Below, one piece after another: positions 1 through 64,000 of a stretch of 64,000 bases of DNA. The notes beneath the pieces are model-generated. The model was not told the origin of the DNA, searched no databases, and was given only the letters and a program-made list of their open reading frames with translations. The position numbers and the translations under genes were made by a program. How positions within the stretch are numbered: the first letter of the stretch is position 1; every line of letters begins with the position of its first letter. The stretch comes from Natronolimnobius baerhuensis (GTDB lineage: Archaea > Halobacteriota > Halobacteria > Halobacteriales > Natrialbaceae). The stretch spans positions 558,001-622,000 of the forward strand of contig NZ_MWPH01000002.1 in NCBI RefSeq assembly GCF_002177135.1. The letters are read 5' to 3'.

Positions 1-341
1 ACGTCGATCACGGCGCGCCAGTCCTCGGGGTCGTACTCGCTGACCGGTGCCTGTGCGCCGCCGATGCCGGCGTTGTTGAACGCAAAGTCGAGGCTGCCGT
101 ACTCGTCGACGGCGGTGTCAACCATCGCAGCGGCCGCGTCCGGATCGGTGACGTCCGTCTCGACGAACATCGCGTCGCCGCCCGCGTCGATGATCTCTGC
201 GACGACTTCCTCGCCGTCTTCGGCGTCGAGATCAGCGATGACAACGTTTGCGCCGCGATCTGCGAACGTCTGTGCAGTCGTTCGGCCGATTCCCGAGCCG
301 CCGCCAGTGACGACAGCAGTACCTGTGGTAAACGAGACCAT
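1..341 (-). CDS. SDR-family NAD(P)-dependent dehydrogenase, 3' end beyond window
   Basis: First 113 residues of a short-chain dehydrogenase/reductase; the remainder runs off the left edge. The ATG is at 341 on the complement. Residues 12-19 form the glycine-rich cofactor loop TGGGSGIG, D37 ends the second beta strand (an acidic residue there usually means NAD(H) rather than NADP(H)), and NNAG lies at 89-92. The catalytic Ser-Tyr-Lys residues would lie in the missing part. The substrate cannot be told; FabG-like ketoreductases and sugar or steroid dehydrogenases all share this layout. It is divergent from the sugar kinase at 474. Confidence 0.9.
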   Translation of the reverse strand, partial: MVSFTTGTAVVTGGGSGIGRTTAQTFADRGANVVIADLDAEDGEEVVAEIIDAGGDAMFVETDVTDPDAAAAMVDTAVDEYGSLDFAFNNAGIGGAQAPVSEYDPEDWRAVID

Positions 342-473
342 ACGCCTTCGACACCAGTGAGTGCAAAATAGTCTCGTGTCTGCTCGAGTGGGTGACACTC
401 ACGACCCTCGAGACGAGTGCCGACGACGCTCCCAGTCCACAACGTCTTATCGGCCGCCTGAGAAAGACCTGCC

Positions 474-1439
474 ATGAACGCCGACATCCTCGTCGCCGGG
501 GAGACACTCGTCGATTTCCTCCCCGAGCGACCCGGCCCGATTACCGACGTTTCGGGATTCGAACGACGCGCCGGCGGCGCGCCCGCGAACGTCGCCGTCG
601 CGCTCGCTCGCCTCGAGTGCACCCCGCTGTTCTGGACGCGTGTTGGTGATGACCCGTTCGGACGCTACCTCCGGGACACGCTCGCGGAGCGCGGACTTTC
701 CGACCGATTCGTCGAACTCGACCCGGCAGCGAAGACGACGCTCGCGTTCGTCACCCACGATGACACCGGCGACCGGAGCTTTTCGTTCTACCGTGAGGAT
801 ACCGCCGACACGCGCCTCGAGCCGGGGCAAATCGCCGATAGCGTGCTCGAGGACTGTGAGTGGGTCCACGCGGGCGGCGTCGCCCTCTCGAGTGGCCGCT
901 CGCGGGCGGCGACGCTCGACCTCCTCGAGCGTGCCACAGCAGCGGGGGTGACGACCTCGTTCGACCCGAACGCGCGCCCGGAACTGTGGCCCGACGAGGC
1001 GACGTTCCGGTCGGTCTGTCGCGACGCGCTCGCACACGCCGACGTACTGAAAGCGACCGGCGGCGAACTCGAGGCGCTCGGCTTTGCGGGCGAAACTGTC
1101 GCAGAGCGCGCTCGCGGGGCGCTCGAGGCCGGCCCGCACACGGTGCTTGCAACCCGCGGGAGTGCGGGCGCACTCGCTGTCACGGGCGAGGCTGCTCCGT
1201 GGTCAGGGCCACGAACCGCGACTCATCCGGGCTACGACGCCGACGTGGTCGATACGACCGGCGCGGGCGATGCCTTCGTCGGGGGCGCGATTGTTGCCCT
1301 CCACGAGGGACGCGGTCTCGAGGAGGCTATCGCGTTCGCTAACGCGGTCGGCGCGGCAGCGACGACGGCTCCCGGCGCAATGACGGCGCTGCCGGATCGA
1401 GAAACTGTTAGCTCGATTCGTGATGGCGATGTGATGTGA
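474..1439 (+). CDS. PfkB-family sugar kinase (fructokinase/ribokinase-like)
   Basis: A 321-residue carbohydrate kinase that would phosphorylate a sugar or nucleoside with ATP in the cytoplasm. The first PfkB signature (GGAPANVAVALARL) is at about 34-47. The ATP/anion-hole signature DTTGAGD is at 260-266, and D266 should be the catalytic base. Length is normal for the family. The ATG at 474 directly precedes the first beta strand (ILVAGE). The N-terminal pattern LVDFLP resembles bacterial fructokinases more than 2-keto-3-deoxygluconate kinases, but specificity is an inference. It stands alone between a divergent SDR gene and a winged-helix gene, so context does not name the substrate. Confidence 0.9.
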   Translation: MNADILVAGETLVDFLPERPGPITDVSGFERRAGGAPANVAVALARLECTPLFWTRVGDDPFGRYLRDTLAERGLSDRFVELDPAAKTTLAFVTHDDTGDRSFSFYREDTADTRLEPGQIADSVLEDCEWVHAGGVALSSGRSRAATLDLLERATAAGVTTSFDPNARPELWPDEATFRSVCRDALAHADVLKATGGELEALGFAGETVAERARGALEAGPHTVLATRGSAGALAVTGEAAPWSGPRTATHPGYDADVVDTTGAGDAFVGGAIVALHEGRGLEEAIAFANAVGAAATTAPGAMTALPDRETVSSIRDGDVM

Positions 1440-1580
1440 ATCGACGGCTCGAGGCGACTCAGGATATATTCCAAAATGCACAAACTCGTACAAAAGGGGC
1501 AGAGAGCTATCAACACTCGTGACTTCCAAATTATGTTGGGAGAAGATTTCTATCCACTTTCGTGATGGAACGAATATAGC

Positions 1581-1967
1581 ATGACGTCGGCTCAGATGCA
1601 TCCAGAGACCATTGACCGGACGTATAAACTCCTCTCCAACGCTTGCCGTCGACAGTTGCTGTACCTGCTTTTGGAATCGGAACAGTGGACCGTCGACACG
1701 CTCGCCCGTCGCCTGACTGCCTGGGAGCAAGAGACGCCAGCCCCAGCAGTCACCGAATCCGAGACGAAACAGGTGAAAGCAACGCTGGTCCACACTCATC
1801 TCCCACGACTTGCAGACCACGGCGCAATCGAGTACGACGCCGACCGCGAGGCGGTCGCACCAGGCTCTCGTTTCGATGAGGTTTGCTCGTTCGTCGACCG
1901 TGCTCGAGCAGTCGAACTGGGAGGCAGTACCTCGACACAGGCGTCCTCCGGCGAACTGACTAGTTGA
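1581..1967 (+). CDS. DUF7344-type winged-helix protein
   Basis: A 128-residue haloarchaeal helix-turn-helix protein. The SNACRRQLLYLL segment near residues 18-29 is the family hallmark (a 'leftover regulator' pattern also present in the protein at 47663), followed by a recognition-helix region and a wing ending in GAIEYD. Such proteins are thought to bind DNA; no target is visible. The C terminus (about 25 residues, Ser/Thr-rich) looks disordered. It is a single gene preceded by about 140 bp of AT-richer sequence. The DUF number comes from memory of the family and was not searched. Confidence 0.75.
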   Translation: MTSAQMHPETIDRTYKLLSNACRRQLLYLLLESEQWTVDTLARRLTAWEQETPAPAVTESETKQVKATLVHTHLPRLADHGAIEYDADREAVAPGSRFDEVCSFVDRARAVELGGSTSTQASSGELTS

Positions 1968-2069
1968 GTTGCACCCGCTGACCTCGAGTGACACCGCTGG
2001 CTGACGCTGCCGAGCGCTCGAATCGCCGGATGGCAATCCACTTGTGGCCGAGCGCTGTCACTCTTCGAT

Positions 2070-2510
2070 ATGTTCCACGAACAGCGACTAACCGTGCCGG
2101 AAACGCCTGCGGAGCTACGCGCGGAGTATCAGGATGATTTCGAGCGCGCGCTCGAGGACGCCGGTGCCAGCGACACCGATGCCAGCGACGCTGCGGCGGC
2201 CACCGATCTCGAGCGCGAGCGTCTCGACGCCGTGCTCGCGGGCGATGAACCCGAACTCTCACTCGAGGAGGCAGCCCAGATTCAGGCCCTGGCAGACGGT
2301 GCGCCTGATGCCGAGACACTCGTGACGATTGCCTGCGAACATCTCCTGTTGGGAATGACGACGGCAGTCCTCGATGTCGACGCCCTCGAGAGTGAACTCG
2401 CCATCGAGATGGATGCAAAGGAGATTCAACAGAAGATCGAACAGCGCGCGCCGATGTCGTTCGACGAGTACGTCCACATCCAGCACGCAATCGTGGCTAA
2501 CACGCCGTAG
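2070..2510 (+). CDS. Uncharacterised haloarchaeal protein (possibly DUF5791)
   Basis: A 146-residue acidic, mostly helical protein with no transmembrane segment or catalytic motif that I recognise. It opens MFHEQRLTVPETPAELRAEY, a start I associate with a conserved haloarchaeal family of unknown function. Codon use (GC-rich third positions, many CTCGAG Leu-Glu pairs) matches neighbouring genes and supports a real gene. A low-complexity Asp/Ala/Ser stretch lies at about residues 30-50. It is monocistronic, and downstream lies a palindromic noncoding element. Confidence 0.7.
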   Translation: MFHEQRLTVPETPAELRAEYQDDFERALEDAGASDTDASDAAAATDLERERLDAVLAGDEPELSLEEAAQIQALADGAPDAETLVTIACEHLLLGMTTAVLDVDALESELAIEMDAKEIQQKIEQRAPMSFDEYVHIQHAIVANTP

Positions 2511-2557
2511 CTGTCCCAGCCGGTTCCGTTCGTCTCCACTCTTCGCTGTCGCCGACG

Positions 2558-2698
2558 CATACGGTTTACTGTAAGTCATTTCCGGTGCAACCGCGACCCG
2601 GCCGGCGGTTGCAACGGTGGACTCGCTGTACTCCTCCACCGAGACTCGTCTCACACGGTTCGACTCACCGCCGGTACATCGTTACAGCAATCCGTATC
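2558..2698. repeat. MITE-like imperfect palindromic element
   Basis: A 141-bp noncoding block bounded by imperfect inverted repeats. The left end ATACGGTTTACTGTAA (2559-2574) and the complement of the right end at 2682-2697 agree at 14 of 16 positions. Similarity appears to continue inward to about 28 bp at each side, reaching a shared CCGG. Inside, GCAACCGC and GCGGTTGC form an 8-bp hairpin around a CCGGCCGG-like core. No ORF of note covers it and no clear target duplication is seen. It could be a miniature transposon remnant or a structured RNA. Confidence 0.5.
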
Positions 2699-2754
2699 AC
2701 TCGCAGTACTGCCTCGAGCGGTGACGCTATTTGTCCGCCGCCGTGACTCGAGGC

Positions 2755-3645
2755 ATGGACATTGCAATTCTTGGCTGTGGGCACGTCGGCTGTGAGTTGG
2801 GTCGTCAACTTGCTGCACGCGGACACCGACCGATTGGGGTTCGACGCTCGGCGGACGGTCTCGAGCGGATCGAGGACGCCGGATTTGAGGCTGTACAAGC
2901 CGATATAACCGACCGCGCCGACCTCGAGGCAGTCCCCGACGCTGACGCGCTCGTCTTCGCTGCAAGCAGCGGTGGACGGGACGCCGAGGCCGCCCGCGAG
3001 ATCTACGTTGACGGATTGAAAACGGCAATCGACGCGTTTGGCGAGCGCGAGACGACTCCCGAGCGTCTCATCTATACGTCTTCGACCGGCGTCTACGGCG
3101 ACCACGACGGCGACTGGGTCGACGAGGAAACGCCACTCGAGCCGACAACGGCGAAAACCGAGGTCCTCGCTGAAGCCGAACGCGTGGCCCTCGAGCGCCC
3201 AGCTGAATACGATTTCGAAGGCACGGTTGCCCGTTTTTCAGGACTCTACGGACCCGAACGATACCGCCTCGAGCGCTATCTCGAGGGGCCAGTCACGGAG
3301 GGCTATCTGAACATGGTGCACCGCGACGACGCCGCTGGCTCCGTCCGGTACCTGCTCACAGAGAATCTCGCCCGCGGCGAGGTCGTTCAGGTCGTCGATG
3401 ACGAACCGGTCTCGAAGTGGGCGTTTGCAGACTGGCTCGCAAGCGAGTGTGACCTGCCAGAGCCGCCAAAGCAGACCAAATCTGAGCGACTCGAGGCGGG
3501 TGAACTCTCCGAGGCGGCGCGTCGACGGATTCTGACGAGCAAGCGCTGTTCGAACGAGTACCTCCGGGATCTCGGCTACGAGTTTGCCTACCCGACGTAT
3601 CGCGAGGGGTATCGCGACGCACTCGAGGAATACTGCGACGGGTAA
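2755..3645 (+). CDS. NAD(P)-dependent epimerase/dehydratase-like (extended SDR)
   Basis: A 296-residue Rossmann protein. The ATG at 2755 starts directly on the first strand, with the cofactor loop GCGHVG at residues 7-12. The in-frame codon 24 bp upstream is less likely because it adds residues before the canonical strand. The segment YTSSTGVYGDHDG at about 104-116 and the following region resemble atypical extended SDRs of the YeeZ/WcaG kind acting on nucleotide sugars. The Tyr-x3-Lys pair is not cleanly conserved, so catalysis may differ. The C-terminal third is probably the substrate domain. It stands alone; no pathway partner adjoins it. Confidence 0.8.
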   Translation: MDIAILGCGHVGCELGRQLAARGHRPIGVRRSADGLERIEDAGFEAVQADITDRADLEAVPDADALVFAASSGGRDAEAAREIYVDGLKTAIDAFGERETTPERLIYTSSTGVYGDHDGDWVDEETPLEPTTAKTEVLAEAERVALERPAEYDFEGTVARFSGLYGPERYRLERYLEGPVTEGYLNMVHRDDAAGSVRYLLTENLARGEVVQVVDDEPVSKWAFADWLASECDLPEPPKQTKSERLEAGELSEAARRRILTSKRCSNEYLRDLGYEFAYPTYREGYRDALEEYCDG

Positions 3646-3725
3646 GCAATCGCAATCGGAACGAGACCGCTCCAGTTCGGGTAAAACGGGGGAACCTTCT
3701 TGGGTATTCACTTTGAGTGTCTGGT

Positions 3726-4919
3726 ATGAGCGACGGGGACGTGACGAGGAGCAGTGCGTTCACCGGGGGCGAAGCGGGGGCGTGGACGGGTCCTGTCACA
3801 GCGGTCGACGATCTCACCGAGACGCTGCAGTCACTCGACCCGCTGGTGTTATCGCTGCTGGTGCTTGGCGCTGTTGGCCTCGTATTGGGGCTCTGGTGGT
3901 TCGTTCGCTGGTTTCGCAGACCAGCCGGTGTACACTTTCGACGCGTCCTCGCAGACTACGACGAGGTGACGGTGTTGATGCATCCGAGTCCGGATCCGGA
4001 TGCAATGTCGTGTGCGATGGCCGTCGACGCAATCGCCGCCGACGTCGGTACCGAGACGACGCTCCAGTACGCTGGCGAGATCCGCCATCAGGAAAATCGC
4101 GCGTTTCGAACCGTCCTCGACCTCGAGATGGAACAGATCGAGTCGAGTTCGGAACTCGCGGCCGAGGCGACCGTCCTGGTCGACCACAACACCCCACGCG
4201 GCTTTACGGGTGCCCAGACTGTCGAACCGATTGCTGTCATCGACCACCACCCAGGAAACGGGACGGGAACGGAGTTTACCGACGTGCGCACGGAGTACGG
4301 CGCAGCGGCAACGATTTTCGTCGAGTACCTGAGTGATATCGGTTCGATGGCCGACGACAACGCCATCTCTCCAGAACTCGCAACCGGCCTGCTCTACGGC
4401 GTACAGTCGGATACGAATCAGCTCACGAACGGCTGCTCGAGGGCGGAATTCGACGCGTGTGCAGCCCTCTATGAGTGGATCGACGAGGACCTCCTTGATC
4501 GGATCGCCAACCCGCAGGTCAGTGACGACGTGCTCCAGATCAAAGCAACAGCGATCACGGAAAAGCGCGTCGAAGGTCCCTTTGCGATCTGTGATGTCGG
4601 TCCCGTCTCAAACACGGACGCGATTCCCCAGGCGGCGGACGAACTCATGCATCTGGAGGGCGTGACGGCAGTCGTCGTCTACGGCTCGAACGACGGCACG
4701 CTACACCTCTCTGGGCGCTCTCGAGATGATAGAGTCCATATGGGTGAGACGCTTCGCCACGCTGTCAGTGACATTCCGATGGCAAATGCCGGTGGCCACG
4801 CCCGAATGGGTGGCGGACAGGTCTCTATCGAACACATGCGCGGGATCGGTCCCTCCGATGGGATCGACAAAGCCGAGTTCGAAGACCGGCTCTTTTCGTC
4901 GCTGTCTGGCGAGCGCTGA
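3726..4919 (+). CDS. Membrane-anchored DHH/DHHA1 phosphoesterase
   Basis: A 397-residue phosphodiesterase of the DHH superfamily (RecJ, nanoRNase and c-di-AMP phosphodiesterase relatives). A single hydrophobic helix at about residues 39-62 anchors it to the membrane. Metal-binding motifs follow: H86-x3-D90-x-D92, D153 in LVDHN, and the signature DHH at 173-175. The C-terminal DHHA1 region contains the GGHARMGGG glycine motif. It probably hydrolyses short oligonucleotides or a cyclic dinucleotide; which one cannot be decided from sequence. Start: the ATG at 3726 is preferred to the GTG at 3717. Confidence 0.85.
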   Translation: MSDGDVTRSSAFTGGEAGAWTGPVTAVDDLTETLQSLDPLVLSLLVLGAVGLVLGLWWFVRWFRRPAGVHFRRVLADYDEVTVLMHPSPDPDAMSCAMAVDAIAADVGTETTLQYAGEIRHQENRAFRTVLDLEMEQIESSSELAAEATVLVDHNTPRGFTGAQTVEPIAVIDHHPGNGTGTEFTDVRTEYGAAATIFVEYLSDIGSMADDNAISPELATGLLYGVQSDTNQLTNGCSRAEFDACAALYEWIDEDLLDRIANPQVSDDVLQIKATAITEKRVEGPFAICDVGPVSNTDAIPQAADELMHLEGVTAVVVYGSNDGTLHLSGRSRDDRVHMGETLRHAVSDIPMANAGGHARMGGGQVSIEHMRGIGPSDGIDKAEFEDRLFSSLSGER

Positions 4920-5067
4920 TCGGGTTCCTCGGCGGGACGTTCGCGTACGGGTTGGACGATATCAGGTACAGCGACGCAAAATGATGCAGTGCTCGAGACT
5001 GCAGTATAGTTCGATTCGCCCTGCCCCGTGGGCGGCCGGTCTCGGTCTCAGCCTCGAGTTGCGTGTG

Positions 5068-5238
5068 TTATCGGATCTCTTTCCACTCGGCGTCACAGTC
5101 CGGACAGATCCGGACCGTTTTGATCGAGTCAGGGTCGTTTTCGGTCTTCAGTGGTTGGTCGCAGTCACCACAGACAAGTCGGTCGTAGGTGTCCTTATCG
5201 AGTTCGCCTTCGCGGAGTGCCTTCCGGACAGATCTCAT
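5068..5238 (-). CDS. HVO_0758-type small zinc-finger protein
   Basis: A 56-residue protein starting MRSVRKALREGELDKDTYDR, with two CxxC knuckles (CGDC at 23-26 and CPDC at 45-48) and the ending EWKEIR. The pattern matches the haloarchaeal HVO_0758-like family of single-domain zinc-ribbon proteins. Members are thought to act in regulation or protein-nucleic acid contact, but no target is known to me. The gene lies between two rightward genes on the opposite strand. Confidence 0.85.
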   Translation of the reverse strand: MRSVRKALREGELDKDTYDRLVCGDCDQPLKTENDPDSIKTVRICPDCDAEWKEIR

Positions 5239-5373
5239 GTTCACCCTGTAGGAAGGTAGGGGAGAAAAAGACCGGGGGCTTTCACCAGTGCCGTCTGGCA
5301 GGCGTTTGACGAATGGTGTACACTGCTCGCCGGAGTCGTGGCCGTTTTACCGGTTCAGCCGAACACACCACCG

Positions 5374-6582
5374 ATGGAGTACGTACAGGAGCGAATCGCG
5401 ACGCTCCACGATTTCGGCGGGCTGGGGACGGAATCGGGGGCCACTGACCTGGATACGGCCAATACCGCCGACGCCAGCGGCGGTGCGGCTCATTCGAGTC
5501 CCATCGCCGACACCGCCGTTATTGTTCCGATGACCGCGCGCGAACACCGCAACCCCGCCGCTGCGCGCGTCCTCTCAGAACTCGAGTCGCTCGAGCCTGC
5601 GCCGGCAGCCGTGTACGTCCCCGTTCGCGCCGATCCTGACGAAATCGAGCCGTTTCGCGAGTGGCTCACGTCGTTTTCGCTCCCGATTCGCGTCCTCTGG
5701 TGTAACGCGCCCACAGTGGACGCGCTGTTTGCACGCGCCGGTCTCGACGGGGACTTCGGGAAGGGCCGCGACGTCTGGCTTGCACTCGGGCCAGCGGCGG
5801 CGGCCGGTGAGTACGTCGTCGTTCACGATGCGGATGCGCGAAGTTACACCGTCGACCACGTTCATCGCCTCCTCGCGCCGCTTGCGATGGACGCCGGCTT
5901 CGAGTTCGCGAAGGGGTACTACGCCCGAATCGAAGACGACCGCCTCTACGGGCGACTCTTTCGACTGTTCTATGCACCCCTGCTTCGGGCGATTGCGAGC
6001 GAGCACGACGCGCAAATCCTCGAGTATCTGCAGTCGTTCCGATACGCGCTGGCCGGCGAGTTCGCGATGACCGCGGATCTCGCCACACAATTGCAAACGC
6101 CTCGAACCTGGGGACTCGAGGTCGGGACACTCGGTGATGCCTTCGAGCACGCCGGCTTTGCGGGCACTGCACAGGTCGACCTCGGCCGACACGTCCACGA
6201 TCACCGCGCGGTCGCCGGTGAGACCGGCCTCGAGGGAATGAGCCGCGAGGTCGGCGCAACTCTGTTTCGCGTACTCGAGGCTGGCGGTCTCGAGCCAGAC
6301 TACGAGACACTGCCAGAGCGCTATCGAGCCGCGGGTTCTGAGCTAATTGACCAGTACCAAGCCGACGCGGCGTTCAACGGCCTTGAGTACGACCCCGCAG
6401 GCGAACACGACCAACTCGAGCGCTATGCAGGCGCGATTTCTCCGCCCGGGGCGGACCGGCGACTGCCGCGCTGGGCGGACGCCTCGCTCGAGCCAGCAGC
6501 AGTCGTCGAGGCGGCCCAGCCCTGGACTGATGGGGCTGAGCCGACAGACGTGCCCCGCGTCGACTCGCGCGTCCGGAAGTGA
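5374..6582 (+). CDS. Family 2/81-like glycosyltransferase (GpgS-like)
   Basis: A 402-residue GT-A fold glycosyltransferase. After a variable N-terminal 45 residues, the first strand AVIVPMT leads into the nucleotide-binding region. The metal-binding D-x-D is seen as HDADAR, about 150 residues in. The general organisation resembles glucosyl-3-phosphoglycerate synthases, which would make a compatible solute precursor; this is inference, and other acceptors are possible. The ATG at 5374 (MEYVQERIA) is taken as start because the upstream in-frame codon adds a non-conserved leader. Confidence 0.7.
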   Translation: MEYVQERIATLHDFGGLGTESGATDLDTANTADASGGAAHSSPIADTAVIVPMTAREHRNPAAARVLSELESLEPAPAAVYVPVRADPDEIEPFREWLTSFSLPIRVLWCNAPTVDALFARAGLDGDFGKGRDVWLALGPAAAAGEYVVVHDADARSYTVDHVHRLLAPLAMDAGFEFAKGYYARIEDDRLYGRLFRLFYAPLLRAIASEHDAQILEYLQSFRYALAGEFAMTADLATQLQTPRTWGLEVGTLGDAFEHAGFAGTAQVDLGRHVHDHRAVAGETGLEGMSREVGATLFRVLEAGGLEPDYETLPERYRAAGSELIDQYQADAAFNGLEYDPAGEHDQLERYAGAISPPGADRRLPRWADASLEPAAVVEAAQPWTDGAEPTDVPRVDSRVRK

Positions 6583-6676
6583 CCGCGAGTGCTGGCGGCC
6601 GCTGGAACTGCAGCGCCCGCCGGTCACGACGGCACGAAGCTAAAGACTAATCCGGGAACCCCCCGTGTACCCGCGT

Positions 6677-7150
6677 ATGGATGCAACGGCCGACGAACTG
6701 GCGGGCGTCGTCGACCTCTTTGGCGGCCTGACGCGCGCCGAACTCGAGCGCGCACTGTCCGAAGCTGCCTACCGCGCCGACGGCCAGTCAGTCGATGGGG
6801 ACGCACTCGAGGTTGCTCTCGAGGAGGCACGCAGTTCGTTTGCCCTACTCGAGTACGACCGAGCGGACGGCGACCCCCTGCTGGTTGCCGGACCAACGGC
6901 GTTTCCGACCGTCCCCGCTCACGCCGAGGACGTGCCACACATCCTCGATGTCGAGCGCCGGCGTCTCGACCGCGACGCCCTCGGTGAGCAGGCACGCGTG
7001 GAGTTTCAGGATGCTGTCGACGACGCCGTCGCTGCGAGCGAGGACACGACCCGTCTCCACGACCTCCTCGACATCAGCTACGATATCGAAGCCTGGGCTC
7101 CGGTCGACCTTGCTGACGAACGCGACCGACTGGAAGCCGCCATCGAGTGA
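6677..7150 (+). CDS. Uncharacterised haloarchaeal protein (DUF7109-like)
   Basis: A 157-residue acidic, helical protein beginning MDATADELAGVVDLFGGLTR. The region up to about residue 60 looks like a helix-turn-helix or small helical bundle, but no catalytic residues are evident. It ends 7 bp before the Nudix gene at 7158, so the two are probably co-transcribed and may serve the same nucleotide clean-up role. A GTG 12 bp upstream is an alternative start. Confidence 0.7.
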   Translation: MDATADELAGVVDLFGGLTRAELERALSEAAYRADGQSVDGDALEVALEEARSSFALLEYDRADGDPLLVAGPTAFPTVPAHAEDVPHILDVERRRLDRDALGEQARVEFQDAVDDAVAASEDTTRLHDLLDISYDIEAWAPVDLADERDRLEAAIE

Positions 7151-7157
7151 GGCCACT

Positions 7158-7754
7158 ATGTCTCCCGCCCACCACACACTCACGCTCGAGCCGATTGCCG
7201 CCCACGAACCCCGAGAGATTGACGACCAGCCCGAGAATGCGGCCGTCCTCGCACCGATTATCGAGCGCGAAGATGGCGATTACCTGCTGTTTACCCGCCG
7301 AGCCGACCACCTCGGGAAACATCCCGGACAGATGAGCTTTCCCGGCGGCGGGGCCGAACCAATCGACGACTCGATTCTCGAGACTGCACTTCGAGAGTCG
7401 AACGAAGAAATCGGTCTCGGGCCGGACGAAGCCGAGATAGTCGGCCAACTCGACGATATTCGGACGGTGACTGAGTACGCCGTCACGCCGTTCGTTGCTC
7501 GCGTTCCCGACCGGGCGTACGAGCGCGACGGCGACGAAGTCGCAGAAATCGTTTTACTCCCGCTGTCAGGACTGCTCGACCCGGCCAACTACGAGTACGA
7601 ACGCCGTGAGCACCCCCACTACGGTGATATCGTCATCCACTACTTCCACGTCGACGGCTACACCGTCTGGGGCGCAACCGGCCGGATTCTGGTCCAACTG
7701 CTCGAGTTGGCGACCAAGTTCGAAGCCCCAGAACGGATTGATCGAACGCAATAA
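7158..7754 (+). CDS. Nudix hydrolase, CoA pyrophosphatase type
   Basis: A 198-residue Nudix enzyme. The Nudix box core RESNEEIGL is clear, and just before it come LLFTRRADHLGKHPGQ and SFPGG, the NuDL motif typical of coenzyme-A pyrophosphatases (CoA to 3',5'-ADP plus 4'-phosphopantetheine). One oddity is that the glutamate normally eight residues before the box arginine is an aspartate here. It lies 7 bp downstream of the helical protein gene and is probably in the same operon. CoA as substrate is inferred from the NuDL motif. Confidence 0.88.
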   Translation: MSPAHHTLTLEPIAAHEPREIDDQPENAAVLAPIIEREDGDYLLFTRRADHLGKHPGQMSFPGGGAEPIDDSILETALRESNEEIGLGPDEAEIVGQLDDIRTVTEYAVTPFVARVPDRAYERDGDEVAEIVLLPLSGLLDPANYEYERREHPHYGDIVIHYFHVDGYTVWGATGRILVQLLELATKFEAPERIDRTQ

Positions 7755-7800
7755 GGAGTGGGAACGGCAGCCTTTTGCGCGTCCCACTCACAGCAGAGCT

Positions 7801-7899
7801 ATGTCGCACGGACGTGAGGGCGCGTTTCGCGCCCGCCGTTATCGACCTGTCGCCGACGCCACTTTCGCTCGCATCGCGCGAGGTGACTCACAATGTTAA
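7801..7899 (+). CDS. Short Arg-rich upstream ORF coupled to next gene (candidate)
   Basis: A 32-codon ORF (starts MSHGREGAFRARRYRPV) whose TAA overlaps the start region of the next gene: the sequence ATGTTAA holds the next ATG at 7893 and this stop at 7897-7899. A weak TATA-like CTTTTG lies about 30 bp before its ATG, as expected for a leaderless transcript. It may be a translated leader rather than a functional peptide. A second ORF of the same design sits at 8739. Confidence 0.35.
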   Translation: MSHGREGAFRARRYRPVADATFARIARGDSQC

Positions 7900-8672
7900 C
7901 GACGAGTACCGTCGCACGGACCGGACTGGACGCAATCGCACTCAAACCAGCCGAATGTCCCGTCTCGCGGGCGCTCGACATCCCCGCTGAGACGATCACC
8001 ATCGACTACGAAGGCCGCGAGCATCTCCCTGACACGGACACGCTCGAGGCGCTTGTCGCCGACGCCGAGGTTCGACTGACGACGCCCGTCCGCGCGGACG
8101 GCTTCGACCCGCTCGGCGATAACTCGAGACTCGAGGCGCTGCCCGACGAGGTCAACCGCGTGCTTGTCGCTGGCCACCCAGCCTACCTAACCGACGAGGA
8201 GCGCCGTCGTGCCGTTGCACCGCGGCTCAGCGCTGCCCTCGAGGCCGAGCCAGGCGCGTGGGTCGGCACCGAAAGCGTCGAACGGATTGCGATGGCAACA
8301 GGGGCAACGCAGTTCGATCTGCTCACTGGTCGGACCCACAGTGAACTGCGCGCGTTGCGAACGGCCGGATTTGCCGGCGATATCGTGATGTACGCGCCGA
8401 CAGTGCTTACGGCGGATGAGGATGCACGTCTCGACGCGGTGGGTGCGTACGTTTCCCGGCGTCGCCCTGTCGCCGAGGCGTTGCCCGCAGACGCGCCGAC
8501 GGATTCGCGGGCAACCGGTCGCGTCCGCGAGGTGCTTCTGGATGCAGTCAGCGACTACGCACTCGTCGGGTCCGCCGAGGAGATTCGCCACCAGACGGAT
8601 GCACTTCGTGAGGCGGGCGCGACGACTATCGTCGGCCATCCGGCGCGGTCGCTCGAGCCGTTCGTGGAGTAA
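7893..8672 (+). CDS. Uncharacterised TIM-barrel-like haloarchaeal protein (DUF7388-like)
   Basis: A 259-residue protein that alternates predicted strands and helices, with a glycine-rich C-terminal GATTIVGHP that recalls flavin-dependent luciferase-like (F420/FMN) barrels ending GxTxxVxG. No cofactor contacts can be assigned with confidence. I associate it with a haloarchaea-only family of unknown function. Its start codon overlaps the stop of the 32-codon ORF upstream, suggesting translational coupling. Confidence 0.7.
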   Translation: MLTTSTVARTGLDAIALKPAECPVSRALDIPAETITIDYEGREHLPDTDTLEALVADAEVRLTTPVRADGFDPLGDNSRLEALPDEVNRVLVAGHPAYLTDEERRRAVAPRLSAALEAEPGAWVGTESVERIAMATGATQFDLLTGRTHSELRALRTAGFAGDIVMYAPTVLTADEDARLDAVGAYVSRRRPVAEALPADAPTDSRATGRVREVLLDAVSDYALVGSAEEIRHQTDALREAGATTIVGHPARSLEPFVE

Positions 8673-8705
8673 CCTGCGCTGTTTTTTCGACCCTGATCAG
8701 GCGAG

Positions 8706-8714
8706 CGTATAAGG
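8706..8714 (+). promoter_or_regulatory. TATA box for the 8739/8801 transcript
   Basis: GTATAAGG is centred about 30 bp before the ATG at 8739. That spacing predicts transcription starting at or next to 8739, so the short ORF would be read from a leaderless mRNA and the oxidoreductase at 8801 would be reached by coupling. Confidence 0.55.
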
Positions 8715-8738
8715 GACTCCGGCAGCCAGACAGACACA

Positions 8739-8804
8739 ATGAAACGAGTCCGACGCAGGCACACTGTCCGCCAGAAGCACGCACTGGCAGGTGAGGGACG
8801 ATGA
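8739..8804 (+). CDS. Short Arg-rich leader ORF overlapping the oxidoreductase start (candidate)
   Basis: A 21-codon ORF beginning MKRVRRRHTVRQKH. Its TGA overlaps the ATG of the FAD oxidoreductase in the ATGA arrangement at 8801-8804. The TATA box at 8706 is positioned for a leaderless start at this ATG. High basic content is unlike normal acidic haloarchaeal proteins, so it is more likely a translated leader than a stable protein. Confidence 0.4.
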   Translation: MKRVRRRHTVRQKHALAGEGR

Positions 8805-10036
8805 GTGACGACCAACGCGGATCGGTTGGCGGCGACGTCACCGCCGATGCAGACCCCGACCTCGCCGTCGGCGCAGACGCCTTCGTCGACCGCGGCACTG
8901 ATCTCGAGGTCGCCGTCGTCGGCGCGGGTGCCGTCGGCGCAACGGCGGCCTATGACCTCGCGCGCGAGGGGGCCGACGTGACGCTGTACGACCGCGGACA
9001 GGTCGCAAGTGGCTCGAGCGGGCGTGCAGCCGGCATCTGTTACGATGCCTTTGCTGACCCGCTGGACGCCGAGATTGCAGGCGATGCAATCGAACGCTTT
9101 CGCGCACTCTCGGGCGACGAGACGTTCCCGTTCGTCGAGTGCCCCTACATCTGGCTGGTTCGCGAAGGCGACGACGAGCGCGCAGATGCCATTCGCGAGC
9201 AGGTGAGTCGAATGCAAGACCACGGCGTCGTCGCCCTCGAGATGGACGCCGATTCCCTGGCGGATCGCTTCGACGCGCTGCGAGCGGACGACGTTGCCGT
9301 CGCTGGTATCGCTGGCGCAGCGGGCTATACCGAGCCTGCAAGCTACACCGCCTGTCTCGTCGCCGCTGCGACCGGCGCAGGCGCGACACTCGAGGCCGAG
9401 ACGCCGGTCGAGGTTCAAACCGATCCGACACGCGTCGTCCTCGAGGACGGAAGCGAGCACCCAGTCGACGCCGTCCTCGTCGCTGCCGGCGCACACAGCA
9501 AACGGCTCCTCGCGGATGCGGGGCTCCCGATTGCAATGAAGCCCTACCGCGTCCAGGCACTCGTCGCGAGCGTCGCAGGCGAACTCACGGAACCTATCTG
9601 TTACGACGCGACGGACGAGTTCTACGTTCGCCCACACCCCGACGGTCTCCTCGCAGGCGACGGCACCGAAGAAGTCGAGGCCGACCCGGATGAGTACGAC
9701 CGCGACGCGAACGACGAGTTCGCCGCGGACCTCCTCGAGCGTGTATCTCACCGGTATCCGGAGACGGAGTTCTCCCTCGAGCGCGCCTGGGCAGGCCTCT
9801 GTACGGCGACCCCTGACCGCGACCCCCTCGTGGGACATCTCGAGGATGGCGTCTACGTCGCGACCGGCTTCCAGGGACACGGGTTCATGCGCGCGCCAGC
9901 GATTGGCGAGCGAATCGCTGGAGAGATTCTCGGCGGCGATGGCATCGATGCCTTCGATCCGACGCGTTTCGACGGCGACGAAGCGTTTTCGATCAGTGAA
10001 GGGATGACGGTTGATTGGGACGAGGAGTCCTCATAG
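8801..10036 (+). CDS. FAD-dependent oxidoreductase, DAO/glycine oxidase-like
   Basis: A 411-residue flavoprotein. After a roughly 30-residue acidic extension, the dinucleotide-binding motif GAGAVGATAAYDLA sits at about 42-55. GSSGRAAG follows near 70, and the C-terminal FAD motif region holds TGFQGHGFMRAPAIGE. This layout is that of D-amino-acid/glycine/sarcosine oxidases, which oxidise a C-N bond with oxygen or another acceptor. The substrate is unknown. A downstream start inside the acidic extension is possible, but the ATGA overlap with the leader ORF favours 8801. Confidence 0.88.
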   Translation: MSDDQRGSVGGDVTADADPDLAVGADAFVDRGTDLEVAVVGAGAVGATAAYDLAREGADVTLYDRGQVASGSSGRAAGICYDAFADPLDAEIAGDAIERFRALSGDETFPFVECPYIWLVREGDDERADAIREQVSRMQDHGVVALEMDADSLADRFDALRADDVAVAGIAGAAGYTEPASYTACLVAAATGAGATLEAETPVEVQTDPTRVVLEDGSEHPVDAVLVAAGAHSKRLLADAGLPIAMKPYRVQALVASVAGELTEPICYDATDEFYVRPHPDGLLAGDGTEEVEADPDEYDRDANDEFAADLLERVSHRYPETEFSLERAWAGLCTATPDRDPLVGHLEDGVYVATGFQGHGFMRAPAIGERIAGEILGGDGIDAFDPTRFDGDEAFSISEGMTVDWDEESS

Positions 10037-10040
10037 CGGC

Positions 10041-10385
10041 CTACCGGATTTCTTCGTGGACTGACGTCCCAGAACCGGGTTTTGACTCCCACTCCCACTC
10101 GTCTTCGACGCTGAGCCGGCCATCCTCGAGCACCTCGATATCGCCGATGGAGTGGCCGGTCGCCGTTTCACCGGCCGTATTGAGTTGTACGTAGCGGATA
10201 TCCCACTGGGTGCCATCGACGGTGCCGACCAGATGGCCGTCGACAACGTCACCACCGCTGTAGCTCGCGTATATCCGGTCGCCGTCCTGTTCGAAGTGAA
10301 ATACCGTCTCTGCGCCCACCTCACCATCGCCCTCGTTCGAAACGGCTGTCAGTGTGCGGCCATCGAACGAGAAATCGTCGGTCAT
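10041..10385 (-). CDS. Small beta-rich protein often labelled N-acetylglutamate synthase (doubtful)
   Basis: A 114-residue protein starting MTDDFSFDGRTLTAVSNEGD. It is Gly/Asp-rich with repeated beta-strand signatures (TVFHFEQ, RIYASYSGG, EWEWESKPG). Databases often carry such proteins as N-acetylglutamate synthase, but there is no acetyl-CoA-binding GNAT motif here, so that name should not be trusted. It is convergent with the oxidoreductase, with only 4 bp between stops. The ATG at 10385 is preferred to a GTG three codons upstream. Confidence 0.7.
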   Translation of the reverse strand: MTDDFSFDGRTLTAVSNEGDGEVGAETVFHFEQDGDRIYASYSGGDVVDGHLVGTVDGTQWDIRYVQLNTAGETATGHSIGDIEVLEDGRLSVEDEWEWESKPGSGTSVHEEIR

Positions 10386-10612
10386 ACGGACCACTTCGAC
10401 AGTACCAGTAAGAGCTTTTGTGGTCGATTGGCTCTGTCGGAATCTTCAATGGCTGATAGAATTCGGGTGCTGAATACAGAGCATGAGTGTAGCACGACGA
10501 CTCTGTTTGTACCACTCCGAAATCGGTAAACCACCGCCCACTACAGGTGCGAATCAATCAATAGGATGCCAAAAGTTGATACCCTTCAGTTGATTGTCTG
10601 CTCTTACTGGAT

Positions 10613-10978
10613 ATGGATTTGACACAGTTATTGAAACCCCTGGCGAGGGATACTGGCGTGATAGGTGGCGGAACCGTCGGTCTTGCGTACGGTCTCACCC
10701 ATTCGGGGGTAGTAATCTTAGGACTGGCTGGCCTTGGCATCTTCTGTATGGCTCTGGGTGGTGGCACTACTGGACATGGTGGTACTTCTGGAGTAGCTCC
10801 TATGGGTAGGATCGGGCACGATGAGGGTAGTGAGGTGAGAAAGATGACCGAGCATATGGAATTCTGGCCAGGAGTATCCTCCGACATTCCAGTTCGGGCG
10901 CGTCTCCTCTTCTATGGGTTTGGACTCCTTTTCTGGAGTATCACAGTTCTTGGACTGTTTTCGTCGCGCCTACATTGA
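10613..10978 (+). CDS. Small membrane protein, Gly-rich, two hydrophobic regions
   Basis: A 121-residue protein with an N-terminal hydrophobic region (about 16-50, interrupted by Gly) and a C-terminal helix (about 98-116, LLFYGFGLLFWSITVLGLF). Between them is a GGGTTGHGG loop. No family is recognised. The gene lies in an AT-richer stretch (about 10.4-11.15 kb) whose base use differs from the flanks, which hints at recent acquisition or low expression. It starts at the ATG at 10613 after a run of A/T. Confidence 0.6.
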   Translation: MDLTQLLKPLARDTGVIGGGTVGLAYGLTHSGVVILGLAGLGIFCMALGGGTTGHGGTSGVAPMGRIGHDEGSEVRKMTEHMEFWPGVSSDIPVRARLLFYGFGLLFWSITVLGLFSSRLH

Positions 10979-11219
10979 CCCCGCGCTCGCCTTTCTCTAT
11001 TCACCGTTCAATCACGCTCTCTACTGAACGATCACTATCTTCGCAAATCGAACTACATCCTGTGCGACATTCGCGCTCTCTATTCAGCACGACTCCTAAA
11101 ACGTATCACCGACTAAGGATTTCAACAGCGCCGTTCAATTCGACCTGCGTAGCCGTTACGCGCTCGAGTTGTACCGAATAGGACTCGAGACGGATCGCTC
11201 GAGAAAAGCCGAGGGGCTA

Positions 11220-11714
11220 TCAGTCGTTGACAGTGACCTCACCGGGTTCGATACTGTCGGCGTGTTCGGTGTGGTCGTGGTCGGCAACCGCGTGCTCGTC
11301 TTCACCGTCACCGTCGGCGTCAGTCTCCTCGGCGAGGCTCTCATCTTTCGGAATTTCGATCCGAAGCGTCCCGTGCTCGGTGAGTCGTGCCGTACCCGCG
11401 TCGGGATTGACAACTGCATCGCCGGGGAGAGCAACGTCGCCATCGAGTTCCAGTCCGCGGCCCGGGAACCGCACATCGTATCGATCACGGAACTCGCGAT
11501 AGCGCTCGAGACGGATCTTGACGCTGCCGCTGAGATAACGCACCTCGATATCCTCAGGTTCGGTTCCCGGCGCATCGAAGACAACGAGATATGCGGACTC
11601 GCTCTCGAGGACATCGACCGGGAGCGACCGATTGGACTGCAGGTAGCTGTTTGTCCGTCCAACCTGTCGATAGACGTTGTTACTGATTGATCGACCGAAC
11701 TCTCTGAGCGTCAC
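11220..11714 (-). CDS. Hsp20/alpha-crystallin family small heat-shock protein
   Basis: A 164-residue chaperone-like protein. The alpha-crystallin domain covers about 30-125, with the usual strands and the short conserved GTLRIEIPK near the end in place of the classic A-x-x-x-n-GvL motif. An acidic His/Asp/Glu-rich tail follows. It should hold unfolded proteins for refolding by the thermosome or other chaperones. The start is GTG at 11714. Confidence 0.85.
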   Translation of the reverse strand: MTLREFGRSISNNVYRQVGRTNSYLQSNRSLPVDVLESESAYLVVFDAPGTEPEDIEVRYLSGSVKIRLERYREFRDRYDVRFPGRGLELDGDVALPGDAVVNPDAGTARLTEHGTLRIEIPKDESLAEETDADGDGEDEHAVADHDHTEHADSIEPGEVTVND

Positions 11715-11889
11715 CTGTATTCACCTCTCACAGCGTGTCGAGTGCACGCCGTGGACTCGATTGAAACGCGACTGGGGACAAACCGATTTGCGGGGGACAT
11801 CTCCGGATCAAGACGTACGTGAACCACGTTCTTATTGATTTTGTCGGTGAATAAATAAACGTCTGACGGTGTCTCGAACTGAGAACCGA

Positions 11890-12048
11890 TTAGAGTTCCA
11901 CCGATTCCAGACAGTCCGTCCCACCGCAGACTGGACAAGACAGCGATGAGACGTCGAACTCGTCGGGCACATCGTAGGTGTAGTGGTTCTCGAATAAATC
12001 GAGGAAACAATCATCGTCGGTACAGACGACCTCTTCCGTCGGTGGCAT
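11890..12048 (-). CDS. Small zinc-finger protein (DUF7559-like)
   Basis: A 52-residue protein starting MPPTEEVVCTDDDC, with C9 and C14 upstream and CPVCGGTDC near the C terminus, forming a zinc knuckle pair. The middle NHYTYDVPDEF and the ending are characteristic of a conserved haloarchaeal mini-protein. Function is unknown. A start ten codons upstream is possible but adds non-conserved residues. Confidence 0.8.
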   Translation of the reverse strand: MPPTEEVVCTDDDCFLDLFENHYTYDVPDEFDVSSLSCPVCGGTDCLESVEL

Positions 12049-12183
12049 ACCCTCATATAGTGCCAGCCTCCCTATCAACGTCCGGGTTGCGGCACGATAT
12101 CACTGCACTCGAGTGTCGTCGTCGAGGACCGTCCGTCGACCCGTGTAGTCACCGTTTTACCACTCGAGGCGCTATCGCAGTCT

Positions 12184-13914
12184 ATGACCGACCCCGAGAC
12201 GCTGTCCGTGACGATTGTCGACGGCTACGTCGACGAACCCGCACACTTCGGGGTGCCGCCGTACATTTCGACGTATCCCCGCTACACAGCGGGCGCGCTC
12301 GTCGACGCGGGGGTCCCCCGCGAGCAGATCACCTACCATACCATCGATGGCCTGCGCGAGGAGACCAGCCGCTGGCGCGACGTCGATGACGCCGATCTCA
12401 TGATCTATCTGGGCGGGATGACCGTCCCCGGAAAGTACGTCGGCGGCACACCGGCCGAACCCGACGAAGTCCGAAAACTCGCCTGGACCGCAAGCGGAAC
12501 GAGCCTGATGGGCGGCCCCGTCAAGTTCGGCGTCGGCGACGAAAACGCCGGCGCCACCGAAACCGAACGCCAGGATCTGGACTTCGATTTCGTCGCTAAA
12601 GGTGACGTCGAGGCTGCCGTCTACGACCTCGTCGACAGCGGTCTCGAGGGCTTTAATAACCGGATGCGAGACATCGACGACGTCTCGCGCTGGGCTCAGG
12701 ACGGCGCGTTCATCGTCGAGCAACATCCCAACCATCCGGATCATCTTATCGCCGAACTCGAGACTTCTCGCGGCTGTGCCTATCGCTGTTCGTTCTGTAC
12801 GGAGCCACTCTATGGCAATCCCGAGTTCCGGCCGCCGCCGACGGTTGTCGGCGAGGTCGATGCACTGTCGAACCACGGCGTCCGCAACTTCCGAATCGGC
12901 CGTCAGGCAGACATCCTCGCCTACGGCGGCGACGGTGAAGCGCCGAATCCCGACGCCTTGCGCCAACTCTACAGCGGCATCCGCGAAGTCGCGCCCGACC
13001 TCGAGACGCTGCATCTGGACAATATGAACCCCATCACCATCGTCAACTGGCCCGAAAAGTCTCGGGAGGGGATCCGGATCATCGCCGAACACAACACGCC
13101 CGGCGACACGGCCGCGTTCGGCCTCGAGTCGGCTGATCCGCTGGTACAGGAGGAAAACAACCTGAACGTCAGCGCCGAGGAGTGTTTCGAAGCCGTTCGA
13201 ATCGTCAACGAAGAGGGAGGGTGGCGTCCCGGCGGCGACAGAGAGACGGCACCGAATTTCGGCGACGACGCGCCGAACCGCCTGCCGAAACTGCTGCCTG
13301 GCATCAATCTCTTACACGGGCTCAAAGCCGAACGCGAGGAGACGTACGAGCACAATCGCGAATTCCTAGAGCGCGTCTACGATGAGGGCTACATGCTCCG
13401 GCGGATCAACATCCGGCAGGTGATGGCCTTCGCTGGTACCGATATGTCCGATACCGGCGCTGAAATCGCAAACGAACACAAGCAACTGTTCAAACGCTAC
13501 AAACAGGAAATCCGTGAGGAGATCGACCAGCCGATGCTCGAGCGTGTCGCCCCGCCGGGAACCGTCCTTCCCGATGTCCACCTCGAGTACCATCAGGATG
13601 GAAAGACGTTCGGTCGCCAACTCGGCACGTACCCGCTGCTTGTCGGGATTCCCGGCGAACGCGACCTCGGCCAGATAATCGACGTCGCCGTCGTCGACCA
13701 CGGTTATCGGTCGGTGACTGGTGTTCCACACCCGCTCGATCTTAACGCCGCGTCGATGGACGAACTCACCGCGATTCCGGGGATCGGCGACCGAACGGCA
13801 GGCGATCTCGTCGTTAATCGTCCCTACGACTCCATCAGTGACGCCCAGACTGCAGCGAACGCCGAACTCGATCTCTCGCGGTTTGCGACGATCTCGGTTC
13901 CCACCGTGGAGTAA
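12184..13914 (+). CDS. Radical SAM protein with C-terminal helix-hairpin-helix (COG1031-like)
   Basis: A 576-residue radical S-adenosylmethionine enzyme. The N-terminal about 190 residues resemble a B12-binding-like domain. The cluster-binding motif is C198-x3-C202-x2-C205 (SRGCAYRCSFC). A C-terminal HhH domain begins near 530 with LNAASMDELTAIPGIG, the non-specific DNA/RNA-binding hairpin of ComEA/UvrC type. The reaction is unknown for this archaeal family; radical SAM plus HhH suggests modification of a nucleic acid. A possible terminator hairpin follows at about 13920-13937. It is transcribed alone. Confidence 0.88.
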   Translation: MTDPETLSVTIVDGYVDEPAHFGVPPYISTYPRYTAGALVDAGVPREQITYHTIDGLREETSRWRDVDDADLMIYLGGMTVPGKYVGGTPAEPDEVRKLAWTASGTSLMGGPVKFGVGDENAGATETERQDLDFDFVAKGDVEAAVYDLVDSGLEGFNNRMRDIDDVSRWAQDGAFIVEQHPNHPDHLIAELETSRGCAYRCSFCTEPLYGNPEFRPPPTVVGEVDALSNHGVRNFRIGRQADILAYGGDGEAPNPDALRQLYSGIREVAPDLETLHLDNMNPITIVNWPEKSREGIRIIAEHNTPGDTAAFGLESADPLVQEENNLNVSAEECFEAVRIVNEEGGWRPGGDRETAPNFGDDAPNRLPKLLPGINLLHGLKAEREETYEHNREFLERVYDEGYMLRRINIRQVMAFAGTDMSDTGAEIANEHKQLFKRYKQEIREEIDQPMLERVAPPGTVLPDVHLEYHQDGKTFGRQLGTYPLLVGIPGERDLGQIIDVAVVDHGYRSVTGVPHPLDLNAASMDELTAIPGIGDRTAGDLVVNRPYDSISDAQTAANAELDLSRFATISVPTVE

Positions 13915-14040
13915 CGTGCTGGGACGATCCTCCCAGCTCGGCACAACCGACGCTCGAGCGGGTTCGACACCGATAATTACGACTGTTGGTCGGTAGATCT
14001 ATTATGCATGGGCCGTAGAGTCGATAATGAGGGTCTACCT

Positions 14041-14448
14041 GTGGAAATATCTGAAAAGCTCCTGTGTCTGTTCAGTAGCGAGGTATCAGCAGAGGAGGAT
14101 CGATATGTCATCGAGGTACCGCGTCAAGAAGTTGAAACCGGCGATATCGACCCGGAGGATGTCTATCGCGTTGCACTCATCTCGCGCGATGAGGATCTCG
14201 AGTCCGATGGGGAAACGGTCGCACAACCCCAGAGTGCGCCATCCGAACCACAGCCACCAGTCGATGTGAGCGAAACCCGCTATGTCGAGATCGAAGACAT
14301 CGGCAAGCAAGGCGACGGGATCGCACGCGTCGAACGGGGCTACGTTATCATCGTCCCAGGGGCCGACGTCGGCGACCGCGTCAAAATCGAAGTCACCGAA
14401 GTCAAATCGAATTTCGCAGTCGGCGAAATCATCGAAGAGACGTTCTAA
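14041..14448 (+). CDS. TRAM-domain protein
   Basis: A 135-residue protein. A conserved N-terminal segment (EISEKLLCLFSSEV) and a disordered linker lead to a C-terminal TRAM domain: ETRYVEIEDIGKQGDGIA, then GYVIIVPGADVGDRVKIEVTE. TRAM is a small beta-barrel RNA-binding domain also found in tRNA methyltransferases, and stand-alone haloarchaeal versions are thought to be RNA chaperones. The GTG at 14041 is chosen because it gives the conserved family N terminus and has GAGGG about 8 nt upstream. The ATG at 14008 is the alternative. Confidence 0.82.
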   Translation: MEISEKLLCLFSSEVSAEEDRYVIEVPRQEVETGDIDPEDVYRVALISRDEDLESDGETVAQPQSAPSEPQPPVDVSETRYVEIEDIGKQGDGIARVERGYVIIVPGADVGDRVKIEVTEVKSNFAVGEIIEETF

Positions 14449-14455
14449 AGACGAA

Positions 14456-14693
14456 CTTTTTTACCGGAGGCCTCGCGACCGGCCGCGGGCCGGTCGCTCA
14501 ACCTCCGGCAAAAAGCTTCCTCAGAAATCGAAGATTTCTGATGGGCGCAGCAAGAGCGTCGCTCTTGCGGCCGTCGATGAAAAAAGACCGAGCGCGCTAC
14601 CGGCGCGCTCGGGGTTCTCGTAAGCGCACCACGCGAACGAGAGCCAGCGAGGCACGACGTGTCTCGCGTGAAACGACGCGCACAGCGCGTCGT
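14456..14693. repeat. Tandem array of seven hairpins
   Basis: Seven consecutive inverted repeats fill the space between the TRAM gene and GGGP synthase. They are: a nested hairpin at 14456-14516 (inner 10-bp stem, GCG loop at 14475-14497, outer CCGGAGG/CCTCCGG); TCAGAAATC-GAA-GATTTCTGA at 14521-14541; GCAAGAGC-GTC-GCTCTTGC at 14550-14568; a 10-bp stem with TACCG loop at 14588-14612; a TCTCGT/ACGAGA stem at 14616-14642; a 9-bp stem with one wobble at 14647-14667; and ACGACGCGC-ACA-GCGCGTCGT at 14673-14693. Most have three-base loops. The first may end transcription; the remainder is unexplained. Confidence 0.85.
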
Positions 14694-14711
14694 ACTCTTC
14701 CTTACCGAGTC

Positions 14712-15491
14712 TTATCTATCGGGAATTGTCTCGCGGAACTGCTCCGGATCGTCGTGGAAACAGTCGCCGACGACGATTGCGTCCGCGCCAGCCTCGAGGA
14801 TTGCCTCGGCTTTTGCGGCGCTGTCGATGCCGCCGCCGTAGAACAGCGTCGTCTCCTCGAGATAGTCCGCGGCTGCCTCGACGTCTTCGGGACCGCCGTA
14901 GGTACCAGAGTATTCGATGTAAAAGACCGGAAAGCCGTAGAACGATTCGGTTGCCAGGGCAGCGCCGGCAACTTCCTCGGGTGTGTAGGTCGTTTCGACG
15001 CCTGCGCGGTCGGCCGCCGCAGACTCGAGGTGCTGGACGACGTAGCCCTCGCCGAACAGCGAGTCGGTGAGTTCAGCGACTTTTTCGATGCCTTTCGATT
15101 CGACGAGGCCGCCGACGAGCGGGACGCTCGAGGCCAGCGTCTCTGCAGGCTTGCGTCCGACTGTGGTAAAGAGATCGATGTGCTTGCCGACGAAGTGGTC
15201 CCAGTCGCCGTTGTAGACCGCCGGGACGGAGAGACCGTCGACGGCTTCCATTGTGTCCGTCGAAACGTGATCCGAACGGTAGGGTTCCTGCCAGACAGGG
15301 ATGTCGAGGGCTGAATCCTGAATCGCTTCGATTGCCTCGAGCGTGTTCTGGGCGGTTACGCCGTCAGAGCCGCCAATCATCACCAGATCGGTTCCCTCGA
15401 GCACCGAGAGGTCCGCGGGGAGCGATTTCTCGGGGTCGACTTTCGTCACGTGCGTAATCGAATCCCAATCCCACTCCCAATCGGATGTCAT
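14712..15491 (-). CDS. Phosphoglycerol geranylgeranyltransferase (GGGP synthase)
   Basis: A 259-residue TIM-barrel prenyltransferase that joins geranylgeranyl diphosphate to sn-glycerol-1-phosphate, the first ether-bond step of archaeal membrane lipids. Diagnostic segments are HVTKVDPEKSL near the start, the YIEYSGTYG motif, and the C-terminal phosphate loops GGGIDS and GADAIVVGD. It belongs to the short euryarchaeal type. The ATG at 15491 (MTSDWEW) aligns with the usual family start and has GGTG just upstream; an in-frame ATG at 15545 would add 18 residues. The geranylgeranyl reductase at 63347 acts later in the same pathway. Confidence 0.9.
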   Translation of the reverse strand: MTSDWEWDWDSITHVTKVDPEKSLPADLSVLEGTDLVMIGGSDGVTAQNTLEAIEAIQDSALDIPVWQEPYRSDHVSTDTMEAVDGLSVPAVYNGDWDHFVGKHIDLFTTVGRKPAETLASSVPLVGGLVESKGIEKVAELTDSLFGEGYVVQHLESAAADRAGVETTYTPEEVAGAALATESFYGFPVFYIEYSGTYGGPEDVEAAADYLEETTLFYGGGIDSAAKAEAILEAGADAIVVGDCFHDDPEQFRETIPDR

Positions 15492-15613
15492 ATCGACACC
15501 TTCGAATCGGGTCTTCAATTTCTTGTCGATATTGATCATACTCATCGCCTGCTACTCGAGTCCAAGCAGCGGCCTCGACCCGCAGCAAAACCTGTTTCTG
15601 AGGACAGTCGCCG

Positions 15614-16390
15614 TTAGTCGCCCTCGAGAGGCGTTCCGTCGAGTCGTTTCGCGCCTTCGGAGTCGTGGACGACGACCTCGCCAGCGTTGGGGGTGACAGG
15701 TTCGTAGCTGTCTCGAACGCCGATTGCCTCCTCGAGTTCGCGGATGGCTCGTTCTTTCAGTGTCGCTGCGAGGGCTTCGGCGTCCGCACGGGAGATGTCG
15801 CGCCCGAGGCCCTCACATTCGTGGGCGTGAACGCTTCCCGCCTCGTCGTCACCCTCGTGACCGGGAAGCGAAACGCTGTCGACGGCCTCGCCCATCGGCT
15901 GACTCGTCCCGTCGAGACCGACGCTAAAGGGATAGGTTCGACAGATCAGCGGCCGGTCGTCGTGGGCCGTACAGGCACCAGTTCCGTCGATTTCGGTATA
16001 GAACGCGCAGTCGCCACAGCCGTCAGTCTGGAGCGCCCACTCGAAGGTCTCGCCCTCGAGGCCGTCTGCACCCTCTGTGAGGCCGTAGGGCATCGGACGG
16101 GCAACGTCGCGCCACTCGCGGTCCTCGGGAGGTGGGACCAGGTTGGTTTTGCCGGAGCGCACGGCAGCGTCGACGCCGCGCTCGGCCGTCTCGAGATCGC
16201 GAATTTCGTCCGGAAACACCGTCGCGGTGTGGGCCTCGTCGCCGTGGCTGGTACAACAGTCTCCACAGCGGGTACACTCGAAGCCAATCGACTCGATTGC
16301 ATCTGCGAGATCCGCAATCGAGAGATCACGAGCAGCAGTCAGTTCCGCCTCGAGTGATTGCACGGCTAGTCCGTACGTCTCGAGGGTCAC
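15614..16390 (-). CDS. YkgJ-family cysteine-cluster protein
   Basis: A 258-residue protein with the cysteine pattern CTRCGDCC near residues 39-46, then C-x-x-C (GCGDC) and CTAHDDRPLICRTYPF. These features define the YkgJ/UPF0153 putative zinc- or iron-chelating family. Function is unknown. It is transcribed in the same direction as the methyltransferase at 16415 (24 bp away), probably as one operon. Confidence 0.85.
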   Translation of the reverse strand: MTLETYGLAVQSLEAELTAARDLSIADLADAIESIGFECTRCGDCCTSHGDEAHTATVFPDEIRDLETAERGVDAAVRSGKTNLVPPPEDREWRDVARPMPYGLTEGADGLEGETFEWALQTDGCGDCAFYTEIDGTGACTAHDDRPLICRTYPFSVGLDGTSQPMGEAVDSVSLPGHEGDDEAGSVHAHECEGLGRDISRADAEALAATLKERAIRELEEAIGVRDSYEPVTPNAGEVVVHDSEGAKRLDGTPLEGD

Positions 16391-16414
16391 AAGAGCGTTG
16401 CTCTCGCCGGCGGG

Positions 16415-17203
16415 TTACCGAACGGCGTGTAGACAGACCGCTCTCGAGGGACGATGCTCGAGTTCGTCCGCGAGATCAGGATACGCCTCGCGAAACGCCG
16501 CGGTCGGTTCGGGTTCGATGAGGTCGGACAGCGAAAAACCGGCCGAGAGCAGTGGCTCGAGGAGCGCAGACAACGGTCGCCGGAAGTACGTCCCTGGATT
16601 GTCGCTGTCGGGGCCGCCCCAGTGAATCTCGAAGCGTTCGGTCTCGTGGTACTGAGGGGCGCCCTCGCGAGCGGGGACGACATGCGGCTCGAGATCCATC
16701 TCGAGTGCCTCGGTCGTGTTGGGATACTCGCGGTCGCGCACGATCAGGAAGTCATGAAACGGATGGTGTGTCGATACCACGAGCGAGCCGCCCGGCCGGA
16801 GGACGCGGGCGAACTCCGACAGCGGCGTCTCGAGCGATGGGAGATGCGACATGACGTGCTGGCAGAGCACGACGTCCATCGCGTTGTCGTCAATCGACGA
16901 GAGTGACTCGGTGAGGTCGGCGCGACGAAAGTTGGCCTCGTCGCCGTAGCGTTCGCGGGCGACCCGGACCATCTCCGCGCTCGCGTCGACACCGAGCACG
17001 TCGCCACCGCGTTCGGCGAGTGTGGCTGCGTAGTGACCGTCGCCACAGCCAGCATCGAGGACGCGCTTTCCGTTCACATCAGGAAGGAGAGAGTCTATCG
17101 CGGGAAAGAGAATATCCTCTTTCGTCGGCCCACGGGTGATCTCCGTCCAACTCGCCGCGAGTTCGTCGTAGTGGCGTTCGATTGCGCGCAGGTCGTCGTC
17201 CAT
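16415..17203 (-). CDS. Class I SAM-dependent methyltransferase
   Basis: A 262-residue Rossmann methyltransferase. Motif I is VLDAGCGDGHYAA near 49-61, the acidic end of strand 2 is GVDAS, motif II holds VVLCQHVMSHL, and motif III contains LRPGGSLVVSTHHPF. The C-terminal EIHWGGP and YFRRPLS segments form the substrate cap, as in ubiquinone/sterol-type small-molecule methyltransferases. The substrate is unknown. It is probably co-transcribed with the YkgJ gene downstream. Confidence 0.85.
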   Translation of the reverse strand: MDDDLRAIERHYDELAASWTEITRGPTKEDILFPAIDSLLPDVNGKRVLDAGCGDGHYAATLAERGGDVLGVDASAEMVRVARERYGDEANFRRADLTESLSSIDDNAMDVVLCQHVMSHLPSLETPLSEFARVLRPGGSLVVSTHHPFHDFLIVRDREYPNTTEALEMDLEPHVVPAREGAPQYHETERFEIHWGGPDSDNPGTYFRRPLSALLEPLLSAGFSLSDLIEPEPTAAFREAYPDLADELEHRPSRAVCLHAVR

Positions 17204-17272
17204 ACGAACCTGTTATCGACAGTACAAAAGAGTGATCTGACAGTCACAAATACTGGCACTGACGCGAACTGG

Positions 17273-18061
17273 TCAGGACGTAACTGGCCGTGCGCACTCG
17301 CCGTGCCACTCGAGTCGCCCCTCGACGGCGAGTTTCTCGAGATGCGCGACCACAGTTGCCCGTGCGAGGTCACGGACGCCAGTTAGATCCTTCTCGTAGG
17401 CTGACTCAAGGAGTTCCTCGAGCGTCGACGCACCGTTTTCGACAGCCATGTTGATTCTGGTTTCGCGGTGTTTGCGATGGGCAAGCAATCGCTCGAGGAC
17501 AGCCCGTGGGTCGTCGATGACGGGGCCGTGACCGGGGTAGAGCGCGGGCGGGGCGAGTGCCCAGAGTCGTCGAAGCGTGGTCATATACGCGCGCATATCT
17601 CCCTCCGGCGCGCCGATGACGACGCTGCCCTCGCGGACAGCACAGTCGCCACAGCAGATCGGGCCGCCCCGGCCTGCCTCGAGTGCGATATGATCGGGGG
17701 CGTGGCCGGGTGCATCGAGGATCCGGATGCGCTCACCGTCGACCTCGAGTGTTGTCCCCGGCAGGAATGTTCGGTCGGGAGACACGCCTGTTGCAGCCTG
17801 AAAGCGGTCGACGCGGCCGCATCTCGCCCAGACGGTTGCTCCCGTTCGGTTGGCATATTCAGCCACGCCACCGACGTGATCCGGATGCATATGCGTGACC
17901 AGAATGTGGGCGACCGACCGGTCGGCAAGCAGTCGCTCAAGCGCGGCTGACTCGTCTGCGGGGTCAACGAGCACCACCGGATCGGTGCCGAGAATGTAGG
18001 CGTTCGTCTCGCCGTCGGGCGCACGCGTTGTGGTCTCGACGGGACAGCGCCGGATATCCAT
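17273..18061 (-). CDS. MBL-fold metallohydrolase with C-terminal winged helix
   Basis: A 262-residue metallo-beta-lactamase-fold hydrolase. The metal motif is H57-x-H59-x-D61-H62 (THMHPDH), followed by GHAPDH and a late YPGHGP histidine. The last 70 residues (KHRETRINMAVENG onward) form the winged-helix cap of the LACTB2 or glyoxalase II-like subgroup. A thioester, RNA or phosphodiester could be the substrate. It sits next to an HTH gene on the same strand. Confidence 0.85.
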   Translation of the reverse strand: MDIRRCPVETTTRAPDGETNAYILGTDPVVLVDPADESAALERLLADRSVAHILVTHMHPDHVGGVAEYANRTGATVWARCGRVDRFQAATGVSPDRTFLPGTTLEVDGERIRILDAPGHAPDHIALEAGRGGPICCGDCAVREGSVVIGAPEGDMRAYMTTLRRLWALAPPALYPGHGPVIDDPRAVLERLLAHRKHRETRINMAVENGASTLEELLESAYEKDLTGVRDLARATVVAHLEKLAVEGRLEWHGECARPVTS

Positions 18062-18142
18062 GTACAGAGATCGGACATCGCCGTCAAAATGAGTGGCGAT
18101 GCCAGCGACTGTGAGGCTCAGTTGAAAACTCGAGGTCGTCGG

Positions 18143-18430
18143 TCAGTGTTTCAGGTAGTAGACCTGCTTGCGCGCATCGCGGAAACTGTAGCGCGACCCG
18201 ATGAGGTCGACGTCCTCGAGGCGGTTGAGTGCGTATCGAACGGTACGGTCGGGAAGCAGTGACTCCTCGGCAAGTTGCCCCTGCGAAAGCGGGGAATCGG
18301 TCTCGAGGACTTTGGCGACGAGTTTCGCGCTAGGTGGCAGATCACGGAGACGGTCGCGGTATTCGTCTTCAGACAGCGTTTCTTCGCCGGTCAGGCTGTG
18401 ATCCTCGGTGGTACTCATGCTCATACTCAT
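18143..18430 (-). CDS. MarR/TrmB-like winged-helix regulator
   Basis: A 95-residue DNA-binding protein. A winged helix covers about 28-95, with the recognition helix in LLPDRTVRYALNRLE and the wing ending QVYYLKH. Haloarchaea carry several close relatives of this type; target genes are unknown. The start is uncertain because ATG occurs at 18430, 18424 and 18418 (the protein begins MSMSMST). A TATA-like ACATATAGG lies about 40 bp upstream. Confidence 0.8.
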   Translation of the reverse strand: MSMSMSTTEDHSLTGEETLSEDEYRDRLRDLPPSAKLVAKVLETDSPLSQGQLAEESLLPDRTVRYALNRLEDVDLIGSRYSFRDARKQVYYLKH

Positions 18431-18718
18431 CTCAGCGGAGAGCGCACTGGTAAAGCTTCCCTATATGTGGATACGAAGAATGTAGTTTGTATAAAGAGTA
18501 TATATGGCATATAATCACTGTTTTAATATTTTACGTACGTCGTTAGGGGCTGGTAGAGGCGATATACTGTTCAGTCAGTCAGTCTGCGGGGAATCAACGG
18601 CACCCGTTACAGTTCCACACAACAGTGTCAGTCTCGAGTCCGTCGGTGACGACAGACTGGTCCCGCTGGATAGACTCCAGTATCGTTTTATCCTCCGGCG
18701 TCAGTAGTTGCGCCCAGT

Positions 18719-19426
18719 GTGAAAGGACAGGAGTGGTACCAGGCCGACGACGTTGCTGAGGAGTACGACGACAAACGCTTCTCAAAGGGCGGTCAGCTGA
18801 TCGACCGCCGGGAGAAAGAAGCGGTCCTCGAGGCAATCATGCCCGTCGAGGACCGGAACATCCTCGAGATCGCCTGTGGTACCGGGCGATTCACGGTGAT
18901 GCTCGCCGATCAAGGCGCAGACGTCGTTGGACTCGATATCTCAGCAGCGATGCTACAGCAAGGACGGACGAAAGCACAGCACGCCGACCTCGAGGGCACC
19001 CTCGAGTTCTTGCGGGGCGACGCTGGGCGATTGCCGTTTCCGGATGATCACTTCGATACCGTCATCGCGATGCGATTCTTCCATCTTGCGGACGATCCGG
19101 AGGCGTTCTTGCAAGAGATGCACCGTGTTTCGAACGACCAGATCGTCTTCGATACGTTCAATCGCTTTAGCGCCCGGAGCGTCTACAACTGGGCACTGCC
19201 GATGGGGTCGCGCCTCTACTCGAAAAGCGAGGTCAGTGAGTTGCTCGCCAAGACGAACCTGACGCTCGTCGATGTCGAGGACGATTTCCTCGCGCCATAC
19301 GGGCTTTACCGGGCGATTCCAAACGCCCTGGCCTCGCCGATTCGAACGCTCGATACGACGATTGGCGGCCATTCGATCCCCGACCACTTCGCCTCGGTCT
19401 CGTACTGGAACACACGCATCCGCTAA
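18719..19426 (+). CDS. Class I SAM-dependent methyltransferase
   Basis: A 235-residue methyltransferase with motif I ILEIACGTGRFTVML near 48-62, the acidic strand-2 end GLDIS, and the segment LPFPDDHFDTVIAMRFFHL typical of UbiE/small-molecule enzymes. The start codon is GTG at 18719. A TTTTATCC box about 30 bp upstream fits a leaderless transcript, which supports this start. The glycosyltransferase at 19516 follows after about 90 bp, so the two may act on the same glycan or lipid, which is inference. Confidence 0.85.
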   Translation: MKGQEWYQADDVAEEYDDKRFSKGGQLIDRREKEAVLEAIMPVEDRNILEIACGTGRFTVMLADQGADVVGLDISAAMLQQGRTKAQHADLEGTLEFLRGDAGRLPFPDDHFDTVIAMRFFHLADDPEAFLQEMHRVSNDQIVFDTFNRFSARSVYNWALPMGSRLYSKSEVSELLAKTNLTLVDVEDDFLAPYGLYRAIPNALASPIRTLDTTIGGHSIPDHFASVSYWNTRIR

Positions 19427-19515
19427 CTCGAGTCTCGAGGGTGGGCGTGAGTCGAGTGTCGGCCAGTGAAGCGGAACCCACGTACTTTTACTATCGAGGA
19501 GTGCTACCGAGATGT

Positions 19516-20460
19516 ATGGAGCTCTCGGTAGTCATCTCGACGCTCAACGACCGAGAGCAACTGCTGTCGTGTCTTGATGCAGTCAGCAATCGAACCCCCG
19601 ATTCGACCGAACTTATCGTCGTCAACGGCCCATCTTCGGATGGGACGACCGGCATGGTTCGCCAACGGTCTGATATCGACGTGCTCGTCGAAATTTCCGA
19701 ACGGAACCCCAACGTCTCCCGAAACGCCGGCCTCGAGGCTGCGACGGGTGACGTCGTTGCGTTCCTAAACGGCGAGTACGCAGTCGAACGCGGCTGGTAC
19801 AGCGCTATCAAGCGCACACTCGAGGGCACAGATGATGGCGCCGACCAACCCACAGCCGATGTCGTCTCCGGCCCCGTCACTGGTGAGAATCGCTTCGATA
19901 GGGTCGATCCCCGAACGCCACAGACGGTCGCCAGACGCGAGATTGCGCTGTTCGATGGCGACAACGTCGCGTTCGACCGGACCGTCCTCGACGCACTAGA
20001 TGGCTTCGACGAGTACCTCGAGACTGGCGGTGCTCGGGACTGTGCACACCGCGTCGCCGGATTAGGATTCGACGTCGACTGGTCGATGGAGATGGCCGTC
20101 CGGCGAGAAATCGGCACTGACGGGGGCACAGCCGACCCCAAGTGGGGGGAAACGTATCGCGGGCTGACCTATCGACTCGCAAAAAACTACGGACCGCGCC
20201 CGACAGTACTCGCCAGAACAGTCGGCAGTGGTCTGCGGGATGGTGTCTCGAACGTGTGCGGTATTTTCTCCGGGGAGTCGACCCCGACTGGCTGGTTTTC
20301 GAACGGGCTCGAGGTTGTCACCAACGCTGCGGGCGGCTTCGTCGACGGATTGCGCGCCCGCTACAGTGATCGGTCACAACAGCGCAATCCGAACGGCGTC
20401 TCAGCGCGCCACGACCGCGCGGTGCAGTTGTACGATCAGCGTGAGTCGGCCGACGACTAA
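19516..20460 (+). CDS. Family 2 glycosyltransferase
   Basis: A 314-residue GT-A glycosyltransferase. The N terminus SVVISTLNDREQLLSCLDAV is typical, as is SRNAGLEAATGDVVAFLN. The usual metal-binding D-x-D that should follow is replaced by N-G-E (FLNGEY), so metal use or activity may differ. The C-terminal 90 residues contain RLAKNYGPRPTVLARTVGSG, probably a membrane-surface helix. It overlaps by 4 bp the 3' end of the opposite-strand membrane protein. The ATG at 19516 is preferred over the upstream GTG. Confidence 0.8.
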   Translation: MELSVVISTLNDREQLLSCLDAVSNRTPDSTELIVVNGPSSDGTTGMVRQRSDIDVLVEISERNPNVSRNAGLEAATGDVVAFLNGEYAVERGWYSAIKRTLEGTDDGADQPTADVVSGPVTGENRFDRVDPRTPQTVARREIALFDGDNVAFDRTVLDALDGFDEYLETGGARDCAHRVAGLGFDVDWSMEMAVRREIGTDGGTADPKWGETYRGLTYRLAKNYGPRPTVLARTVGSGLRDGVSNVCGIFSGESTPTGWFSNGLEVVTNAAGGFVDGLRARYSDRSQQRNPNGVSARHDRAVQLYDQRESADD

Positions 20461-20807
20461 TCGACGAACATGGCGTAGATGTAGAGTCCAACGCCGATAA
20501 AGACGGCATACGACGAGATGTCGTTGAGGACGCCGAGTGCGGTAAGCAAATACCCAAACTGCAAGACCCCACCAGCGATGAGACAGCCAGCCGCGATGAC
20601 GAGTGGTGAGGTACTCTCGCGTGCCGGAGCCTGCTGGTAGAGGACAAAACCGACACCAATCGCGATCAAGCCGAACATAATCTCCGCTGCAAGCAGTGCA
20701 AGCGGTTGATTCGCGACGGCAGCGTAGCCGATCAGCATGAAGTAGACAAGCAGGGCAGCAAACACCCCACGATTGACTCGTGCCGGAAGTTCGTTGACGC
20801 CGCTCAT
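20457..20807 (-). CDS. Small four-helix membrane protein
   Basis: A 116-residue protein with four evident hydrophobic helices: about 13-31 (VFAALLVYFMLIGYAAV), 36-54, 66-84 and 92-114. No catalytic motif is seen. It is the last gene of the lonB-CPBP operon. A GTG at 20837, immediately after the CPBP stop, is a possible longer start (126 residues). Function is unknown; its position suggests a role at the membrane with the two proteases upstream. Confidence 0.7.
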   Translation of the reverse strand: MSGVNELPARVNRGVFAALLVYFMLIGYAAVANQPLALLAAEIMFGLIAIGVGFVLYQQAPARESTSPLVIAAGCLIAGGVLQFGYLLTALGVLNDISSYAVFIGVGLYIYAMFVD

Positions 20808-20837
20808 ATCGTACTCAGAGAGGCGAACGCCGCTCAC

Positions 20838-21755
20838 TTAGCTGTGACTGTCTCTTTTGTGGGCATTCGTTTCCCCCTCGAGTCCGCTCGCCCAGTCGCG
20901 GTCGAACCCTTCGTGGACGATGAACTCGAGGGCGTTGATGAGGTAGTGTGCGACGACGACGACGAGGAAACTTCCGCTGACGATGAAAAGTACGGCGAGT
21001 GCAAAGCCCAGTGTGCCGGTGACGATGATGCCGACCGAGCCCTGGATGCCGTGGCCGAGTGCGAACGCGAGCGACGAGAGGAGTGCGAGGAGCCAGGGGT
21101 CAACCCCATAGTGTGTTGAGATGACGCCGATCAGTGCCGCACGAAAGAGCAGTTCCTCGAAGACGGCGATAATGGGAAGCACACCGACCAACAGGATGAT
21201 CCACCCGCGAGCCGATTCCGGGGCAAGCAGTTCGCGCAACTGCTCGTCGTGTGTAAACCCAACCCGGGTCGCGACGGCCGCGCCAATCTCGTTTGCGACG
21301 TAGAGGACGAGCCCAGCCAGCGCGCCAACGAGCAACCCCATCACGAGGTAGGATCGCGAAAACTCGATTCCGAGCGCACTTGCTGGAATCGCGGTGTAGA
21401 CCGCAGCCCCGATCAGGACGAACGCGAACAGCCCCTGTGAGAGTGCGACATTCGCGAGCACCATCCCACTCGAGAGGTCAGATGGATCAATGTCGTCGCC
21501 TCGAGCGTCGTTGTGACTGGATGTCTCGTTTTCAGGAAGCGAGTCCTCGAGCGGCGCTGATTCGCTTACTGCCGTCGAGTCTTCGGTCGGCCCTTCAGTC
21601 GACGCATCTGCTGGCGCGGGACCAGTCTGGGCCTCGTGATGCTGGTCGGAAGCAGCCCCGGCGCTATCGAACGATGACTGCGTGAGATGTGATAAAACGA
21701 GCAGCAACACGAGGACGACGCCCGTAATGCCGACGAACGTCGCCCACTGGGTCAT
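20838..21755 (-). CDS. CPBP-family intramembrane metalloprotease
   Basis: A 305-residue membrane protease of the CAAX/Abi (CPBP) family. It has an N-terminal helix, an acidic Ser/Thr-rich linker and then a multi-helix domain carrying the three motifs: EELLFR (E-E-x3-R), FALGH, and HYLIN (H-x3-N). It begins 2 bp after the lonB stop codon (21760-21762 on the complement), so it is co-transcribed and perhaps translationally coupled with lonB. Together they may form a membrane protein quality-control unit. Confidence 0.88.
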   Translation of the reverse strand: MTQWATFVGITGVVLVLLLVLSHLTQSSFDSAGAASDQHHEAQTGPAPADASTEGPTEDSTAVSESAPLEDSLPENETSSHNDARGDDIDPSDLSSGMVLANVALSQGLFAFVLIGAAVYTAIPASALGIEFSRSYLVMGLLVGALAGLVLYVANEIGAAVATRVGFTHDEQLRELLAPESARGWIILLVGVLPIIAVFEELLFRAALIGVISTHYGVDPWLLALLSSLAFALGHGIQGSVGIIVTGTLGFALAVLFIVSGSFLVVVVAHYLINALEFIVHEGFDRDWASGLEGETNAHKRDSHS

Positions 21756-21759
21756 ACAG

Positions 21760-24000
21760 TTACTGTGGGCTTGGGTTCGACCCGCTTGCGGAGCCGACAG
21801 TACTCTGGCTCTGGTCGAACGCCGACTCCGTGATCGCTTTGAGTCGGTCGACCAGCGAGTCTTTCTTCGGTTCGCCCATCAGGGCGACGTCGAGCACTTC
21901 GCTGATGTTCGCACACGGAATGATCTCGACCATCTCCTCGTACTCATCTTCGATCATCACGTCCTGTTCGTTGGCCTTCGGAATGATGACCTTCGAACAG
22001 CCGGCTTTTGCAGCGGCTTCGATCTTGTGGGTGACCCCACCGACAGGCAGGACATCTCCGCGCACGGAGAGCGAGCCAGTCATCGCGACCGACTGATCGA
22101 CCGGAATGTCCTCGAGTGCGCTAATGACGGCTGTTGCCACCGTAATGGAGGCGGAGTCGCCGTCGACGCCCTGCTGGCCGGCCTGGACGAACTGGATGTG
22201 GATGTCTTTCTCCGAGAGATCGACGTCGGAGAACTTCTTGATGATCGCCGAGACGTTCTGGACGGATTCCTCGGCCATCTCCTGAAGCTTCCCGGTAGCG
22301 ATTACCTGTCCGCCACCCTGTGCGGGCGCGATTTCGGCCATAACAGGCAGCATGATACCGGAGTCTTCGCCCATGACTGCGAGGCCGTTGACGCGGCCCT
22401 CGACGCCGTCGTTGGTGACCTGCAATTCGTAGTCCTTGCGGCGTTCGATGTAGTCATCAGCGAGCTGTTGCTCGATGGAGCGCGAGCGCTGTTTGGCCTG
22501 CAGGACGTCATCGCGCGTGGTGAGGTCGCGGTCCTCTGCACGGGCGATGTCACCTGCGACGCGGACCAGTCCACCGAGGCTCCGGAAGTGCAGCGTCAGG
22601 TGGTTCTTCCGACCCGAGCGACGCTTGGCCTCGAGGATGAGTTCCTCGACGGCCTCGCGCTCGAAGTGGGGGAGTCGGCCGTCGCGTTCGACCTCCTGGG
22701 CGACGAAGCGTGCGTACTTTCGGCGCATTTCGGGGGTGGACTCGATGGTGTCCTCCATGTAGACCTCGTACCCGTACCCTTTGACACGGTTCCGGAGTGC
22801 GGGGTGCATGTTTTCCATCGCATCGAGGTTCCCGGCAGCGATCATGACGAAGTCACAGGGGACGGGTTCGGTCTGGACCATCGCGCCCGAGGAGCGCTCG
22901 GACTGGCCGGTGATCGAGAACTCGCCTTCCTGAATCGCCGTCATGAGCTTCTGCTGGGTGCGCACGTCGAGCGTGTTGATCTCGTCGACGAACAGCACAC
23001 CTTTGTTAGATTTGTGGATCGAACCCGGTTCGACGCGGTCGTGAGACGGCGTCTCCATGCCACCGGACTGGAACGGGTCGTGGCGAACGTCACCGAGCAG
23101 TGCACCGGCGTGGGCACCGGTTGCGTCCTCGAATGGGGCCTGGCGCTGATCGCCGTTGTCGACGATCATGTTCGGCACCATCGCATCCGTTCCACGTGAG
23201 GTGTAGCGGAAGATCAACCAGATAATACCTGCAGCAAGGATGCCAAGCAGGATGTTGACCGTCAAGAGCGCGTAGCCGATGACGATGGCGATGATGATCC
23301 ACATCAGGATCGAACGCATCTGGTTTCGCTTGCGGGCTTCTTCCTTGTGGGCGTCGATGATCTGTTCGCCCTTCCCCGCCGGCACCGTCCGAACCTTCGG
23401 TGCGTTGCCGTCGTCGGGGTTGTGATAGACCAGAACGTCCTGCAGATCCTCCTGTGGAAGGAGTTGGCTCATCGCTTTCGCCAGCATCGACTTCCCGGTC
23501 CCGGGAGAGCCGATCATCATCACGTGCCGGCGCTGTTTTGCCGCCTTGATGATGATGTCTCGAGCCTCGTCCTGTCCGATGACCTGATCGACGAGTCGGT
23601 CGGGAACCTCGATATCTTCGGTCGAGTCGACCATCAGTCCGCCAAGGAGGTCGTCCTCGGCGTTCTCCTCGTCGATTTCGACGCCTGGATCGACATCGAC
23701 AGTGCTGCCGAGATCGTTGACTGTCTCGATCTCGTCCTCGTCGTCCTCGACTGTCTCAGACGGGTCGATACCCGACTCTGGGTCAGGGTCTGCGTCTGGA
23801 TCTGACTCCTGATTCTGATCCTGAACTACCCCACCGACCGATTCGTCGGTGGTATCGCGCCGCTCACCCTCCTCCTCGAGTGGTGACCGGGATCCCTGAC
23901 GCTCTGGATCTGCATCCTCGTGGTGCTCCCGCTGGGTGTCATCGGAAGCAGATCCCGGAGCGTCTTCGGGAGGGTCGTCAACGTTCGTATCGTTGCTCAT
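21760..24000 (-). CDS. lonB: Archaeal membrane-anchored ATP-dependent protease LonB
   Basis: A 746-residue AAA+ protease. After an unusually long acidic N-terminal tail (about 120 residues), Walker A is GSPGTGKS at 164-171. Two transmembrane helices at 231-245 and 248-264 are inserted in the AAA+ module, the archaeal LonB hallmark. Walker B is VLFVDE at 335-340. The Lon protease domain carries the Ser-Lys dyad S616 (GDSAS) and K659. In haloarchaea LonB controls membrane protein and carotenoid enzyme turnover and is usually essential. A TATA-like AGTATATC lies about 40 bp upstream. The CPBP protease follows at once. Confidence 0.96.
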
Positions 24001-24157
24001 AGAACTCTGTTCAGTACGTGATTCGAAGGGATTGCGACTGATATACTTTCTCCATGCGGAGGATGGTGTCAGTGGTAGAAACAGCCTGATACAGCGTCCG
24101 AAACGCAGGTTTACGATTGGGACGACATGGACTCGAGTTTATATCCTGTGGGAAACA

Positions 24158-24189
24158 GAGACGGTCTGGATCACTGATTAGACCGTCTC
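24158..24189. promoter_or_regulatory. 10-bp perfect inverted repeat between lonB and nadM
   Basis: GAGACGGTCT at 24158-24167 and AGACCGTCTC at 24180-24189 form a perfect stem with a 12-base spacer. A strong TATA-like TTTATATCC (24138-24146) lies just upstream on the + strand, placing a transcription start near or inside the repeat. It could be an operator or a 5' hairpin of the nadM transcript. Confidence 0.5.
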
Positions 24190-24269
24190 AAAGCAACTGT
24201 CACCGAGTCGAGACAATCTTGCACTGAAACTCGCCACGCTTAAGCGCCGCGGCCGAACACGTTTCGCCA

Positions 24270-24788
24270 ATGACTCGGGGGTTCTACATCGGGCGCTTCC
24301 AGCCGTTTCACAACGGCCACCGGAGTATGGTCGAGCAAATCGCAGACGAAGTCGACGAACTGATCCTCGGCATCGGGAGTGCCGATGACTCCCACACCGT
24401 ACGGAACCCGTTTACTGCCGGCGAGCGCATCATGATGATCACCAAAGCGCTCGTTGAGTACGATCTCGTGACCTACGCCGTCCCAATCGAGGACTTAGAG
24501 CGCAACTCGGTGTGGGTGAGCCACGTCCAGAGCATGAGCCCGGATTTCGACGTTGCGTACTCGAACAACCCGCTCGTGATCCAACTCTTTCGCGAGGCCG
24601 ACATCGAAATCCGCCAGTCGCCGATGTTCAACCGCGAGGTCCTCGAGGGCAGTGAAGTTCGCGAGCGGATGATCACCGGCGGCGACTGGCAGTCGCTGGT
24701 TCCGGACGCCGTCGTCGAAGTTGTCGACGAAATCGGCGGCATCGAGCGTATTCAGATGATCAGCGATACGGATTCGAACGGCACGTAA
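24270..24788 (+). CDS. nadM: Nicotinamide-nucleotide adenylyltransferase (archaeal)
   Basis: A 172-residue enzyme that adenylates NMN to NAD+. The nucleotidyltransferase signature GRFQPFHNGH is at residues 8-17, with the paired histidines of the H-x-G-H type. The archaeal GSADDSHTVRNPFTAGER segment and a late GSEVRERM (in the place of ISSTxxR) follow. Length is standard. The SAM hydroxide adenosyltransferase gene follows 94 bp downstream on the same strand. Confidence 0.93.
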   Translation: MTRGFYIGRFQPFHNGHRSMVEQIADEVDELILGIGSADDSHTVRNPFTAGERIMMITKALVEYDLVTYAVPIEDLERNSVWVSHVQSMSPDFDVAYSNNPLVIQLFREADIEIRQSPMFNREVLEGSEVRERMITGGDWQSLVPDAVVEVVDEIGGIERIQMISDTDSNGT

Positions 24789-24882
24789 TACGGCCACAAA
24801 TTGAGTTGCTGGCCAACAGTGTGTGGGAACCACCGCTTTCGAGTCCCCGCCAACTTTCTCCCTCGCTCTCTTCACCTCGAGT

Positions 24883-25731
24883 ATGATCACCCTCACCTCT
24901 GACTTCGGGACGCCCTATCCGGCAGCGATGAAGGGCGTGCTGTGTCAGCGAACGGACGCCCGTCTGGTCGATATTGCGCACGATTTCCCCCGACAGGACG
25001 TTCGCGCCGCTGCGTTCTGGCTCCGGGAAACGCTGCCGTACTTCCCGCCGGCGACTCACCTCGTGGTCGTCGACCCCGGCGTCGGCACCGACCGCAACGC
25101 GCTGGTACTCCGTGCGGGTGAGCACACACTGGTCGGTCCCGACAACGGCGTTCTCAGGCCCGTCGCCAGACGACTCGTGGGCGATGGCCCACTCGAGGCG
25201 TACGTCATCGACGAGTCTCGGCTCGAGCGAGTCGAACCCACTGTCGAGTCGGCTCAGGCCCATGCAATGGCCTCGAGTCGAGACAACGCGGGACCGGCGA
25301 GTAACACGTTTCACGGCCGGGACGTGTTCGCCCCCGCCGCTGCGGCCGTCCACGACACGCCACTCGAGGCGCTCGAGGAGTGTGCCTTTCTCGAGCAGGG
25401 TACCATCGGGACGTGTGTCGACTGTGAGCTACCCGCGGCGACACTCGAGGCGGACGGGACGCGGGCGACCGGCGAGGTACTGGTCGTCGACGACTTCGGG
25501 AACGTCATTACGAACGTCCCGGGCGAGTTCCTTGGAGATTGCCAGCACGTCGTCGCGAACGGCGAGACAGTTTCCGCCGGTGAGACGTTCGCCGCAGTCG
25601 CTGTCGGAGAGCGCCTCGCAACTGTTGGGAGCCATGGCTACGTCGAACTCGATGTCAATCAGGGACGGGGCGACGAGGCGTTCGGACTCGAGGCCGGAGA
25701 TCGAATTATCCTCGAGACGGCGGAGCTGTAG
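24883..25731 (+). CDS. SAM hydroxide adenosyltransferase (DUF62 family)
   Basis: A 282-residue DUF62 enzyme, expected to split S-adenosylmethionine with hydroxide to adenosine and methionine; the family includes fluorinases and chlorinases. The start ITLTSDFGTPYPAAMKG is diagnostic, with D7 binding the ribose. FHGRDVFAPAAA in the middle and DDFGNVITNV near the C-terminal domain are also family motifs. No halide-pocket signature of a fluorinase is evident. The ATG at 24883 fits the conserved N terminus. It sits with nadM, both handling adenosine chemistry. Confidence 0.9.
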   Translation: MITLTSDFGTPYPAAMKGVLCQRTDARLVDIAHDFPRQDVRAAAFWLRETLPYFPPATHLVVVDPGVGTDRNALVLRAGEHTLVGPDNGVLRPVARRLVGDGPLEAYVIDESRLERVEPTVESAQAHAMASSRDNAGPASNTFHGRDVFAPAAAAVHDTPLEALEECAFLEQGTIGTCVDCELPAATLEADGTRATGEVLVVDDFGNVITNVPGEFLGDCQHVVANGETVSAGETFAAVAVGERLATVGSHGYVELDVNQGRGDEAFGLEAGDRIILETAEL

Positions 25732-25780
25732 TGAGTGTCGCCTCGAGGACGACGGTAGCGGTACCGCGACCGGCCACGTC

Positions 25781-26143
25781 TCACAACGGGACTTCGTCGC
25801 GGGGATCGATGATAATCTCTCCGTCTGCGTCGACGGTTATCTGACAGCGTTCGTATCTGAACGAAACTGACCCGGAGACTGTGCGGCTCTCTGCTCCCCA
25901 GTGCGTACAGAGTGCGTTCAACGCATCCGGATTGATGTGGTCGCCGAGCGCCTCAAGGTCGGCAATCTCTGTCTCGAGGGCGGTTGCGACGCCGACCAGC
26001 AATCTGGTTGTAATCGGCTCGTAAGCCTCGCTATCGTACCAGCTATGGTAGGTCCCACGACCCGGATCGTAGTAGAGTGAGTGCCCGATGTCGGTGTCGA
26101 TCACTACCAACCGGTCAGTTTTCCGTGACGTTATGTCGGGCAT
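25781..26143 (-). CDS. HalOD1 output-domain protein
   Basis: A 120-residue stand-alone halobacterial output domain (HalOD1): a helical segment ITTRLLVGVATALETEIADLEALGDHINPDALNALC followed by a beta hairpin VSFRYERCQITVDADGEIII. This domain is usually the C-terminal output of haloarchaeal response regulators; alone its role is unknown. It is convergent with the DUF62 gene. A decayed copy of the same domain lies at 54412-54595. Confidence 0.85.
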   Translation of the reverse strand: MPDITSRKTDRLVVIDTDIGHSLYYDPGRGTYHSWYDSEAYEPITTRLLVGVATALETEIADLEALGDHINPDALNALCTHWGAESRTVSGSVSFRYERCQITVDADGEIIIDPRDEVPL

Positions 26144-26242
26144 ATCAGAGTATAATGGTTGTTAACACATAACAGTATCGGCCAATTGATACTACCTGCT
26201 GTAGTAACAGTCTCGAAAAGCAAAAACGGGCGGTGGTGTGGT

Positions 26243-27820
26243 TTACTCGGCAGCGATGACGTCGTCGATGCGGACGATCATCGTCGCGGCTTCAGTGGCA
26301 CTCTCGATAGCCTCGCGCTTGACATCGGCAGGGTCGACGACGCCGTACTCAAACGGATCGTCGATGGTGACCTCCTCACCGCTCGTGATGAGGCCAGCAC
26401 GACCCTCGGACTCGTGAGCCGAACGCAGGTCAACAAGTGCGTCGATTGGGTCCTTGCCCGTGTTCGCGGCAAGCGTTCGTGGGACGACATCGAGCGCGTC
26501 CGCAAAGGCAGTGACAGCGAGCTGTTTGCGCCCTTCAATACCGGCGGCTTCCTGTCGAATCTGGTCTGCAATCGCGATCTCGGTCGCGCCAGCGCCGGGG
26601 ACGACTTCGCCGGACTCGAGTGCCGTTGCGGCGACGTCGAGTGCGTCACCGATGGCACGCTCGAGTTCGTCGACGACGTGTTCGGTGCCGCCGCGGACGA
26701 AGACGGTGACGGCGTCTGCGGCTGCGCCGCCCTCGATGAATGCGAGGTCGTCGTCGCCGTAGTTTTCGGCACCGACGCGGTCGGCAGCGCCGAAGTCGTC
26801 TTCCTCGAGGTCGTCGAGTGCGCCGACGCGGCGGGCACCCGTTGCGGATGCGATCTTGCCGGCATCGCTGTTCGAGAGGTTCTCCAAGACGAGGATGCCC
26901 TCGTTTGCGAGGAACGAGGAGATACGGTCATCAACATCGTCGGACGTAAAGACGACGTCAGCGCCGCTTTCGGCGATGGTTTCGGCGTAGCCGCGGACCT
27001 CGCTCTCTTCGGCGTCGATAGCTGCGTTGAGCTGGTCAATCGAGTCGATGGCGTACTCGGCGTCGACGTCGCCGGTACGAACACCGAGTTCGACGTCGAG
27101 GACGGCAATCGAGGCGTCTTCGACATCGCTTGGCATCGCGTCGTGAGCGGGATCCTCGTCGACGATGATGCCAGGGACGAGTTCAGTCGCGTTCGATGAC
27201 GCGCCGATCTGCGTATGAACAGTGATGTTGTCGCGGGCGACGCCGTCGTCGCTTTCGACGTGGCGAACGGCCTCGACAACCGTCTCGGCGAGGGACTCGG
27301 CGGTGAGTCCGCCGGTGCCCTTGCCGGTCATGCTGGATTCGGCGACCTGCTTGAGTACGTCGTCGTCGACTTCGGCTTCCTGTACCTGCTCGGCGATGGC
27401 CTCGAGGGCGATCTCGGAGGCTTCGTGATAGCCTTCGACAATCGTCGTCGCGTGGACGTCCTGTTCGATCAGGTCCTCGGCCTCGCCGAGAAGGTTGCCA
27501 GCGATGACAGCGGCCGTCGTCGTGCCGTCACCGACTTCCTCTTCCTGGGAGTCGGCGACTTCGACGATCATCTGGGCCGCAGGATGCTCGATATCCATCT
27601 CCTCGAGGATGGTTGCGCCGTCGTTGGTGATGACGACTTCACCGCTCGAGTCGACGAGCATTTTATCCATTCCGCGGGGGCCGAGTGTCGTCCGGACCGA
27701 CTCGGCAACGGCCTTGCCGGCCATGATGTTGGACGACTGGGCATCCCGCCCCTGGGTTCGCTGACTGTCCTCGCTCATGATGAACATAGGCTGTCCGCCC
27801 ATGCGTCCCTGTTGTGCCAT
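26243..27820 (-). CDS. Thermosome (group II chaperonin) subunit
   Basis: A 525-residue chaperonin subunit that forms the double-ring ATP-driven folding chamber in the cytoplasm. The start [20 protein letters not shown] is characteristic. ATP-site motifs are [10 protein letters not shown] at 45-54, NDGATIL at 66-72 and GDGTTTAAV at 97-105. A late apical/equatorial return is seen as [14 protein letters not shown] longer in-frame ORF extends upstream to 28054, but the promoter at 27854 and family alignment fix the start at 27820. It is a single gene, divergent from the amidohydrolase-like gene. Confidence 0.95.
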
Positions 27821-27853
27821 GGTTGAATCCTCACTACCTATGTCGTCAGCACT

Positions 27854-27873
27854 TCTATATAAATCTTTCCCAA
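27854..27873 (-). promoter_or_regulatory. Strong core promoter of the thermosome gene
   Basis: On the complement, GGGAAAG (BRE-like purine block, up to about 27873) is followed by ATTTATATAGA (TATA box). This is about 35-45 bp before the start codon, implying a short leader. It is one of the clearest archaeal promoters in the window and fits a highly expressed, heat-inducible gene. Confidence 0.75.
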
Positions 27874-28010
27874 GCGACACCGCTACGTCTTGCGATTGGG
27901 GTGTGAACCGTCGACACACAAGTGGCCGTAAGCGAGGCCCTAGAGGCGAGCAAGCGGCGCGTGGGAAAGTCGGTAGCACAATATGGGTCGCTTCCAAAGG
28001 GCCACCTGGG

Positions 28011-28844
28011 ATGCTGGAGTTGGAACACGGGTTTCGGGTCGTCGACGTGTACACGCGACTGACGCCGGATGGGGTAACCGGCCGAGCGCGAGCACAGACG
28101 AGGACGCCCGATCAGTTAGAACGGGAAATGCATCAGGCGGGAATTACCAAATCGGTCGTTTTTCCACCGTCTCGAGGCGAAACCGAGTATCTGGCCGCGA
28201 ACAACGGCGTCGCCCGACACAGCGTCGACCGACCGTTTATTGCGTTCGCACGGATCAACGGCACGAAACGGCCCGACGGAACCCCAACTGGCCGACTACG
28301 AAATGCTATCAGTCGCCCGAAACCGTACCATACAACGCCCGAAGACATCGAGAAATACGCTTACGACGACCGCTTTCACGGCTTTATCTTCGACCCGACC
28401 GTCGATGACTACCCCGACGAGGACGTCCTCGCGGTTCTCGAGGACGTTGGGCTCCCGTTGCTCGTCCGTGCCGGTGTTGATGCACCACCGGCAGAACTCG
28501 CGGAGACTCTCCTCGGTCACGACTTTCCCGTCATCGTCGCCCAGTTCGGTGGCCACCCACTCGACCGCGAACTGATGAACGAAATGATCGACCTCCTCGA
28601 TGAGTACGACGAGTGCTATCTCGAGACGAGTTTCGTCCGCTATCGCCACCTGCTCGAGCGCGCCGTGCTCGAGCATCCGGATCGCGTTTTCTTCGGCAGC
28701 GGTGCGCCAGCCTGCCATCCAAACGTCGCTGTCATGGAGATTCTCACCTTGGACGTCTCCGAGGACATGCTGCGGCGCGTCTTTTCGAAGAACGTCTGTC
28801 GCATTATCGATGCACTCGGGCCGGATGCTGCGCTCAGGAGGTAG
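28011..28844 (+). CDS. Amidohydrolase-2-like protein lacking metal ligands
   Basis: A 277-residue TIM-barrel protein related to the amidohydrolase/decarboxylase family (COG2159 type): alternating strands, HGFIFDP and GGHPLDRELMNEM segments, and a C-terminal RVFSKNVCRII resembling the family's final helix. The N-terminal metal motif D-x-H-x-H is replaced by DVYTR, and the late G-S-D is GSG. Those changes argue against a normal metal-dependent hydrolase. It may have a cofactor-free or non-catalytic role. The ATG at 28011 is chosen from the core start MLELEHGFRVVDVY. Confidence 0.65.
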   Translation: MLELEHGFRVVDVYTRLTPDGVTGRARAQTRTPDQLEREMHQAGITKSVVFPPSRGETEYLAANNGVARHSVDRPFIAFARINGTKRPDGTPTGRLRNAISRPKPYHTTPEDIEKYAYDDRFHGFIFDPTVDDYPDEDVLAVLEDVGLPLLVRAGVDAPPAELAETLLGHDFPVIVAQFGGHPLDRELMNEMIDLLDEYDECYLETSFVRYRHLLERAVLEHPDRVFFGSGAPACHPNVAVMEILTLDVSEDMLRRVFSKNVCRIIDALGPDAALRR

Positions 28845-28865
28845 TCGGCTTGTTTCGACGGCCGA

Positions 28866-29240
28866 TCAGTCAGCGGCTCGCGTTACAACCTCGGAGTGGA
28901 CAACCTCGTCGCGTTCGTTCTCGTGGAATACTTCGATTTCGTCCGGCAGTCCGGAGAGAAATTCCAGCTGGATCTGGTACGGGACGTTCCGCCCGACATC
29001 CATAACGAGATCGGTCTCTATTCGACTGACGCCGACGATAACAACTATCGACTCTTCTTTCCAGCGGATATTTTTTGGGACGATCTGATAGCTCTCGTCC
29101 CCCGTCGGGAAGACCCCGTCTATCAGTACCTGATTCGAATTGCTGAGCCACTGTACGTCGACGGAGACGCTCTGGGCGAGAATGCTCGGTGGCGTCTGTA
29201 ACCCTGCAAAATTGGTGAACTGCCACGTTCGTAGTTCCAT
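28866..29240 (-). CDS. Uncharacterised beta-rich protein
   Basis: A 124-residue protein starting MELRTWQFTNFAGLQTPPS, rich in predicted strands with few charges in the core. No family is recognised. A GTTTTATCC box about 30 bp upstream fits a leaderless promoter, and codon use is acceptable, which favours this reading over overlapping ORFs on the other strand. It is convergent with the amidohydrolase-like gene. Confidence 0.6.
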   Translation of the reverse strand: MELRTWQFTNFAGLQTPPSILAQSVSVDVQWLSNSNQVLIDGVFPTGDESYQIVPKNIRWKEESIVVIVGVSRIETDLVMDVGRNVPYQIQLEFLSGLPDEIEVFHENERDEVVHSEVVTRAAD

Positions 29241-29289
29241 AGCGATTGATTAGGCGAGAAATCGGATAAAACGTCTCCTCGAGACGCTG

Positions 29290-29583
29290 TTACTTCGACT
29301 GTGTGATCTCGCGTGGGCGCTCGAGGACGAGCAATCCGAGTCCACACAGGACCAACGCGACTGGGACGCTGATGAGGATAGCGACCATTACTGTCGGCAG
29401 AAACAGCAGGAGGATTCCAGCGAGCACAATGAGTCCAAGCAGACTCTGATAGAGCTGGGTCCGGTACCAGCCGTGCAACTTTCGTGCCCCGCAGTCGCCA
29501 TCGTCGCTGTCATCGCTACCATCGCCATCGTCGCCGTCGTCGCCGTCGTCACCCGACCCAGGACTGCAGCTGTCGGACGACAC
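29290..29583 (-). CDS. Small membrane protein with Asp/Gly-rich N terminus
   Basis: A 97-residue protein. An acidic run of Asp-Gly-Asp repeats fills residues 9-32, then two adjoining transmembrane helices at about 48-64 and 66-88. It starts with GTG at 29583, 3 bp after the stop of the MGMT-like gene, so the two form an operon. The repetitive N terminus is encoded by GTCGTC-type DNA repeats and could vary in length by slippage. Confidence 0.65.
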   Translation of the reverse strand: MSSDSCSPGSGDDGDDGDDGDGSDDSDDGDCGARKLHGWYRTQLYQSLLGLIVLAGILLLFLPTVMVAILISVPVALVLCGLGLLVLERPREITQSK

Positions 29584-29586
29584 CGG

Positions 29587-30057
29587 TTACAATCCCTCGA
29601 GCGAGCGCAACTTCTGTTCGACCGCCGGTGGGGCGGCGCTTGGGCCGTCGCGGACGCGGTGATCAGGAATCAAGATTGGCGCAGGGTTTTCGTCGAGTGC
29701 CGTCCGGACCAGAATCAGGTCGTCGTCGTCCTGATGGTCGATGCCTGACGTCATTCGGGCGAGCGTCTCGACGCCGACCTGATCACCGTAGGGGATCTGG
29801 CGAACCTGCTCTAACACCGCGCGCTGGTCCGTTGGCATGGTCAATGCGATCTGTACGTCATCGAAGGAAACCTCCTCGACACCCTCGAGATAGTCGAAGA
29901 TCTGCTCGAGAACCGGATGCTCGTCCTCGCTGTCTCCCTCGGGTGTCTCGGGGAATGTGACTCGGAGTACGCGCCCGCTTGCGATCCCGACCTGCACGTA
30001 GCGGTCGAGATACGGCGATTCGTCCGCGTAGATACCGGCGTCCGTGACCTCGTCCAT
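29587..30057 (-). CDS. MGMT-family (alkyltransferase-like) protein without the active cysteine
   Basis: A 156-residue protein whose C-terminal half follows the O6-alkylguanine-DNA alkyltransferase fold: RQIPYGDQVGVETLARMT at 86-103 and the loop LIPDHRV at 129-135. In repair-active MGMT this loop reads PCHRV with the acceptor cysteine; here the position is D132. That resembles alkyltransferase-like proteins, which bind lesions and recruit other repair, although those usually carry Trp. The N-terminal half is haloarchaea-specific. The ATG at 30057 is used; the longer upstream frame is the shadow of trpC. It is divergent from trpC. Confidence 0.75.
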   Translation of the reverse strand: MDEVTDAGIYADESPYLDRYVQVGIASGRVLRVTFPETPEGDSEDEHPVLEQIFDYLEGVEEVSFDDVQIALTMPTDQRAVLEQVRQIPYGDQVGVETLARMTSGIDHQDDDDLILVRTALDENPAPILIPDHRVRDGPSAAPPAVEQKLRSLEGL

Positions 30058-30133
30058 GCCAGTGGGTAGCGCGTCGGGCTTTGAATAGGCGCCGGTCGCT
30101 GCTGGGCGATGATGGAAACGGATGGCGCAAAGC

Positions 30134-30162
30134 TTTTGTACACATGAGTACGTCGATGTACA
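30134..30162 (+). promoter_or_regulatory. trpC promoter with two TGTACA boxes
   Basis: TGTACA occurs at 30137-30142 and again at 30157-30162, exactly 20 bp apart (two helical turns), with GAGTAC between. The first overlaps the TATA-like CTTTTGTA and the second ends 3 bp before the trpC start, where a leaderless transcript would begin. TGTACA is the TRP box bound by TrpY in Methanothermobacter, so a Trp-responsive repressor site is a fair inference. Confidence 0.6.
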
Positions 30163-30165
30163 ACA

Positions 30166-30972
30166 ATGAACTCCGAGACGGACCTGGCGCCCGCGGTGGC
30201 GTCGATCCTCGAGGCGGCTCGCACGCGAGCGGGCGGTGACGAGGCACTCGACGTCGACGCGCAGTCGCTCCCCGACGCACTTGAGCGGGCCGAGGCGGAC
30301 GGCCGCGTCCCCGTGATCGCGGAAGTAAAACCGACGAGTCCGACCGCAGACGGAACGCGCGAGGACGACCCCGTTGAACTGGCCGAAGCGATGGTCGACG
30401 GCGGCGCGACGGCAATTTCCGTCCTCACTGAACCCAGCCACTTCGGCGGCTCGCCCGAGGCACTCGAGCGCGTTCGCGAGGCCGTCGACGTGCCGGTCCT
30501 CCGCAAGGACTTCGTCGTTCGCGAGGCCCAGTTGGACGTCGTCGACGCCGACCTCCTCCTCCTGATCGTCCGGTTCGTGGACGACCTCGAGACGCTCATC
30601 GAGGCCGCCCGCGAGCGCGGCTTCCAGCCCCTCGTGGAGGTTCACGACCGCGCGGAACTCGAGACCGCACTCGAGGCAGGCGCGGAGATTATCGGCGTCA
30701 ACAACCGGGATCTGGCGAAACTCGAGGTGGACCTCGAAACCTTCGAGTCCGTTGCGCCCGAAGCCCCCGAAGACGTGACCCTGATCGCCGAAAGCGGCAT
30801 TTCTTCGCCCGCGGACGTGCGCCGGATGCGCGAGGCGGGCGCTGACGCCCTCCTGGTCGGCAGCGCCATCATGGACCACGGCGCGGCCGACAGCGACGTA
30901 ACGGAGAACACGCGGCGACTGACGCAGACGGAGTCCGCCCCGACAGCCGCCGACGGCGACAGCGAAGACTGA
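30166..30972 (+). CDS. trpC: Indole-3-glycerol-phosphate synthase
   Basis: A 268-residue TIM-barrel enzyme that closes CdRP to indole-3-glycerol phosphate in tryptophan synthesis. Key features are the catalytic lysine K55 in [17 protein letters not shown] with the second lysine near 111, GVNNRDL near 176, and IAESGI near 205. The C terminus has a Ser/Asp-rich tail. It is the first gene of trpCBA; trpB starts 6 bp after its stop. Expression probably depends on the TGTACA-containing promoter directly upstream. Confidence 0.95.
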
Positions 30973-30978
30973 TTTGAT

Positions 30979-32256
30979 ATGAGCAAGACCACACCAGACC
31001 ACGACCGCGACCGCAACCGTGAGCGCGACAGCGAGGCGACGTTCGGCGACTACGGCGGCCAGTACGTCCCCGAGGCATTGATGCCCGCCTTGCAGGAACT
31101 CGAGGACGCCTACGAGCGCTACGTTTTAAACAACGAAGACGGCTTCATGGACGAGTTCCGCGAGCGAATGCGTGATTTCGGCGGCCGACCGACGCCCTTG
31201 CAGCGCGCGGATCGACTCAGCGAGCGCTACGACCGCGAGATCTACCTCAAACGCGAGGACCTCGTCCACGGCGGCGCGCACAAACTGAACAACGCGCTCG
31301 GACAGGTCCTGCTCGCGAAGTACATGGGCAAAGAGCGGATCATCGCCGAGACCGGCGCGGGTCAACACGGCACCGCGACCGCGATGGCCGCCGCACATCT
31401 CGACATGCCCTGTGAGATCTACATGGGTCGGACGGACATCAACCGCCAGCGCCCGAACGTCTACCGGATGCGGATGAACGGCGCGGCGGTCAACCCGGTC
31501 ACTGCCGGCAGCGGGACGCTCAAGGAAGCGATCAACGAGACGATGCGCGACTGGGCGACCACAGTAGAAACGACTCACTATGTCATCGGCAGCGTCGTCG
31601 GCCCGCACCCGTTCCCGAAAATGGTCCGGGACTTCCAGGCCGTCATCAGTCAGGAAGCCCGCGAGCAAATTCAGGACCAAGCCGGCCGCTTGCCCGATAC
31701 CGTCGTCGCCTGTGCGGGCGGCGGCTCGAACACGATGGGGACGTTCCACGAGTTCGTGCCTGACGAGGACGTGGATCTGGTAGCCGTCGAAGCCGGCGGC
31801 TCGAGTCTCGAGATCGACGAGGAAGCAAACCTCGCACCCAACTCGGCGACGCTTTCGACGGGCACCGACGGCGTGCTCCACGGCGCGATGACGAAGCTCC
31901 TCCAGAGCGGCGACGGCCAGATCGTCGAATCCCACAGCGTGAGTGCGGGACTCGACTACGCCGGCGTCGGTCCGGAACTCTCGCATCTCGTCGCGACCGA
32001 CCGCGTCACGCCAGTCAGCGTCGATGACGACGCCGCGCTCAACGGGTTCCATCGGCTCTCGAATCTCGAGGGCATTATTCCGGCACTCGAGTCGAGTCAC
32101 GCAATTGGATATGTAGAGAAATACACCGACGACCTCGGCGACCTCGTCGTCGTCAACGTCTCCGGACGTGGTGACAAGGACCTAGAGACCGTACTCGAGG
32201 AAACCGAGAAGCGTGATCTCGAGGCGGCACCGGACGTGGAGGTGTTCGAGCAATGA
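30979..32256 (+). CDS. trpB: Tryptophan synthase beta chain
   Basis: A 425-residue PLP enzyme condensing indole and serine to tryptophan. The PLP lysine is K102 in [10 protein letters not shown], the catalytic glutamate is E124 in [10 protein letters not shown], and the phosphate loop is [10 protein letters not shown] near 244. It belongs to the main TrpB1 type that partners TrpA. The first 25 residues are a charged haloarchaeal extension. It overlaps trpA by 4 bp (ATGA at 32253). Confidence 0.96.
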
Positions 32257-33188
32257 GTGACGAGAGTCGAGCGGAGCGAGAGTCTCGGAAGACGCGAACG
32301 GGGAGCGATGGCCAGGAGCGACCCGTGAGTGACGAAATCGAGACAGACAGCGACATCGAAACCGCCATCCGCGAGAACGAGCCGGCGCTAATCACCTACA
32401 TCACCGCCGGCGATCCATCGCTCGAGGACACGAAGGAGTACGTCGAGGCCTTAGACCGCGGCGGCTCGGATCTGATCGAACTCGGACTGCCCTTCTCGGA
32501 GCCGATTGCCGAGGGGCCGACGATTCAGGCCGCAATCAACCGCGCGCTGGATGCAGGGACGACTCCCGAGGGCTTTTTCGATCTTGTTGACGACCTCGAG
32601 ACCGAAGCCCCGCTGCTGGTGATGACGTACTACAATATGATCTTACAATATGGTGATGAGGCGGACGTTCGGCCCTTCGTCGAACGCGCCGCAGAAGCAG
32701 GTCTCTCGGGACTAATTATCCCTGACCTTCCAGCCGAGGAAGCCGACCCGCTTCGCGAGGCCTGTGACGAGCACGGCCTCGATCTCGTCTTCATCGTCGC
32801 GCCGACGACCGAAGGCGAACGCCTCGAGACCATCATGTCACAGGTCTCTGGATTCGCCTATGTGCAGGCCCGACTGGGGACGACGGGCGCTCGAGCGAAC
32901 GTCTCCGGCGCGACTCACGACAGCCTCACGCGCCTCTCCGAGTACGACGTGCCAAAGGCCGTCGGCTTCGGCGTCAGCGAGGGCGACCACGCGGCCGAGA
33001 TCATCGAAGCCGGCGCAGACGGCGTGATCGTCGGCAGCGCACTCGTTGACATCATTGCAGACAGCGAGGAGACTACAGAGGGAGTCGACCGCCTCGAGGC
33101 CAAAGCGGCCGAACTCAAACGCGGTGCACGCCGCGGGGCCGGTGAGGCAGTCGACGCCGAAGACGTACCGGAACCAGAACAGCCATAA
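32253..33188 (+). CDS. trpA: Tryptophan synthase alpha chain
   Basis: A 311-residue TIM-barrel subunit cleaving indole-3-glycerol phosphate to indole for channelling into TrpB. The acid catalyst E49 of E. coli corresponds to E76 (ELGLPFSEP). The usual second catalytic aspartate D60 is E87, and D56 is E83. Phosphate loops GFGVSEGDH and GVIVGSAL are normal. A 35-residue charged N-terminal extension and an acidic tail are present. The core family start is near residue 36, so a downstream start is possible, but the ATGA overlap with trpB favours 32253. Confidence 0.95.
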
Positions 33189-33213
33189 CCGCAAGCTTGC
33201 TACACACCCGCAA

Positions 33214-34008
33214 ATGACGACAGGAACTGACGCACGACTTGACCGCATCGGGACAGACGGAAACTACGTCATTGTCCCCATGGACCACGGTATCACAATC
33301 GGTGCCGTACAGGGGCTCAAAGACATCGAATCGACGATAGACGGAATCACGCGCGGCGGTGCAGACGCCGTCCTCACGCAGAAGGGAATTGCGCCGCGCG
33401 TTCACGAGAACAAAAACGGCAAGGGCTACATCGTTCACCTGAACGGGTCGACGTCTATTGGCCCCGACGAGAACGACAAGCGACCGACCGGCACCGTCGA
33501 AGACGCCATTCGAGTCGGCGCAGACGCCGTCTCGTTCCACATCAACGTCGGCTCGGACCACGAGCCAGACCAGCTCTCCCAGCTCGCAGAGGTCACCTCG
33601 ACGGCCGACCGCTTCGGTATTCCCGTCCTCGCGATGGCCTACGCGCGCGGTCCAGGCATCGACTCCGAAGACCCCGAGGCACTCGGCCACGCCGTTCGAC
33701 TCGCCGAAGAACTCGGCGCAGATATCGTCAAGACCGGCTACAGCGGCGACGCAGACAGTTTCCAGCACGTCGTCGACTCCACCCGACTGCCAGTCGTCAT
33801 CGCCGGCGGCGCTCGCGGCACCGACCGCGAGACGATTGAGATGGTTCGCGGCGCGATGGACGCCGGCGGTTCGGGCATCTCGATGGGCCGGTCGATCTTC
33901 CAGCACGAAGACCCCGAGGCGATTTCGACAGCCGTCTCCGGCGTCGTCCACGACGACCTCTCCGTCGATGAGGCGCTTCGCGAAGCTGGACTCGCACTCG
34001 AGGCTTAA
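33214..34008 (+). CDS. 2-amino-3,7-dideoxy-D-threo-hept-6-ulosonate synthase (ADH synthase)
   Basis: A 264-residue class I aldolase of the DhnA family. In archaea it condenses 6-deoxy-5-ketofructose phosphate with aspartate semialdehyde, the first step of the modified shikimate route. MDHG at 23-26 is diagnostic, and the Schiff-base lysine is probably K173 in GADIVKTGYSGD. The glycine-rich GGARGTDRET phosphate loop and GISMGRSIFQ follow. It begins 25 bp after trpA and may be co-transcribed with it. The next pathway enzyme is at 36067. A fructose-bisphosphate aldolase role is the alternative, but position favours ADH synthase. Confidence 0.9.
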   Translation: MTTGTDARLDRIGTDGNYVIVPMDHGITIGAVQGLKDIESTIDGITRGGADAVLTQKGIAPRVHENKNGKGYIVHLNGSTSIGPDENDKRPTGTVEDAIRVGADAVSFHINVGSDHEPDQLSQLAEVTSTADRFGIPVLAMAYARGPGIDSEDPEALGHAVRLAEELGADIVKTGYSGDADSFQHVVDSTRLPVVIAGGARGTDRETIEMVRGAMDAGGSGISMGRSIFQHEDPEAISTAVSGVVHDDLSVDEALREAGLALEA

Positions 34009-34071
34009 GCTGCTCGCAGCCGAGTGGTCGCGACCACAACACACTCATCTTTTCACGTCTTTCCTCGAGTC

Positions 34072-34659
34072 GTGACCGAGACTGACGGCAATCGGCTCAC
34101 TGTCGACGACGAGATCGTCGCTCGAGCCCGCATTCACGCTCGCGAGGTCTGTGGCGAGGTTGGCGAATACGACCTCGACATGGACTTCGACGCCCTCGAG
34201 TGGGACGTCTCTGCGCGTGCGCGGCGGCGAGCGGGGTTGTGTCGTTGGGATCGAACGCGCGAGGTTGCGACGATTATTCTCGCCCGGCGTGCCTACGAGC
34301 GCTACGACTGGCCGGAGTTTGCCGCCGTCGTGCGTCACGAACTCGTCCATGCCTGGGAGTACCAATGCTTTGGCGAGTCGGGTCACGGACCGCGATTTCG
34401 CGAGCAGGCGACGCGAGTTGAGGCTCCGCGGCACTGCCGGTCGTTTTCCGACCCCCGGTATCGTCTCTCTTGTCTCGCCGAGAACTGCGACTGGCAGGCA
34501 GAGCGCCATCGCGCCTCCCAGCCGGTGAAATCACCGGATCAGTATCGCTGTGGGGACTGTGGTAGTTCGTATGCAGTGACACATAGAGAGAGCGGGCGCA
34601 CGTGGACCACCGCACACGAGTTCGGCGGGGCGAAAGCCGCACTCGGTGAGGAGTGGTAA
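34072..34659 (+). CDS. SprT-like zinc metalloprotease-domain protein
   Basis: A 195-residue SprT/Spartan-type protein. The zinc motif is HELVH at 89-93 with the third ligand in GHGPRF (H105), followed by a C-terminal zinc ribbon (C-x-x-x-x-C and CGDC). Spartan relatives cut proteins cross-linked to DNA; a similar role is inferred. A GTG at 34072 is taken as the start; an upstream GTG at 34024 would add 16 residues. It is monocistronic. Confidence 0.82.
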   Translation: MTETDGNRLTVDDEIVARARIHAREVCGEVGEYDLDMDFDALEWDVSARARRRAGLCRWDRTREVATIILARRAYERYDWPEFAAVVRHELVHAWEYQCFGESGHGPRFREQATRVEAPRHCRSFSDPRYRLSCLAENCDWQAERHRASQPVKSPDQYRCGDCGSSYAVTHRESGRTWTTAHEFGGAKAALGEEW

Positions 34660-34728
34660 CCGCGAGTCGCAGGACTGCTCGAGCGTCGCCACAGAACACT
34701 TATCCACGCACCGTGACCAGAGTCGTCT

Positions 34729-35265
34729 ATGGGAATACTCGATCTAATGCTTGGCCGGGGCGGCGGCTCTCCCAACCGTGAGGGACAAACGTACACACTC
34801 CCGCAGGACACCCACGAGTTCGTCTACCCCGTTGCCGTTCGCCGAACGGAACTCGAGGCCTTCGCTACGACGCTCGAGGCGGAAGCAAACGCTCCCTCAC
34901 TCGAGGACAACACGGAGGATGTTCAGGCCGTTCTCGACGACGTTCTCGGCGATCTCGAGATCGACGCGTCGGAACTGGCAGCAACGAGGAAACAGGCTCG
35001 GGCCAACGCCGACTCGGTGATCGACCACTGGCTTGAGCAACTGCCAGACGATGCAGAGATGGGCGTGGTCTATGCGCGGCCGGGAACGCACTCGACGCTG
35101 CTCTCAGCCGTCAAACTCGCAAAGCAACGAGCCGACGATCCATCCGACGAGTTCGAGTTGCCCGCAGAGTTCGGCGCAGTCACCGCCTTGCTCACGCGGC
35201 TCAACACGGCAACTGACAGTCAGTACCGGGCTGTTGTCCACACTGATCTGCTGGCGGAGAGCTGA
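34729..35265 (+). CDS. Uncharacterised haloarchaeal protein
   Basis: A 178-residue acidic, helix-rich protein starting MGILDLMLGRGGGSPNREGQ. A Gly-rich N-terminal loop precedes a conserved-looking TYTLPQDTHEFVYPVAVRR segment. There is no transmembrane helix or known catalytic motif. It is convergent with the HAD hydrolase, one base apart at the 3' ends. Confidence 0.7.
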   Translation: MGILDLMLGRGGGSPNREGQTYTLPQDTHEFVYPVAVRRTELEAFATTLEAEANAPSLEDNTEDVQAVLDDVLGDLEIDASELAATRKQARANADSVIDHWLEQLPDDAEMGVVYARPGTHSTLLSAVKLAKQRADDPSDEFELPAEFGAVTALLTRLNTATDSQYRAVVHTDLLAES

Positions 35266-35266
35266 G

Positions 35267-35956
35267 CTAGATGATCGACTCGAACGCCTCGAGCGACTCG
35301 AGTTCGTAGGTCGGCCGGTGCCCGTTCCCGTCAGTGACGTCAGTGCCGCCGTCCGTCGCGACCAGCGCCGAATCGAGACCCATCGCGTTTGCGCCCGCGA
35401 TATCCGCGTGGACCGAGTCGCCGATATGAAGCGCGCGGTCGGGTGTGGCCTCGAGTTCACCGAGTGCGTACTCGAAGGGGGCGGCGTCGGGTTTCGGGTA
35501 GATACCGGCGCTCGGTTCGGTGAAGACGCGAACGTCGAATGCGTCTGCAATATCGAGCGTCTGGAGCTTTTGGGTCTGCGTCTTGCGTCCGCCGTTCGTG
35601 ATGAGTGCAACCTGTGCGCGCTCGCGTGCATACTCGAGGGCGGCGGCCGCGCCCGGCCGGAACTCGACGGCCGTTGGATCTGTACACTCGAGATAGGCAT
35701 CGGCGAGTGTCGGCACCTGTGCGGCGTCGATAGTCGTCTCAGAACGCTGTGTGACTTCTGCAAAGAGATTCTCGTAAAACTCCCTGTCCGTTTCGGCGGT
35801 CGGAAGCGCTGGGATCGCGGCCCGCAGATCCGCAGGGCTACAGAAGGGATCACAGCCGGCTCGGTCGAAGGTCGTCTCGAGAAGCGCTGCAGGATCCTGT
35901 GTCGGCTCACAAAGCGTCCGATCAAGATCGAAACAGATCGCGTCGTAGGCAGCCAT
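35267..35956 (-). CDS. HAD-superfamily hydrolase (PGPase/haloacid dehalogenase-like)
   Basis: A 229-residue phosphatase. Motif I is D10-L-D12-R-T (FDLDRTL), motif II ITNGG near 120, motif III lysine in GIYPKPD near 151, and motif IV HIGDSVHADI near 178. The helical cap sits between motifs I and II. It probably dephosphorylates a small phospho-sugar or nucleotide; the substrate is unknown. Confidence 0.88.
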   Translation of the reverse strand: MAAYDAICFDLDRTLCEPTQDPAALLETTFDRAGCDPFCSPADLRAAIPALPTAETDREFYENLFAEVTQRSETTIDAAQVPTLADAYLECTDPTAVEFRPGAAAALEYARERAQVALITNGGRKTQTQKLQTLDIADAFDVRVFTEPSAGIYPKPDAAPFEYALGELEATPDRALHIGDSVHADIAGANAMGLDSALVATDGGTDVTDGNGHRPTYELESLEAFESII

Positions 35957-36066
35957 CTGCCCGAAATACGCGCGAGACGACCCTTAACGTTTCGACGGGG
36001 CGCGATATGTCGAACCCGTCTGTGGCATTCGCCACGTTCAAGCCAGTTCCCTTCGACCGTCGAACT

Positions 36067-37266
36067 ATGACACGATCAGTCTGGATTAAAGCCGACAACA
36101 GCGTCGGTGACTGGGACGAACGCCGCGAGCGGATCACCACCGCACTCGAGGCGGGTGTCGACTGGGTGCTCGTCGATGAAGCAGACGTCGAACGCGTTCG
36201 AAATCTCGGTGATATCAACGTCGCCGCGTTCCGAACCAACGGCGACGTGACGCTCGTCGATGACGCCGAAGACGACGAAATCGAACACATCGGAGCGAGC
36301 GATGACGCCGAACCCGACGCTATCGTCGTCGGCAAAGACGGCGAAGGCGACGCAACAATCGACATGCCGGAGGACTTCTCTGGCTCTGCCGACCTCTCGA
36401 CACTGCGCCGTGACGTCGATGTCGAACGCGGCGCATACGTCCGCATCCTCGACAAAGAGTACGAAGCGTTCGCCGAAACGGCCGCCAAGGAAGCCGACCA
36501 TACGATCATCATCGGCGAGGACTGGACGATCATCCCCCTCGAGAATCTGATCGCCCGCATCGGTGACGAGACCGACCTCGTCGCTGGCGTCACGAGCGCC
36601 GACGAAGCGAAGACGGCGTTCGAAACCCTCGAGATCGGCTCCGACTCGGTCCTGCTCGACTCGAGCGATCCCGACGAGATCCGCAAGACCGTCGAGGTTC
36701 GCGACGAGGCCGAACGCGAGACGCTCGATCTGGAGTACGCCGAGGTCCTCGAGATCGAACGCGCTGGCAGCGCCGACCGGGTCTGTATCGACACCGGCAG
36801 CCTGCTCGAGCACGACGAGGGGATGCTCGTCGGCTCGATGGCGCGCGGACTCGTCTTCGTCCACGCCGAAACCGCCGAATCGCCGTACGTCGCCTCGCGG
36901 CCCTTCCGGGTCAACGCGAGCGCGGTCCACGCCTACGTCCGGACGCCAGACGGCGGCACGAAGTACCTCTCGGAACTCCAGAGCGGCGACGAGGTCCAGA
37001 TCCTCGACACCGACGGCAACACCCGCGAAGCCATCGTCGGCCGGGTCAAAATCGAGCAACGACCAATGTTCCGCGTCGCACTCGAGGCCCAGTCGGGCGA
37101 CCGCGTCGAAACCCTGCTACAGAACGCCGAGACGATCAAAGTCTCGACCAGCGAGGGGCGAAAGGCAGTGACCGACCTCGAGGCCGGCGACGAGATGTTG
37201 CTGTACTACGAGGATACGGCGCGGCACTTCGGCGAGGCCGTCGAAGAGAGTATTATCGAAAAGTAG
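36067..37266 (+). CDS. 3-dehydroquinate synthase II (archaeal)
   Basis: A 399-residue enzyme of the archaeal DHQ synthase II family. It turns the ADH synthase product into 3-dehydroquinate with NAD+, replacing bacterial AroB. The start MTRSVWIKADNSVGDWDERR, EDWTIIPLENLIA, GSMARGLVFVHAET and the C-terminal half (YVASRPFRVNASAVHAYV, KYLSELQSGDEV) are characteristic. Residue IKAD8 and the lysines in the N-terminal half are candidates for catalysis. The ATG at 36067 replaces the longer frame start at 35899. Confidence 0.92.
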   Translation: MTRSVWIKADNSVGDWDERRERITTALEAGVDWVLVDEADVERVRNLGDINVAAFRTNGDVTLVDDAEDDEIEHIGASDDAEPDAIVVGKDGEGDATIDMPEDFSGSADLSTLRRDVDVERGAYVRILDKEYEAFAETAAKEADHTIIIGEDWTIIPLENLIARIGDETDLVAGVTSADEAKTAFETLEIGSDSVLLDSSDPDEIRKTVEVRDEAERETLDLEYAEVLEIERAGSADRVCIDTGSLLEHDEGMLVGSMARGLVFVHAETAESPYVASRPFRVNASAVHAYVRTPDGGTKYLSELQSGDEVQILDTDGNTREAIVGRVKIEQRPMFRVALEAQSGDRVETLLQNAETIKVSTSEGRKAVTDLEAGDEMLLYYEDTARHFGEAVEESIIEK

Positions 37267-37268
37267 CG

Positions 37269-37739
37269 CTAGGCTTCTTTTGGTTCGGCTTCGGTTCGGT
37301 CTGGATCGGTTTCAGCTTCGGCGTCGTCGTCTTCATCTACTTCCTCGCCGCGTGGCTCGAGGCGGGTCGTACACCAGTGACAGAACTCGAGGTCATCGTC
37401 AAGTTCTTTTCCGCATTCGGGGCAGGTCGGGCCCTCGACATCCGCAGACGAGGAGTTCGGCGGGAATCCAAGTGAGCGGAAGGTCGCGTCAATTGCCGCA
37501 AAGAGGACGATAAACGAGAGGACGAACTGTCCCATCGTCTCCGTTTCCTGGGCCAGTTCAGCACCCTCAGTGATCGAACCGGCACTGGCAATCTGTTCGA
37601 CGGGGAAAAAGAGCGCGATTGCGGAGAGGTATAGACCCGCAAAGATCAGCGCCCGAACCCAGTCACGCAACACTGCGTGCCCTGCGCCGGGTAAGATAAC
37701 CGAAAGACCCCCGGCGAGGAGTGCACGAAACCATGACAT
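37269..37739 (-). CDS. Membrane protein with zinc ribbon (DUF7575-like)
   Basis: A 156-residue protein. Hydrophobic helices at about 5-22, 28-46 and 70-88 precede a soluble zinc ribbon CPECGKELDDDLEFCHWC (CxxC, CxxC), then an acidic Glu/Asp tail. Function is unknown. It is convergent with DHQ synthase II, 2 bp apart. Confidence 0.78.
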   Translation of the reverse strand: MSWFRALLAGGLSVILPGAGHAVLRDWVRALIFAGLYLSAIALFFPVEQIASAGSITEGAELAQETETMGQFVLSFIVLFAAIDATFRSLGFPPNSSSADVEGPTCPECGKELDDDLEFCHWCTTRLEPRGEEVDEDDDAEAETDPDRTEAEPKEA

Positions 37740-37823
37740 AGTCAGACACTAGAAGAGCCGACTGGTTAACATTCCGGTTCTGGCTCGCCGGTCGAAATCA
37801 GTTCCTCGAGCGCCGCCAACGAG

Positions 37824-38561
37824 TCACCCGGTTGGATACGGCGTTCGAACGAGCATGACGCCACAGGAGCCACACGTGAGGGTGAGACTGTCATCACGTG
37901 ACTCGAGACTGTCGGATGATGGTGGCGATGGTGGCTGACTCGAGTCCGGCAGCAATCCCTGTGATGTCTCCTCTCGATTCGCTGGCGGTCGATTTTCACC
38001 CGCCAGCGAGCCAGTCGGCGGCTCCGTCTCGAGAATCTCGCCGTCACAGTTCGGACACCGCTCGAGAAAGACTCGAAGCGCCGTCAGGATCCTCCCGCGT
38101 TCGTCCTCGTCGAACCCGTGCCAGGTCTCGCCGCGCGTCTCAAGCACCGACGCGGCTGCGAGATCGGCGAGCAACGCCGCATTCGATGGCCAACAGCCCA
38201 CTCGGTCGCGACCACAGGTCGCGACGAAGCCGTCCGGTTCGACCGACAGCTCCAGCCGCCGAGCATCTGTCTCGAGGGAGGCTGCCAGCGCCTCGAGGCG
38301 AGTCCCTCGCTCTCGAATTGCGAGCAGGCGGTCGGTCCAGGCGGCTCGAAACGATGGCTCGAGGCGTAACTGCCCCGATTCGGTTCGGTCGACGGCGACG
38401 GTGGCACACAATAGTGACGCGAGAGCGTCGTCGTTGCCAGCACCAGCGGGAGCGCTAAGTCCACTGTTGAGCCTTCTCGCCGACGCCGCGTCGCGCTCGA
38501 CACTGTGCGTCCTCTCGTGACTCTCGAGTGACTCGAGCGTCGCCGTCTCCGTCGATTCCAT
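37824..38561 (-). CDS. Uncharacterised protein with zinc ribbon; 3' end possibly frameshifted
   Basis: A 245-residue helical protein with a C-terminal zinc ribbon (CPNCDGE, then CGSCGV) separated by a Ser/Pro-rich disordered insert. No family is recognised. After its stop at 37824, a different reading frame of the same strand (to 37766) continues in well-biased codons as DSLAALEELISTGEPEPEC, which looks like the genuine C terminus. This suggests a frameshift near 37840, either real or a sequencing error. Confidence 0.6.
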   Translation of the reverse strand: MESTETATLESLESHERTHSVERDAASARRLNSGLSAPAGAGNDDALASLLCATVAVDRTESGQLRLEPSFRAAWTDRLLAIRERGTRLEALAASLETDARRLELSVEPDGFVATCGRDRVGCWPSNAALLADLAAASVLETRGETWHGFDEDERGRILTALRVFLERCPNCDGEILETEPPTGSLAGENRPPANREETSQGLLPDSSQPPSPPSSDSLESRDDSLTLTCGSCGVMLVRTPYPTG

Positions 38562-38640
38562 ACGACGGCAGACCTCGAGGACACCTATTGGTATGGCGTC
38601 GTTTACGGCGCGAAGAAGGCGCTGCCACCCGGTTACTCGA

Positions 38641-39324
38641 TCACTCGAGCGCCTCGATCAGCGTCGACAGCGTCTCGAGGTCGTACTGTCCCGGCGCGGT
38701 CGCGTCGGCGGGATCGACCGGCGCATAGCCGATCCGCGAGCCGTACAGCGGGGCAACAGCGCGCGTGTGACTTCCCGCCTCGCCCATCGCCATCGTCGCG
38801 ACCGTCTCGCCCGCCGTCGTCAGCTGGTGGGTCGCCGAGAGAACGGCGAGTGCATCACCCTGCTCGTGGGCCGTCACCGCGAGTTTCCCAACGTCGGCGT
38901 ACTCACAGGCCGCAGTGAGCGTCTCGACCATTTCGGACTCCGAGGGCGTCCCCTCGAAATCGTGGGCCGAAGCGACGACTGAGACGTCGTTGTCTGCTGC
39001 CGCCTCGAGAACTGTCTCTGCCGCCCCCGACCGACACGACTCGAGTTCGATATCGATGGCCTCAACGCCCTCGAGTCGGGCGGCTGCGGCGAGTTCTGCA
39101 AGCCGCTCGTCATCGTCACCCTCCCACTCGCCGCCCTCCCAGGCAGCGCGGTTGGTCGCAAGAATCGGCAACTCGCCGTCGTACTCGCGAAGCGCCTCGA
39201 GCGGGTCTGTCTCGGCTAAGTCCATCCGAAACTCAACAGCATCGGCGTGGTCTCGAGCGGCCGGCTCGTCGGCGAGATCAGCAGTTGCGGCAGTCAGGAC
39301 GAACGAATCGAATTGCAAGCCCAT
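38641..39324 (-). CDS. aroD: 3-dehydroquinate dehydratase, type I
   Basis: A 227-residue TIM barrel that dehydrates 3-dehydroquinate to 3-dehydroshikimate through a Schiff base. The general-base histidine is H121 (ASAHDF) and the Schiff-base lysine is K147 (DVGKLAV). The opening EFRMDLAE and the late SRIGYAPVD are standard. Length is typical for archaeal AroD. It follows two enzymes of the same route in the window (33214, 36067) and precedes aroE at 58028 in the pathway. Confidence 0.93.
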   Translation of the reverse strand: MGLQFDSFVLTAATADLADEPAARDHADAVEFRMDLAETDPLEALREYDGELPILATNRAAWEGGEWEGDDDERLAELAAAARLEGVEAIDIELESCRSGAAETVLEAAADNDVSVVASAHDFEGTPSESEMVETLTAACEYADVGKLAVTAHEQGDALAVLSATHQLTTAGETVATMAMGEAGSHTRAVAPLYGSRIGYAPVDPADATAPGQYDLETLSTLIEALE

Positions 39325-39386
39325 TTGCTATCGGGTGTGGTGGGCGGCGAGAAAAGCGGTTCGATTGTCGGGTTCAGCGAGGTCGT

Positions 39387-40367
39387 TCAGGCCACACCGA
39401 GCGTTTCCTCGGCCTCGAGCAGTTCGTGATACCGGTTGCGGATGGTGACTTCGGAGATATCCGCAACGTCGGAGACGGCAGCCTGCGTGGTCTTTTCGTT
39501 GGTCAGCAGGGCTGCGGCGTAGACGGCAGCAGCCGCGAGACCAACCGGCGACTTGCCCGAGTGGACGCCCTTTTCTTTGGCGTTCTGGAGCAGGCTGCGA
39601 GCGCGGTGTTCTGCTTCATCCGAGAGGTCGAGACCCGACGCGAAGCGTGGGACGTAGCTCTCTGGGTCAGCGGGCTGGACCTCGAGGCCGAGTTCGCGGA
39701 CGACATAGCGGTAGGTGCGAGCAATCTCGTTTTTCTCGACACGGGAGACGTCGGCGATTTCGTCGAGACTCCGAGGGACGCCAGCCTGACGCGCGGCGGC
39801 GTAGACACACGAGGTCGAGACACCTTCGATGGAGCGGCCGGGCAGGAGGTCCTCGTCGAGTGCGCGGCGGTAGATGACAGAAGCGGTTTCGCGGACGTTG
39901 TTCGGGAGTCCGAGTGCGCTCGCCATGCGGTCGATTTCGCCGAGTGCCTGTTTCAGGTTGCGCTCTTTGGAGTCGCGGGTACGGAAGCGCTCGTTCCACT
40001 TGCGCAGGCGCTGCATCTTCTCACGCTGGCGCGAGCCAAGCGAGTTGCCGTAGGCGTCTTTGTTGCGCCAGTCGATGTTCGTCGAGAGACCCTTGTCGTG
40101 CATCGTGTTCGTCGTCGGTGCACCGACACGGGACTTTTCGTTCTTCTCGGCGGCGTCGAATGCGCGCCATTCGGGGCCGCGGTCGACGGAATCCTCTTCG
40201 ACGACGAGGCCACAGTCTTCACAGACGGTTTCGCCGTGTTCGTCGTCAACGACGAGGTTACCCGCACATTCCGGGCAGGCAAGATCGTTCGATTCAGTTT
40301 CTGTCTCTTCGTCAGTCGATTCTCGTTCGGTACGCCGGACTCTTGTGTTCGATTGTGCGTTGGTCAT
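39387..40367 (-). CDS. tfb: Transcription initiation factor IIB (TFB)
   Basis: A 326-residue general transcription factor bridging TBP-DNA and RNA polymerase. The zinc ribbon is C31/C34 and C49/C52 (CPEC, CEDC); the B-finger region is RGPEWRAF; two cyclin-like repeats follow (about 130-220 and 225-320), with the HTH of repeat 2 in TTQAAVSDVADISEVTIRNRY. Haloarchaea carry several TFBs that choose promoters. The ATG at 40367 gives the normal N terminus. A TATA-like GCATTATACG lies about 80 bp upstream, so the mRNA probably has a leader. Confidence 0.95.
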   Translation of the reverse strand: MTNAQSNTRVRRTERESTDEETETESNDLACPECAGNLVVDDEHGETVCEDCGLVVEEDSVDRGPEWRAFDAAEKNEKSRVGAPTTNTMHDKGLSTNIDWRNKDAYGNSLGSRQREKMQRLRKWNERFRTRDSKERNLKQALGEIDRMASALGLPNNVRETASVIYRRALDEDLLPGRSIEGVSTSCVYAAARQAGVPRSLDEIADVSRVEKNEIARTYRYVVRELGLEVQPADPESYVPRFASGLDLSDEAEHRARSLLQNAKEKGVHSGKSPVGLAAAAVYAAALLTNEKTTQAAVSDVADISEVTIRNRYHELLEAEETLGVA

Positions 40368-40585
40368 GCGATGGCGAGTGCTGCCCGGACAGTCTGTAGC
40401 AAAAGTCCGGACGAAGTCGTTACCTACTGGATTCAAAGACTCCGCGTATAATGCTTTCGAAATTGAAGTCCGATACTCCATGAAAACCGGTAATTCGGCC
40501 AAAAAGGTATGAGAAAACATAACATTGATATATCGAAACACGACGGATCGTCACACCCAACTACCGACGCTCGCAACGAAACGCC

Positions 40586-41113
40586 ATGCACGTCGCCGTC
40601 GGCAGCACGAACCCAGTGAAACTCGAGGCCGTCGAAGAAACCCTCGAGCGATTCGACCCGACTGTGACCGCGGTCGCAGTCGACTCCGGCATTCCGGAAC
40701 AGCCCTGGTCGGTTGCAGAGACGATCACCGGAGCCGAAAACCGCGCTCGGCGGGCACTCACAGCGGACCCAGCAGACTACGGCGTTGGTCTCGAGGGTGG
40801 CGTCGCGCGCTTCGAGGAGACTCCAGGGCTATACCTGATCATGTGGGCCGCCGTCACCGATGGCGAGCGACTCGAGCGTGGTGGCGGGCCGTCGATTCGG
40901 CTGCCCGACCACATTGCCAACCGACTCGAGGATGGGCAGGAACTCGGACCAGTGATGGACGATGTCTGTAACACGAACGCCATTGCAGAGACCACCGGCG
41001 CAGCGGGTGTTCTCTCTGCTGACTTGCTCGACCGGGCCGGCGCACTTGGTGATGCACTCGCGTGCGCGTTTGGCCCCTTTCAGGTTGACCACTACGCCTA
41101 CCAACTCGAGTAG
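40586..41113 (+). CDS. Inosine/xanthosine triphosphatase-like protein (DUF84)
   Basis: A 175-residue house-cleaning nucleotide phosphatase of the YjjX/DUF84 family, removing ITP and XTP. The motif VGSTNPVKLEAVEE at 5-18 binds the nucleotide phosphate, GAENRARRAL holds the acidic site, and GVGLEGGV near 65 is the third signature. It is divergent from TFB. A GATATATCG element about 55 bp upstream may be its TATA box. Confidence 0.88.
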   Translation: MHVAVGSTNPVKLEAVEETLERFDPTVTAVAVDSGIPEQPWSVAETITGAENRARRALTADPADYGVGLEGGVARFEETPGLYLIMWAAVTDGERLERGGGPSIRLPDHIANRLEDGQELGPVMDDVCNTNAIAETTGAAGVLSADLLDRAGALGDALACAFGPFQVDHYAYQLE

Positions 41114-41182
41114 CGCGCTCCGAAACCCTGTATTGGCGCGTTGAAACGGTCGCTGTGTGCGACGGTCACGAAATGGGATGAA

Positions 41183-41279
41183 TTAACCGGCTGTACCAAC
41201 ACAGTGTTTCCCACCGATTATTACGTGATTACTTGGGTCGAAAATCGCATGACTGCGGCGGGTTAACCGCGCGTACCAA
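41183..41279 (+). promoter_or_regulatory. Paired direct repeats upstream of the DUF7123 gene
   Basis: TTAACCGGCTGTACCAA at 41183-41199 and TTAACCGCGCGTACCAA at 41263-41279 agree at 14 of 17 positions and lie 80 bp apart. The second is about 35 bp before the DUF7123 start, where a TATA box or operator would be. The paired arrangement suggests a regulator binding site. Confidence 0.5.
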
Positions 41280-41313
41280 ACCCCCTAAGAGTGTGTCCAT
41301 CATGCGTTGGTGT

Positions 41314-41547
41314 ATGAGCACCGCAATGGCACCCGACCTCACGAGCAAACAGCAGCAGATTCTCCGCTACCTGCGAGAGAACGCCGCGACGAAGACCTAC
41401 TTCAAATCGCGGCTTATCGGCAAGGAGCTGGGCATGACTGCCAAAGAGGTCGGCTCGAACATCACCGCGATCCAAAACGGCGACTACGACGTCGATATCG
41501 AGAAATGGGGCTACTCCTCGAGTACGACCTGGAAAGTCAACATCTAA
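41314..41547 (+). CDS. DUF7123 family small protein
   Basis: A 77-residue protein starting MSTAMAPDLTSKQQQILRYL. The segment AATKTYFKSRLIGKELGMTAKEVGSN looks like a winged helix, and the ending WGYSSSTTWKV is strictly conserved among haloarchaea as I remember it. It is probably a small DNA-binding protein. Starts at 41302 and 41314 are both possible. Two direct repeats sit upstream. Confidence 0.85.
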   Translation: MSTAMAPDLTSKQQQILRYLRENAATKTYFKSRLIGKELGMTAKEVGSNITAIQNGDYDVDIEKWGYSSSTTWKVNI

Positions 41548-41687
41548 GTTGCAGTCCGATCGCGCGAGTGCGGTTTCCGTTTCGTTTTGAACCCGACCGT
41601 TCGTCTCTCGAGTGACCTCGAGGCTCTCCGTCACAGCTGACAGCGCACGCTGTTGGACGTGCGGACCCACTATCGCTGTCGAACGAG

Positions 41688-42323
41688 TTAGCCCTCGTAC
41701 TCGAGGAACTGATCCGCGTTCTGGGCAAGCTCGCCCGCTCGCTCACCGAAGGAATCGGCGTGGCGAACGACGAGCATCATCACCGTTGCCGGGCGTTCAA
41801 CCGCGTAGCCGTCGTCTCGAGAGAGGAGCCCCGCTTCCTCGAGTTTGCCGGCGTATTTGCTGACCGTCGGCGGGGACACGTCAAGCGAGTCGGCCAGATC
41901 ACCGGCAGTCGCATCCGGGTCCAAAAGGAGTTCAATAATCATCCCGCGTGGGGTATCTCGGCGAAGGTAGCCAAGCGTCCGTTTCTCGAACTCATCGAAG
42001 CGATCCGCAGGGACAAAGCGTTTGTAATCGCCGTCGCTGAACTGCTCGAGTACCTCGAGTTCCTCGAGGCGACGGAGGTGGTGTTGGGTTTCGCCGGTGC
42101 CGAGTTGGAGATCATCGCGAATCTTCGAGAAGTGGGCTCCGGGAGTGGTCGAGAGATAGCCAGCAATCGCATCGCGTGCGTCGCTTTCACCTGTATCCGC
42201 CGCTGCCGGTTCCGAAAAACCAGCAACCGGTGCGGCGGCACCGAGGGCAGCAAACCGGCGCAGGGTCGAGCGTTTATTGTCGTCGACCCCATCGGGCGAT
42301 GTCATGTCTCTACGGTCCATCAT
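41688..42323 (-). CDS. Double winged-helix regulator with Tat-like N terminus
   Basis: A 211-residue protein with two helix-turn-helix domains: about 50-105 (GTGETQHHLRRLEELEVLE) and 115-175 (LADSLDVSPPTVSKYAGKLEEAGLL). The first 45 residues carry a twin Arg followed by a hydrophobic Ala-rich stretch (RRFAALGAAAPVAGF), reading like a Tat signal or a membrane tether, which is odd for a DNA-binding protein. A soluble start within is possible (no close Met after 7). Targets are unknown. Confidence 0.8.
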   Translation of the reverse strand: MMDRRDMTSPDGVDDNKRSTLRRFAALGAAAPVAGFSEPAAADTGESDARDAIAGYLSTTPGAHFSKIRDDLQLGTGETQHHLRRLEELEVLEQFSDGDYKRFVPADRFDEFEKRTLGYLRRDTPRGMIIELLLDPDATAGDLADSLDVSPPTVSKYAGKLEEAGLLSRDDGYAVERPATVMMLVVRHADSFGERAGELAQNADQFLEYEG

Positions 42324-42525
42324 GGGCTGGGACCTAAAACAGGTTTCGCTCCAATTCGTTCATTGCCACTCGAATTTCATGCATTTTAACGTATCAGGTT
42401 CTGTAGTCGTTGATTAGGTTCTGTCGGCTGTGGGCCAACGGAGTAATCACTTCTTACGACGACTCCAAGAGAAAGAGAACGGTCGTTACAGCGCCTATTC
42501 GAGTCGAACTGCAGCGACTCGAGTC

Positions 42526-43695
42526 TTAGTTGCTCGAGTTCGGTTCGGCGTCCACGTCGGTTCCGCCGTCAGTCTGTCCCTGGAAATCCTGATCCATCTC
42601 TTCGATGACTTCGTCGGGATCGGTGATGGTTCCGGCGTCTTTGCCCTCTTTAATCGCCTGGGCTTCCTGTTCCATCGCCTCGAGATCCATCTCGGCTTCC
42701 TCGTCGATCTCACCGATGATCTCGGCGATGTCGTCGAGGCCGATCAGTTCGCGAGTCTCCTCGTCGAAGTCACGGCTCTCGAGTGAGTCGCCGTCGTCTT
42801 TGACGTCACTGCCCGAGAGGTGTTTACCGTACCGGCCGACCATCGAGGTGAGTTCCTGGGGCATGACGAACGTCGTCGAGTCGCTCTGGCCGATTTCGGC
42901 GAGCGTCTCCATTCCCTGGTCGATGATGGCGCGTTCGCCCATCGATTCGGCGGATTTCGCTCGCAGGACGGTCGAAATCGAGTCACCCTGCGCTTCGAGG
43001 ATCTGGCTCTGTTTTTCACCCTGTGCGCGGATGATTTCGGACTGCTTGTCACCTTCTGCCTTCTCGACGGCACTGCGGCGTTCACCCTGTGCCTCGAGAA
43101 TCATGGCACGGCGTTTGCGCTCTGCGGAAGTCTGTTGCTCCATTGCGCGCTGGACGTCCTTCGATGGGTTGACCTCACGGACCTCGACGGACTCGACACG
43201 GATACCCCACTCGTCGGTGGGTTCGTCGAGTTCCTGGCGGATGCGCGCGTTGATTTCCTGGCGTTTGTTGAGCGTGTCGTCGAGTTCCATGTCACCCAGG
43301 ACGGCACGGAGGGTGGTCTGGGCGAGGTTGGAGACGGCCTTCTTGTAGTTGTCGACCTCGAGGAAGGCTTTCTTCGCGTCCATCACCTTGATGTAGACGA
43401 CGGCGTCGGCGGTGACGGGCGAGTTGTCGCGCGTGATTGCTTCCTGTCGGGGCACGTCGAGTGTTTGCGTTCGCATGTCGAACCGGTAGGTGTTCGAGAC
43501 GAACGGTGGGACGAAGTTGATACCCGGCTGGAGGAGTTTGCGGTACTCTCCGAAGACGGTCAGGGCACGTTTCTCGTATGCGTCGACGATCTCAATCGCA
43601 CTGAGGAGTGCGGCGAGAACGACCACGAGGACGAGTGCACCGATAAAAAGCAATGCTCCTTCGGCGGCTTGGAGTGGAATTATGTCTACGACCAT
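42526..43695 (-). CDS. SPFH/stomatin-like membrane protein
   Basis: A 389-residue protein with an N-terminal transmembrane helix (about 13-33), a Band 7/SPFH domain (34-210, with YEKRALTVFGEY and ITRDNSPVTADAVVYI), a long coiled coil with AQGEKQSQILEAQGD repeats, and an acidic C terminus. It organises membrane domains and often regulates membrane proteases. The NfeD partner lies 121 bp upstream on the same strand. Confidence 0.92.
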   Translation of the reverse strand: MVVDIIPLQAAEGALLFIGALVLVVVLAALLSAIEIVDAYEKRALTVFGEYRKLLQPGINFVPPFVSNTYRFDMRTQTLDVPRQEAITRDNSPVTADAVVYIKVMDAKKAFLEVDNYKKAVSNLAQTTLRAVLGDMELDDTLNKRQEINARIRQELDEPTDEWGIRVESVEVREVNPSKDVQRAMEQQTSAERKRRAMILEAQGERRSAVEKAEGDKQSEIIRAQGEKQSQILEAQGDSISTVLRAKSAESMGERAIIDQGMETLAEIGQSDSTTFVMPQELTSMVGRYGKHLSGSDVKDDGDSLESRDFDEETRELIGLDDIAEIIGEIDEEAEMDLEAMEQEAQAIKEGKDAGTITDPDEVIEEMDQDFQGQTDGGTDVDAEPNSSN

Positions 43696-43816
43696 GGTGC
43701 GGGATTATGTCGGTGACGTAAAAAGCGTTCCCTTGTTTTCACAACATGTTAACTGCACAGCGGCGTTTTTATACAGAGAATCGGAGACAACAATGGCTAA
43801 AACCGCTCGAGTGGCG

Positions 43817-44398
43817 TTAACTCGAGCGTTCGGTTTCTCGTTCGGGCTGTGTGTCGGCATCGGTCGCCGACTCCTGCTCGCGACTGCGAGCGGCTTCTTC
43901 TGCGAGCGCGCGGTCGATTTCGTCTTCGCCGATTGCACCGAGTGATTCGACGGTGAGGACGTTGCCACCGCCGGGGTCAAGGACGATGATCTCTTCACCC
44001 TCTTCGATTGTCCCGCTGGTCGTTCGGGCGCTGTAGTAGGGTGCAAAGCCGCCTTCGTTGAGTTTCACTTCGCCGCTGCGGTTGGTGATCGTTTCGGTGA
44101 CGTAGCCCGTCGTTCCAGCCAGCGAGTCCGAGTCGGATGTCTGGGCGGTGCCCTTCCCACCGTAGAAGTCGAACTCGTTGTAGATGTACGCCGCGATAGC
44201 GCCGATACCGAGCGTTAACGCCGCCAGCACGATCAGATTTGCCGGGATGGGAAGCAACAGTCCAAGCAGACCGGCCCCGGCCAGCGCAACGCCGATGACG
44301 ATCAGATGTGCGCCGGGAGACAGCGCCTCGAGCGCCATCAGTATGAGCCCGACCGACAGCAACAAAAGCGGCATGTTCCCCATGAGGGCCTCGAGCAT
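43817..44398 (-). CDS. NfeD-family membrane protein
   Basis: A 193-residue protein with three to four transmembrane helices in the first 75 residues (MPLLLLSVGLILMALEAL, then HLIVIGVALAGAGLLGLLL), then the soluble OB-fold NfeD domain with LAGTTGYVTE and EEGEEIIVLDPGGGNVLTVE. It partners the SPFH protein downstream, a conserved pairing in archaea and bacteria. The tail is acidic and Arg-rich. Confidence 0.9.
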   Translation of the reverse strand: MLEALMGNMPLLLLSVGLILMALEALSPGAHLIVIGVALAGAGLLGLLLPIPANLIVLAALTLGIGAIAAYIYNEFDFYGGKGTAQTSDSDSLAGTTGYVTETITNRSGEVKLNEGGFAPYYSARTTSGTIEEGEEIIVLDPGGGNVLTVESLGAIGEDEIDRALAEEAARSREQESATDADTQPERETERSS

Positions 44399-44495
44399 AC
44401 CTGGGTCTAAGGGCTCACCCCGATTAAATGTTTACTGCGATTCACTCGCCGTGTAACTCCGAAATCGAGAGGCGTCACTACGATAAACAGTAGTA

Positions 44496-45470
44496 TTACT
44501 GTGACGAGCCGTTCGTTATCGTCGTATGCGCACCGATGAGCGCGCCCGCGAGTGCGATATCCTCGAGGTGTGTGTTCTCGTCGATAATCGAACGCCGAAT
44601 CTCACTGTTCCGGACCGTCGCATCCGGGAAGATGACTGCGTGGTCGACAGTCGTCTCCTCGAGCGTGACGTCGCCCATGATGTGGACGTTGTCGCCGATG
44701 GTCGCATCCTCGAGCGTCGCGGAGTCGGCGACCAGCGAGTTGCCATCGAGGTGCCAGGCGACGGCGTCGAGGTAGCTCTCGGGTGTGCCGATGTCGAACC
44801 ACGCGCCTTCGAACGTGTAGGCGTAGGTCGCCTCGCGGTTTTGCAGCCACTGGACGAACCAGCCGGGTTCGTCGGGGTTGTTCCCCTCCTCGAGATAGGT
44901 TGGAAGCAAGTCGAGCGATTCCTTCGGGAACGCATAGCAGGCAATCGAGACGAGTGTCGAGTTCGGCTCGTCTGGTTTTTCCTGAAAGTCAACGACGCGG
45001 TCGTCCTCGAGGTCGACGAGACCGTAGGATTTTGCCTTTTCGCGCGAGCCAACGTCGTAGGCGGCAAGCGTCGGCGCGTCTTTCTCCTGGAAGTAGTCGA
45101 GAAATTCAGTGGTGTCGAAGCTAATCAGGTTGTCACCGGCGATAATGAGCAGGTCATCATCGACGTTTTCTCGCTCGATTAACTGTGCGAGCGCGCCGAC
45201 GACGCCGAATTTTTCGTCTTCGTCGGCAGTATCCTCGATTGACAGCGTTGGTTTCTCGAACTCACTCTCTGCCAGGTGGGCCTCGAACTCAGCCGCAAAG
45301 CGTTCGTTCGTGCTCACGAAGACCTCGTCAACTCGGTCGTCTGCCTCGAGTTCGACGAAGATACGGTCGATGACGGTCGACTCGCCGATTGGGAGGAACA
45401 TTTTGGGCCGATGCTTGGTGATCGGCCACAGCCGGGTCGCGTATCCGCCAGCAAGGACGACGGCTTTCAT
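44496..45470 (-). CDS. Sugar-phosphate nucleotidyltransferase
   Basis: A 324-residue NTP-transferase. The signature LAGGYATRLWPITKHRPK starts at residue 6, the metal aspartate is D113 or so in IIAGDNLISFD, and EKPDEP is near 178. The C terminus has left-handed beta-helix hexapeptides (DATIGDNVHIMGDVTLEE). It makes an NDP-sugar, perhaps dTDP-glucose, UDP-glucose or GDP-mannose; the base cannot be told. The ATG at 45470 fits the family start. Confidence 0.9.
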   Translation of the reverse strand: MKAVVLAGGYATRLWPITKHRPKMFLPIGESTVIDRIFVELEADDRVDEVFVSTNERFAAEFEAHLAESEFEKPTLSIEDTADEDEKFGVVGALAQLIERENVDDDLLIIAGDNLISFDTTEFLDYFQEKDAPTLAAYDVGSREKAKSYGLVDLEDDRVVDFQEKPDEPNSTLVSIACYAFPKESLDLLPTYLEEGNNPDEPGWFVQWLQNREATYAYTFEGAWFDIGTPESYLDAVAWHLDGNSLVADSATLEDATIGDNVHIMGDVTLEETTVDHAVIFPDATVRNSEIRRSIIDENTHLEDIALAGALIGAHTTITNGSSQ

Positions 45471-45574
45471 GCTCGCGATTTCGGCAGGCAACTGTAAGTC
45501 ACTTACCCTTTCAGCGTCTTTTTTCCACACTATCTTCTTCGTACAGTATCCGGGAGCGATCAGTTTGACATCCT

Positions 45575-45594
45575 CCCCGCGCTGAAGCGCGAGG
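45575..45594 (-). ncRNA. Right-end hairpin, likely part of omega RNA scaffold
   Basis: On the minus strand CCTCGCGCT-TC-AGCGCGGGG forms a 9-bp stem (one G-U pair) just before the element's right boundary. In TnpB systems the 3' part of the transcript plus this end folds into the guide RNA scaffold, and the bases after the boundary (45562 downward) act as the guide. The RNA is inferred. Confidence 0.55.
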
Positions 45595-45613
45595 ATTCCC
45601 GAGTGTTGGGATA

Positions 45614-46882
45614 TTACGGTTTGCAACCTGCTTGTTCGCCCGGTGCGAAACGCCCCGAGGTCTGATTGAACAAGTAGGCTACTGGCCGTGCCAAACGACC
45701 GTTACTCATATCCCCCGTAGGAGGATTCTGAGTTATCTTTCTTCGAATATTCACCGCTCCATTCACGTCTGCGTTCATTGTCGCACCACACGACTCACAG
45801 ATGTACAATCCACGCTCCACACGATTCGCGTCACGCTTCCGGCCACAGCACGAACACGTCTTGCTCGTATTTCGTTCACTTTTACAGTCAACAAGGATAC
45901 CGTATTCCTCCGCCTTGTATTCGAGCAACGTGGTGAATCGGTCAAACTCCCATCCGTGGAGTTTCTTGTTCCCGCGCTTCCCCCAGTTCCGCGAGTCACC
46001 GTTCTCGTCCTCACGAATCTGGCTTAAGTCACCGATAGCGATGCGACCGACTTCGTGGTCGATGCACTGCTCAACGATGTGTTTGGCGAGGGCGTGTAGG
46101 AAGTGGTCTTTTCGACACGAGAGTCTCTGTCGGGCGCGGAGCGCACGCTTCGATGGCCCGTTATCGCCCTCCGTGTCGTACTCGTCGCGGGTGAAGTAGT
46201 GCTTGTCCTGCTTCAAGACGTTCCCCGGATACAACTCGGCGTCACCGTCGTCGTAGGCGATGGCGAGGTAGTTGCTGATACCGAGGTCGATTCCAGCCGT
46301 GTTGTCGCCGGGTGCGTCCCCGACGGGAATTTCGACTTTGCAGACGAGGTGGAGTTCCCAGCGGTCGCCGTTCCACACGGCGCGAACTTGCTGGATGTTC
46401 TCCACGGTCACGTCCGGTCGCGTCTCGTATTCGACGAGGAGGAAGTCCGAGCGGTGCTGTTTGAGGTTGAATCCCTTGCTCAGGCGGATTTGGTTGTGTT
46501 TGGAATCGTGTTTGATGCCGTTCTGCTTCCACGTGACAGTAGAGCGTGGATGGTTGTCGCCTCGCTTTCTGTAGCCGGGTGGATTCGCGTCTCTGTCGCC
46601 GTTCTTGCGCTTTTTGAACCAACCGTTGAACGACTCAGCAAGCTCTTCTAGAACTCGCTGACTTGACTGAGAATGTAAGTCACTGTATCGTTCGTGGTCT
46701 TTTAGTTCGCGCTTGAGGTCGGCGTCGGACGGAATCTCGCCGGTTCCGTCCCACTCTTGTTGGATGTGGTAGCGGGCGACGTTCCACAGTTTCGATGCCG
46801 AGTGTCCGCAGTCATCGAGGTCGTCGCTCACTTGGGAGTGGTTGACGATTTTTGCTCGATAGGTGCGAGTTGTTTCCAGCAT
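45614..46882 (-). CDS. tnpB: TnpB-family RNA-guided nuclease (IS605 OrfB)
   Basis: A 422-residue TnpB. The RuvC-I aspartate is D199 in AGIDLG. The RuvC-II position reads IGDLSQIRE (D285 where most TnpB have Glu). The zinc finger is C343/C346 and C362/C365, and the RuvC-III aspartate is D372 in NADVNGA. The N-terminal recognition domain contains SASKLWNVARYHIQQEW. Length is normal. It is intact apart from the changed RuvC-II residue. Flanking end structures support a mobile element. Active cutting is uncertain. Confidence 0.92.
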   Translation of the reverse strand: MLETTRTYRAKIVNHSQVSDDLDDCGHSASKLWNVARYHIQQEWDGTGEIPSDADLKRELKDHERYSDLHSQSSQRVLEELAESFNGWFKKRKNGDRDANPPGYRKRGDNHPRSTVTWKQNGIKHDSKHNQIRLSKGFNLKQHRSDFLLVEYETRPDVTVENIQQVRAVWNGDRWELHLVCKVEIPVGDAPGDNTAGIDLGISNYLAIAYDDGDAELYPGNVLKQDKHYFTRDEYDTEGDNGPSKRALRARQRLSCRKDHFLHALAKHIVEQCIDHEVGRIAIGDLSQIREDENGDSRNWGKRGNKKLHGWEFDRFTTLLEYKAEEYGILVDCKSERNTSKTCSCCGRKRDANRVERGLYICESCGATMNADVNGAVNIRRKITQNPPTGDMSNGRLARPVAYLFNQTSGRFAPGEQAGCKP

Positions 46883-46893
46883 CTTACTGTGTT

Positions 46894-46907
46894 CATAAGC
46901 ACTTATG
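46894..46907. repeat. Left-end hairpin of the TnpB element
   Basis: CATAAG at 46894-46899 and CTTATG at 46902-46907 form a 6-bp stem with a CA loop, 12 bp before the tnpB start. IS605-family left ends carry such hairpins near the cleavage site recognised by TnpA. Confidence 0.5.
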
Positions 46908-47004
46908 GGATGTTCCGTATTAAAGATAGTGATTGAGCGTGGAATATCCAGCCGTGCAGTAATCGGTGGTTTGCGTCATCCAGTGACGGCGCGTATCCCC
47001 GTCC

Positions 47005-47070
47005 CCAGAAATCTTTGATTTCTGGTGTGCGAACGAGACGCGAAGCGTCTCGTCAACGCCGTAAACGGCG
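47005..47070. repeat. Second hairpin cluster (three stems)
   Basis: CCAGAAATC-TTT-GATTTCTGG at 47005-47025, ACGAGACGC-GAA-GCGTCTCGT at 47033-47053 and CGCCG-TAAA-CGGCG at 47057-47070. The first shares its AGAAATC/GATTTCT arms with the hairpin at 14521 in the large array. Located between the TnpB element and the HTH-zinc ribbon gene. Confidence 0.75.
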
Positions 47071-47093
47071 AGGTTTTGCGCCTGTTCATCCCA

Positions 47094-47104
47094 TCAGTAT
47101 AAAC
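47094..47104 (+). promoter_or_regulatory. TATA box of the 47128 gene
   Basis: CAGTATAAACC about 28 bp before the ATG at 47128 predicts a leaderless transcript and supports that start. Confidence 0.6.
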
Positions 47105-47127
47105 CGCCAACCGACGTGGCTGTTGCT

Positions 47128-47424
47128 ATGCGAGAGGCTGATGAAACGACGCGACAGCAACTCCGCGAGTTGTTGCGAGTCGAACCGGCGACGCCGAGTG
47201 AACTGGCCGTCGAACTCGATCTGACACCGCACGCTATTGTTGGCCACCTCGAGCATGTCTCCCAGTCGGTCGACGGCAACGACGCTGACGAGCAGTTTCT
47301 CGTTGCGCCACCAACGTGTCGCGACTGTGGCTTTGACGACTACGACGAGTTGTTGAATCTCCCCTCGCGTTGTCCGTCCTGCAAGAGCGAATCAATCGCA
47401 GAACCAGCGTTCACGATTGACTAG
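47128..47424 (+). CDS. HTH plus zinc-ribbon transcriptional regulator
   Basis: A 98-residue protein: a winged helix (about 1-60, PSELAVELDLTPHAIVGHLEHV) and a C-terminal zinc ribbon (C-x-x-C in CRDCGF and CPSCKSE). This fusion is a known archaeal regulator type (COG3357-like). Targets are unknown. Leaderless promoter upstream; start ATG at 47128. Confidence 0.85.
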   Translation: MREADETTRQQLRELLRVEPATPSELAVELDLTPHAIVGHLEHVSQSVDGNDADEQFLVAPPTCRDCGFDDYDELLNLPSRCPSCKSESIAEPAFTID

Positions 47425-47651
47425 ATTTCTCGAGTTGTCGAGCATAGAACTGTGACTGTCGCCGTATCAGGGCCGCAGATGCCCGTTAGTAGCGGATAGC
47501 AGCACGCCGCTGTTCGTCTCTAATTCGACACGCATATTTAGCGCCGTGGCGAGAACCCGGTACGAACCCTCGAGCAAGCGCCACGAATGCCGCGTTCCCG
47601 AACGAATTCGGCTGGCACGTTCTCGTCACCGGGGATGGTCCTCGAGGGGCC

Positions 47652-47656
47652 GGAGG
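47652..47656 (+). promoter_or_regulatory. Shine-Dalgarno for the 47663 gene
   Basis: GGAGG ends 6 bp before the ATG at 47663, an unusually good ribosome site for this window. It decides the start and implies a leadered mRNA, possibly from a CATATTTA TATA box near 47532. Confidence 0.6.
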
Positions 47657-47662
47657 ATATGC

Positions 47663-48019
47663 ATGACAGCTACGCCAGATTCAACGGTCGACTGCACCGA
47701 GACAGTCGTGTCGATCCTCGAGTGGCTCGAGCAGTGCGAGGTGTCACCTGAGGCGGTTGATGAAGCCCTCGGGGTTTTGTCGAACAGCCGACGGCGACGC
47801 TTCCTCGAAGTCATGCGGACCTACGACGAGGAGATCACCCTGCCGGATGCAGCCGAAGAGGTTGCCGTTCGGGAATCCGGCAGTACAGTCCAGGAACTGT
47901 CGGCTGACCGGGTTGCAAACGTCTATCTCTCACTCTATCACGACCACTTGCCGCGTCTGATCGATGCCGGCTTGCTCGAGTACGACCAGGAGCGCGACCT
48001 GGTTTGGCCGACTTTTTAG
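47663..48019 (+). CDS. DUF7344-type winged-helix protein
   Basis: A 118-residue protein with the family motif LSNSRRRRFLEVM at about 43-55, then a helix-turn-helix ending in GLLEYDQERDLVWP. It is a paralogue of the protein at 1581. The GGAGG six bases upstream fixes the ATG at 47663 rather than the longer GTG start. Function is unknown; a DNA-binding regulator is likely. Confidence 0.78.
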   Translation: MTATPDSTVDCTETVVSILEWLEQCEVSPEAVDEALGVLSNSRRRRFLEVMRTYDEEITLPDAAEEVAVRESGSTVQELSADRVANVYLSLYHDHLPRLIDAGLLEYDQERDLVWPTF

Positions 48020-48132
48020 GGGCTATCGCGCGTGGACGGCGTCGAACAACACGAACACGACCGCCAGAGACGTGTCAACGTGTTACCGAATGTCTGACGG
48101 AGCTTTAACACGTCCACAACGTAACGAGGTCT

Positions 48133-49332
48133 ATGGACTCCCTTCTCATCTATGGGTCGTATGGCTATACGGGGCGTCTGGTCGCGCACGAAGCAGTTAC
48201 ACGAGGAGGGGAGGAAGATGAATCGGGTACGCCGACACTTGCTGGTCGCGACGGCCAGGCGGTCAGCGAACAGGCAACACACCTCGGCGTCGAGGGGCGA
48301 CAACTCGCACTCGAGGACGATCTCACAGCCGTCCTCGAGGAGTTTGACGCCGTCTTGAACTGCGCGGGACCGTTTACCGAGACGGTCGATCCGATGACCG
48401 AGGCCTGCCTCGAGACTGGGACCGACTATCTCGATGTGACCGGCGAGGTCGCTGTGTTCGAGCGACTGCGCCAGCGTGATCGGGAGGCACGAGACGCCGG
48501 CGTGACGATGGTCCCCGGTGTCGGCTTCGAGGTCGTTCCCTCGGATTGTCTGGCTGCGATGCTCGCCGAGTGCCTGCCAACTGCAGACAGCCTCACACTC
48601 GGCGTCGAGGCGAGCGGCCCGCCCTCGAGTGGGACGGCGCGAACGGTTCTCGACCTGCTCGCTGACGGTGGGATCGTCCGACACAACGGTCGGCTCATCA
48701 AGGTCCCAGCCGGCTTTCGAACGCGCAAACTTGACTTTGGCAATGGCCCGACAGATGCGGTCTCAGTCCCCTGGGGTGACGTCGTTACCGCACCGTACAG
48801 CGCCGGTGTCGACTCGGTCGAGGTCTACGCCAGTGCGCCCTCGTGGGCGGGCCACGCACTCGCTGCACTCGAGTCGGTCAGTTGCGTCCTCACCTGTGGA
48901 CCAGTCGAGCGCGTCCTCGAGCGCAGCCTCGAGACAGTCATCGACGGCCCTGACGAGCAGACGCTGGCGACTGACCGGGCCGTCATCTGGGGCGAATTGA
49001 CCGACGAGGACGGACAGCGGGCAACGGCTAGACTCGAGACGCCAAATCCCTACGCACTGACGGCACAGTCTGCAGTGTCGGCTGCCGAACGCGTACTCGG
49101 CTGCGAGTCGGACGGCGGCGACGAGCGCGCCATTCAACCCGGCTTCCAGACGCCGGCAACAGCCTTTGGCAGCGAGTTCGTCCTCGAGTTCGAGGGCGTC
49201 GACTACGAGCTACTCGCAGTGCCCGCGTCCACTGCATCCAGTGACGGTGACGACACCACCGGCGCTGACGACCTGGCAGACGACGAGGCGGTGGGAAACG
49301 AGACGAGACGCCTTCTCGAGAGTGACGACTGA
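48133..49332 (+). CDS. Saccharopine dehydrogenase-like (trans-acting enoyl reductase-type) protein
   Basis: A 399-residue protein. The N-terminal Rossmann motif YGSYGYTGRLVA at 7-18 binds NAD(P). AVLNCAGPF near 77, DYLDVTGE near 98 and VPGVGFEVVPSDCLA near 125 match the saccharopine dehydrogenase/LSC family. In archaea these act on unknown acyl or lipid substrates; lysine biosynthesis is unlikely given no neighbours. An acidic tail is present. Confidence 0.82.
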   Translation: MDSLLIYGSYGYTGRLVAHEAVTRGGEEDESGTPTLAGRDGQAVSEQATHLGVEGRQLALEDDLTAVLEEFDAVLNCAGPFTETVDPMTEACLETGTDYLDVTGEVAVFERLRQRDREARDAGVTMVPGVGFEVVPSDCLAAMLAECLPTADSLTLGVEASGPPSSGTARTVLDLLADGGIVRHNGRLIKVPAGFRTRKLDFGNGPTDAVSVPWGDVVTAPYSAGVDSVEVYASAPSWAGHALAALESVSCVLTCGPVERVLERSLETVIDGPDEQTLATDRAVIWGELTDEDGQRATARLETPNPYALTAQSAVSAAERVLGCESDGGDERAIQPGFQTPATAFGSEFVLEFEGVDYELLAVPASTASSDGDDTTGADDLADDEAVGNETRRLLESDD

Positions 49333-49334
49333 TT

Positions 49335-50750
49335 TTACTTCGCCGAGTCGTCCGTCCCTGACGCTTCACCCGGTGTACTGCCGCGTTCGTCCATCATGGC
49401 CTGTGTGCGGTCGACCCATGCGCCGCGGTAAAAGCCGACGGCGACGTAGATCGTCGCCCACAGGTAGTAGATGATGATCGAGGCGTAGATGGCTGGCACG
49501 CCGAACTCGAGGACGACGCCGAAGACGTACGAAATCCCGAGCATCCCAAAGAGCATCCCAGTGATGCGGGCGATAAACGGCGTCTTGGTGTCACTGCCGC
49601 TCGTCAGCGCGCCTGCAAGCACCGTGTAGAGTACGGTCAGAGGCGCGGCAAGCGCGTACGCCGCAGCGAAGTTGGCCGCGTAGAACCGCGTTTCCGGATC
49701 GTCGGTGAAGAAGCCGACGAACCACTCGGCACCGATGAACAACACGACGCCGAGGCTGCCCACCGTCACGAGTCCAAGCAGCGCCGCCGCCCAGCCATTG
49801 TACCGTGCGCCCGCTGGGTCACCCTCGCCGAGCGTCTGGCCGACAATAATGCTCGTCCCCGTGCGATACCCTCGAGAGAGCGGCGCGGTGATCTGCTGGT
49901 AGACGCGCTGGCCAATCTGGTAGGCGGCGTTGACTTCCGTCCCAAACAGCAACAGGATGGCGTTGAACGGGAACGCGATCACGGTCGAGCCGAGCCCCTC
50001 GACGATTCGCGGGGCGCTGATTGTGAGCAACTGCTTGGTGACGGTCCACTGACGCGGGCGGATGAAACCAGCAGGCGTCCAGGGACTGGCGATTGCTGCG
50101 AGCAACGCGAGCGCAGAGAAGACGTTCCCGAACGCGGTCGCGATACCGACCCCGATAATGTTGAGTTCGGGTGCCATCCCGAGTCCCAAGCCGAGCGTGA
50201 GCGTGCCGACGATGTTGAGCGCGTTCGAGACACCGTTGATGTACATCGGCGTGCGCGTGTCGCCAGCGCCCTGTATCGACCGTGCAGCGACGAGTGCAAC
50301 GTGGCGGGCAGGTGTTGTTGCGAAGATGATTGCAAGATAGATACCACCCTGTCTGGCAACCTCCGATTCTGCGCCCAGCAGCGCAATTGCCCACTCACCG
50401 AGCAGAAAGCCAAAGAAGACAAATGGAACGCCGGCAACCGCCCCAAGGACGAGTGCCTGTGTAATTGCCTCGTCTCGATTCGCCGTCGCCCCACTGCCAG
50501 TATCCTGACTCGAGAGGGCGATGACGCCACTCCCCAGTCCGAGTCCGATCCGAAGCGGGAGTCGAGCGTAGAGGTCCGCGAGGCCGACCGCTGCGACCGC
50601 TGCCGGTGAAAAGAGGCCGGTCACTGCGATATCGGTCGTCCGCATCAGCGTTCGGAGGAACTGCTCGACCATCACTGGCCACGAGAGATCGAACACCCGT
50701 CGCCAGACGGCGTAGAGCCGGTCGCGTCCTCCGGAAAGCACGCACGACAC
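49335..50750 (-). CDS. MATE-family efflux transporter
   Basis: A 471-residue transporter with twelve predicted helices in two repeats, beginning with LSWPVMVEQFLRTLMRTTDIA and the second half with ISAPRIVEGLGSTVIAFPF. It exports drugs or metabolites with Na+ or H+. The start GTG at 50750 is near other GTG codons and is somewhat uncertain. It is convergent with the dehydrogenase, 3 bp apart. Confidence 0.92.
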   Translation of the reverse strand: MSCVLSGGRDRLYAVWRRVFDLSWPVMVEQFLRTLMRTTDIAVTGLFSPAAVAAVGLADLYARLPLRIGLGLGSGVIALSSQDTGSGATANRDEAITQALVLGAVAGVPFVFFGFLLGEWAIALLGAESEVARQGGIYLAIIFATTPARHVALVAARSIQGAGDTRTPMYINGVSNALNIVGTLTLGLGLGMAPELNIIGVGIATAFGNVFSALALLAAIASPWTPAGFIRPRQWTVTKQLLTISAPRIVEGLGSTVIAFPFNAILLLFGTEVNAAYQIGQRVYQQITAPLSRGYRTGTSIIVGQTLGEGDPAGARYNGWAAALLGLVTVGSLGVVLFIGAEWFVGFFTDDPETRFYAANFAAAYALAAPLTVLYTVLAGALTSGSDTKTPFIARITGMLFGMLGISYVFGVVLEFGVPAIYASIIIYYLWATIYVAVGFYRGAWVDRTQAMMDERGSTPGEASGTDDSAK

Positions 50751-50843
50751 TCGCCGCTTCCGGTGCTTGAAGCTGTTGAAGCCGGCATTCGATGGTTCCC
50801 ACCGGAGCAGAACGTATATTTGCGAATGGGCGAAGATGAGTGT

Positions 50844-51329
50844 ATGGGTGAGGATGGGATTGCACTCGACGATATCGATCAGGGGATTTTACAGCAATTA
50901 CAGCACGATGCGCGGAACAACACGACACGAGAGATTGGGGAATCTGTCGGCGTCTCCGCGGGAACGGTCAGAAACCGACTGGAAAAACTCGAGGAGTCAG
51001 GGGTTATCCGTGGCTACATACCGACCATCGATTACGAAGCAGCGGGCTACCAGCTCGTCATGCTGTTTACGTGTACAGCGAGCGAACCGACGAACTTTCT
51101 GACGCGAGAACTGCTCGAGATTCACGGCGTTGTCTCGGTTCGGAAACTACTGGCTGGCGAGGAGAACTACCATGTGACCGTTGTTGGCTCGGATACCGAC
51201 GAGATCGATACCATTGCAACCGCGGTTCGCGACTGCGGTCTCGAGGTTGTCCGTGCTGATGTGATCGACGAACAACACCAGCAGCCGTTTACTCACGTCG
51301 GCAAAGAGGGTCCACAGGACAATAGATAA
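50844..51329 (+). CDS. Lrp/AsnC-family transcriptional regulator
   Basis: A 161-residue regulator: HTH in residues about 5-55 (LDDIDQGILQQLQHDARNNTTREIGE, VRNRLEKLEESGVIRGY) and an Lrp-like RAM/effector-binding domain with LEIHGVVSVRKLLAGEENY. A TATA-like ACGTATATTTG about 30 bp upstream supports the ATG at 50844 over the one at 50826. It is divergent from the MATE gene, which it may control. Confidence 0.9.
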   Translation: MGEDGIALDDIDQGILQQLQHDARNNTTREIGESVGVSAGTVRNRLEKLEESGVIRGYIPTIDYEAAGYQLVMLFTCTASEPTNFLTRELLEIHGVVSVRKLLAGEENYHVTVVGSDTDEIDTIATAVRDCGLEVVRADVIDEQHQQPFTHVGKEGPQDNR

Positions 51330-51431
51330 TTCCCCACAATAACGCTTCGAAATTAGTAATTGTCTGGCAAATCATTCGGTCCATGGACAACTGAAGGCGA
51401 GGGTTTATTTACACTCGGTGGGAGTAATCTG

Positions 51432-51905
51432 ATGATGGGCCGTCCCGCAACTGGGTCACAGTCACCACACAGGCCTGCTGATGAGCCTGTACAGGTCGTT
51501 CTTATCGAAGATGACCCAGACGATGTTCGTCGGATACGTGCCGGATTCGCCGAGATGGAGTTCGAGTACGTGATCGAGGTCTACACGACCGGTAATGAGG
51601 CACTAGACGCACTCCTCAAGGCACGGCCGCAAACGCTTCCCGATTTTATCCTCCTCGATCTCAGCCTTCCCGATATGAATGGCGACGATATTCTCGAGAC
51701 GATAGCGACCGAATCGAAACTGCGCCACCTCCCGGTGATCGTGCTCACGAACTCGGATGAAACTGCGGACATCGAGCGCAGTTATGCCACCGCAGCAAAC
51801 GCCTACGTGACAAAACCATCCGATGCTGACGGATTTACGTCGATCATCAACGCCATCGAACGGTTCTGGATCAAACAGGCACAGTTGCCGCCGACACACG
51901 GCTGA
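51432..51905 (+). CDS. Response regulator, receiver domain only
   Basis: A 157-residue protein with one CheY-like receiver domain: acidic pocket VLIEDDPDD, phospho-aspartate in LLDLSLPDMNG, conserved threonine in VLTNSDE and lysine in YVTKP. There is no output domain. Haloarchaeal stand-alone receivers often relay between histidine kinases. Start: ATG at 51432 or 51435. Confidence 0.92.
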   Translation: MMGRPATGSQSPHRPADEPVQVVLIEDDPDDVRRIRAGFAEMEFEYVIEVYTTGNEALDALLKARPQTLPDFILLDLSLPDMNGDDILETIATESKLRHLPVIVLTNSDETADIERSYATAANAYVTKPSDADGFTSIINAIERFWIKQAQLPPTHG

Positions 51906-51917
51906 CACGCCACCGAC

Positions 51918-52811
51918 TTATTCGTCAGCCTCGCTGTAACACCGCTTCTCGACGCGTTCATCATAGTGCCGCGCGAGTTGCTCCGTGATCGGGCCACCAC
52001 CAATCGAGTGTCCATCGAGCGTCGCAATCGGGCGTAGTTCCCACGTCCGATTAGTCAAAAACGCCTCATCAGCACTGCGGACGTCTGTGAGGTCGTATTC
52101 ACCCGCTCGAGTCTCGAGTCCGACTGTCCTAGCGCCCTCGAGAACCAACTCGCGGGTGATTCCTGGCAACACGTCGGCCTCGAGCGTCGGCGTGTGTACC
52201 ACGCCATCCGCGACGAAAAACAGGTTGCTCGTCGCGCCTTCGGCAACGGAGCCCGAACAATCCAACATAAGCGCCTCGTCCGCCGGCTCATCACTCGCCT
52301 GGAGTTCCGTGCGTGCGAGAATGCCGTTCAGGTAATTGTGCGTCTTCGCCGTCGCTGGCACCGACGCCGCGGGAACGCGTCGCGTCTCAACTGATTGCAC
52401 CGTTGCTGGCTCGTCCCAGACGGGTTCCCCCTCGAGGCCACCACGCGGGAGCGGTGTGACGTAGATGACGACGGTTGGATCGACCGCGGGCTGTGGCGTG
52501 AGTTTGCCCGGCTGAACGCCACGGGTAATCGACAGCCGCACGTAGGCGTCCGCGAGGTCGTTCGCCGCGAGCGTCTCGTCGATCCGCGCGCGGAGGTCGT
52601 TGTCCGAGAGCCCGTGGGAAAGCGAGAGGGCTTTACAGGTGCGCTCGAGTCGTTCGCGGTGGCGATCCCATGCGAAAATCGTGCCGCCGTAGGCGCGCAT
52701 GGTCTCGAAGGCGGCGTCACCGTAGCGAAAGCCACGGTCGTCAACGCTGACGGTCGCCTCGCTCGCGGGAACGAGGTCGCCGTCGACGTGGTAGATTGGG
52801 TCATCGGTCAT
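51918..52811 (-). CDS. pabC: Aminodeoxychorismate lyase (class IV aminotransferase)
   Basis: A 297-residue fold-type IV PLP enzyme. The PLP lysine is K156 (ATAKTHNYL), and the cofactor loop GVLPG-type is VLPGITRELV near 212. It should release p-aminobenzoate and pyruvate from aminodeoxychorismate. A branched-chain or D-amino acid aminotransferase is the alternative, but orientation and order after pabB-pabA favour pabC. It is now separated from pabA by about 1.8 kb of unrelated DNA. Confidence 0.82.
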   Translation of the reverse strand: MTDDPIYHVDGDLVPASEATVSVDDRGFRYGDAAFETMRAYGGTIFAWDRHRERLERTCKALSLSHGLSDNDLRARIDETLAANDLADAYVRLSITRGVQPGKLTPQPAVDPTVVIYVTPLPRGGLEGEPVWDEPATVQSVETRRVPAASVPATAKTHNYLNGILARTELQASDEPADEALMLDCSGSVAEGATSNLFFVADGVVHTPTLEADVLPGITRELVLEGARTVGLETRAGEYDLTDVRSADEAFLTNRTWELRPIATLDGHSIGGGPITEQLARHYDERVEKRCYSEADE

Positions 52812-53239
52812 CGGCTGTTCTTGGGTCGTCTCGTCGTGGTACTCGGAGTACTATCAACCCCACTATCCAGTCTCATCTTCGCTGACAAAATGCCGGAGGC
52901 TGCCCTGTCGAAATCCTCAGTCACGGATAGGGTTCAGGAGTCGTGTTGCACAGACAGCGCAACTGTGACTTGAGCGGAGAGGTAATGACTGTAGAAGAGC
53001 GAATGCTCAGTGCATAGCGTGTATTGCTCACTAACTGGCTAGCCAGCAGTACGTTGATCCCCTGTTCAGACCGGACGGCCTTCTACCAGAAGTGAACCTA
53101 CGTGTCTATATAGTAGTATTTTCAATCCATCGTCTATTACCCGTCACATACTGTTTGGAGAATGACGATCTGTCTGCCATTTTTTGACTTGCTGTTGCTG
53201 GCCGAAGAATACTGCCTGTAGGACTCCTAATAAGACGTG
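52812..53239. other. Gene-free AT-richer gap at the left of the insert
   Basis: About 430 bp without a supported gene, clearly more AT-rich than the flanks, including runs such as TATATAGTAGTATTTTC near 53105. I see promoter-like sequences but no repeat or RNA structure I can name. It is the left part of the block separating pabC from pabA. Confidence 0.5.
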
Positions 53240-54067
53240 ATGTCAGACAAGAGAGACATGCCAACTGCATACGCGGGGACGACTAGACACGAAGAGAGAG
53301 CGACGAGCGAGGGAGAGATAGAAATCAGCGATGAGGAGACGACGACTACTGAGGAGGGACAATCCCGTCCCCGTCTAATTGATATCGTGACTCTCATCGG
53401 CCTTGGGTACGTGCTCCGAGATTGGCTTGGTCCAGTACGGGAAAAGGTCGGTTCTGAGAGCGACGGTTCCCCGAAGCAGGGCTATGGAGTCACTGACACG
53501 GTCAAAAGTCGTACGTGGGGGATGACCCACGGCGCGGCTGATCAAGTCCAGAAAGGTGGTCAAAAAGTAGCGGAAAAGACGGAGGAAACAACGGAGAACG
53601 TCGCCAATCGAATTAGAGAGTCCAGTGAGGGGGTCGGCGATCAGATCGAACAGGGAAGCAAACAGATCGGTGAGATAGTCGAAGAGAGTGGTGAAGAGGC
53701 GGGCGAGATGCTTGAAGAAGGGAGCGAGGAGACCGGCGAGATGATCGAAGAGAGTGGTGAAGAGGCCGGTGAGATGGTCGAAGAAAGTGGTGAGGAAACA
53801 GCTGAGACGGTTGAAGGGGGTGGCGACGAAGTAGGCGGGACGGTCAGAGACGGCAGTGAAGAGACTGGTGAAATGATCGAAGAGGGTGGTGAAGAAGTGG
53901 ATGACATGTTCGAAGAGGGTAGTGAAGAACTGGGCGACATGTTCGAAGAAGGGGAAGACGACGATGGAGACACGAGAGAAAAGATGGGTGACGGCGGGAA
54001 AGAACCGGTCGAAACGACTGATGAGGAAACAATAGTAGAACGTATCCGTCAGACTCTCTCAAGATAA
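53240..54067 (+). CDS. LEA-like hendecad-repeat acidic protein
   Basis: A 275-residue acidic protein. One hydrophobic segment (LIDIVTLIGLGYVL) lies near residues 48-61. From about 130 to 245 there are some ten 11-residue repeats of the form E-x-G-E-M-[ILV]-E-E-[SG]-[GS]-E, giving 33-bp DNA repeats. Eleven-residue periodicity makes a slightly right-handed amphipathic helix, as in group 3 LEA and some lipid-binding proteins that protect membranes or proteins in stress. Codon use is less GC-rich than the neighbours. Start is the ATG at 53240. Confidence 0.65.
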   Translation: MSDKRDMPTAYAGTTRHEERATSEGEIEISDEETTTTEEGQSRPRLIDIVTLIGLGYVLRDWLGPVREKVGSESDGSPKQGYGVTDTVKSRTWGMTHGAADQVQKGGQKVAEKTEETTENVANRIRESSEGVGDQIEQGSKQIGEIVEESGEEAGEMLEEGSEETGEMIEESGEEAGEMVEESGEETAETVEGGGDEVGGTVRDGSEETGEMIEEGGEEVDDMFEEGSEELGDMFEEGEDDDGDTREKMGDGGKEPVETTDEETIVERIRQTLSR

Positions 54068-54117
54068 GAAACTCCCGGGATGTCGATAGTGACTGTGCAC
54101 AGAAAGTCGGTCTACCG

Positions 54118-54179
54118 AGTAGTTGGTTTGTCGTCGTTACCATGAGACAGTAGTTGGTTTGTCGTCGTTACCGTGAGAC
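54118..54179. repeat. 31-bp tandem direct duplication
   Basis: Two adjoining copies, 54118-54148 and 54149-54179, starting AGTAGTTGGTTTGTCGTCGT, differ at one base (A/G). It lies in the insert downstream of the hendecad protein. Confidence 0.8.
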
Positions 54180-54311
54180 AAACGACGCCTCTGTGCGGAA
54201 CGCATCATCTGCAGTCAGCAGACTACTTTTATCATCAATTGGAAGTTTCAAAGCGCCTTGTAGGCATATTGGACACTCGCGGTTGTTGAGGTCCCGTCCG
54301 ATAGATCAGTG

Positions 54312-54334
54312 TTGGATTCCGTTGTGGAATCCAA
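54312..54334. repeat. Perfect 9-bp hairpin
   Basis: TTGGATTCC-GTTGT-GGAATCCAA forms a perfect stem in the noncoding part of the insert. It may be an old insertion-sequence end or a terminator. Confidence 0.6.
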
Positions 54335-54411
54335 TAGCTGCCGGCACAATCTTTCGCGAGTGTAGCGTGCTCCCCTCCCCAGACCCACATCCATGCACCC
54401 AGCACTCTGTA

Positions 54412-54595
54412 CGGCACCCAATCGTATCGCAGGCCGTGAGAACTGCCACCCGACGGTCCTGCCGGCGCTGTCCAAGGACATCGACCCAACACACTGACCG
54501 CCGTGCTCGAGTCGAATCCGGGCCGCTCCGTCCGCTTCGAGTACGCCGGCTACCGAGTCGTGATCGACCCCGACGGCGTGTCGGTCCTCGAGTGA
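54412..54595 (+). pseudogene. Decayed HalOD1 output-domain gene
   Basis: Reading across frames gives PTVLPALSKDID, then, after a shift, LTAVLESNPGRSVRFEYAGY and VVIDPDGVSVLE before a stop at 54593-54595. This is the C-terminal part of a HalOD1 domain (compare the intact gene at 25781). At least two frameshifts and no start show that it is broken. Confidence 0.6.
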
Positions 54596-54651
54596 GAGCA
54601 GTGTCGACTTACCGCGCAGCACCGCCGAGCGTTCACAGCTTTGGACGGTGT

Positions 54652-55374
54652 TCACTCCTCGAGTTGTGCGGCGAAGCGACAGAAGTTCGCGATCATCTGT
54701 TTGCCGACCCGCAGGGAAATCCCGTCGTCGCCTGTGTCGTCGCCACGCTCGCGCGTCAGGATACTTTCCGGATGGAACTGCACCCCGAGATGAGGTTTCT
54801 CACGGTGGCGAACAGCCATCAACACCCCGCGCTCGTCGGCCGTTCGAGCCGTCTCCTCGAGTGTGTCCGGAAGATTCTCACGTTCGACGGCCAGCGAGTG
54901 ATAGCGCCCGACCTGAAACCCTTCGGGAAGGCCGGCAAAGAGGCCCTCGCCGTTGTGGCTTACCGCGGATGGCTTGCCGTGGACGACGTGCGGTGCGTGG
55001 ACGACTGGCGCGCCGTTTGCGGCACATAGTGCCTGATGGCCGAGACAAACGCCCAGAATGGGATACTCGGTTTTGGCAAACAGCGGCATTGAGATGCCGG
55101 CGTCCTGTGGTGTGCCCGGTCCGGGCGACACCACGATTCCCGTCGGATCGAGATCGCGAACATCCTCGAGGTCGATTTCGTCATTTCGCCGGACGATGAC
55201 CGTGTCTGCAACTTCACCGACGTCCGCCGCCGCAGGGCCTGCCGAAGCGACTGCTTCGGCAACGTACTGGACGAGGTTGTACGCGAACGAATCGTAGTTG
55301 TCCACGACAAGGATCCGCGTTCGCGTCTGTGCCTCGTCTTCGGCCACACCGTCGACCGCTGGCGGCTCAGTCAT
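54652..55374 (-). CDS. pabA: Class I glutamine amidotransferase, PABA/anthranilate synthase component II
   Basis: A 240-residue glutaminase supplying ammonia to component I. The catalytic triad is C110 (GVCLGHQA), H201 and E203 (QFHPES). The oxyanion loop [11 protein letters not shown] is near 83-93. A 20-residue acidic N-terminal extension precedes the normal start. Its ATG at 55374 overlaps the pabB stop by 8 bp, so the two subunits are co-translated. TrpG is the alternative reading. Confidence 0.85.
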
Positions 55375-56971
55375 CCACACCACCGCCAGTATCACTCGAG
55401 TCAGCGGGCGACTCCTCGAGTGCCATATCCGCGCGCTGGCCGAGCGCCTCGTCGACGGCTGTAATGAGTGCGCGGGCCTTATCGAGGGTTTCGTCGTACT
55501 CACGATACGGCTCCGAATCGTGAACGATTCCGGCACCAACCCGGAGGTGATACTCCTCGGCATGGCGAACCAGCGTCCGAATCGTGATGTTTAGCGTCGC
55601 CCGGCCGTCGAAGCCGAAGATGCCGACACTGCCAGTGTAGGGGCCGCGTTGAGTCGCCTCGAGTTCGTCGATGATCTCCATCGTTCGGGGTTTGGGCGCG
55701 CCAGTGATCGTCCCGCCGGGGAAGACGGCGGCGATTGCATCGGACAGCGACTGTCCCTCGCGCAATCGGCCGGTTACGTCCGAGACGAGATGCATCACTT
55801 CCGAGTAGCGGTCGATGCGGCGGTACTCCTCGACTGTGACGGAGCCGTAGGCACACACTTTGCCGAGGTCGTTGCGCTCGAGGTCGACTAGCATCGCGTG
55901 TTCGGCGCGTTCTTTCTCGTCCTCGAGGAGGTCTGCCTCGAGTGCGTCGTCTTCCACGGGGGTGTCACCGCGCGGGCGAGTGCCGGCAATCGGCTCCGTT
56001 CGGACGAATTCATCAACTCGCTCGAGAAGCAACTCGGGACTTGCACTTACTAGATCGGCGGCGCGGAACTCGAGCAAGCACGAATAGGGCGCGGGATTTA
56101 CCCGCCGAAGGGCGTCGTAGGCTGCAACGGGGTGGACAGCGGCGGGGGCAACGAGTCGCTGAGAGATGTTCGCCTGAAACGTATCGCCATCGTGGACGTA
56201 GCTTTTGACCTGTCGAACGCGGTCGGCGAACGCCTCTCGACCGCAGTCGCTCTCAAAGGTTGCTTCCGTCGCTGATACTGGCGGTTCGCCAACTGTCGGC
56301 TCACCGTCGCGGACGGCGCGAGCCAACTCGAGTGCGCGTTCCCTGCCTCGTTCATAGGCACGCTCGACGGCATCCTCGGAGTCTGACTCGAGACGCGGAC
56401 AGGCCGTTATCCGAAGCGTCACCGGCTCTCCAGGCTCGGTTGGTCCCTCCCATGATGCCAACCGGTCGTAGACGCCCACCTCGAGTTGGGGCAGACTGCG
56501 GTCGTCGATAGCCGACTCGGGGAGATCCTCGAGTTCGCGCACAACGTCATACGAGAGCCAGCCGATTGCGCCACAGGGGTAGGGCACGGAACACTCCCCG
56601 CGAAGCAAGGACTCGCCGTCAAGGAGTCCCTCGAGTGCGGCGAGCGTGGGGGCGGTATCGGCCGGTCCACTGTCGGCGTCGCAGTCCTCGGCGAGCGCGA
56701 CTGCGTCGGCCGAACAGGTCAGGCGCTCGACTGGGTCAACGCCGAAATAGCCCCACCCAGGCTGGCCGCCCGTCGTCTCGAGGACACTTCCGCCGTCGCC
56801 GTCGCGCGCACGACAGTATGCCTCAAACGGATCCGAAACCTCGAATTGCACCTCGACCGGCACGCGAACGCTGCGCTCGTCCGTCGCGCCGTCGGAGTCG
56901 TCCATCTCGACACTCGCGGACGCGGCGGCTCGAAACGCCTCGAGCGTTGTCACGACGCGCGGATCGCTCAT
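55367..56971 (-). CDS. pabB: Chorismate-binding synthase component I (aminodeoxychorismate/anthranilate synthase)
   Basis: A 534-residue component I enzyme. The chorismate domain has the motif [10 protein letters not shown] (PIAGT at 327-331), [25 protein letters not shown] and YTGSVG. Residue A329 is where E. coli PabB has lysine (PIKGT) and TrpE has alanine, so the sequence alone leans to anthranilate synthase, while pabA-pabC neighbours favour aminodeoxychorismate synthase. The ATG at 56971 gives the core start. A TATA-like GATTAG lies about 28 bp upstream. Confidence 0.8.
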
Positions 56972-57036
56972 ATCACTCGAGAGCGGGTGCGCAACTAATC
57001 TTCTTTCGGTCCCGGCGGATACAGACACTGCGACGG

Positions 57037-57054
57037 ACACACCAAGCGGTGTGT
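57037..57054. promoter_or_regulatory. Inverted repeat upstream of pabB
   Basis: ACACACC-AAGC-GGTGTGT, a perfect 7-bp palindrome about 66 bp before the pabB start and upstream of its presumed TATA box. Its position fits an activator or repressor site. Confidence 0.4.
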
Positions 57055-57124
57055 TGGAACACTCACGCAGCGACCGCAGCACTCGAGAGTCGAAAATCAG
57101 GGACGAAGACGGTCGGAAGTCGCG

Positions 57125-57901
57125 TTATCGAACCTGCGCCTTGTCGATCCAGCCCTGAATGCGTTTTTCAGAAATATCAGTCTGGTCGGACAGCGACGCG
57201 GCGTCCGCATCAGCAAGGTCGGCGACGGAGTCAACGCCCGCGTCCTCGAGTCGGTCGGCGTAGGCCGGGCCGATGCCCTTGATGACATCGACGGATTCGC
57301 TCGCGGTGTCGTCGTCGGTCGTGTCGGCTGCATCGGCGTCGTCCTCGGTATCGGCGGCCGCGTCCACAGTGTCGGCATCCGGAGTGTCGGCGTCCGACTC
57401 TGCGTCGGTGTCCGACTCTTCCGCTGTCGTTTCGTCGATATCCGGTTCGTCGGTATCCGTCTCGGCCTCATCAGAATCGTCCACGGCCTCACTCGAGTCG
57501 GAACCCGTTTCTGTGTCCGTCTCCGGCTCTGTCGCTGGTGGAGTGTCTGCCTCTGCATCCTCGATGACGACATCCGTCTCGTTCTCGGTCGGATCGACCG
57601 TTTCGACGGACTCTGCCTCGGGCGTCGAATCCGAATCGCTCCCGGTGTTGGTGTCCGTAATCGTTTCTGTCGACGGACCAGTTGCTTCGGCGGGTTCAGC
57701 CGCCTGCTCTGGGTCGTCGTTCGGGTCGACCATCGAGCCAGTCGACCCCGCTGCACTCGTGTCAGCAGCAGCGGACTCGTCTGCCTGTGGTGACTGCGAT
57801 CCTTCACGTTCGACCGTTACCCCGACCTCTCGAGAGGGAGGAGACTCAGAGCCCGACCCGCCGAGGCCCAACAACGACTTCAACTTTTCGAGGATTGCCA
57901 T
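57125..57901 (-). CDS. Helix-hairpin-helix protein with long acidic linker
   Basis: A 258-residue protein. A short amphipathic N-terminal helix (MAILEKLKSLLGLGGS) is followed by about 170 residues of Asp/Glu/Thr/Ser low-complexity, then an HhH domain (VIKGIGPAYADRLEDAGVDS). The HhH may bind DNA non-specifically. The acidic linker length probably varies between strains. Function is unknown. Confidence 0.8.
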   Translation of the reverse strand: MAILEKLKSLLGLGGSGSESPPSREVGVTVEREGSQSPQADESAAADTSAAGSTGSMVDPNDDPEQAAEPAEATGPSTETITDTNTGSDSDSTPEAESVETVDPTENETDVVIEDAEADTPPATEPETDTETGSDSSEAVDDSDEAETDTDEPDIDETTAEESDTDAESDADTPDADTVDAAADTEDDADAADTTDDDTASESVDVIKGIGPAYADRLEDAGVDSVADLADADAASLSDQTDISEKRIQGWIDKAQVR

Positions 57902-58027
57902 TATCCCGATATAGTCGTCTCTTTCACTTAAATTCGCCTGATACAATACAGAACTGCCCCAATTGTCCAGCCCGTTCCGGTCCGTCGGTGCTCGAAACAC
58001 AGCTCTCCGAATGCCGACTTTCGGCCT

Positions 58028-58831
58028 TTACAGCCGCTCTCGAAGCGCTTCGTTCATCGACTCGACGGGGGCGTCCCGGCCCGTCCACAACTCGAGCGCT
58101 TCGACGCCCTGATAGAGCAACATCCACGCACCATCGACTGTTGTCGCGCCGGCAGCGGCTGCATCCTGCAAGAGTCGTGTCTCGAGTGGCTGGTAGACGG
58201 CGTCCATGACTGCCAGATCGCCGTGAAGGGCATCCGCAGGGACTGGCGTTGCATCCTCTTCCATCCCGACACTGGTCGCGTTAACCAGCACGTCCGCATC
58301 AGCAAGGAGCGACTCGAGGGATTCGAGGCCGTGGCTGGTCGCCCGAGGGACTTCCTCGGCGAGGTCGTGTGCGCTCGAGACGGTTCGGTTCGCGATGGCG
58401 ACGCTCGCGCCAGCATCTGCGAGGCCGAACGCAATCGCCCGGCCAGCGCCGCCCGCACCGACGACGACTGCGCGCGCACCGTCGATTGTGACGTCGTGGT
58501 CTCGGAGCGCACGCATCGCACCGCCGGCATCCGTGTTGTGCCCCGTTGGGCCGCCCTCGCCCGTGAAATCAATCGTGTTGACCGCGCCGATTCGCGTCGC
58601 CAGGTCGTCGGCGTCGACGACCGCGAGTGCGTCCTGTTTGAACGGAATCGTCACGTTCAGTCCCGTAATGCCGAGCGCCTCGGCACCCTCGATAGCCGCC
58701 TCGAGATCGTCCGGATCAGGTTCGAACGTCACGTAGCGCGCGTCGTACTCGAGTTCCTCGTACGCCGCCTCGTGCATCGGTGGTGACAGCGAGTGCCCAA
58801 CTGGATTGCCGAGCAGTCCAAATACGTCCAT
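58028..58831 (-). CDS. aroE: Shikimate dehydrogenase
   Basis: A 267-residue NADPH enzyme reducing 3-dehydroshikimate to shikimate. The substrate site is [17 protein letters not shown] at 8-24; catalytic K65 lies in [17 protein letters not shown] is near 98-105; the cofactor loop is [13 protein letters not shown] near 123. It belongs to the same pathway as the genes at 33214, 36067 and 38641. Confidence 0.94.
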
Positions 58832-58970
58832 TGCTATACACGCGAGTGCGGACGGCGACCCTATAATGGGTCCGGGTCTCGGCTGCTGACAGCACGAACG
58901 CGAGGCCGTCAGCGACTGTCCCGGGCAGTTCCGCGACCCTTATACACTGCTCTCGAGTACTCGCTCGCGT

Positions 58971-59924
58971 ATGCTTCCCGTTTCCGGGACCGTCGTCTCC
59001 GTGCTATTGCTTGCGGCCGGTATCGTGGCGCTGTATGCCGGTGCCGAGTTGCTCGTCGCCGGTGCGGGACGGCTCGCACTCGGAATCGGGCTCCGAGCGG
59101 CGACCGTCGGTGTGACGATTATCGCGTTCGCGACGACCGCACCCGAACTGTTCGTCGCGACGATTGGCGCACTCGACGTCTCGACTGATATCGGTCTCGG
59201 CGCAATCGTCGGCTCGAACATCGCGAACATCGGATTGGTCCTTGGCGTTGCCGCACTCATCACGCCGCTATCGGTCAGTGACACTGTCATGCGTCGTCAC
59301 GTCCCGTTCATGGTGTTCGCCGCGTTCGCGCTCGTCCTCGCTGGACTCGACGGAACGATTGGCCGCCTCGAGGGTGCGCTCTTGTTGCTCGCGCTGGCCG
59401 GATTCACGGCGTATCTGGCCTACGCAGTCAACGCCGATCCGGCACCGATGGCGGACGCCCCCGGCGGTAGTCGCGGAATCGAACTGCGAGATGTTGCGCT
59501 CGTGGCTGGTGGGTTGGTTGCACTCCTCATTGGCTCGCGCTGGCTCGTCGCCGGCGGGACCGACCTGCTCTCAGCACTTGGCGTTTCGGACCTCGTTATC
59601 GGGCTGACAGTGCTTGCACTCGGGACCTCACTGCCGGAACTGGCCGCCTCCGTCGTCGGTGCACTCCGCGGGGAAACCGCCTTCGCGATTGGGAACGTTG
59701 TCGGCTCGAACATCTACAACATCCTCGCTGTCCTCGGAATCGTCGCCCTCATCACGCCAATCGACATCGCCTCGAGCACGCTGCGATTCGAGTTGCCCGT
59801 CATGGTCGCCTTTACCGTCTTGCTGGTCGGGCTGATGGCCCACGGTCGCCGGCTCTCACGTCTCGATGGAGCGGTTCTGGTTGCGGGGTACGGCGTCTTT
59901 CTCGCCGCGCTCGTGCTGTGGTGA
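58971..59924 (+). CDS. Calcium/sodium antiporter (YrbG/CaCA family)
   Basis: A 317-residue membrane antiporter with ten helices in two inverted halves. The alpha repeats are TTAPELFVATIGAL with GSNIANIGLVLG, and TSLPELAASVVGAL with GSNIYNILAVLG; their glutamates and asparagines bind the ions. It should exchange Ca2+ for Na+. The dtdA gene follows 51 bp downstream. Confidence 0.93.
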   Translation: MLPVSGTVVSVLLLAAGIVALYAGAELLVAGAGRLALGIGLRAATVGVTIIAFATTAPELFVATIGALDVSTDIGLGAIVGSNIANIGLVLGVAALITPLSVSDTVMRRHVPFMVFAAFALVLAGLDGTIGRLEGALLLLALAGFTAYLAYAVNADPAPMADAPGGSRGIELRDVALVAGGLVALLIGSRWLVAGGTDLLSALGVSDLVIGLTVLALGTSLPELAASVVGALRGETAFAIGNVVGSNIYNILAVLGIVALITPIDIASSTLRFELPVMVAFTVLLVGLMAHGRRLSRLDGAVLVAGYGVFLAALVLW

Positions 59925-59975
59925 CCGTTCAGGCCGAACCGCCGAGTTAACGACCGCCGAACGCGGAGGACGGAT

Positions 59976-61310
59976 ATGACTGATCTCGCAATCGTCGAGA
60001 GCCGCGCCGACCGCGCCTCGGTCCATATCTGTGACCACTTGCGCGAGGTGGGCGATTGGACGGAACGGACCGACAACAGCCGAGCCGACGCCGACGGTGG
60101 CGCCACGTACTACCAGACTGACGGCATCGAACTGCGGACGTTCGAGGAGTTTCACCTCGAGCTCGAGCACCCGGTCGACGTCTTCGACTGTGACCCCGAC
60201 CTGCTCGTCTTCGCCTCGAGGCACGCGGGCGACACCGACGCGTTGTTGACAGGGCACTTCACGGGCAATTTCGGCCCTGCGGAGTTCGGCGGGGAAGACC
60301 ACGCTGTCGCCGAGGCCTGTCCGAACGCGCTCGCCCGATTGCTCGAGGCCTTCGATGAGTACGCGCCCGAGGAATACGACGTCGGCATGGAGTGTACCCA
60401 CCACGGCCCGACCGACGTCGGCTGTCCCTCACTGTTCGCCGAACTCGGCAGTGGCGACGAGCAGTGGGACGACCCCGCCGGGGCCGAGGCCGTCGCCCGC
60501 GGGATTCTCGAGTTGCGAGACGTGGCTCCCCACAGCACCCAACAAGTGGTCGGCTTCGGCGGCAACCACTACGCGCCGCGGTTCGAACGTATCGTCCGCG
60601 AGACGCCCTGGGCGGTGGGCCACATCGCCGCCGACTGGGGCCTCGAGGAGCTGGGTCACCCAAGCGCACATCGCGACCTCCTCGAGGCCGTCTTCGAGGC
60701 GAGCAACACCAATATCGCCGTCATCGATGGCGACTGGCCGGTGCTCGAGGAGACCCTTACGGACCTCGACTACCAACTCGTCAGCGAGACGTGGCTGCGC
60801 GAGGTTGGTAATCGGCCGCTCGAGCACGTGGACCAACTCGAGGACGCCCTCGAGAGCGTTGACGAGGGGCTTCGGTTCGGTGAGCACCACGACGACACCG
60901 TCGACGTCATCTCGATTCCGGGCGATCTCATCGACACGGCAGAGGGAATCGATCACGAGCGCGTTCGCGACGCCGTCGAGGCCCGGACAATCGCGTTCAC
61001 GACCGACAACGGCGGCAGCCGCGTCGGCTCACAGTTCGCCGTGCCCGCAGACGACCCACTCGAGACGAAACGCGCGCTGCTCGAGGCCCTCGTTGCAGTA
61101 TTGAAAGAGAAATACGACACCGTCCGGATCACGGACGACGCAGTCATCGCGACGGAGACCGCGTTCGACCCCGAACGCGCCGCAATCGCCGGGATTCCAG
61201 AGGGGCCAAAGTTCGGTGCATTGGCCGCTGGAGAGTCGATTACGGTTGACGGCGAGACAATTACTCCTGAGCGGTTCCAGACCGAACAGACGGATCGCTT
61301 CGACCTGTGA
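59976..61310 (+). CDS. dtdA: D-aminoacyl-tRNA deacylase, archaeal type
   Basis: A 444-residue DtdA (DUF516) enzyme that removes D-amino acids from tRNA. The motifs CTHHGPTDVGCPSLFAELGS near 138, GFGGNHYAPRF near 193 and WAVGHIAADW near 212 carry the zinc-binding histidines. The C-terminal quarter is an acidic extension domain. Part of the translation quality control set. Confidence 0.92.
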   Translation: MTDLAIVESRADRASVHICDHLREVGDWTERTDNSRADADGGATYYQTDGIELRTFEEFHLELEHPVDVFDCDPDLLVFASRHAGDTDALLTGHFTGNFGPAEFGGEDHAVAEACPNALARLLEAFDEYAPEEYDVGMECTHHGPTDVGCPSLFAELGSGDEQWDDPAGAEAVARGILELRDVAPHSTQQVVGFGGNHYAPRFERIVRETPWAVGHIAADWGLEELGHPSAHRDLLEAVFEASNTNIAVIDGDWPVLEETLTDLDYQLVSETWLREVGNRPLEHVDQLEDALESVDEGLRFGEHHDDTVDVISIPGDLIDTAEGIDHERVRDAVEARTIAFTTDNGGSRVGSQFAVPADDPLETKRALLEALVAVLKEKYDTVRITDDAVIATETAFDPERAAIAGIPEGPKFGALAAGESITVDGETITPERFQTEQTDRFDL

Positions 61311-61436
61311 GTAATCAGAGATATGAGAGAAGTACGCAACTACCAGGTGCCTGCACTCACTGTTCTCTCCCCCAGTAACGAAACAGGTAATCACACCGTA
61401 ACGTGTCAGACAGGTGGCTGACGTGTAGGGGAAAGG

Positions 61437-61443
61437 TAATTAT
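61437..61443 (+). promoter_or_regulatory. TATA box of ftsZ1
   Basis: TAATTATG lies about 28 bp before the ATG at 61470, predicting a leaderless start there and so arguing against the ATG at 61458. Confidence 0.5.
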
Positions 61444-61469
61444 GCTCCATTGTTTAGATGGGTCCAAGA

Positions 61470-62672
61470 ATGGACTCACTCATCGACGACGCCATCGACG
61501 AGGCCGAAAACGGGGACCCGGCCGAGTCCCCCGCGGCTGAGACATCACAGGACAGCCAGCCCTCCACTGCGGACACCGACGGCCGCCAGTCCGGCACGAT
61601 GACCGACGAGGAACTCGAGGACGTCCTCCAGGACCTCCAGACCGACATCACGGTCGTCGGCTGTGGCGGTGCCGGCGGCAACACCGTCAACCGAATGCAC
61701 GAGGAAGGCATCCACGGCGCAAAACTCGTCGCCGCCAACACCGACGTCCAGCACCTCGTCGAAATCGGTGCTGACACGAAAATCCTGATGGGCGAGGAGA
61801 AAACCGGCGGCCGCGGTGCCGGCTCGCTCCCACAGGTCGGCGAGGAAGCCGCCCTCGAGAGCCAGCAAGATATCTACGACGCTATCGACGGCTCGGACAT
61901 GGTCTTCGTCACCGCCGGACTCGGTGGCGGCACCGGAACCGGTTCTGCCCCAGTCGTCGCGAAAGCCGCCCGCGAGGCTGGCGCGCTAACGATTTCGATT
62001 GTGACGACACCCTTTACCGCAGAGGGCGAGGTCCGACGAACCAACGCCGAGGCAGGACTCGAGCGCCTGCGTGACGTGTCTGACACCGTCATCGTTGTTC
62101 CGAACGACCGACTGCTCGATTCGGTCGGCAAACTCCCCGTCCGGCAGGCGTTCAAGGTGAGCGACGAAGTGCTGATGCGCTCGGTCAAGGGCATTACAGA
62201 ACTCATCACGAAACCCGGCCTCGTCAATCTGGACTTTGCCGACGTTCGGACCGTCATGGAACGTGGCGGCGTCGCGATGATCGGTCTCGGCGAATCGGAC
62301 TCGGAGGCGAAAGCCGAAGATTCCGTCAAGACTGCGCTTCGCTCCCCACTGCTCGATGTCGACATCTCCGGAGCGAGTTCTGCACTGGTCAACGTCACCG
62401 GTGGCAACGACATGGCCATCGAGGAAGCCGAAGGCGTCGTCGAAGAGATCTACGACCGGATCGACCCCGACGCACGCATCATCTGGGGGACCTCAATCGA
62501 CGAATCGCTCGAGGGCAGCATGCGCACGATGATCGTCGTCACGGGCGTCGAATCGCCACAGATCTACGGCCGACCGGACGGCGATTCCGTCCAGCCCAAG
62601 ATGGGTGGCCAGGGACAGGCTCAAGGGCAGGAACAGCCACAGGGCGACGACGATATCGACTTCGTCGACTGA
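61470..62672 (+). CDS. ftsZ1: Cell division protein FtsZ, type 1
   Basis: A 400-residue GTPase of the tubulin superfamily that assembles the division ring. The tubulin signature [10 protein letters not shown] is near 154-163, the T7 loop holds [11 protein letters not shown], and the N-terminal acidic tail is typical of haloarchaeal FtsZ1, the one that recruits the other division proteins. The C terminus is Gln/Gly-rich and ends DDDIDFVD. Confidence 0.96.
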
Positions 62673-62858
62673 TCGACACGCGACGCACGCGTCGGTTGCG
62701 GCCGCGGCTCATCTCTCTTTTCGACTCTCCGCTCCGTTCGTCAATCGAGTGCTGACTACTCAAGCCTGAAAACCCGTCCGTAAATCGGTCGTCGGGAGTG
62801 AACAACCTGTGGCGCTGATCCCACGCGCCACTGCGGGACACAGGGACAGCAGTCCGTC

Positions 62859-63197
62859 TCAGTCGTCTGCCGTCGCCGACGCGTCGCCGTCAGTCTCGAG
62901 GGCCGCGTCGCTCTCGATGCTCGGCGGATACTTTCCGCGCTCGAGTTTCAGATCCGACTGCGGGCGCGCCATACAGGTCAGCGCGTAGTTCTCGGCTTCC
63001 TCGTCGGTGAACCCGCGAGCGGCAGGCTGGGTCACCTCACCCTCGAGAATTTCGGCGGAACAGGCTAGACACATGCCAACCCGACAGGAGTACTCCTGGG
63101 CGATTCCCTCCTCGAGACACCGGCTGAGAATCGTCTCGGTATCCGAACAGGTAATCGTCTCGTCCGTCCCGACGAACTCGATAGTGTACTCAGTCAT
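62859..63197 (-). CDS. 2Fe-2S ferredoxin
   Basis: A 112-residue plant-type ferredoxin with cluster cysteines C38, C43, C46 and C75 (C-x4-C-x2-C-x28-C). The acidic C-terminal tail is halophilic. It carries electrons for an unknown partner; the adjoining flavoprotein reductase at 63347 is a candidate. Confidence 0.92.
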   Translation of the reverse strand: MTEYTIEFVGTDETITCSDTETILSRCLEEGIAQEYSCRVGMCLACSAEILEGEVTQPAARGFTDEEAENYALTCMARPQSDLKLERGKYPPSIESDAALETDGDASATADD

Positions 63198-63346
63198 ACC
63201 GTCCGCTACGAACGACCCGACTAAAACTCTTTATTCCGGACGTGTCCATTACTCGAGGACGTCCGGTGTGTCCGACGCTATTCGGTCCATCGCGATGGCG
63301 CACCGACCATAAAACGTTTTCATACCGCAGTGTCCACACTACTGGT

Positions 63347-64000
63347 ATGAGTACCCAGGAGCAGTCGGGGGCCACGGCGGCAGCCGACACCCACTCGCCA
63401 GACGTCGTCGTCGTCGGTGCCGGGACCGCAGGCTGTTACGCCGCCGCGACCATCGCACGCGCGGACTACGAGGTCGTTATCCTCGAGCGCAAATCCGAGG
63501 ACGAGGCGGGCCACATCGCCTGCGGTGACGCCTTGAAGGGCGCGTCGGCGTTCCCCGAGGCGATTCCCCGCGAGCAGATCGAACCTGCGTTCACCAACAC
63601 CGGCGTCGACCACGGCCGGTTCGAAATTCCACAGGAAGACACCGTCCTCGAGATTCCGGTGCCAGGCGAGTTGGCAGTCATCGACCGCTGGGACTACGGC
63701 AAGCGGATCATCGAAGGCGCACAGGACGCGGGCGCGGAGATCCACTACGATACCGTCGTTCAGGACGTCACGCAAGCCGACGACGAGAAGGGGACCGTCA
63801 CGGGTGTCGAGGCAACCAATAAGGGCGAGCGCCAGACCTACGAGGCCGAGGTTGTCATCGACGCCGCTGGGTCGCTTTCCGTCCTCCAGGACAAGGTCGA
63901 CTTCTCGAACTCGACGTTCGATACGAACGTCGACTACTCGCACTTCTGTTCGGCCTACCGCGAGATCGTCACCGTCGAGGAACCCGTGCCGTGGGACGAC
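63347..64000 (+). CDS. Geranylgeranyl reductase family protein, 3' end beyond window
   Basis: First 218 residues of a flavoprotein that saturates the isoprenoid chains of archaeal lipids (digeranylgeranylglycerophospholipid reductase type). The FAD motif VVGAGTAGCYAAATIA is at about 22-37, followed by ILERKS, HIACGDALKG and DAAGS. The missing part would contain the substrate cavity. It is divergent from the ferredoxin, a plausible electron donor. Confidence 0.85.
   Translation, partial: MSTQEQSGATAAADTHSPDVVVVGAGTAGCYAAATIARADYEVVILERKSEDEAGHIACGDALKGASAFPEAIPREQIEPAFTNTGVDHGRFEIPQEDTVLEIPVPGELAVIDRWDYGKRIIEGAQDAGAEIHYDTVVQDVTQADDEKGTVTGVEATNKGERQTYEAEVVIDAAGSLSVLQDKVDFSNSTFDTNVDYSHFCSAYREIVTVEEPVPWDD

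Follow-up and report, generated by a model that had tools for sequence, protein, structure and literature searches.

A tandem hairpin array between two convergent haloarchaeal genes: a probable composite of a terminator-like spacer and a dispersed 54-bp hairpin pair

The window analysed here, a stretch of 64 kb (G000:C2:558001-622000, where G000 is the window's own genome, that of Natronolimnobius baerhuensis), carries seven consecutive hairpins, A to G, at 14464-14693 in the spacer of two convergent genes. The array is very probably composite: an old, terminator-like spacer formed by A, D and G, a mobile element of 54 bp consisting of hairpins B and C (BC), of a kind that inserts at CG, and a probable second unit, E-F.

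Architecture of the array

The two genes and the modules between them are as follows.

14008..14448, plus strand: gene for a TRAM-domain protein, upstream of the array (Pfam TRAM, E 1.3e-15)
14457..14514, unstranded: module A, consisting of a T6 tract (14457-14462), an outer stem, an inner hairpin and an A5 tract
14464-14470 / 14502-14508: outer stem of module A, CCGGAGG/CCTCCGG
14475-14497: inner hairpin of module A, GCGACCGGCC-GCG-GGCCGGTCGC
14518..14571, plus strand: BC element, 54 bp, covariance-model match of 75.7 bits
14521-14541 and 14550-14568: hairpins B and C of the BC element, with the linker TGGGCGCA
14580..14612, minus strand: module D, an A6 tract, which reads U6 on the minus strand, and then a hairpin, from a scan for terminator-like features
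14588-14612: hairpin of module D, CCGAGCGCGC-TACCG-GCGCGCTCGG, terminator-like for the minus-strand gene and conserved in orthologous spacers
14613..14668, unstranded: E-F unit, about 56 bp, between D and TGAA-G, with E at 14613-14645 and F at 14647-14667
14673..14693, unstranded: hairpin G, ACGACGCGC-ACA-GCGCGTCGT, belonging to the common plan
14712..15545, minus strand: convergent gene for a PcrB-family (geranylgeranylglyceryl phosphate synthase-type) protein, stop at 14712 (Pfam PcrB, E 2.4e-34)

An earlier note on this DNA had reported tandem hairpins between two genes, and all seven are real. Its description of mostly perfect stems with three-base loops is right, yet not for every hairpin, because the loop of D has five bases (one G-U pair would close it to three), E combines imperfect pairing with a larger loop, and the pairing of F requires G-U. 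The excess of folding stability over shuffled controls is present as well: the stretch 14440-14710 folds with -146.8 kcal/mol, compared to -101.7 ± 4.8 kcal/mol in 200 dinucleotide shuffles (z -9.5), none of which was as stable as the native sequence. Only eight exact hairpins with a stem of at least 8 bp and a loop of 3 occur in the whole window, four of them in the array and two more in a related copy at 47000-47060 (47005-47053). Along these lines, the first 200 nt past the orthologous TRAM gene in 110 Natrialbaceae genomes hold 109 exact hairpins (stem of at least 7, loop of 3-5), compared to 5.4 in mononucleotide shuffles. Three-base loops in these spacers (L139-L248) are of the form GNA or TNC in 46/84 cases, the orthologs not being independent of each other; GNA triloops are very stable in DNA.

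Orthologous spacers and the old common plan

Comparison at the DNA level resolves the array into modules, each with matches of its own in the family. The TRAM gene finds matches in 123/125 Natrialbaceae genomes, and orthologous spacers were taken 3' of it in the 110 genomes mentioned above. In spacers such as L148, L160, L179, L195 and L203 A is joined to D directly, without B-C, and D leads through a four-base linker to G, without E-F. The joint from A to D, with A tracts on either side, reads CTTCGATG in L148, L160 and L179, GTTCGATG in L195 and TCTCGACC in L203; the D hairpin of these spacers has the arm CCGAGCGCGC, the linker is TGAA, GGAA or AAAA, and the next hairpin is ACGGCGCG(C). The order in such spacers is T tract, outer stem enclosing an inner triloop hairpin, A tract, joint, A tract, D, linker and G, and the form of hairpin G, ACGGCGCGC-nnn-GCGCGCCGT, recurs in 17 orthologous spacers, its loop varying among them. 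In A, the inner stem has been exchanged wholesale among species (GCGACCGGCC, GCGCGGCC, GGCTGGCGTC, GGTCGGC and others), each version being self-complementary. The interior of hairpin A and its flanks in L203 (G063; CATC...TCAA) appear inverted relative to L188 (G077; TTGA...GATG), as though the segment enclosed by the outer arms had been turned round.

B-C is an insert in this spacer, where it was found in eight genomes (G000, G096, G090, G009, G091, G087, G092 and, in decayed form, G093). E-F occupies the orthologous spacer of only two genomes, both of the window's own genus, and some orthologs lack the whole array. A close relative of D-E-F lies at another locus of G010, weaker relatives occur elsewhere, and double hairpins related to E-F were found at the unrelated loci L288-L293; E-F is probably a second two-hairpin insert, of another family, whose exact ends are not fixed. 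Conservation of the stems in relatives, which the earlier note had proposed to check, holds at this locus for the A, D, G plan, which is common, and not for B-C and E-F, which are absent from many orthologous spacers.

Hairpins A, D and G with their T and A tracts form the old common plan, which resembles a two-way terminator and is shared by many Natrialbaceae. In Haloferax volcanii, intergenic terminators are marked chiefly by T stretches, with hairpins before some sites (PMC7237163), and the T tracts on both strands of the array would suit terminators of this kind, as would their position at both sides of the spacer and the hairpin beside the minus-strand T tract. It could be argued that the array is nothing but an elaborate two-way terminator, in which every hairpin stops the two convergent transcripts, and the gene orientation, the T6 tract at 14457-14462 and the U6 that comes after hairpin D on the minus strand are all in keeping with this, as is the Haloferax volcanii motif. 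This explanation accounts for A, D and perhaps G, that is, for the old part only; it does not account for the inserts B-C and E-F, which are missing in orthologs, or for the presence of B-C in coding regions elsewhere, and is quite unlikely.

The linker between A and D, CAAAAACTTCGATGAAAAAGG, was found with up to two mismatches in 79/125 genomes, often in several copies, with 0 matches for the reversed control in the genomes listed, so that the A-D cassette, too, is dispersed. Three tandem copies of this linker, with a spacing of 159 bp, lie at G018:C1:373904-374242. The orientation of genes around A-D cassettes, as given by a crude ORF picker, is mixed.

The BC element: form, distribution and covariation

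The typical form of the element is TCCTCAGAAATC-nnn-GATTTCTGA-TGGGC, followed by a second hairpin and RA. The arms of hairpin B are mostly AGAAATC/GATTTCT, with AGAACGC/GCGTTCT and AGAAACG/CGTTTCT as further versions; hairpin C is more variable. The recurrence of the first arm pair near 47005, to which the earlier note had drawn attention, was confirmed at 47007-47023, the chance expectation being 0.12 (up to two mismatches). BC is widely dispersed in the class: a covariance model built from 21 copies gave 11 matches in the window's own genome at E <= 0.01, and matches in 120/125 Natrialbaceae genomes and in 349/391 genomes drawn from the Halobacteria, corresponding to 83/86 genera. A DNA search matched 31 haloarchaeal plasmid records and gave no match in phage records, and no credible match of the model was obtained in two Haloquadratum plasmid stretches.

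Aligned copies have stems of 8-9 bp and loops of about 3 nt. In 51 copies, 95.4% of the cells of the stems are paired, compared to 86.8% in column shuffles, and 12 pairs and 75 cells are changed on both sides, compared to 19 cells in shuffles (0/500 shuffles as high); with partners slid by 1-3 columns the pairing falls to 34-48%, and relatedness inflates these covariation figures. Both stems of BC are thus retained by compensatory change. Hairpin B without hairpin C was seen only in L004, beside an N, in a scan of loci that had been fetched by BC-like matches and is hence biased, and no autonomous element with BC ends was found. B-C is a dispersed non-autonomous mobile element.

In this context it has to be weighed whether selection maintains the array as a whole, either as a single structured RNA with a function, a possibility that the earlier note had also raised, or as a 3' UTR with several hairpins. 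The very stable fold and the compensatory change that keeps the stems speak in its favor. A search of the array against Rfam 15, on the other hand, returned no family above its gathering score (a single sub-threshold match, 19.8 bits as opposed to 85), different hairpins are missing in different relatives, down to the whole array, B-C of the same form lies inside unrelated genes, and the inner stem of A is swapped wholesale among species. As one conserved RNA this reading is unsupported and very unlikely.

Insertion sites and the CG target

Of 59 distinct BC flanks, almost all have CG and then TCC on the left, and on the right they end in CG or a variant. The joined flanks were used to seek uninterrupted relatives, i.e., empty sites. 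Locus L085 reads GGCAC-CG-TCCTCAG...GTGAA-CG-CCAG, with 54 bp between the CGs, and its empty-site relatives L263, L267, L269 and L276 read GGCACCGCCAG, so that the net insertion, 54 bp and one CG taken together, amounts to 56 bp. Equally clean insertions emerged when L128, in a DDE transposase gene, and L097, in a gene for a putative metallo-hydrolase, were compared with uninterrupted relatives. When the flanks of L079 and L076 were joined, uninterrupted reading frames resulted that are 489 and 435 aa long and carry OrfB_IS605 and TNB domains; joined flanks also gave DDE transposase frames, and BC elsewhere interrupts tnpB and other transposase genes. The comparison shows that at these other sites BC inserts at CG, mostly CGYC, with CG left on either side. 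The CG may be a duplicated target or a fixed end of the element, both of which fit L085. A 4-bp target duplication of CGTC was rejected, since on the right CGCC or CGCT often stands in its place and the empty site of L085 reads CGCC. In the array itself the element is flanked by CT on the left (14516-14517; CG in relatives) and by CG on the right (14572-14573), and the left boundary at this locus is therefore drawn from relatives.

BC occupies one and the same place between A and D in several genera, and G023 has four copies of identical score, so that some copies may have spread by cassette copying instead of moving by themselves. The suggestion in the earlier note of a hotspot for hairpin-inserting elements gains support, with B-C mobile, uninterrupted relatives at other sites, and E-F resembling a second insert.

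An IS607-type serine recombinase could be considered for the movement of BC. Exchange at a 2-bp core by such an enzyme would leave the dinucleotide on either side, and the repeat at the L085 insertion site is exactly the 2-bp CG. The two conserved hairpins with their near-fixed spacing are, however, typical of Y1 substrates, and BC is also present in Y1 loci, although these are weak arguments against it. IS607-type movement is regarded as improbable.

BC at IS200/IS605 elements

The related copy in the window lies beside an element of IS200/IS605 type.

45574-45738, minus strand: match at the tnpB 3' end to Rfam sot0042 (sense overlapping transcript RNA), exceeding the gathering score of that family
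45614..46882, minus strand: tnpB (IS1341 / IS200-IS605 type), downstream of the 47000 copy (Pfam OrfB_IS605, E 4.2e-16; Cas12f1-like_TNB, E 6.4e-22)
47000..47060, plus strand: second BC-family copy, about 47002-47056, covariance-model match of 64.3 bits

This copy is flanked by CG at 47000-47001 and at 47057-47058 and adjoins the palindrome CGCCGTAAACGGCG upstream of tnpB. In L325 and L328 a left-end palindrome, CCCGCCG..CGGCGGG, is intact, whereas BC breaks it in L321, and the flanks of L130 and L131 place BC within near-terminal palindromes of IS605-type elements. An IS1341-type tnpB element at L119 (G000:C2:75902-77464) has BC-like hairpin pairs near either end. At L336 / L126 (G096:C1 near 793198) two inverted BC copies share one CG, near the left end in L336; inverted pairs were found only there and at L076/L067. 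The numbers of BC and Y1 matches in 125 genomes are correlated (Spearman 0.37, p 2.6e-5), a figure confounded by mobile-element load and kinship; 32/125 genomes have no Y1_Tnp match, and their median is 4.5 BC copies.

Comparison with known repeat families

In its working BC resembles REP/REPIN, PATE and SMR repeats, though it may belong to none of these families. The bacterial REP/REPIN sequences share several features with BC. They are short hairpins, often paired, mostly intergenic and sometimes within genes. In Stenotrophomonas, REP with a perfect 8-bp stem and a 3-nt loop are known, and TnpA-REP cuts single-stranded DNA at CT beside the hairpin (PMC8266576); the corresponding dinucleotide at the ends of BC is CG. 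The BC stems of 8-9 bp fall within the range given for REP (5-13 bp, short loop). The unpaired REP tag (GTAG or CGTC) is a conserved part of the repeat; CGTC precedes hairpin B in most copies, yet TC alone belongs to the element and CG alone is shared with the target, as seen at the empty site of L085. REP of the CGTC family, however, have A/T in the first two stem positions, a loop of 4-5 nt and a CCA-like tail, whereas the stem of BC starts with TCAG and is followed, after a 3-nt loop, by TGGGC. Furthermore, inverted dimers of like palindromes predominate among REPINs, in contrast to the unlike hairpins B and C in their fixed order. As to a cognate RAYT, a general search for Y1_Tnp genes was made, and of 30 loci surrounding such genes a minority hold BC. 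Coordinates had at first suggested a RAYT-like neighbourhood, which was discarded, the loci showing instead BC interrupting IS ends. Finally, REP/REPINs are bacterial and BC is spread over an archaeal class; the IS200 type is the only TnpA subclass observed in Archaea (PMC6006769).

Closer at hand are two groups of elements from Haloquadratum walsbyi, which were compared with BC by their published descriptions. PATEs are likewise haloarchaeal, short and non-coding, with palindromes near both ends and no terminal inverted repeats, and their terminal-only forms measure 52 bp, compared to 54 bp for BC; they lack a target duplication, and the CG on either side of BC may be a 2-bp duplication or a fixed end. 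BC could be a set of such terminal-only remnants of an IS605-type transposon with the core deleted. The similar size and the strain-specific insertions described for PATEs (PMC3119063) are consistent with this origin, and PATE palindromes resemble IS605-type ends. Yet no complete transposon ending in B and C, and thus no such parent, was found among the loci fetched, several IS605 left ends here carry other palindromes (CCCGCCG..CGGCGGG), and the Haloquadratum plasmid stretches gave no credible match, which leaves this origin doubtful. SMR-A inserts in near-terminal palindromes of IS605-type elements by a mechanism described as unknown (PMC3119063), and BC does the same; SMR-A is about 110 bp long with inverted terminal repeats, whereas BC has 54 bp and none. 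An inverted BC pair such as L336 would resemble SMR-A and comes close to its size. No description of the BC sequence was found in the open-access literature searched, although a PATE name for it may already exist.

Proposed mechanism and implications

The preferred reading remains the composite array, and for the movement of its BC part a mechanism can be put forward by analogy. The hairpins would be recognised as single-stranded DNA, and an IS200-type Y1 (HUH) transposase would cut and join the element at CG in trans; such a TnpA is proposed because it is the only type observed in Archaea. In its favor are the BC copies in several of the Y1 loci, the correlation of BC and Y1 counts, and the TnpA-REP enzymes that cut beside hairpins; against it stand the genomes that carry BC without a Y1_Tnp match. 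This mechanism is possible, though somewhat less likely than not. Spacers of the present sort and the palindromes of IS605 ends may serve as tolerated or preferred landing sites, so that hairpins would accumulate in tandem. The hairpins may be a target for a protein, another suggestion of the earlier note, solely in the sense that a transposase may recognise them. Taken further, and more tentatively, BC might represent an undescribed, class-wide family of REP-like hairpin pairs, which IS200-type transposases, normally in the service of IS605 elements, would mobilise as single-stranded DNA; BC would then parasitise and inactivate the ends of those very elements.

REP-type repeats are known from bacteria, where the proposed enzyme is a domesticated Y1 transposase. 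With its 54 bp, two covarying hairpins, a defined CG target and relatives in nearly all Halobacteria searched, BC opens the search for such an enzyme to Archaea. It offers an explanation for the pile-up of hairpins in haloarchaeal intergenic regions. Insertion into IS605 ends, as reported for SMR-A in Haloquadratum, now also has an example defined by sequence.
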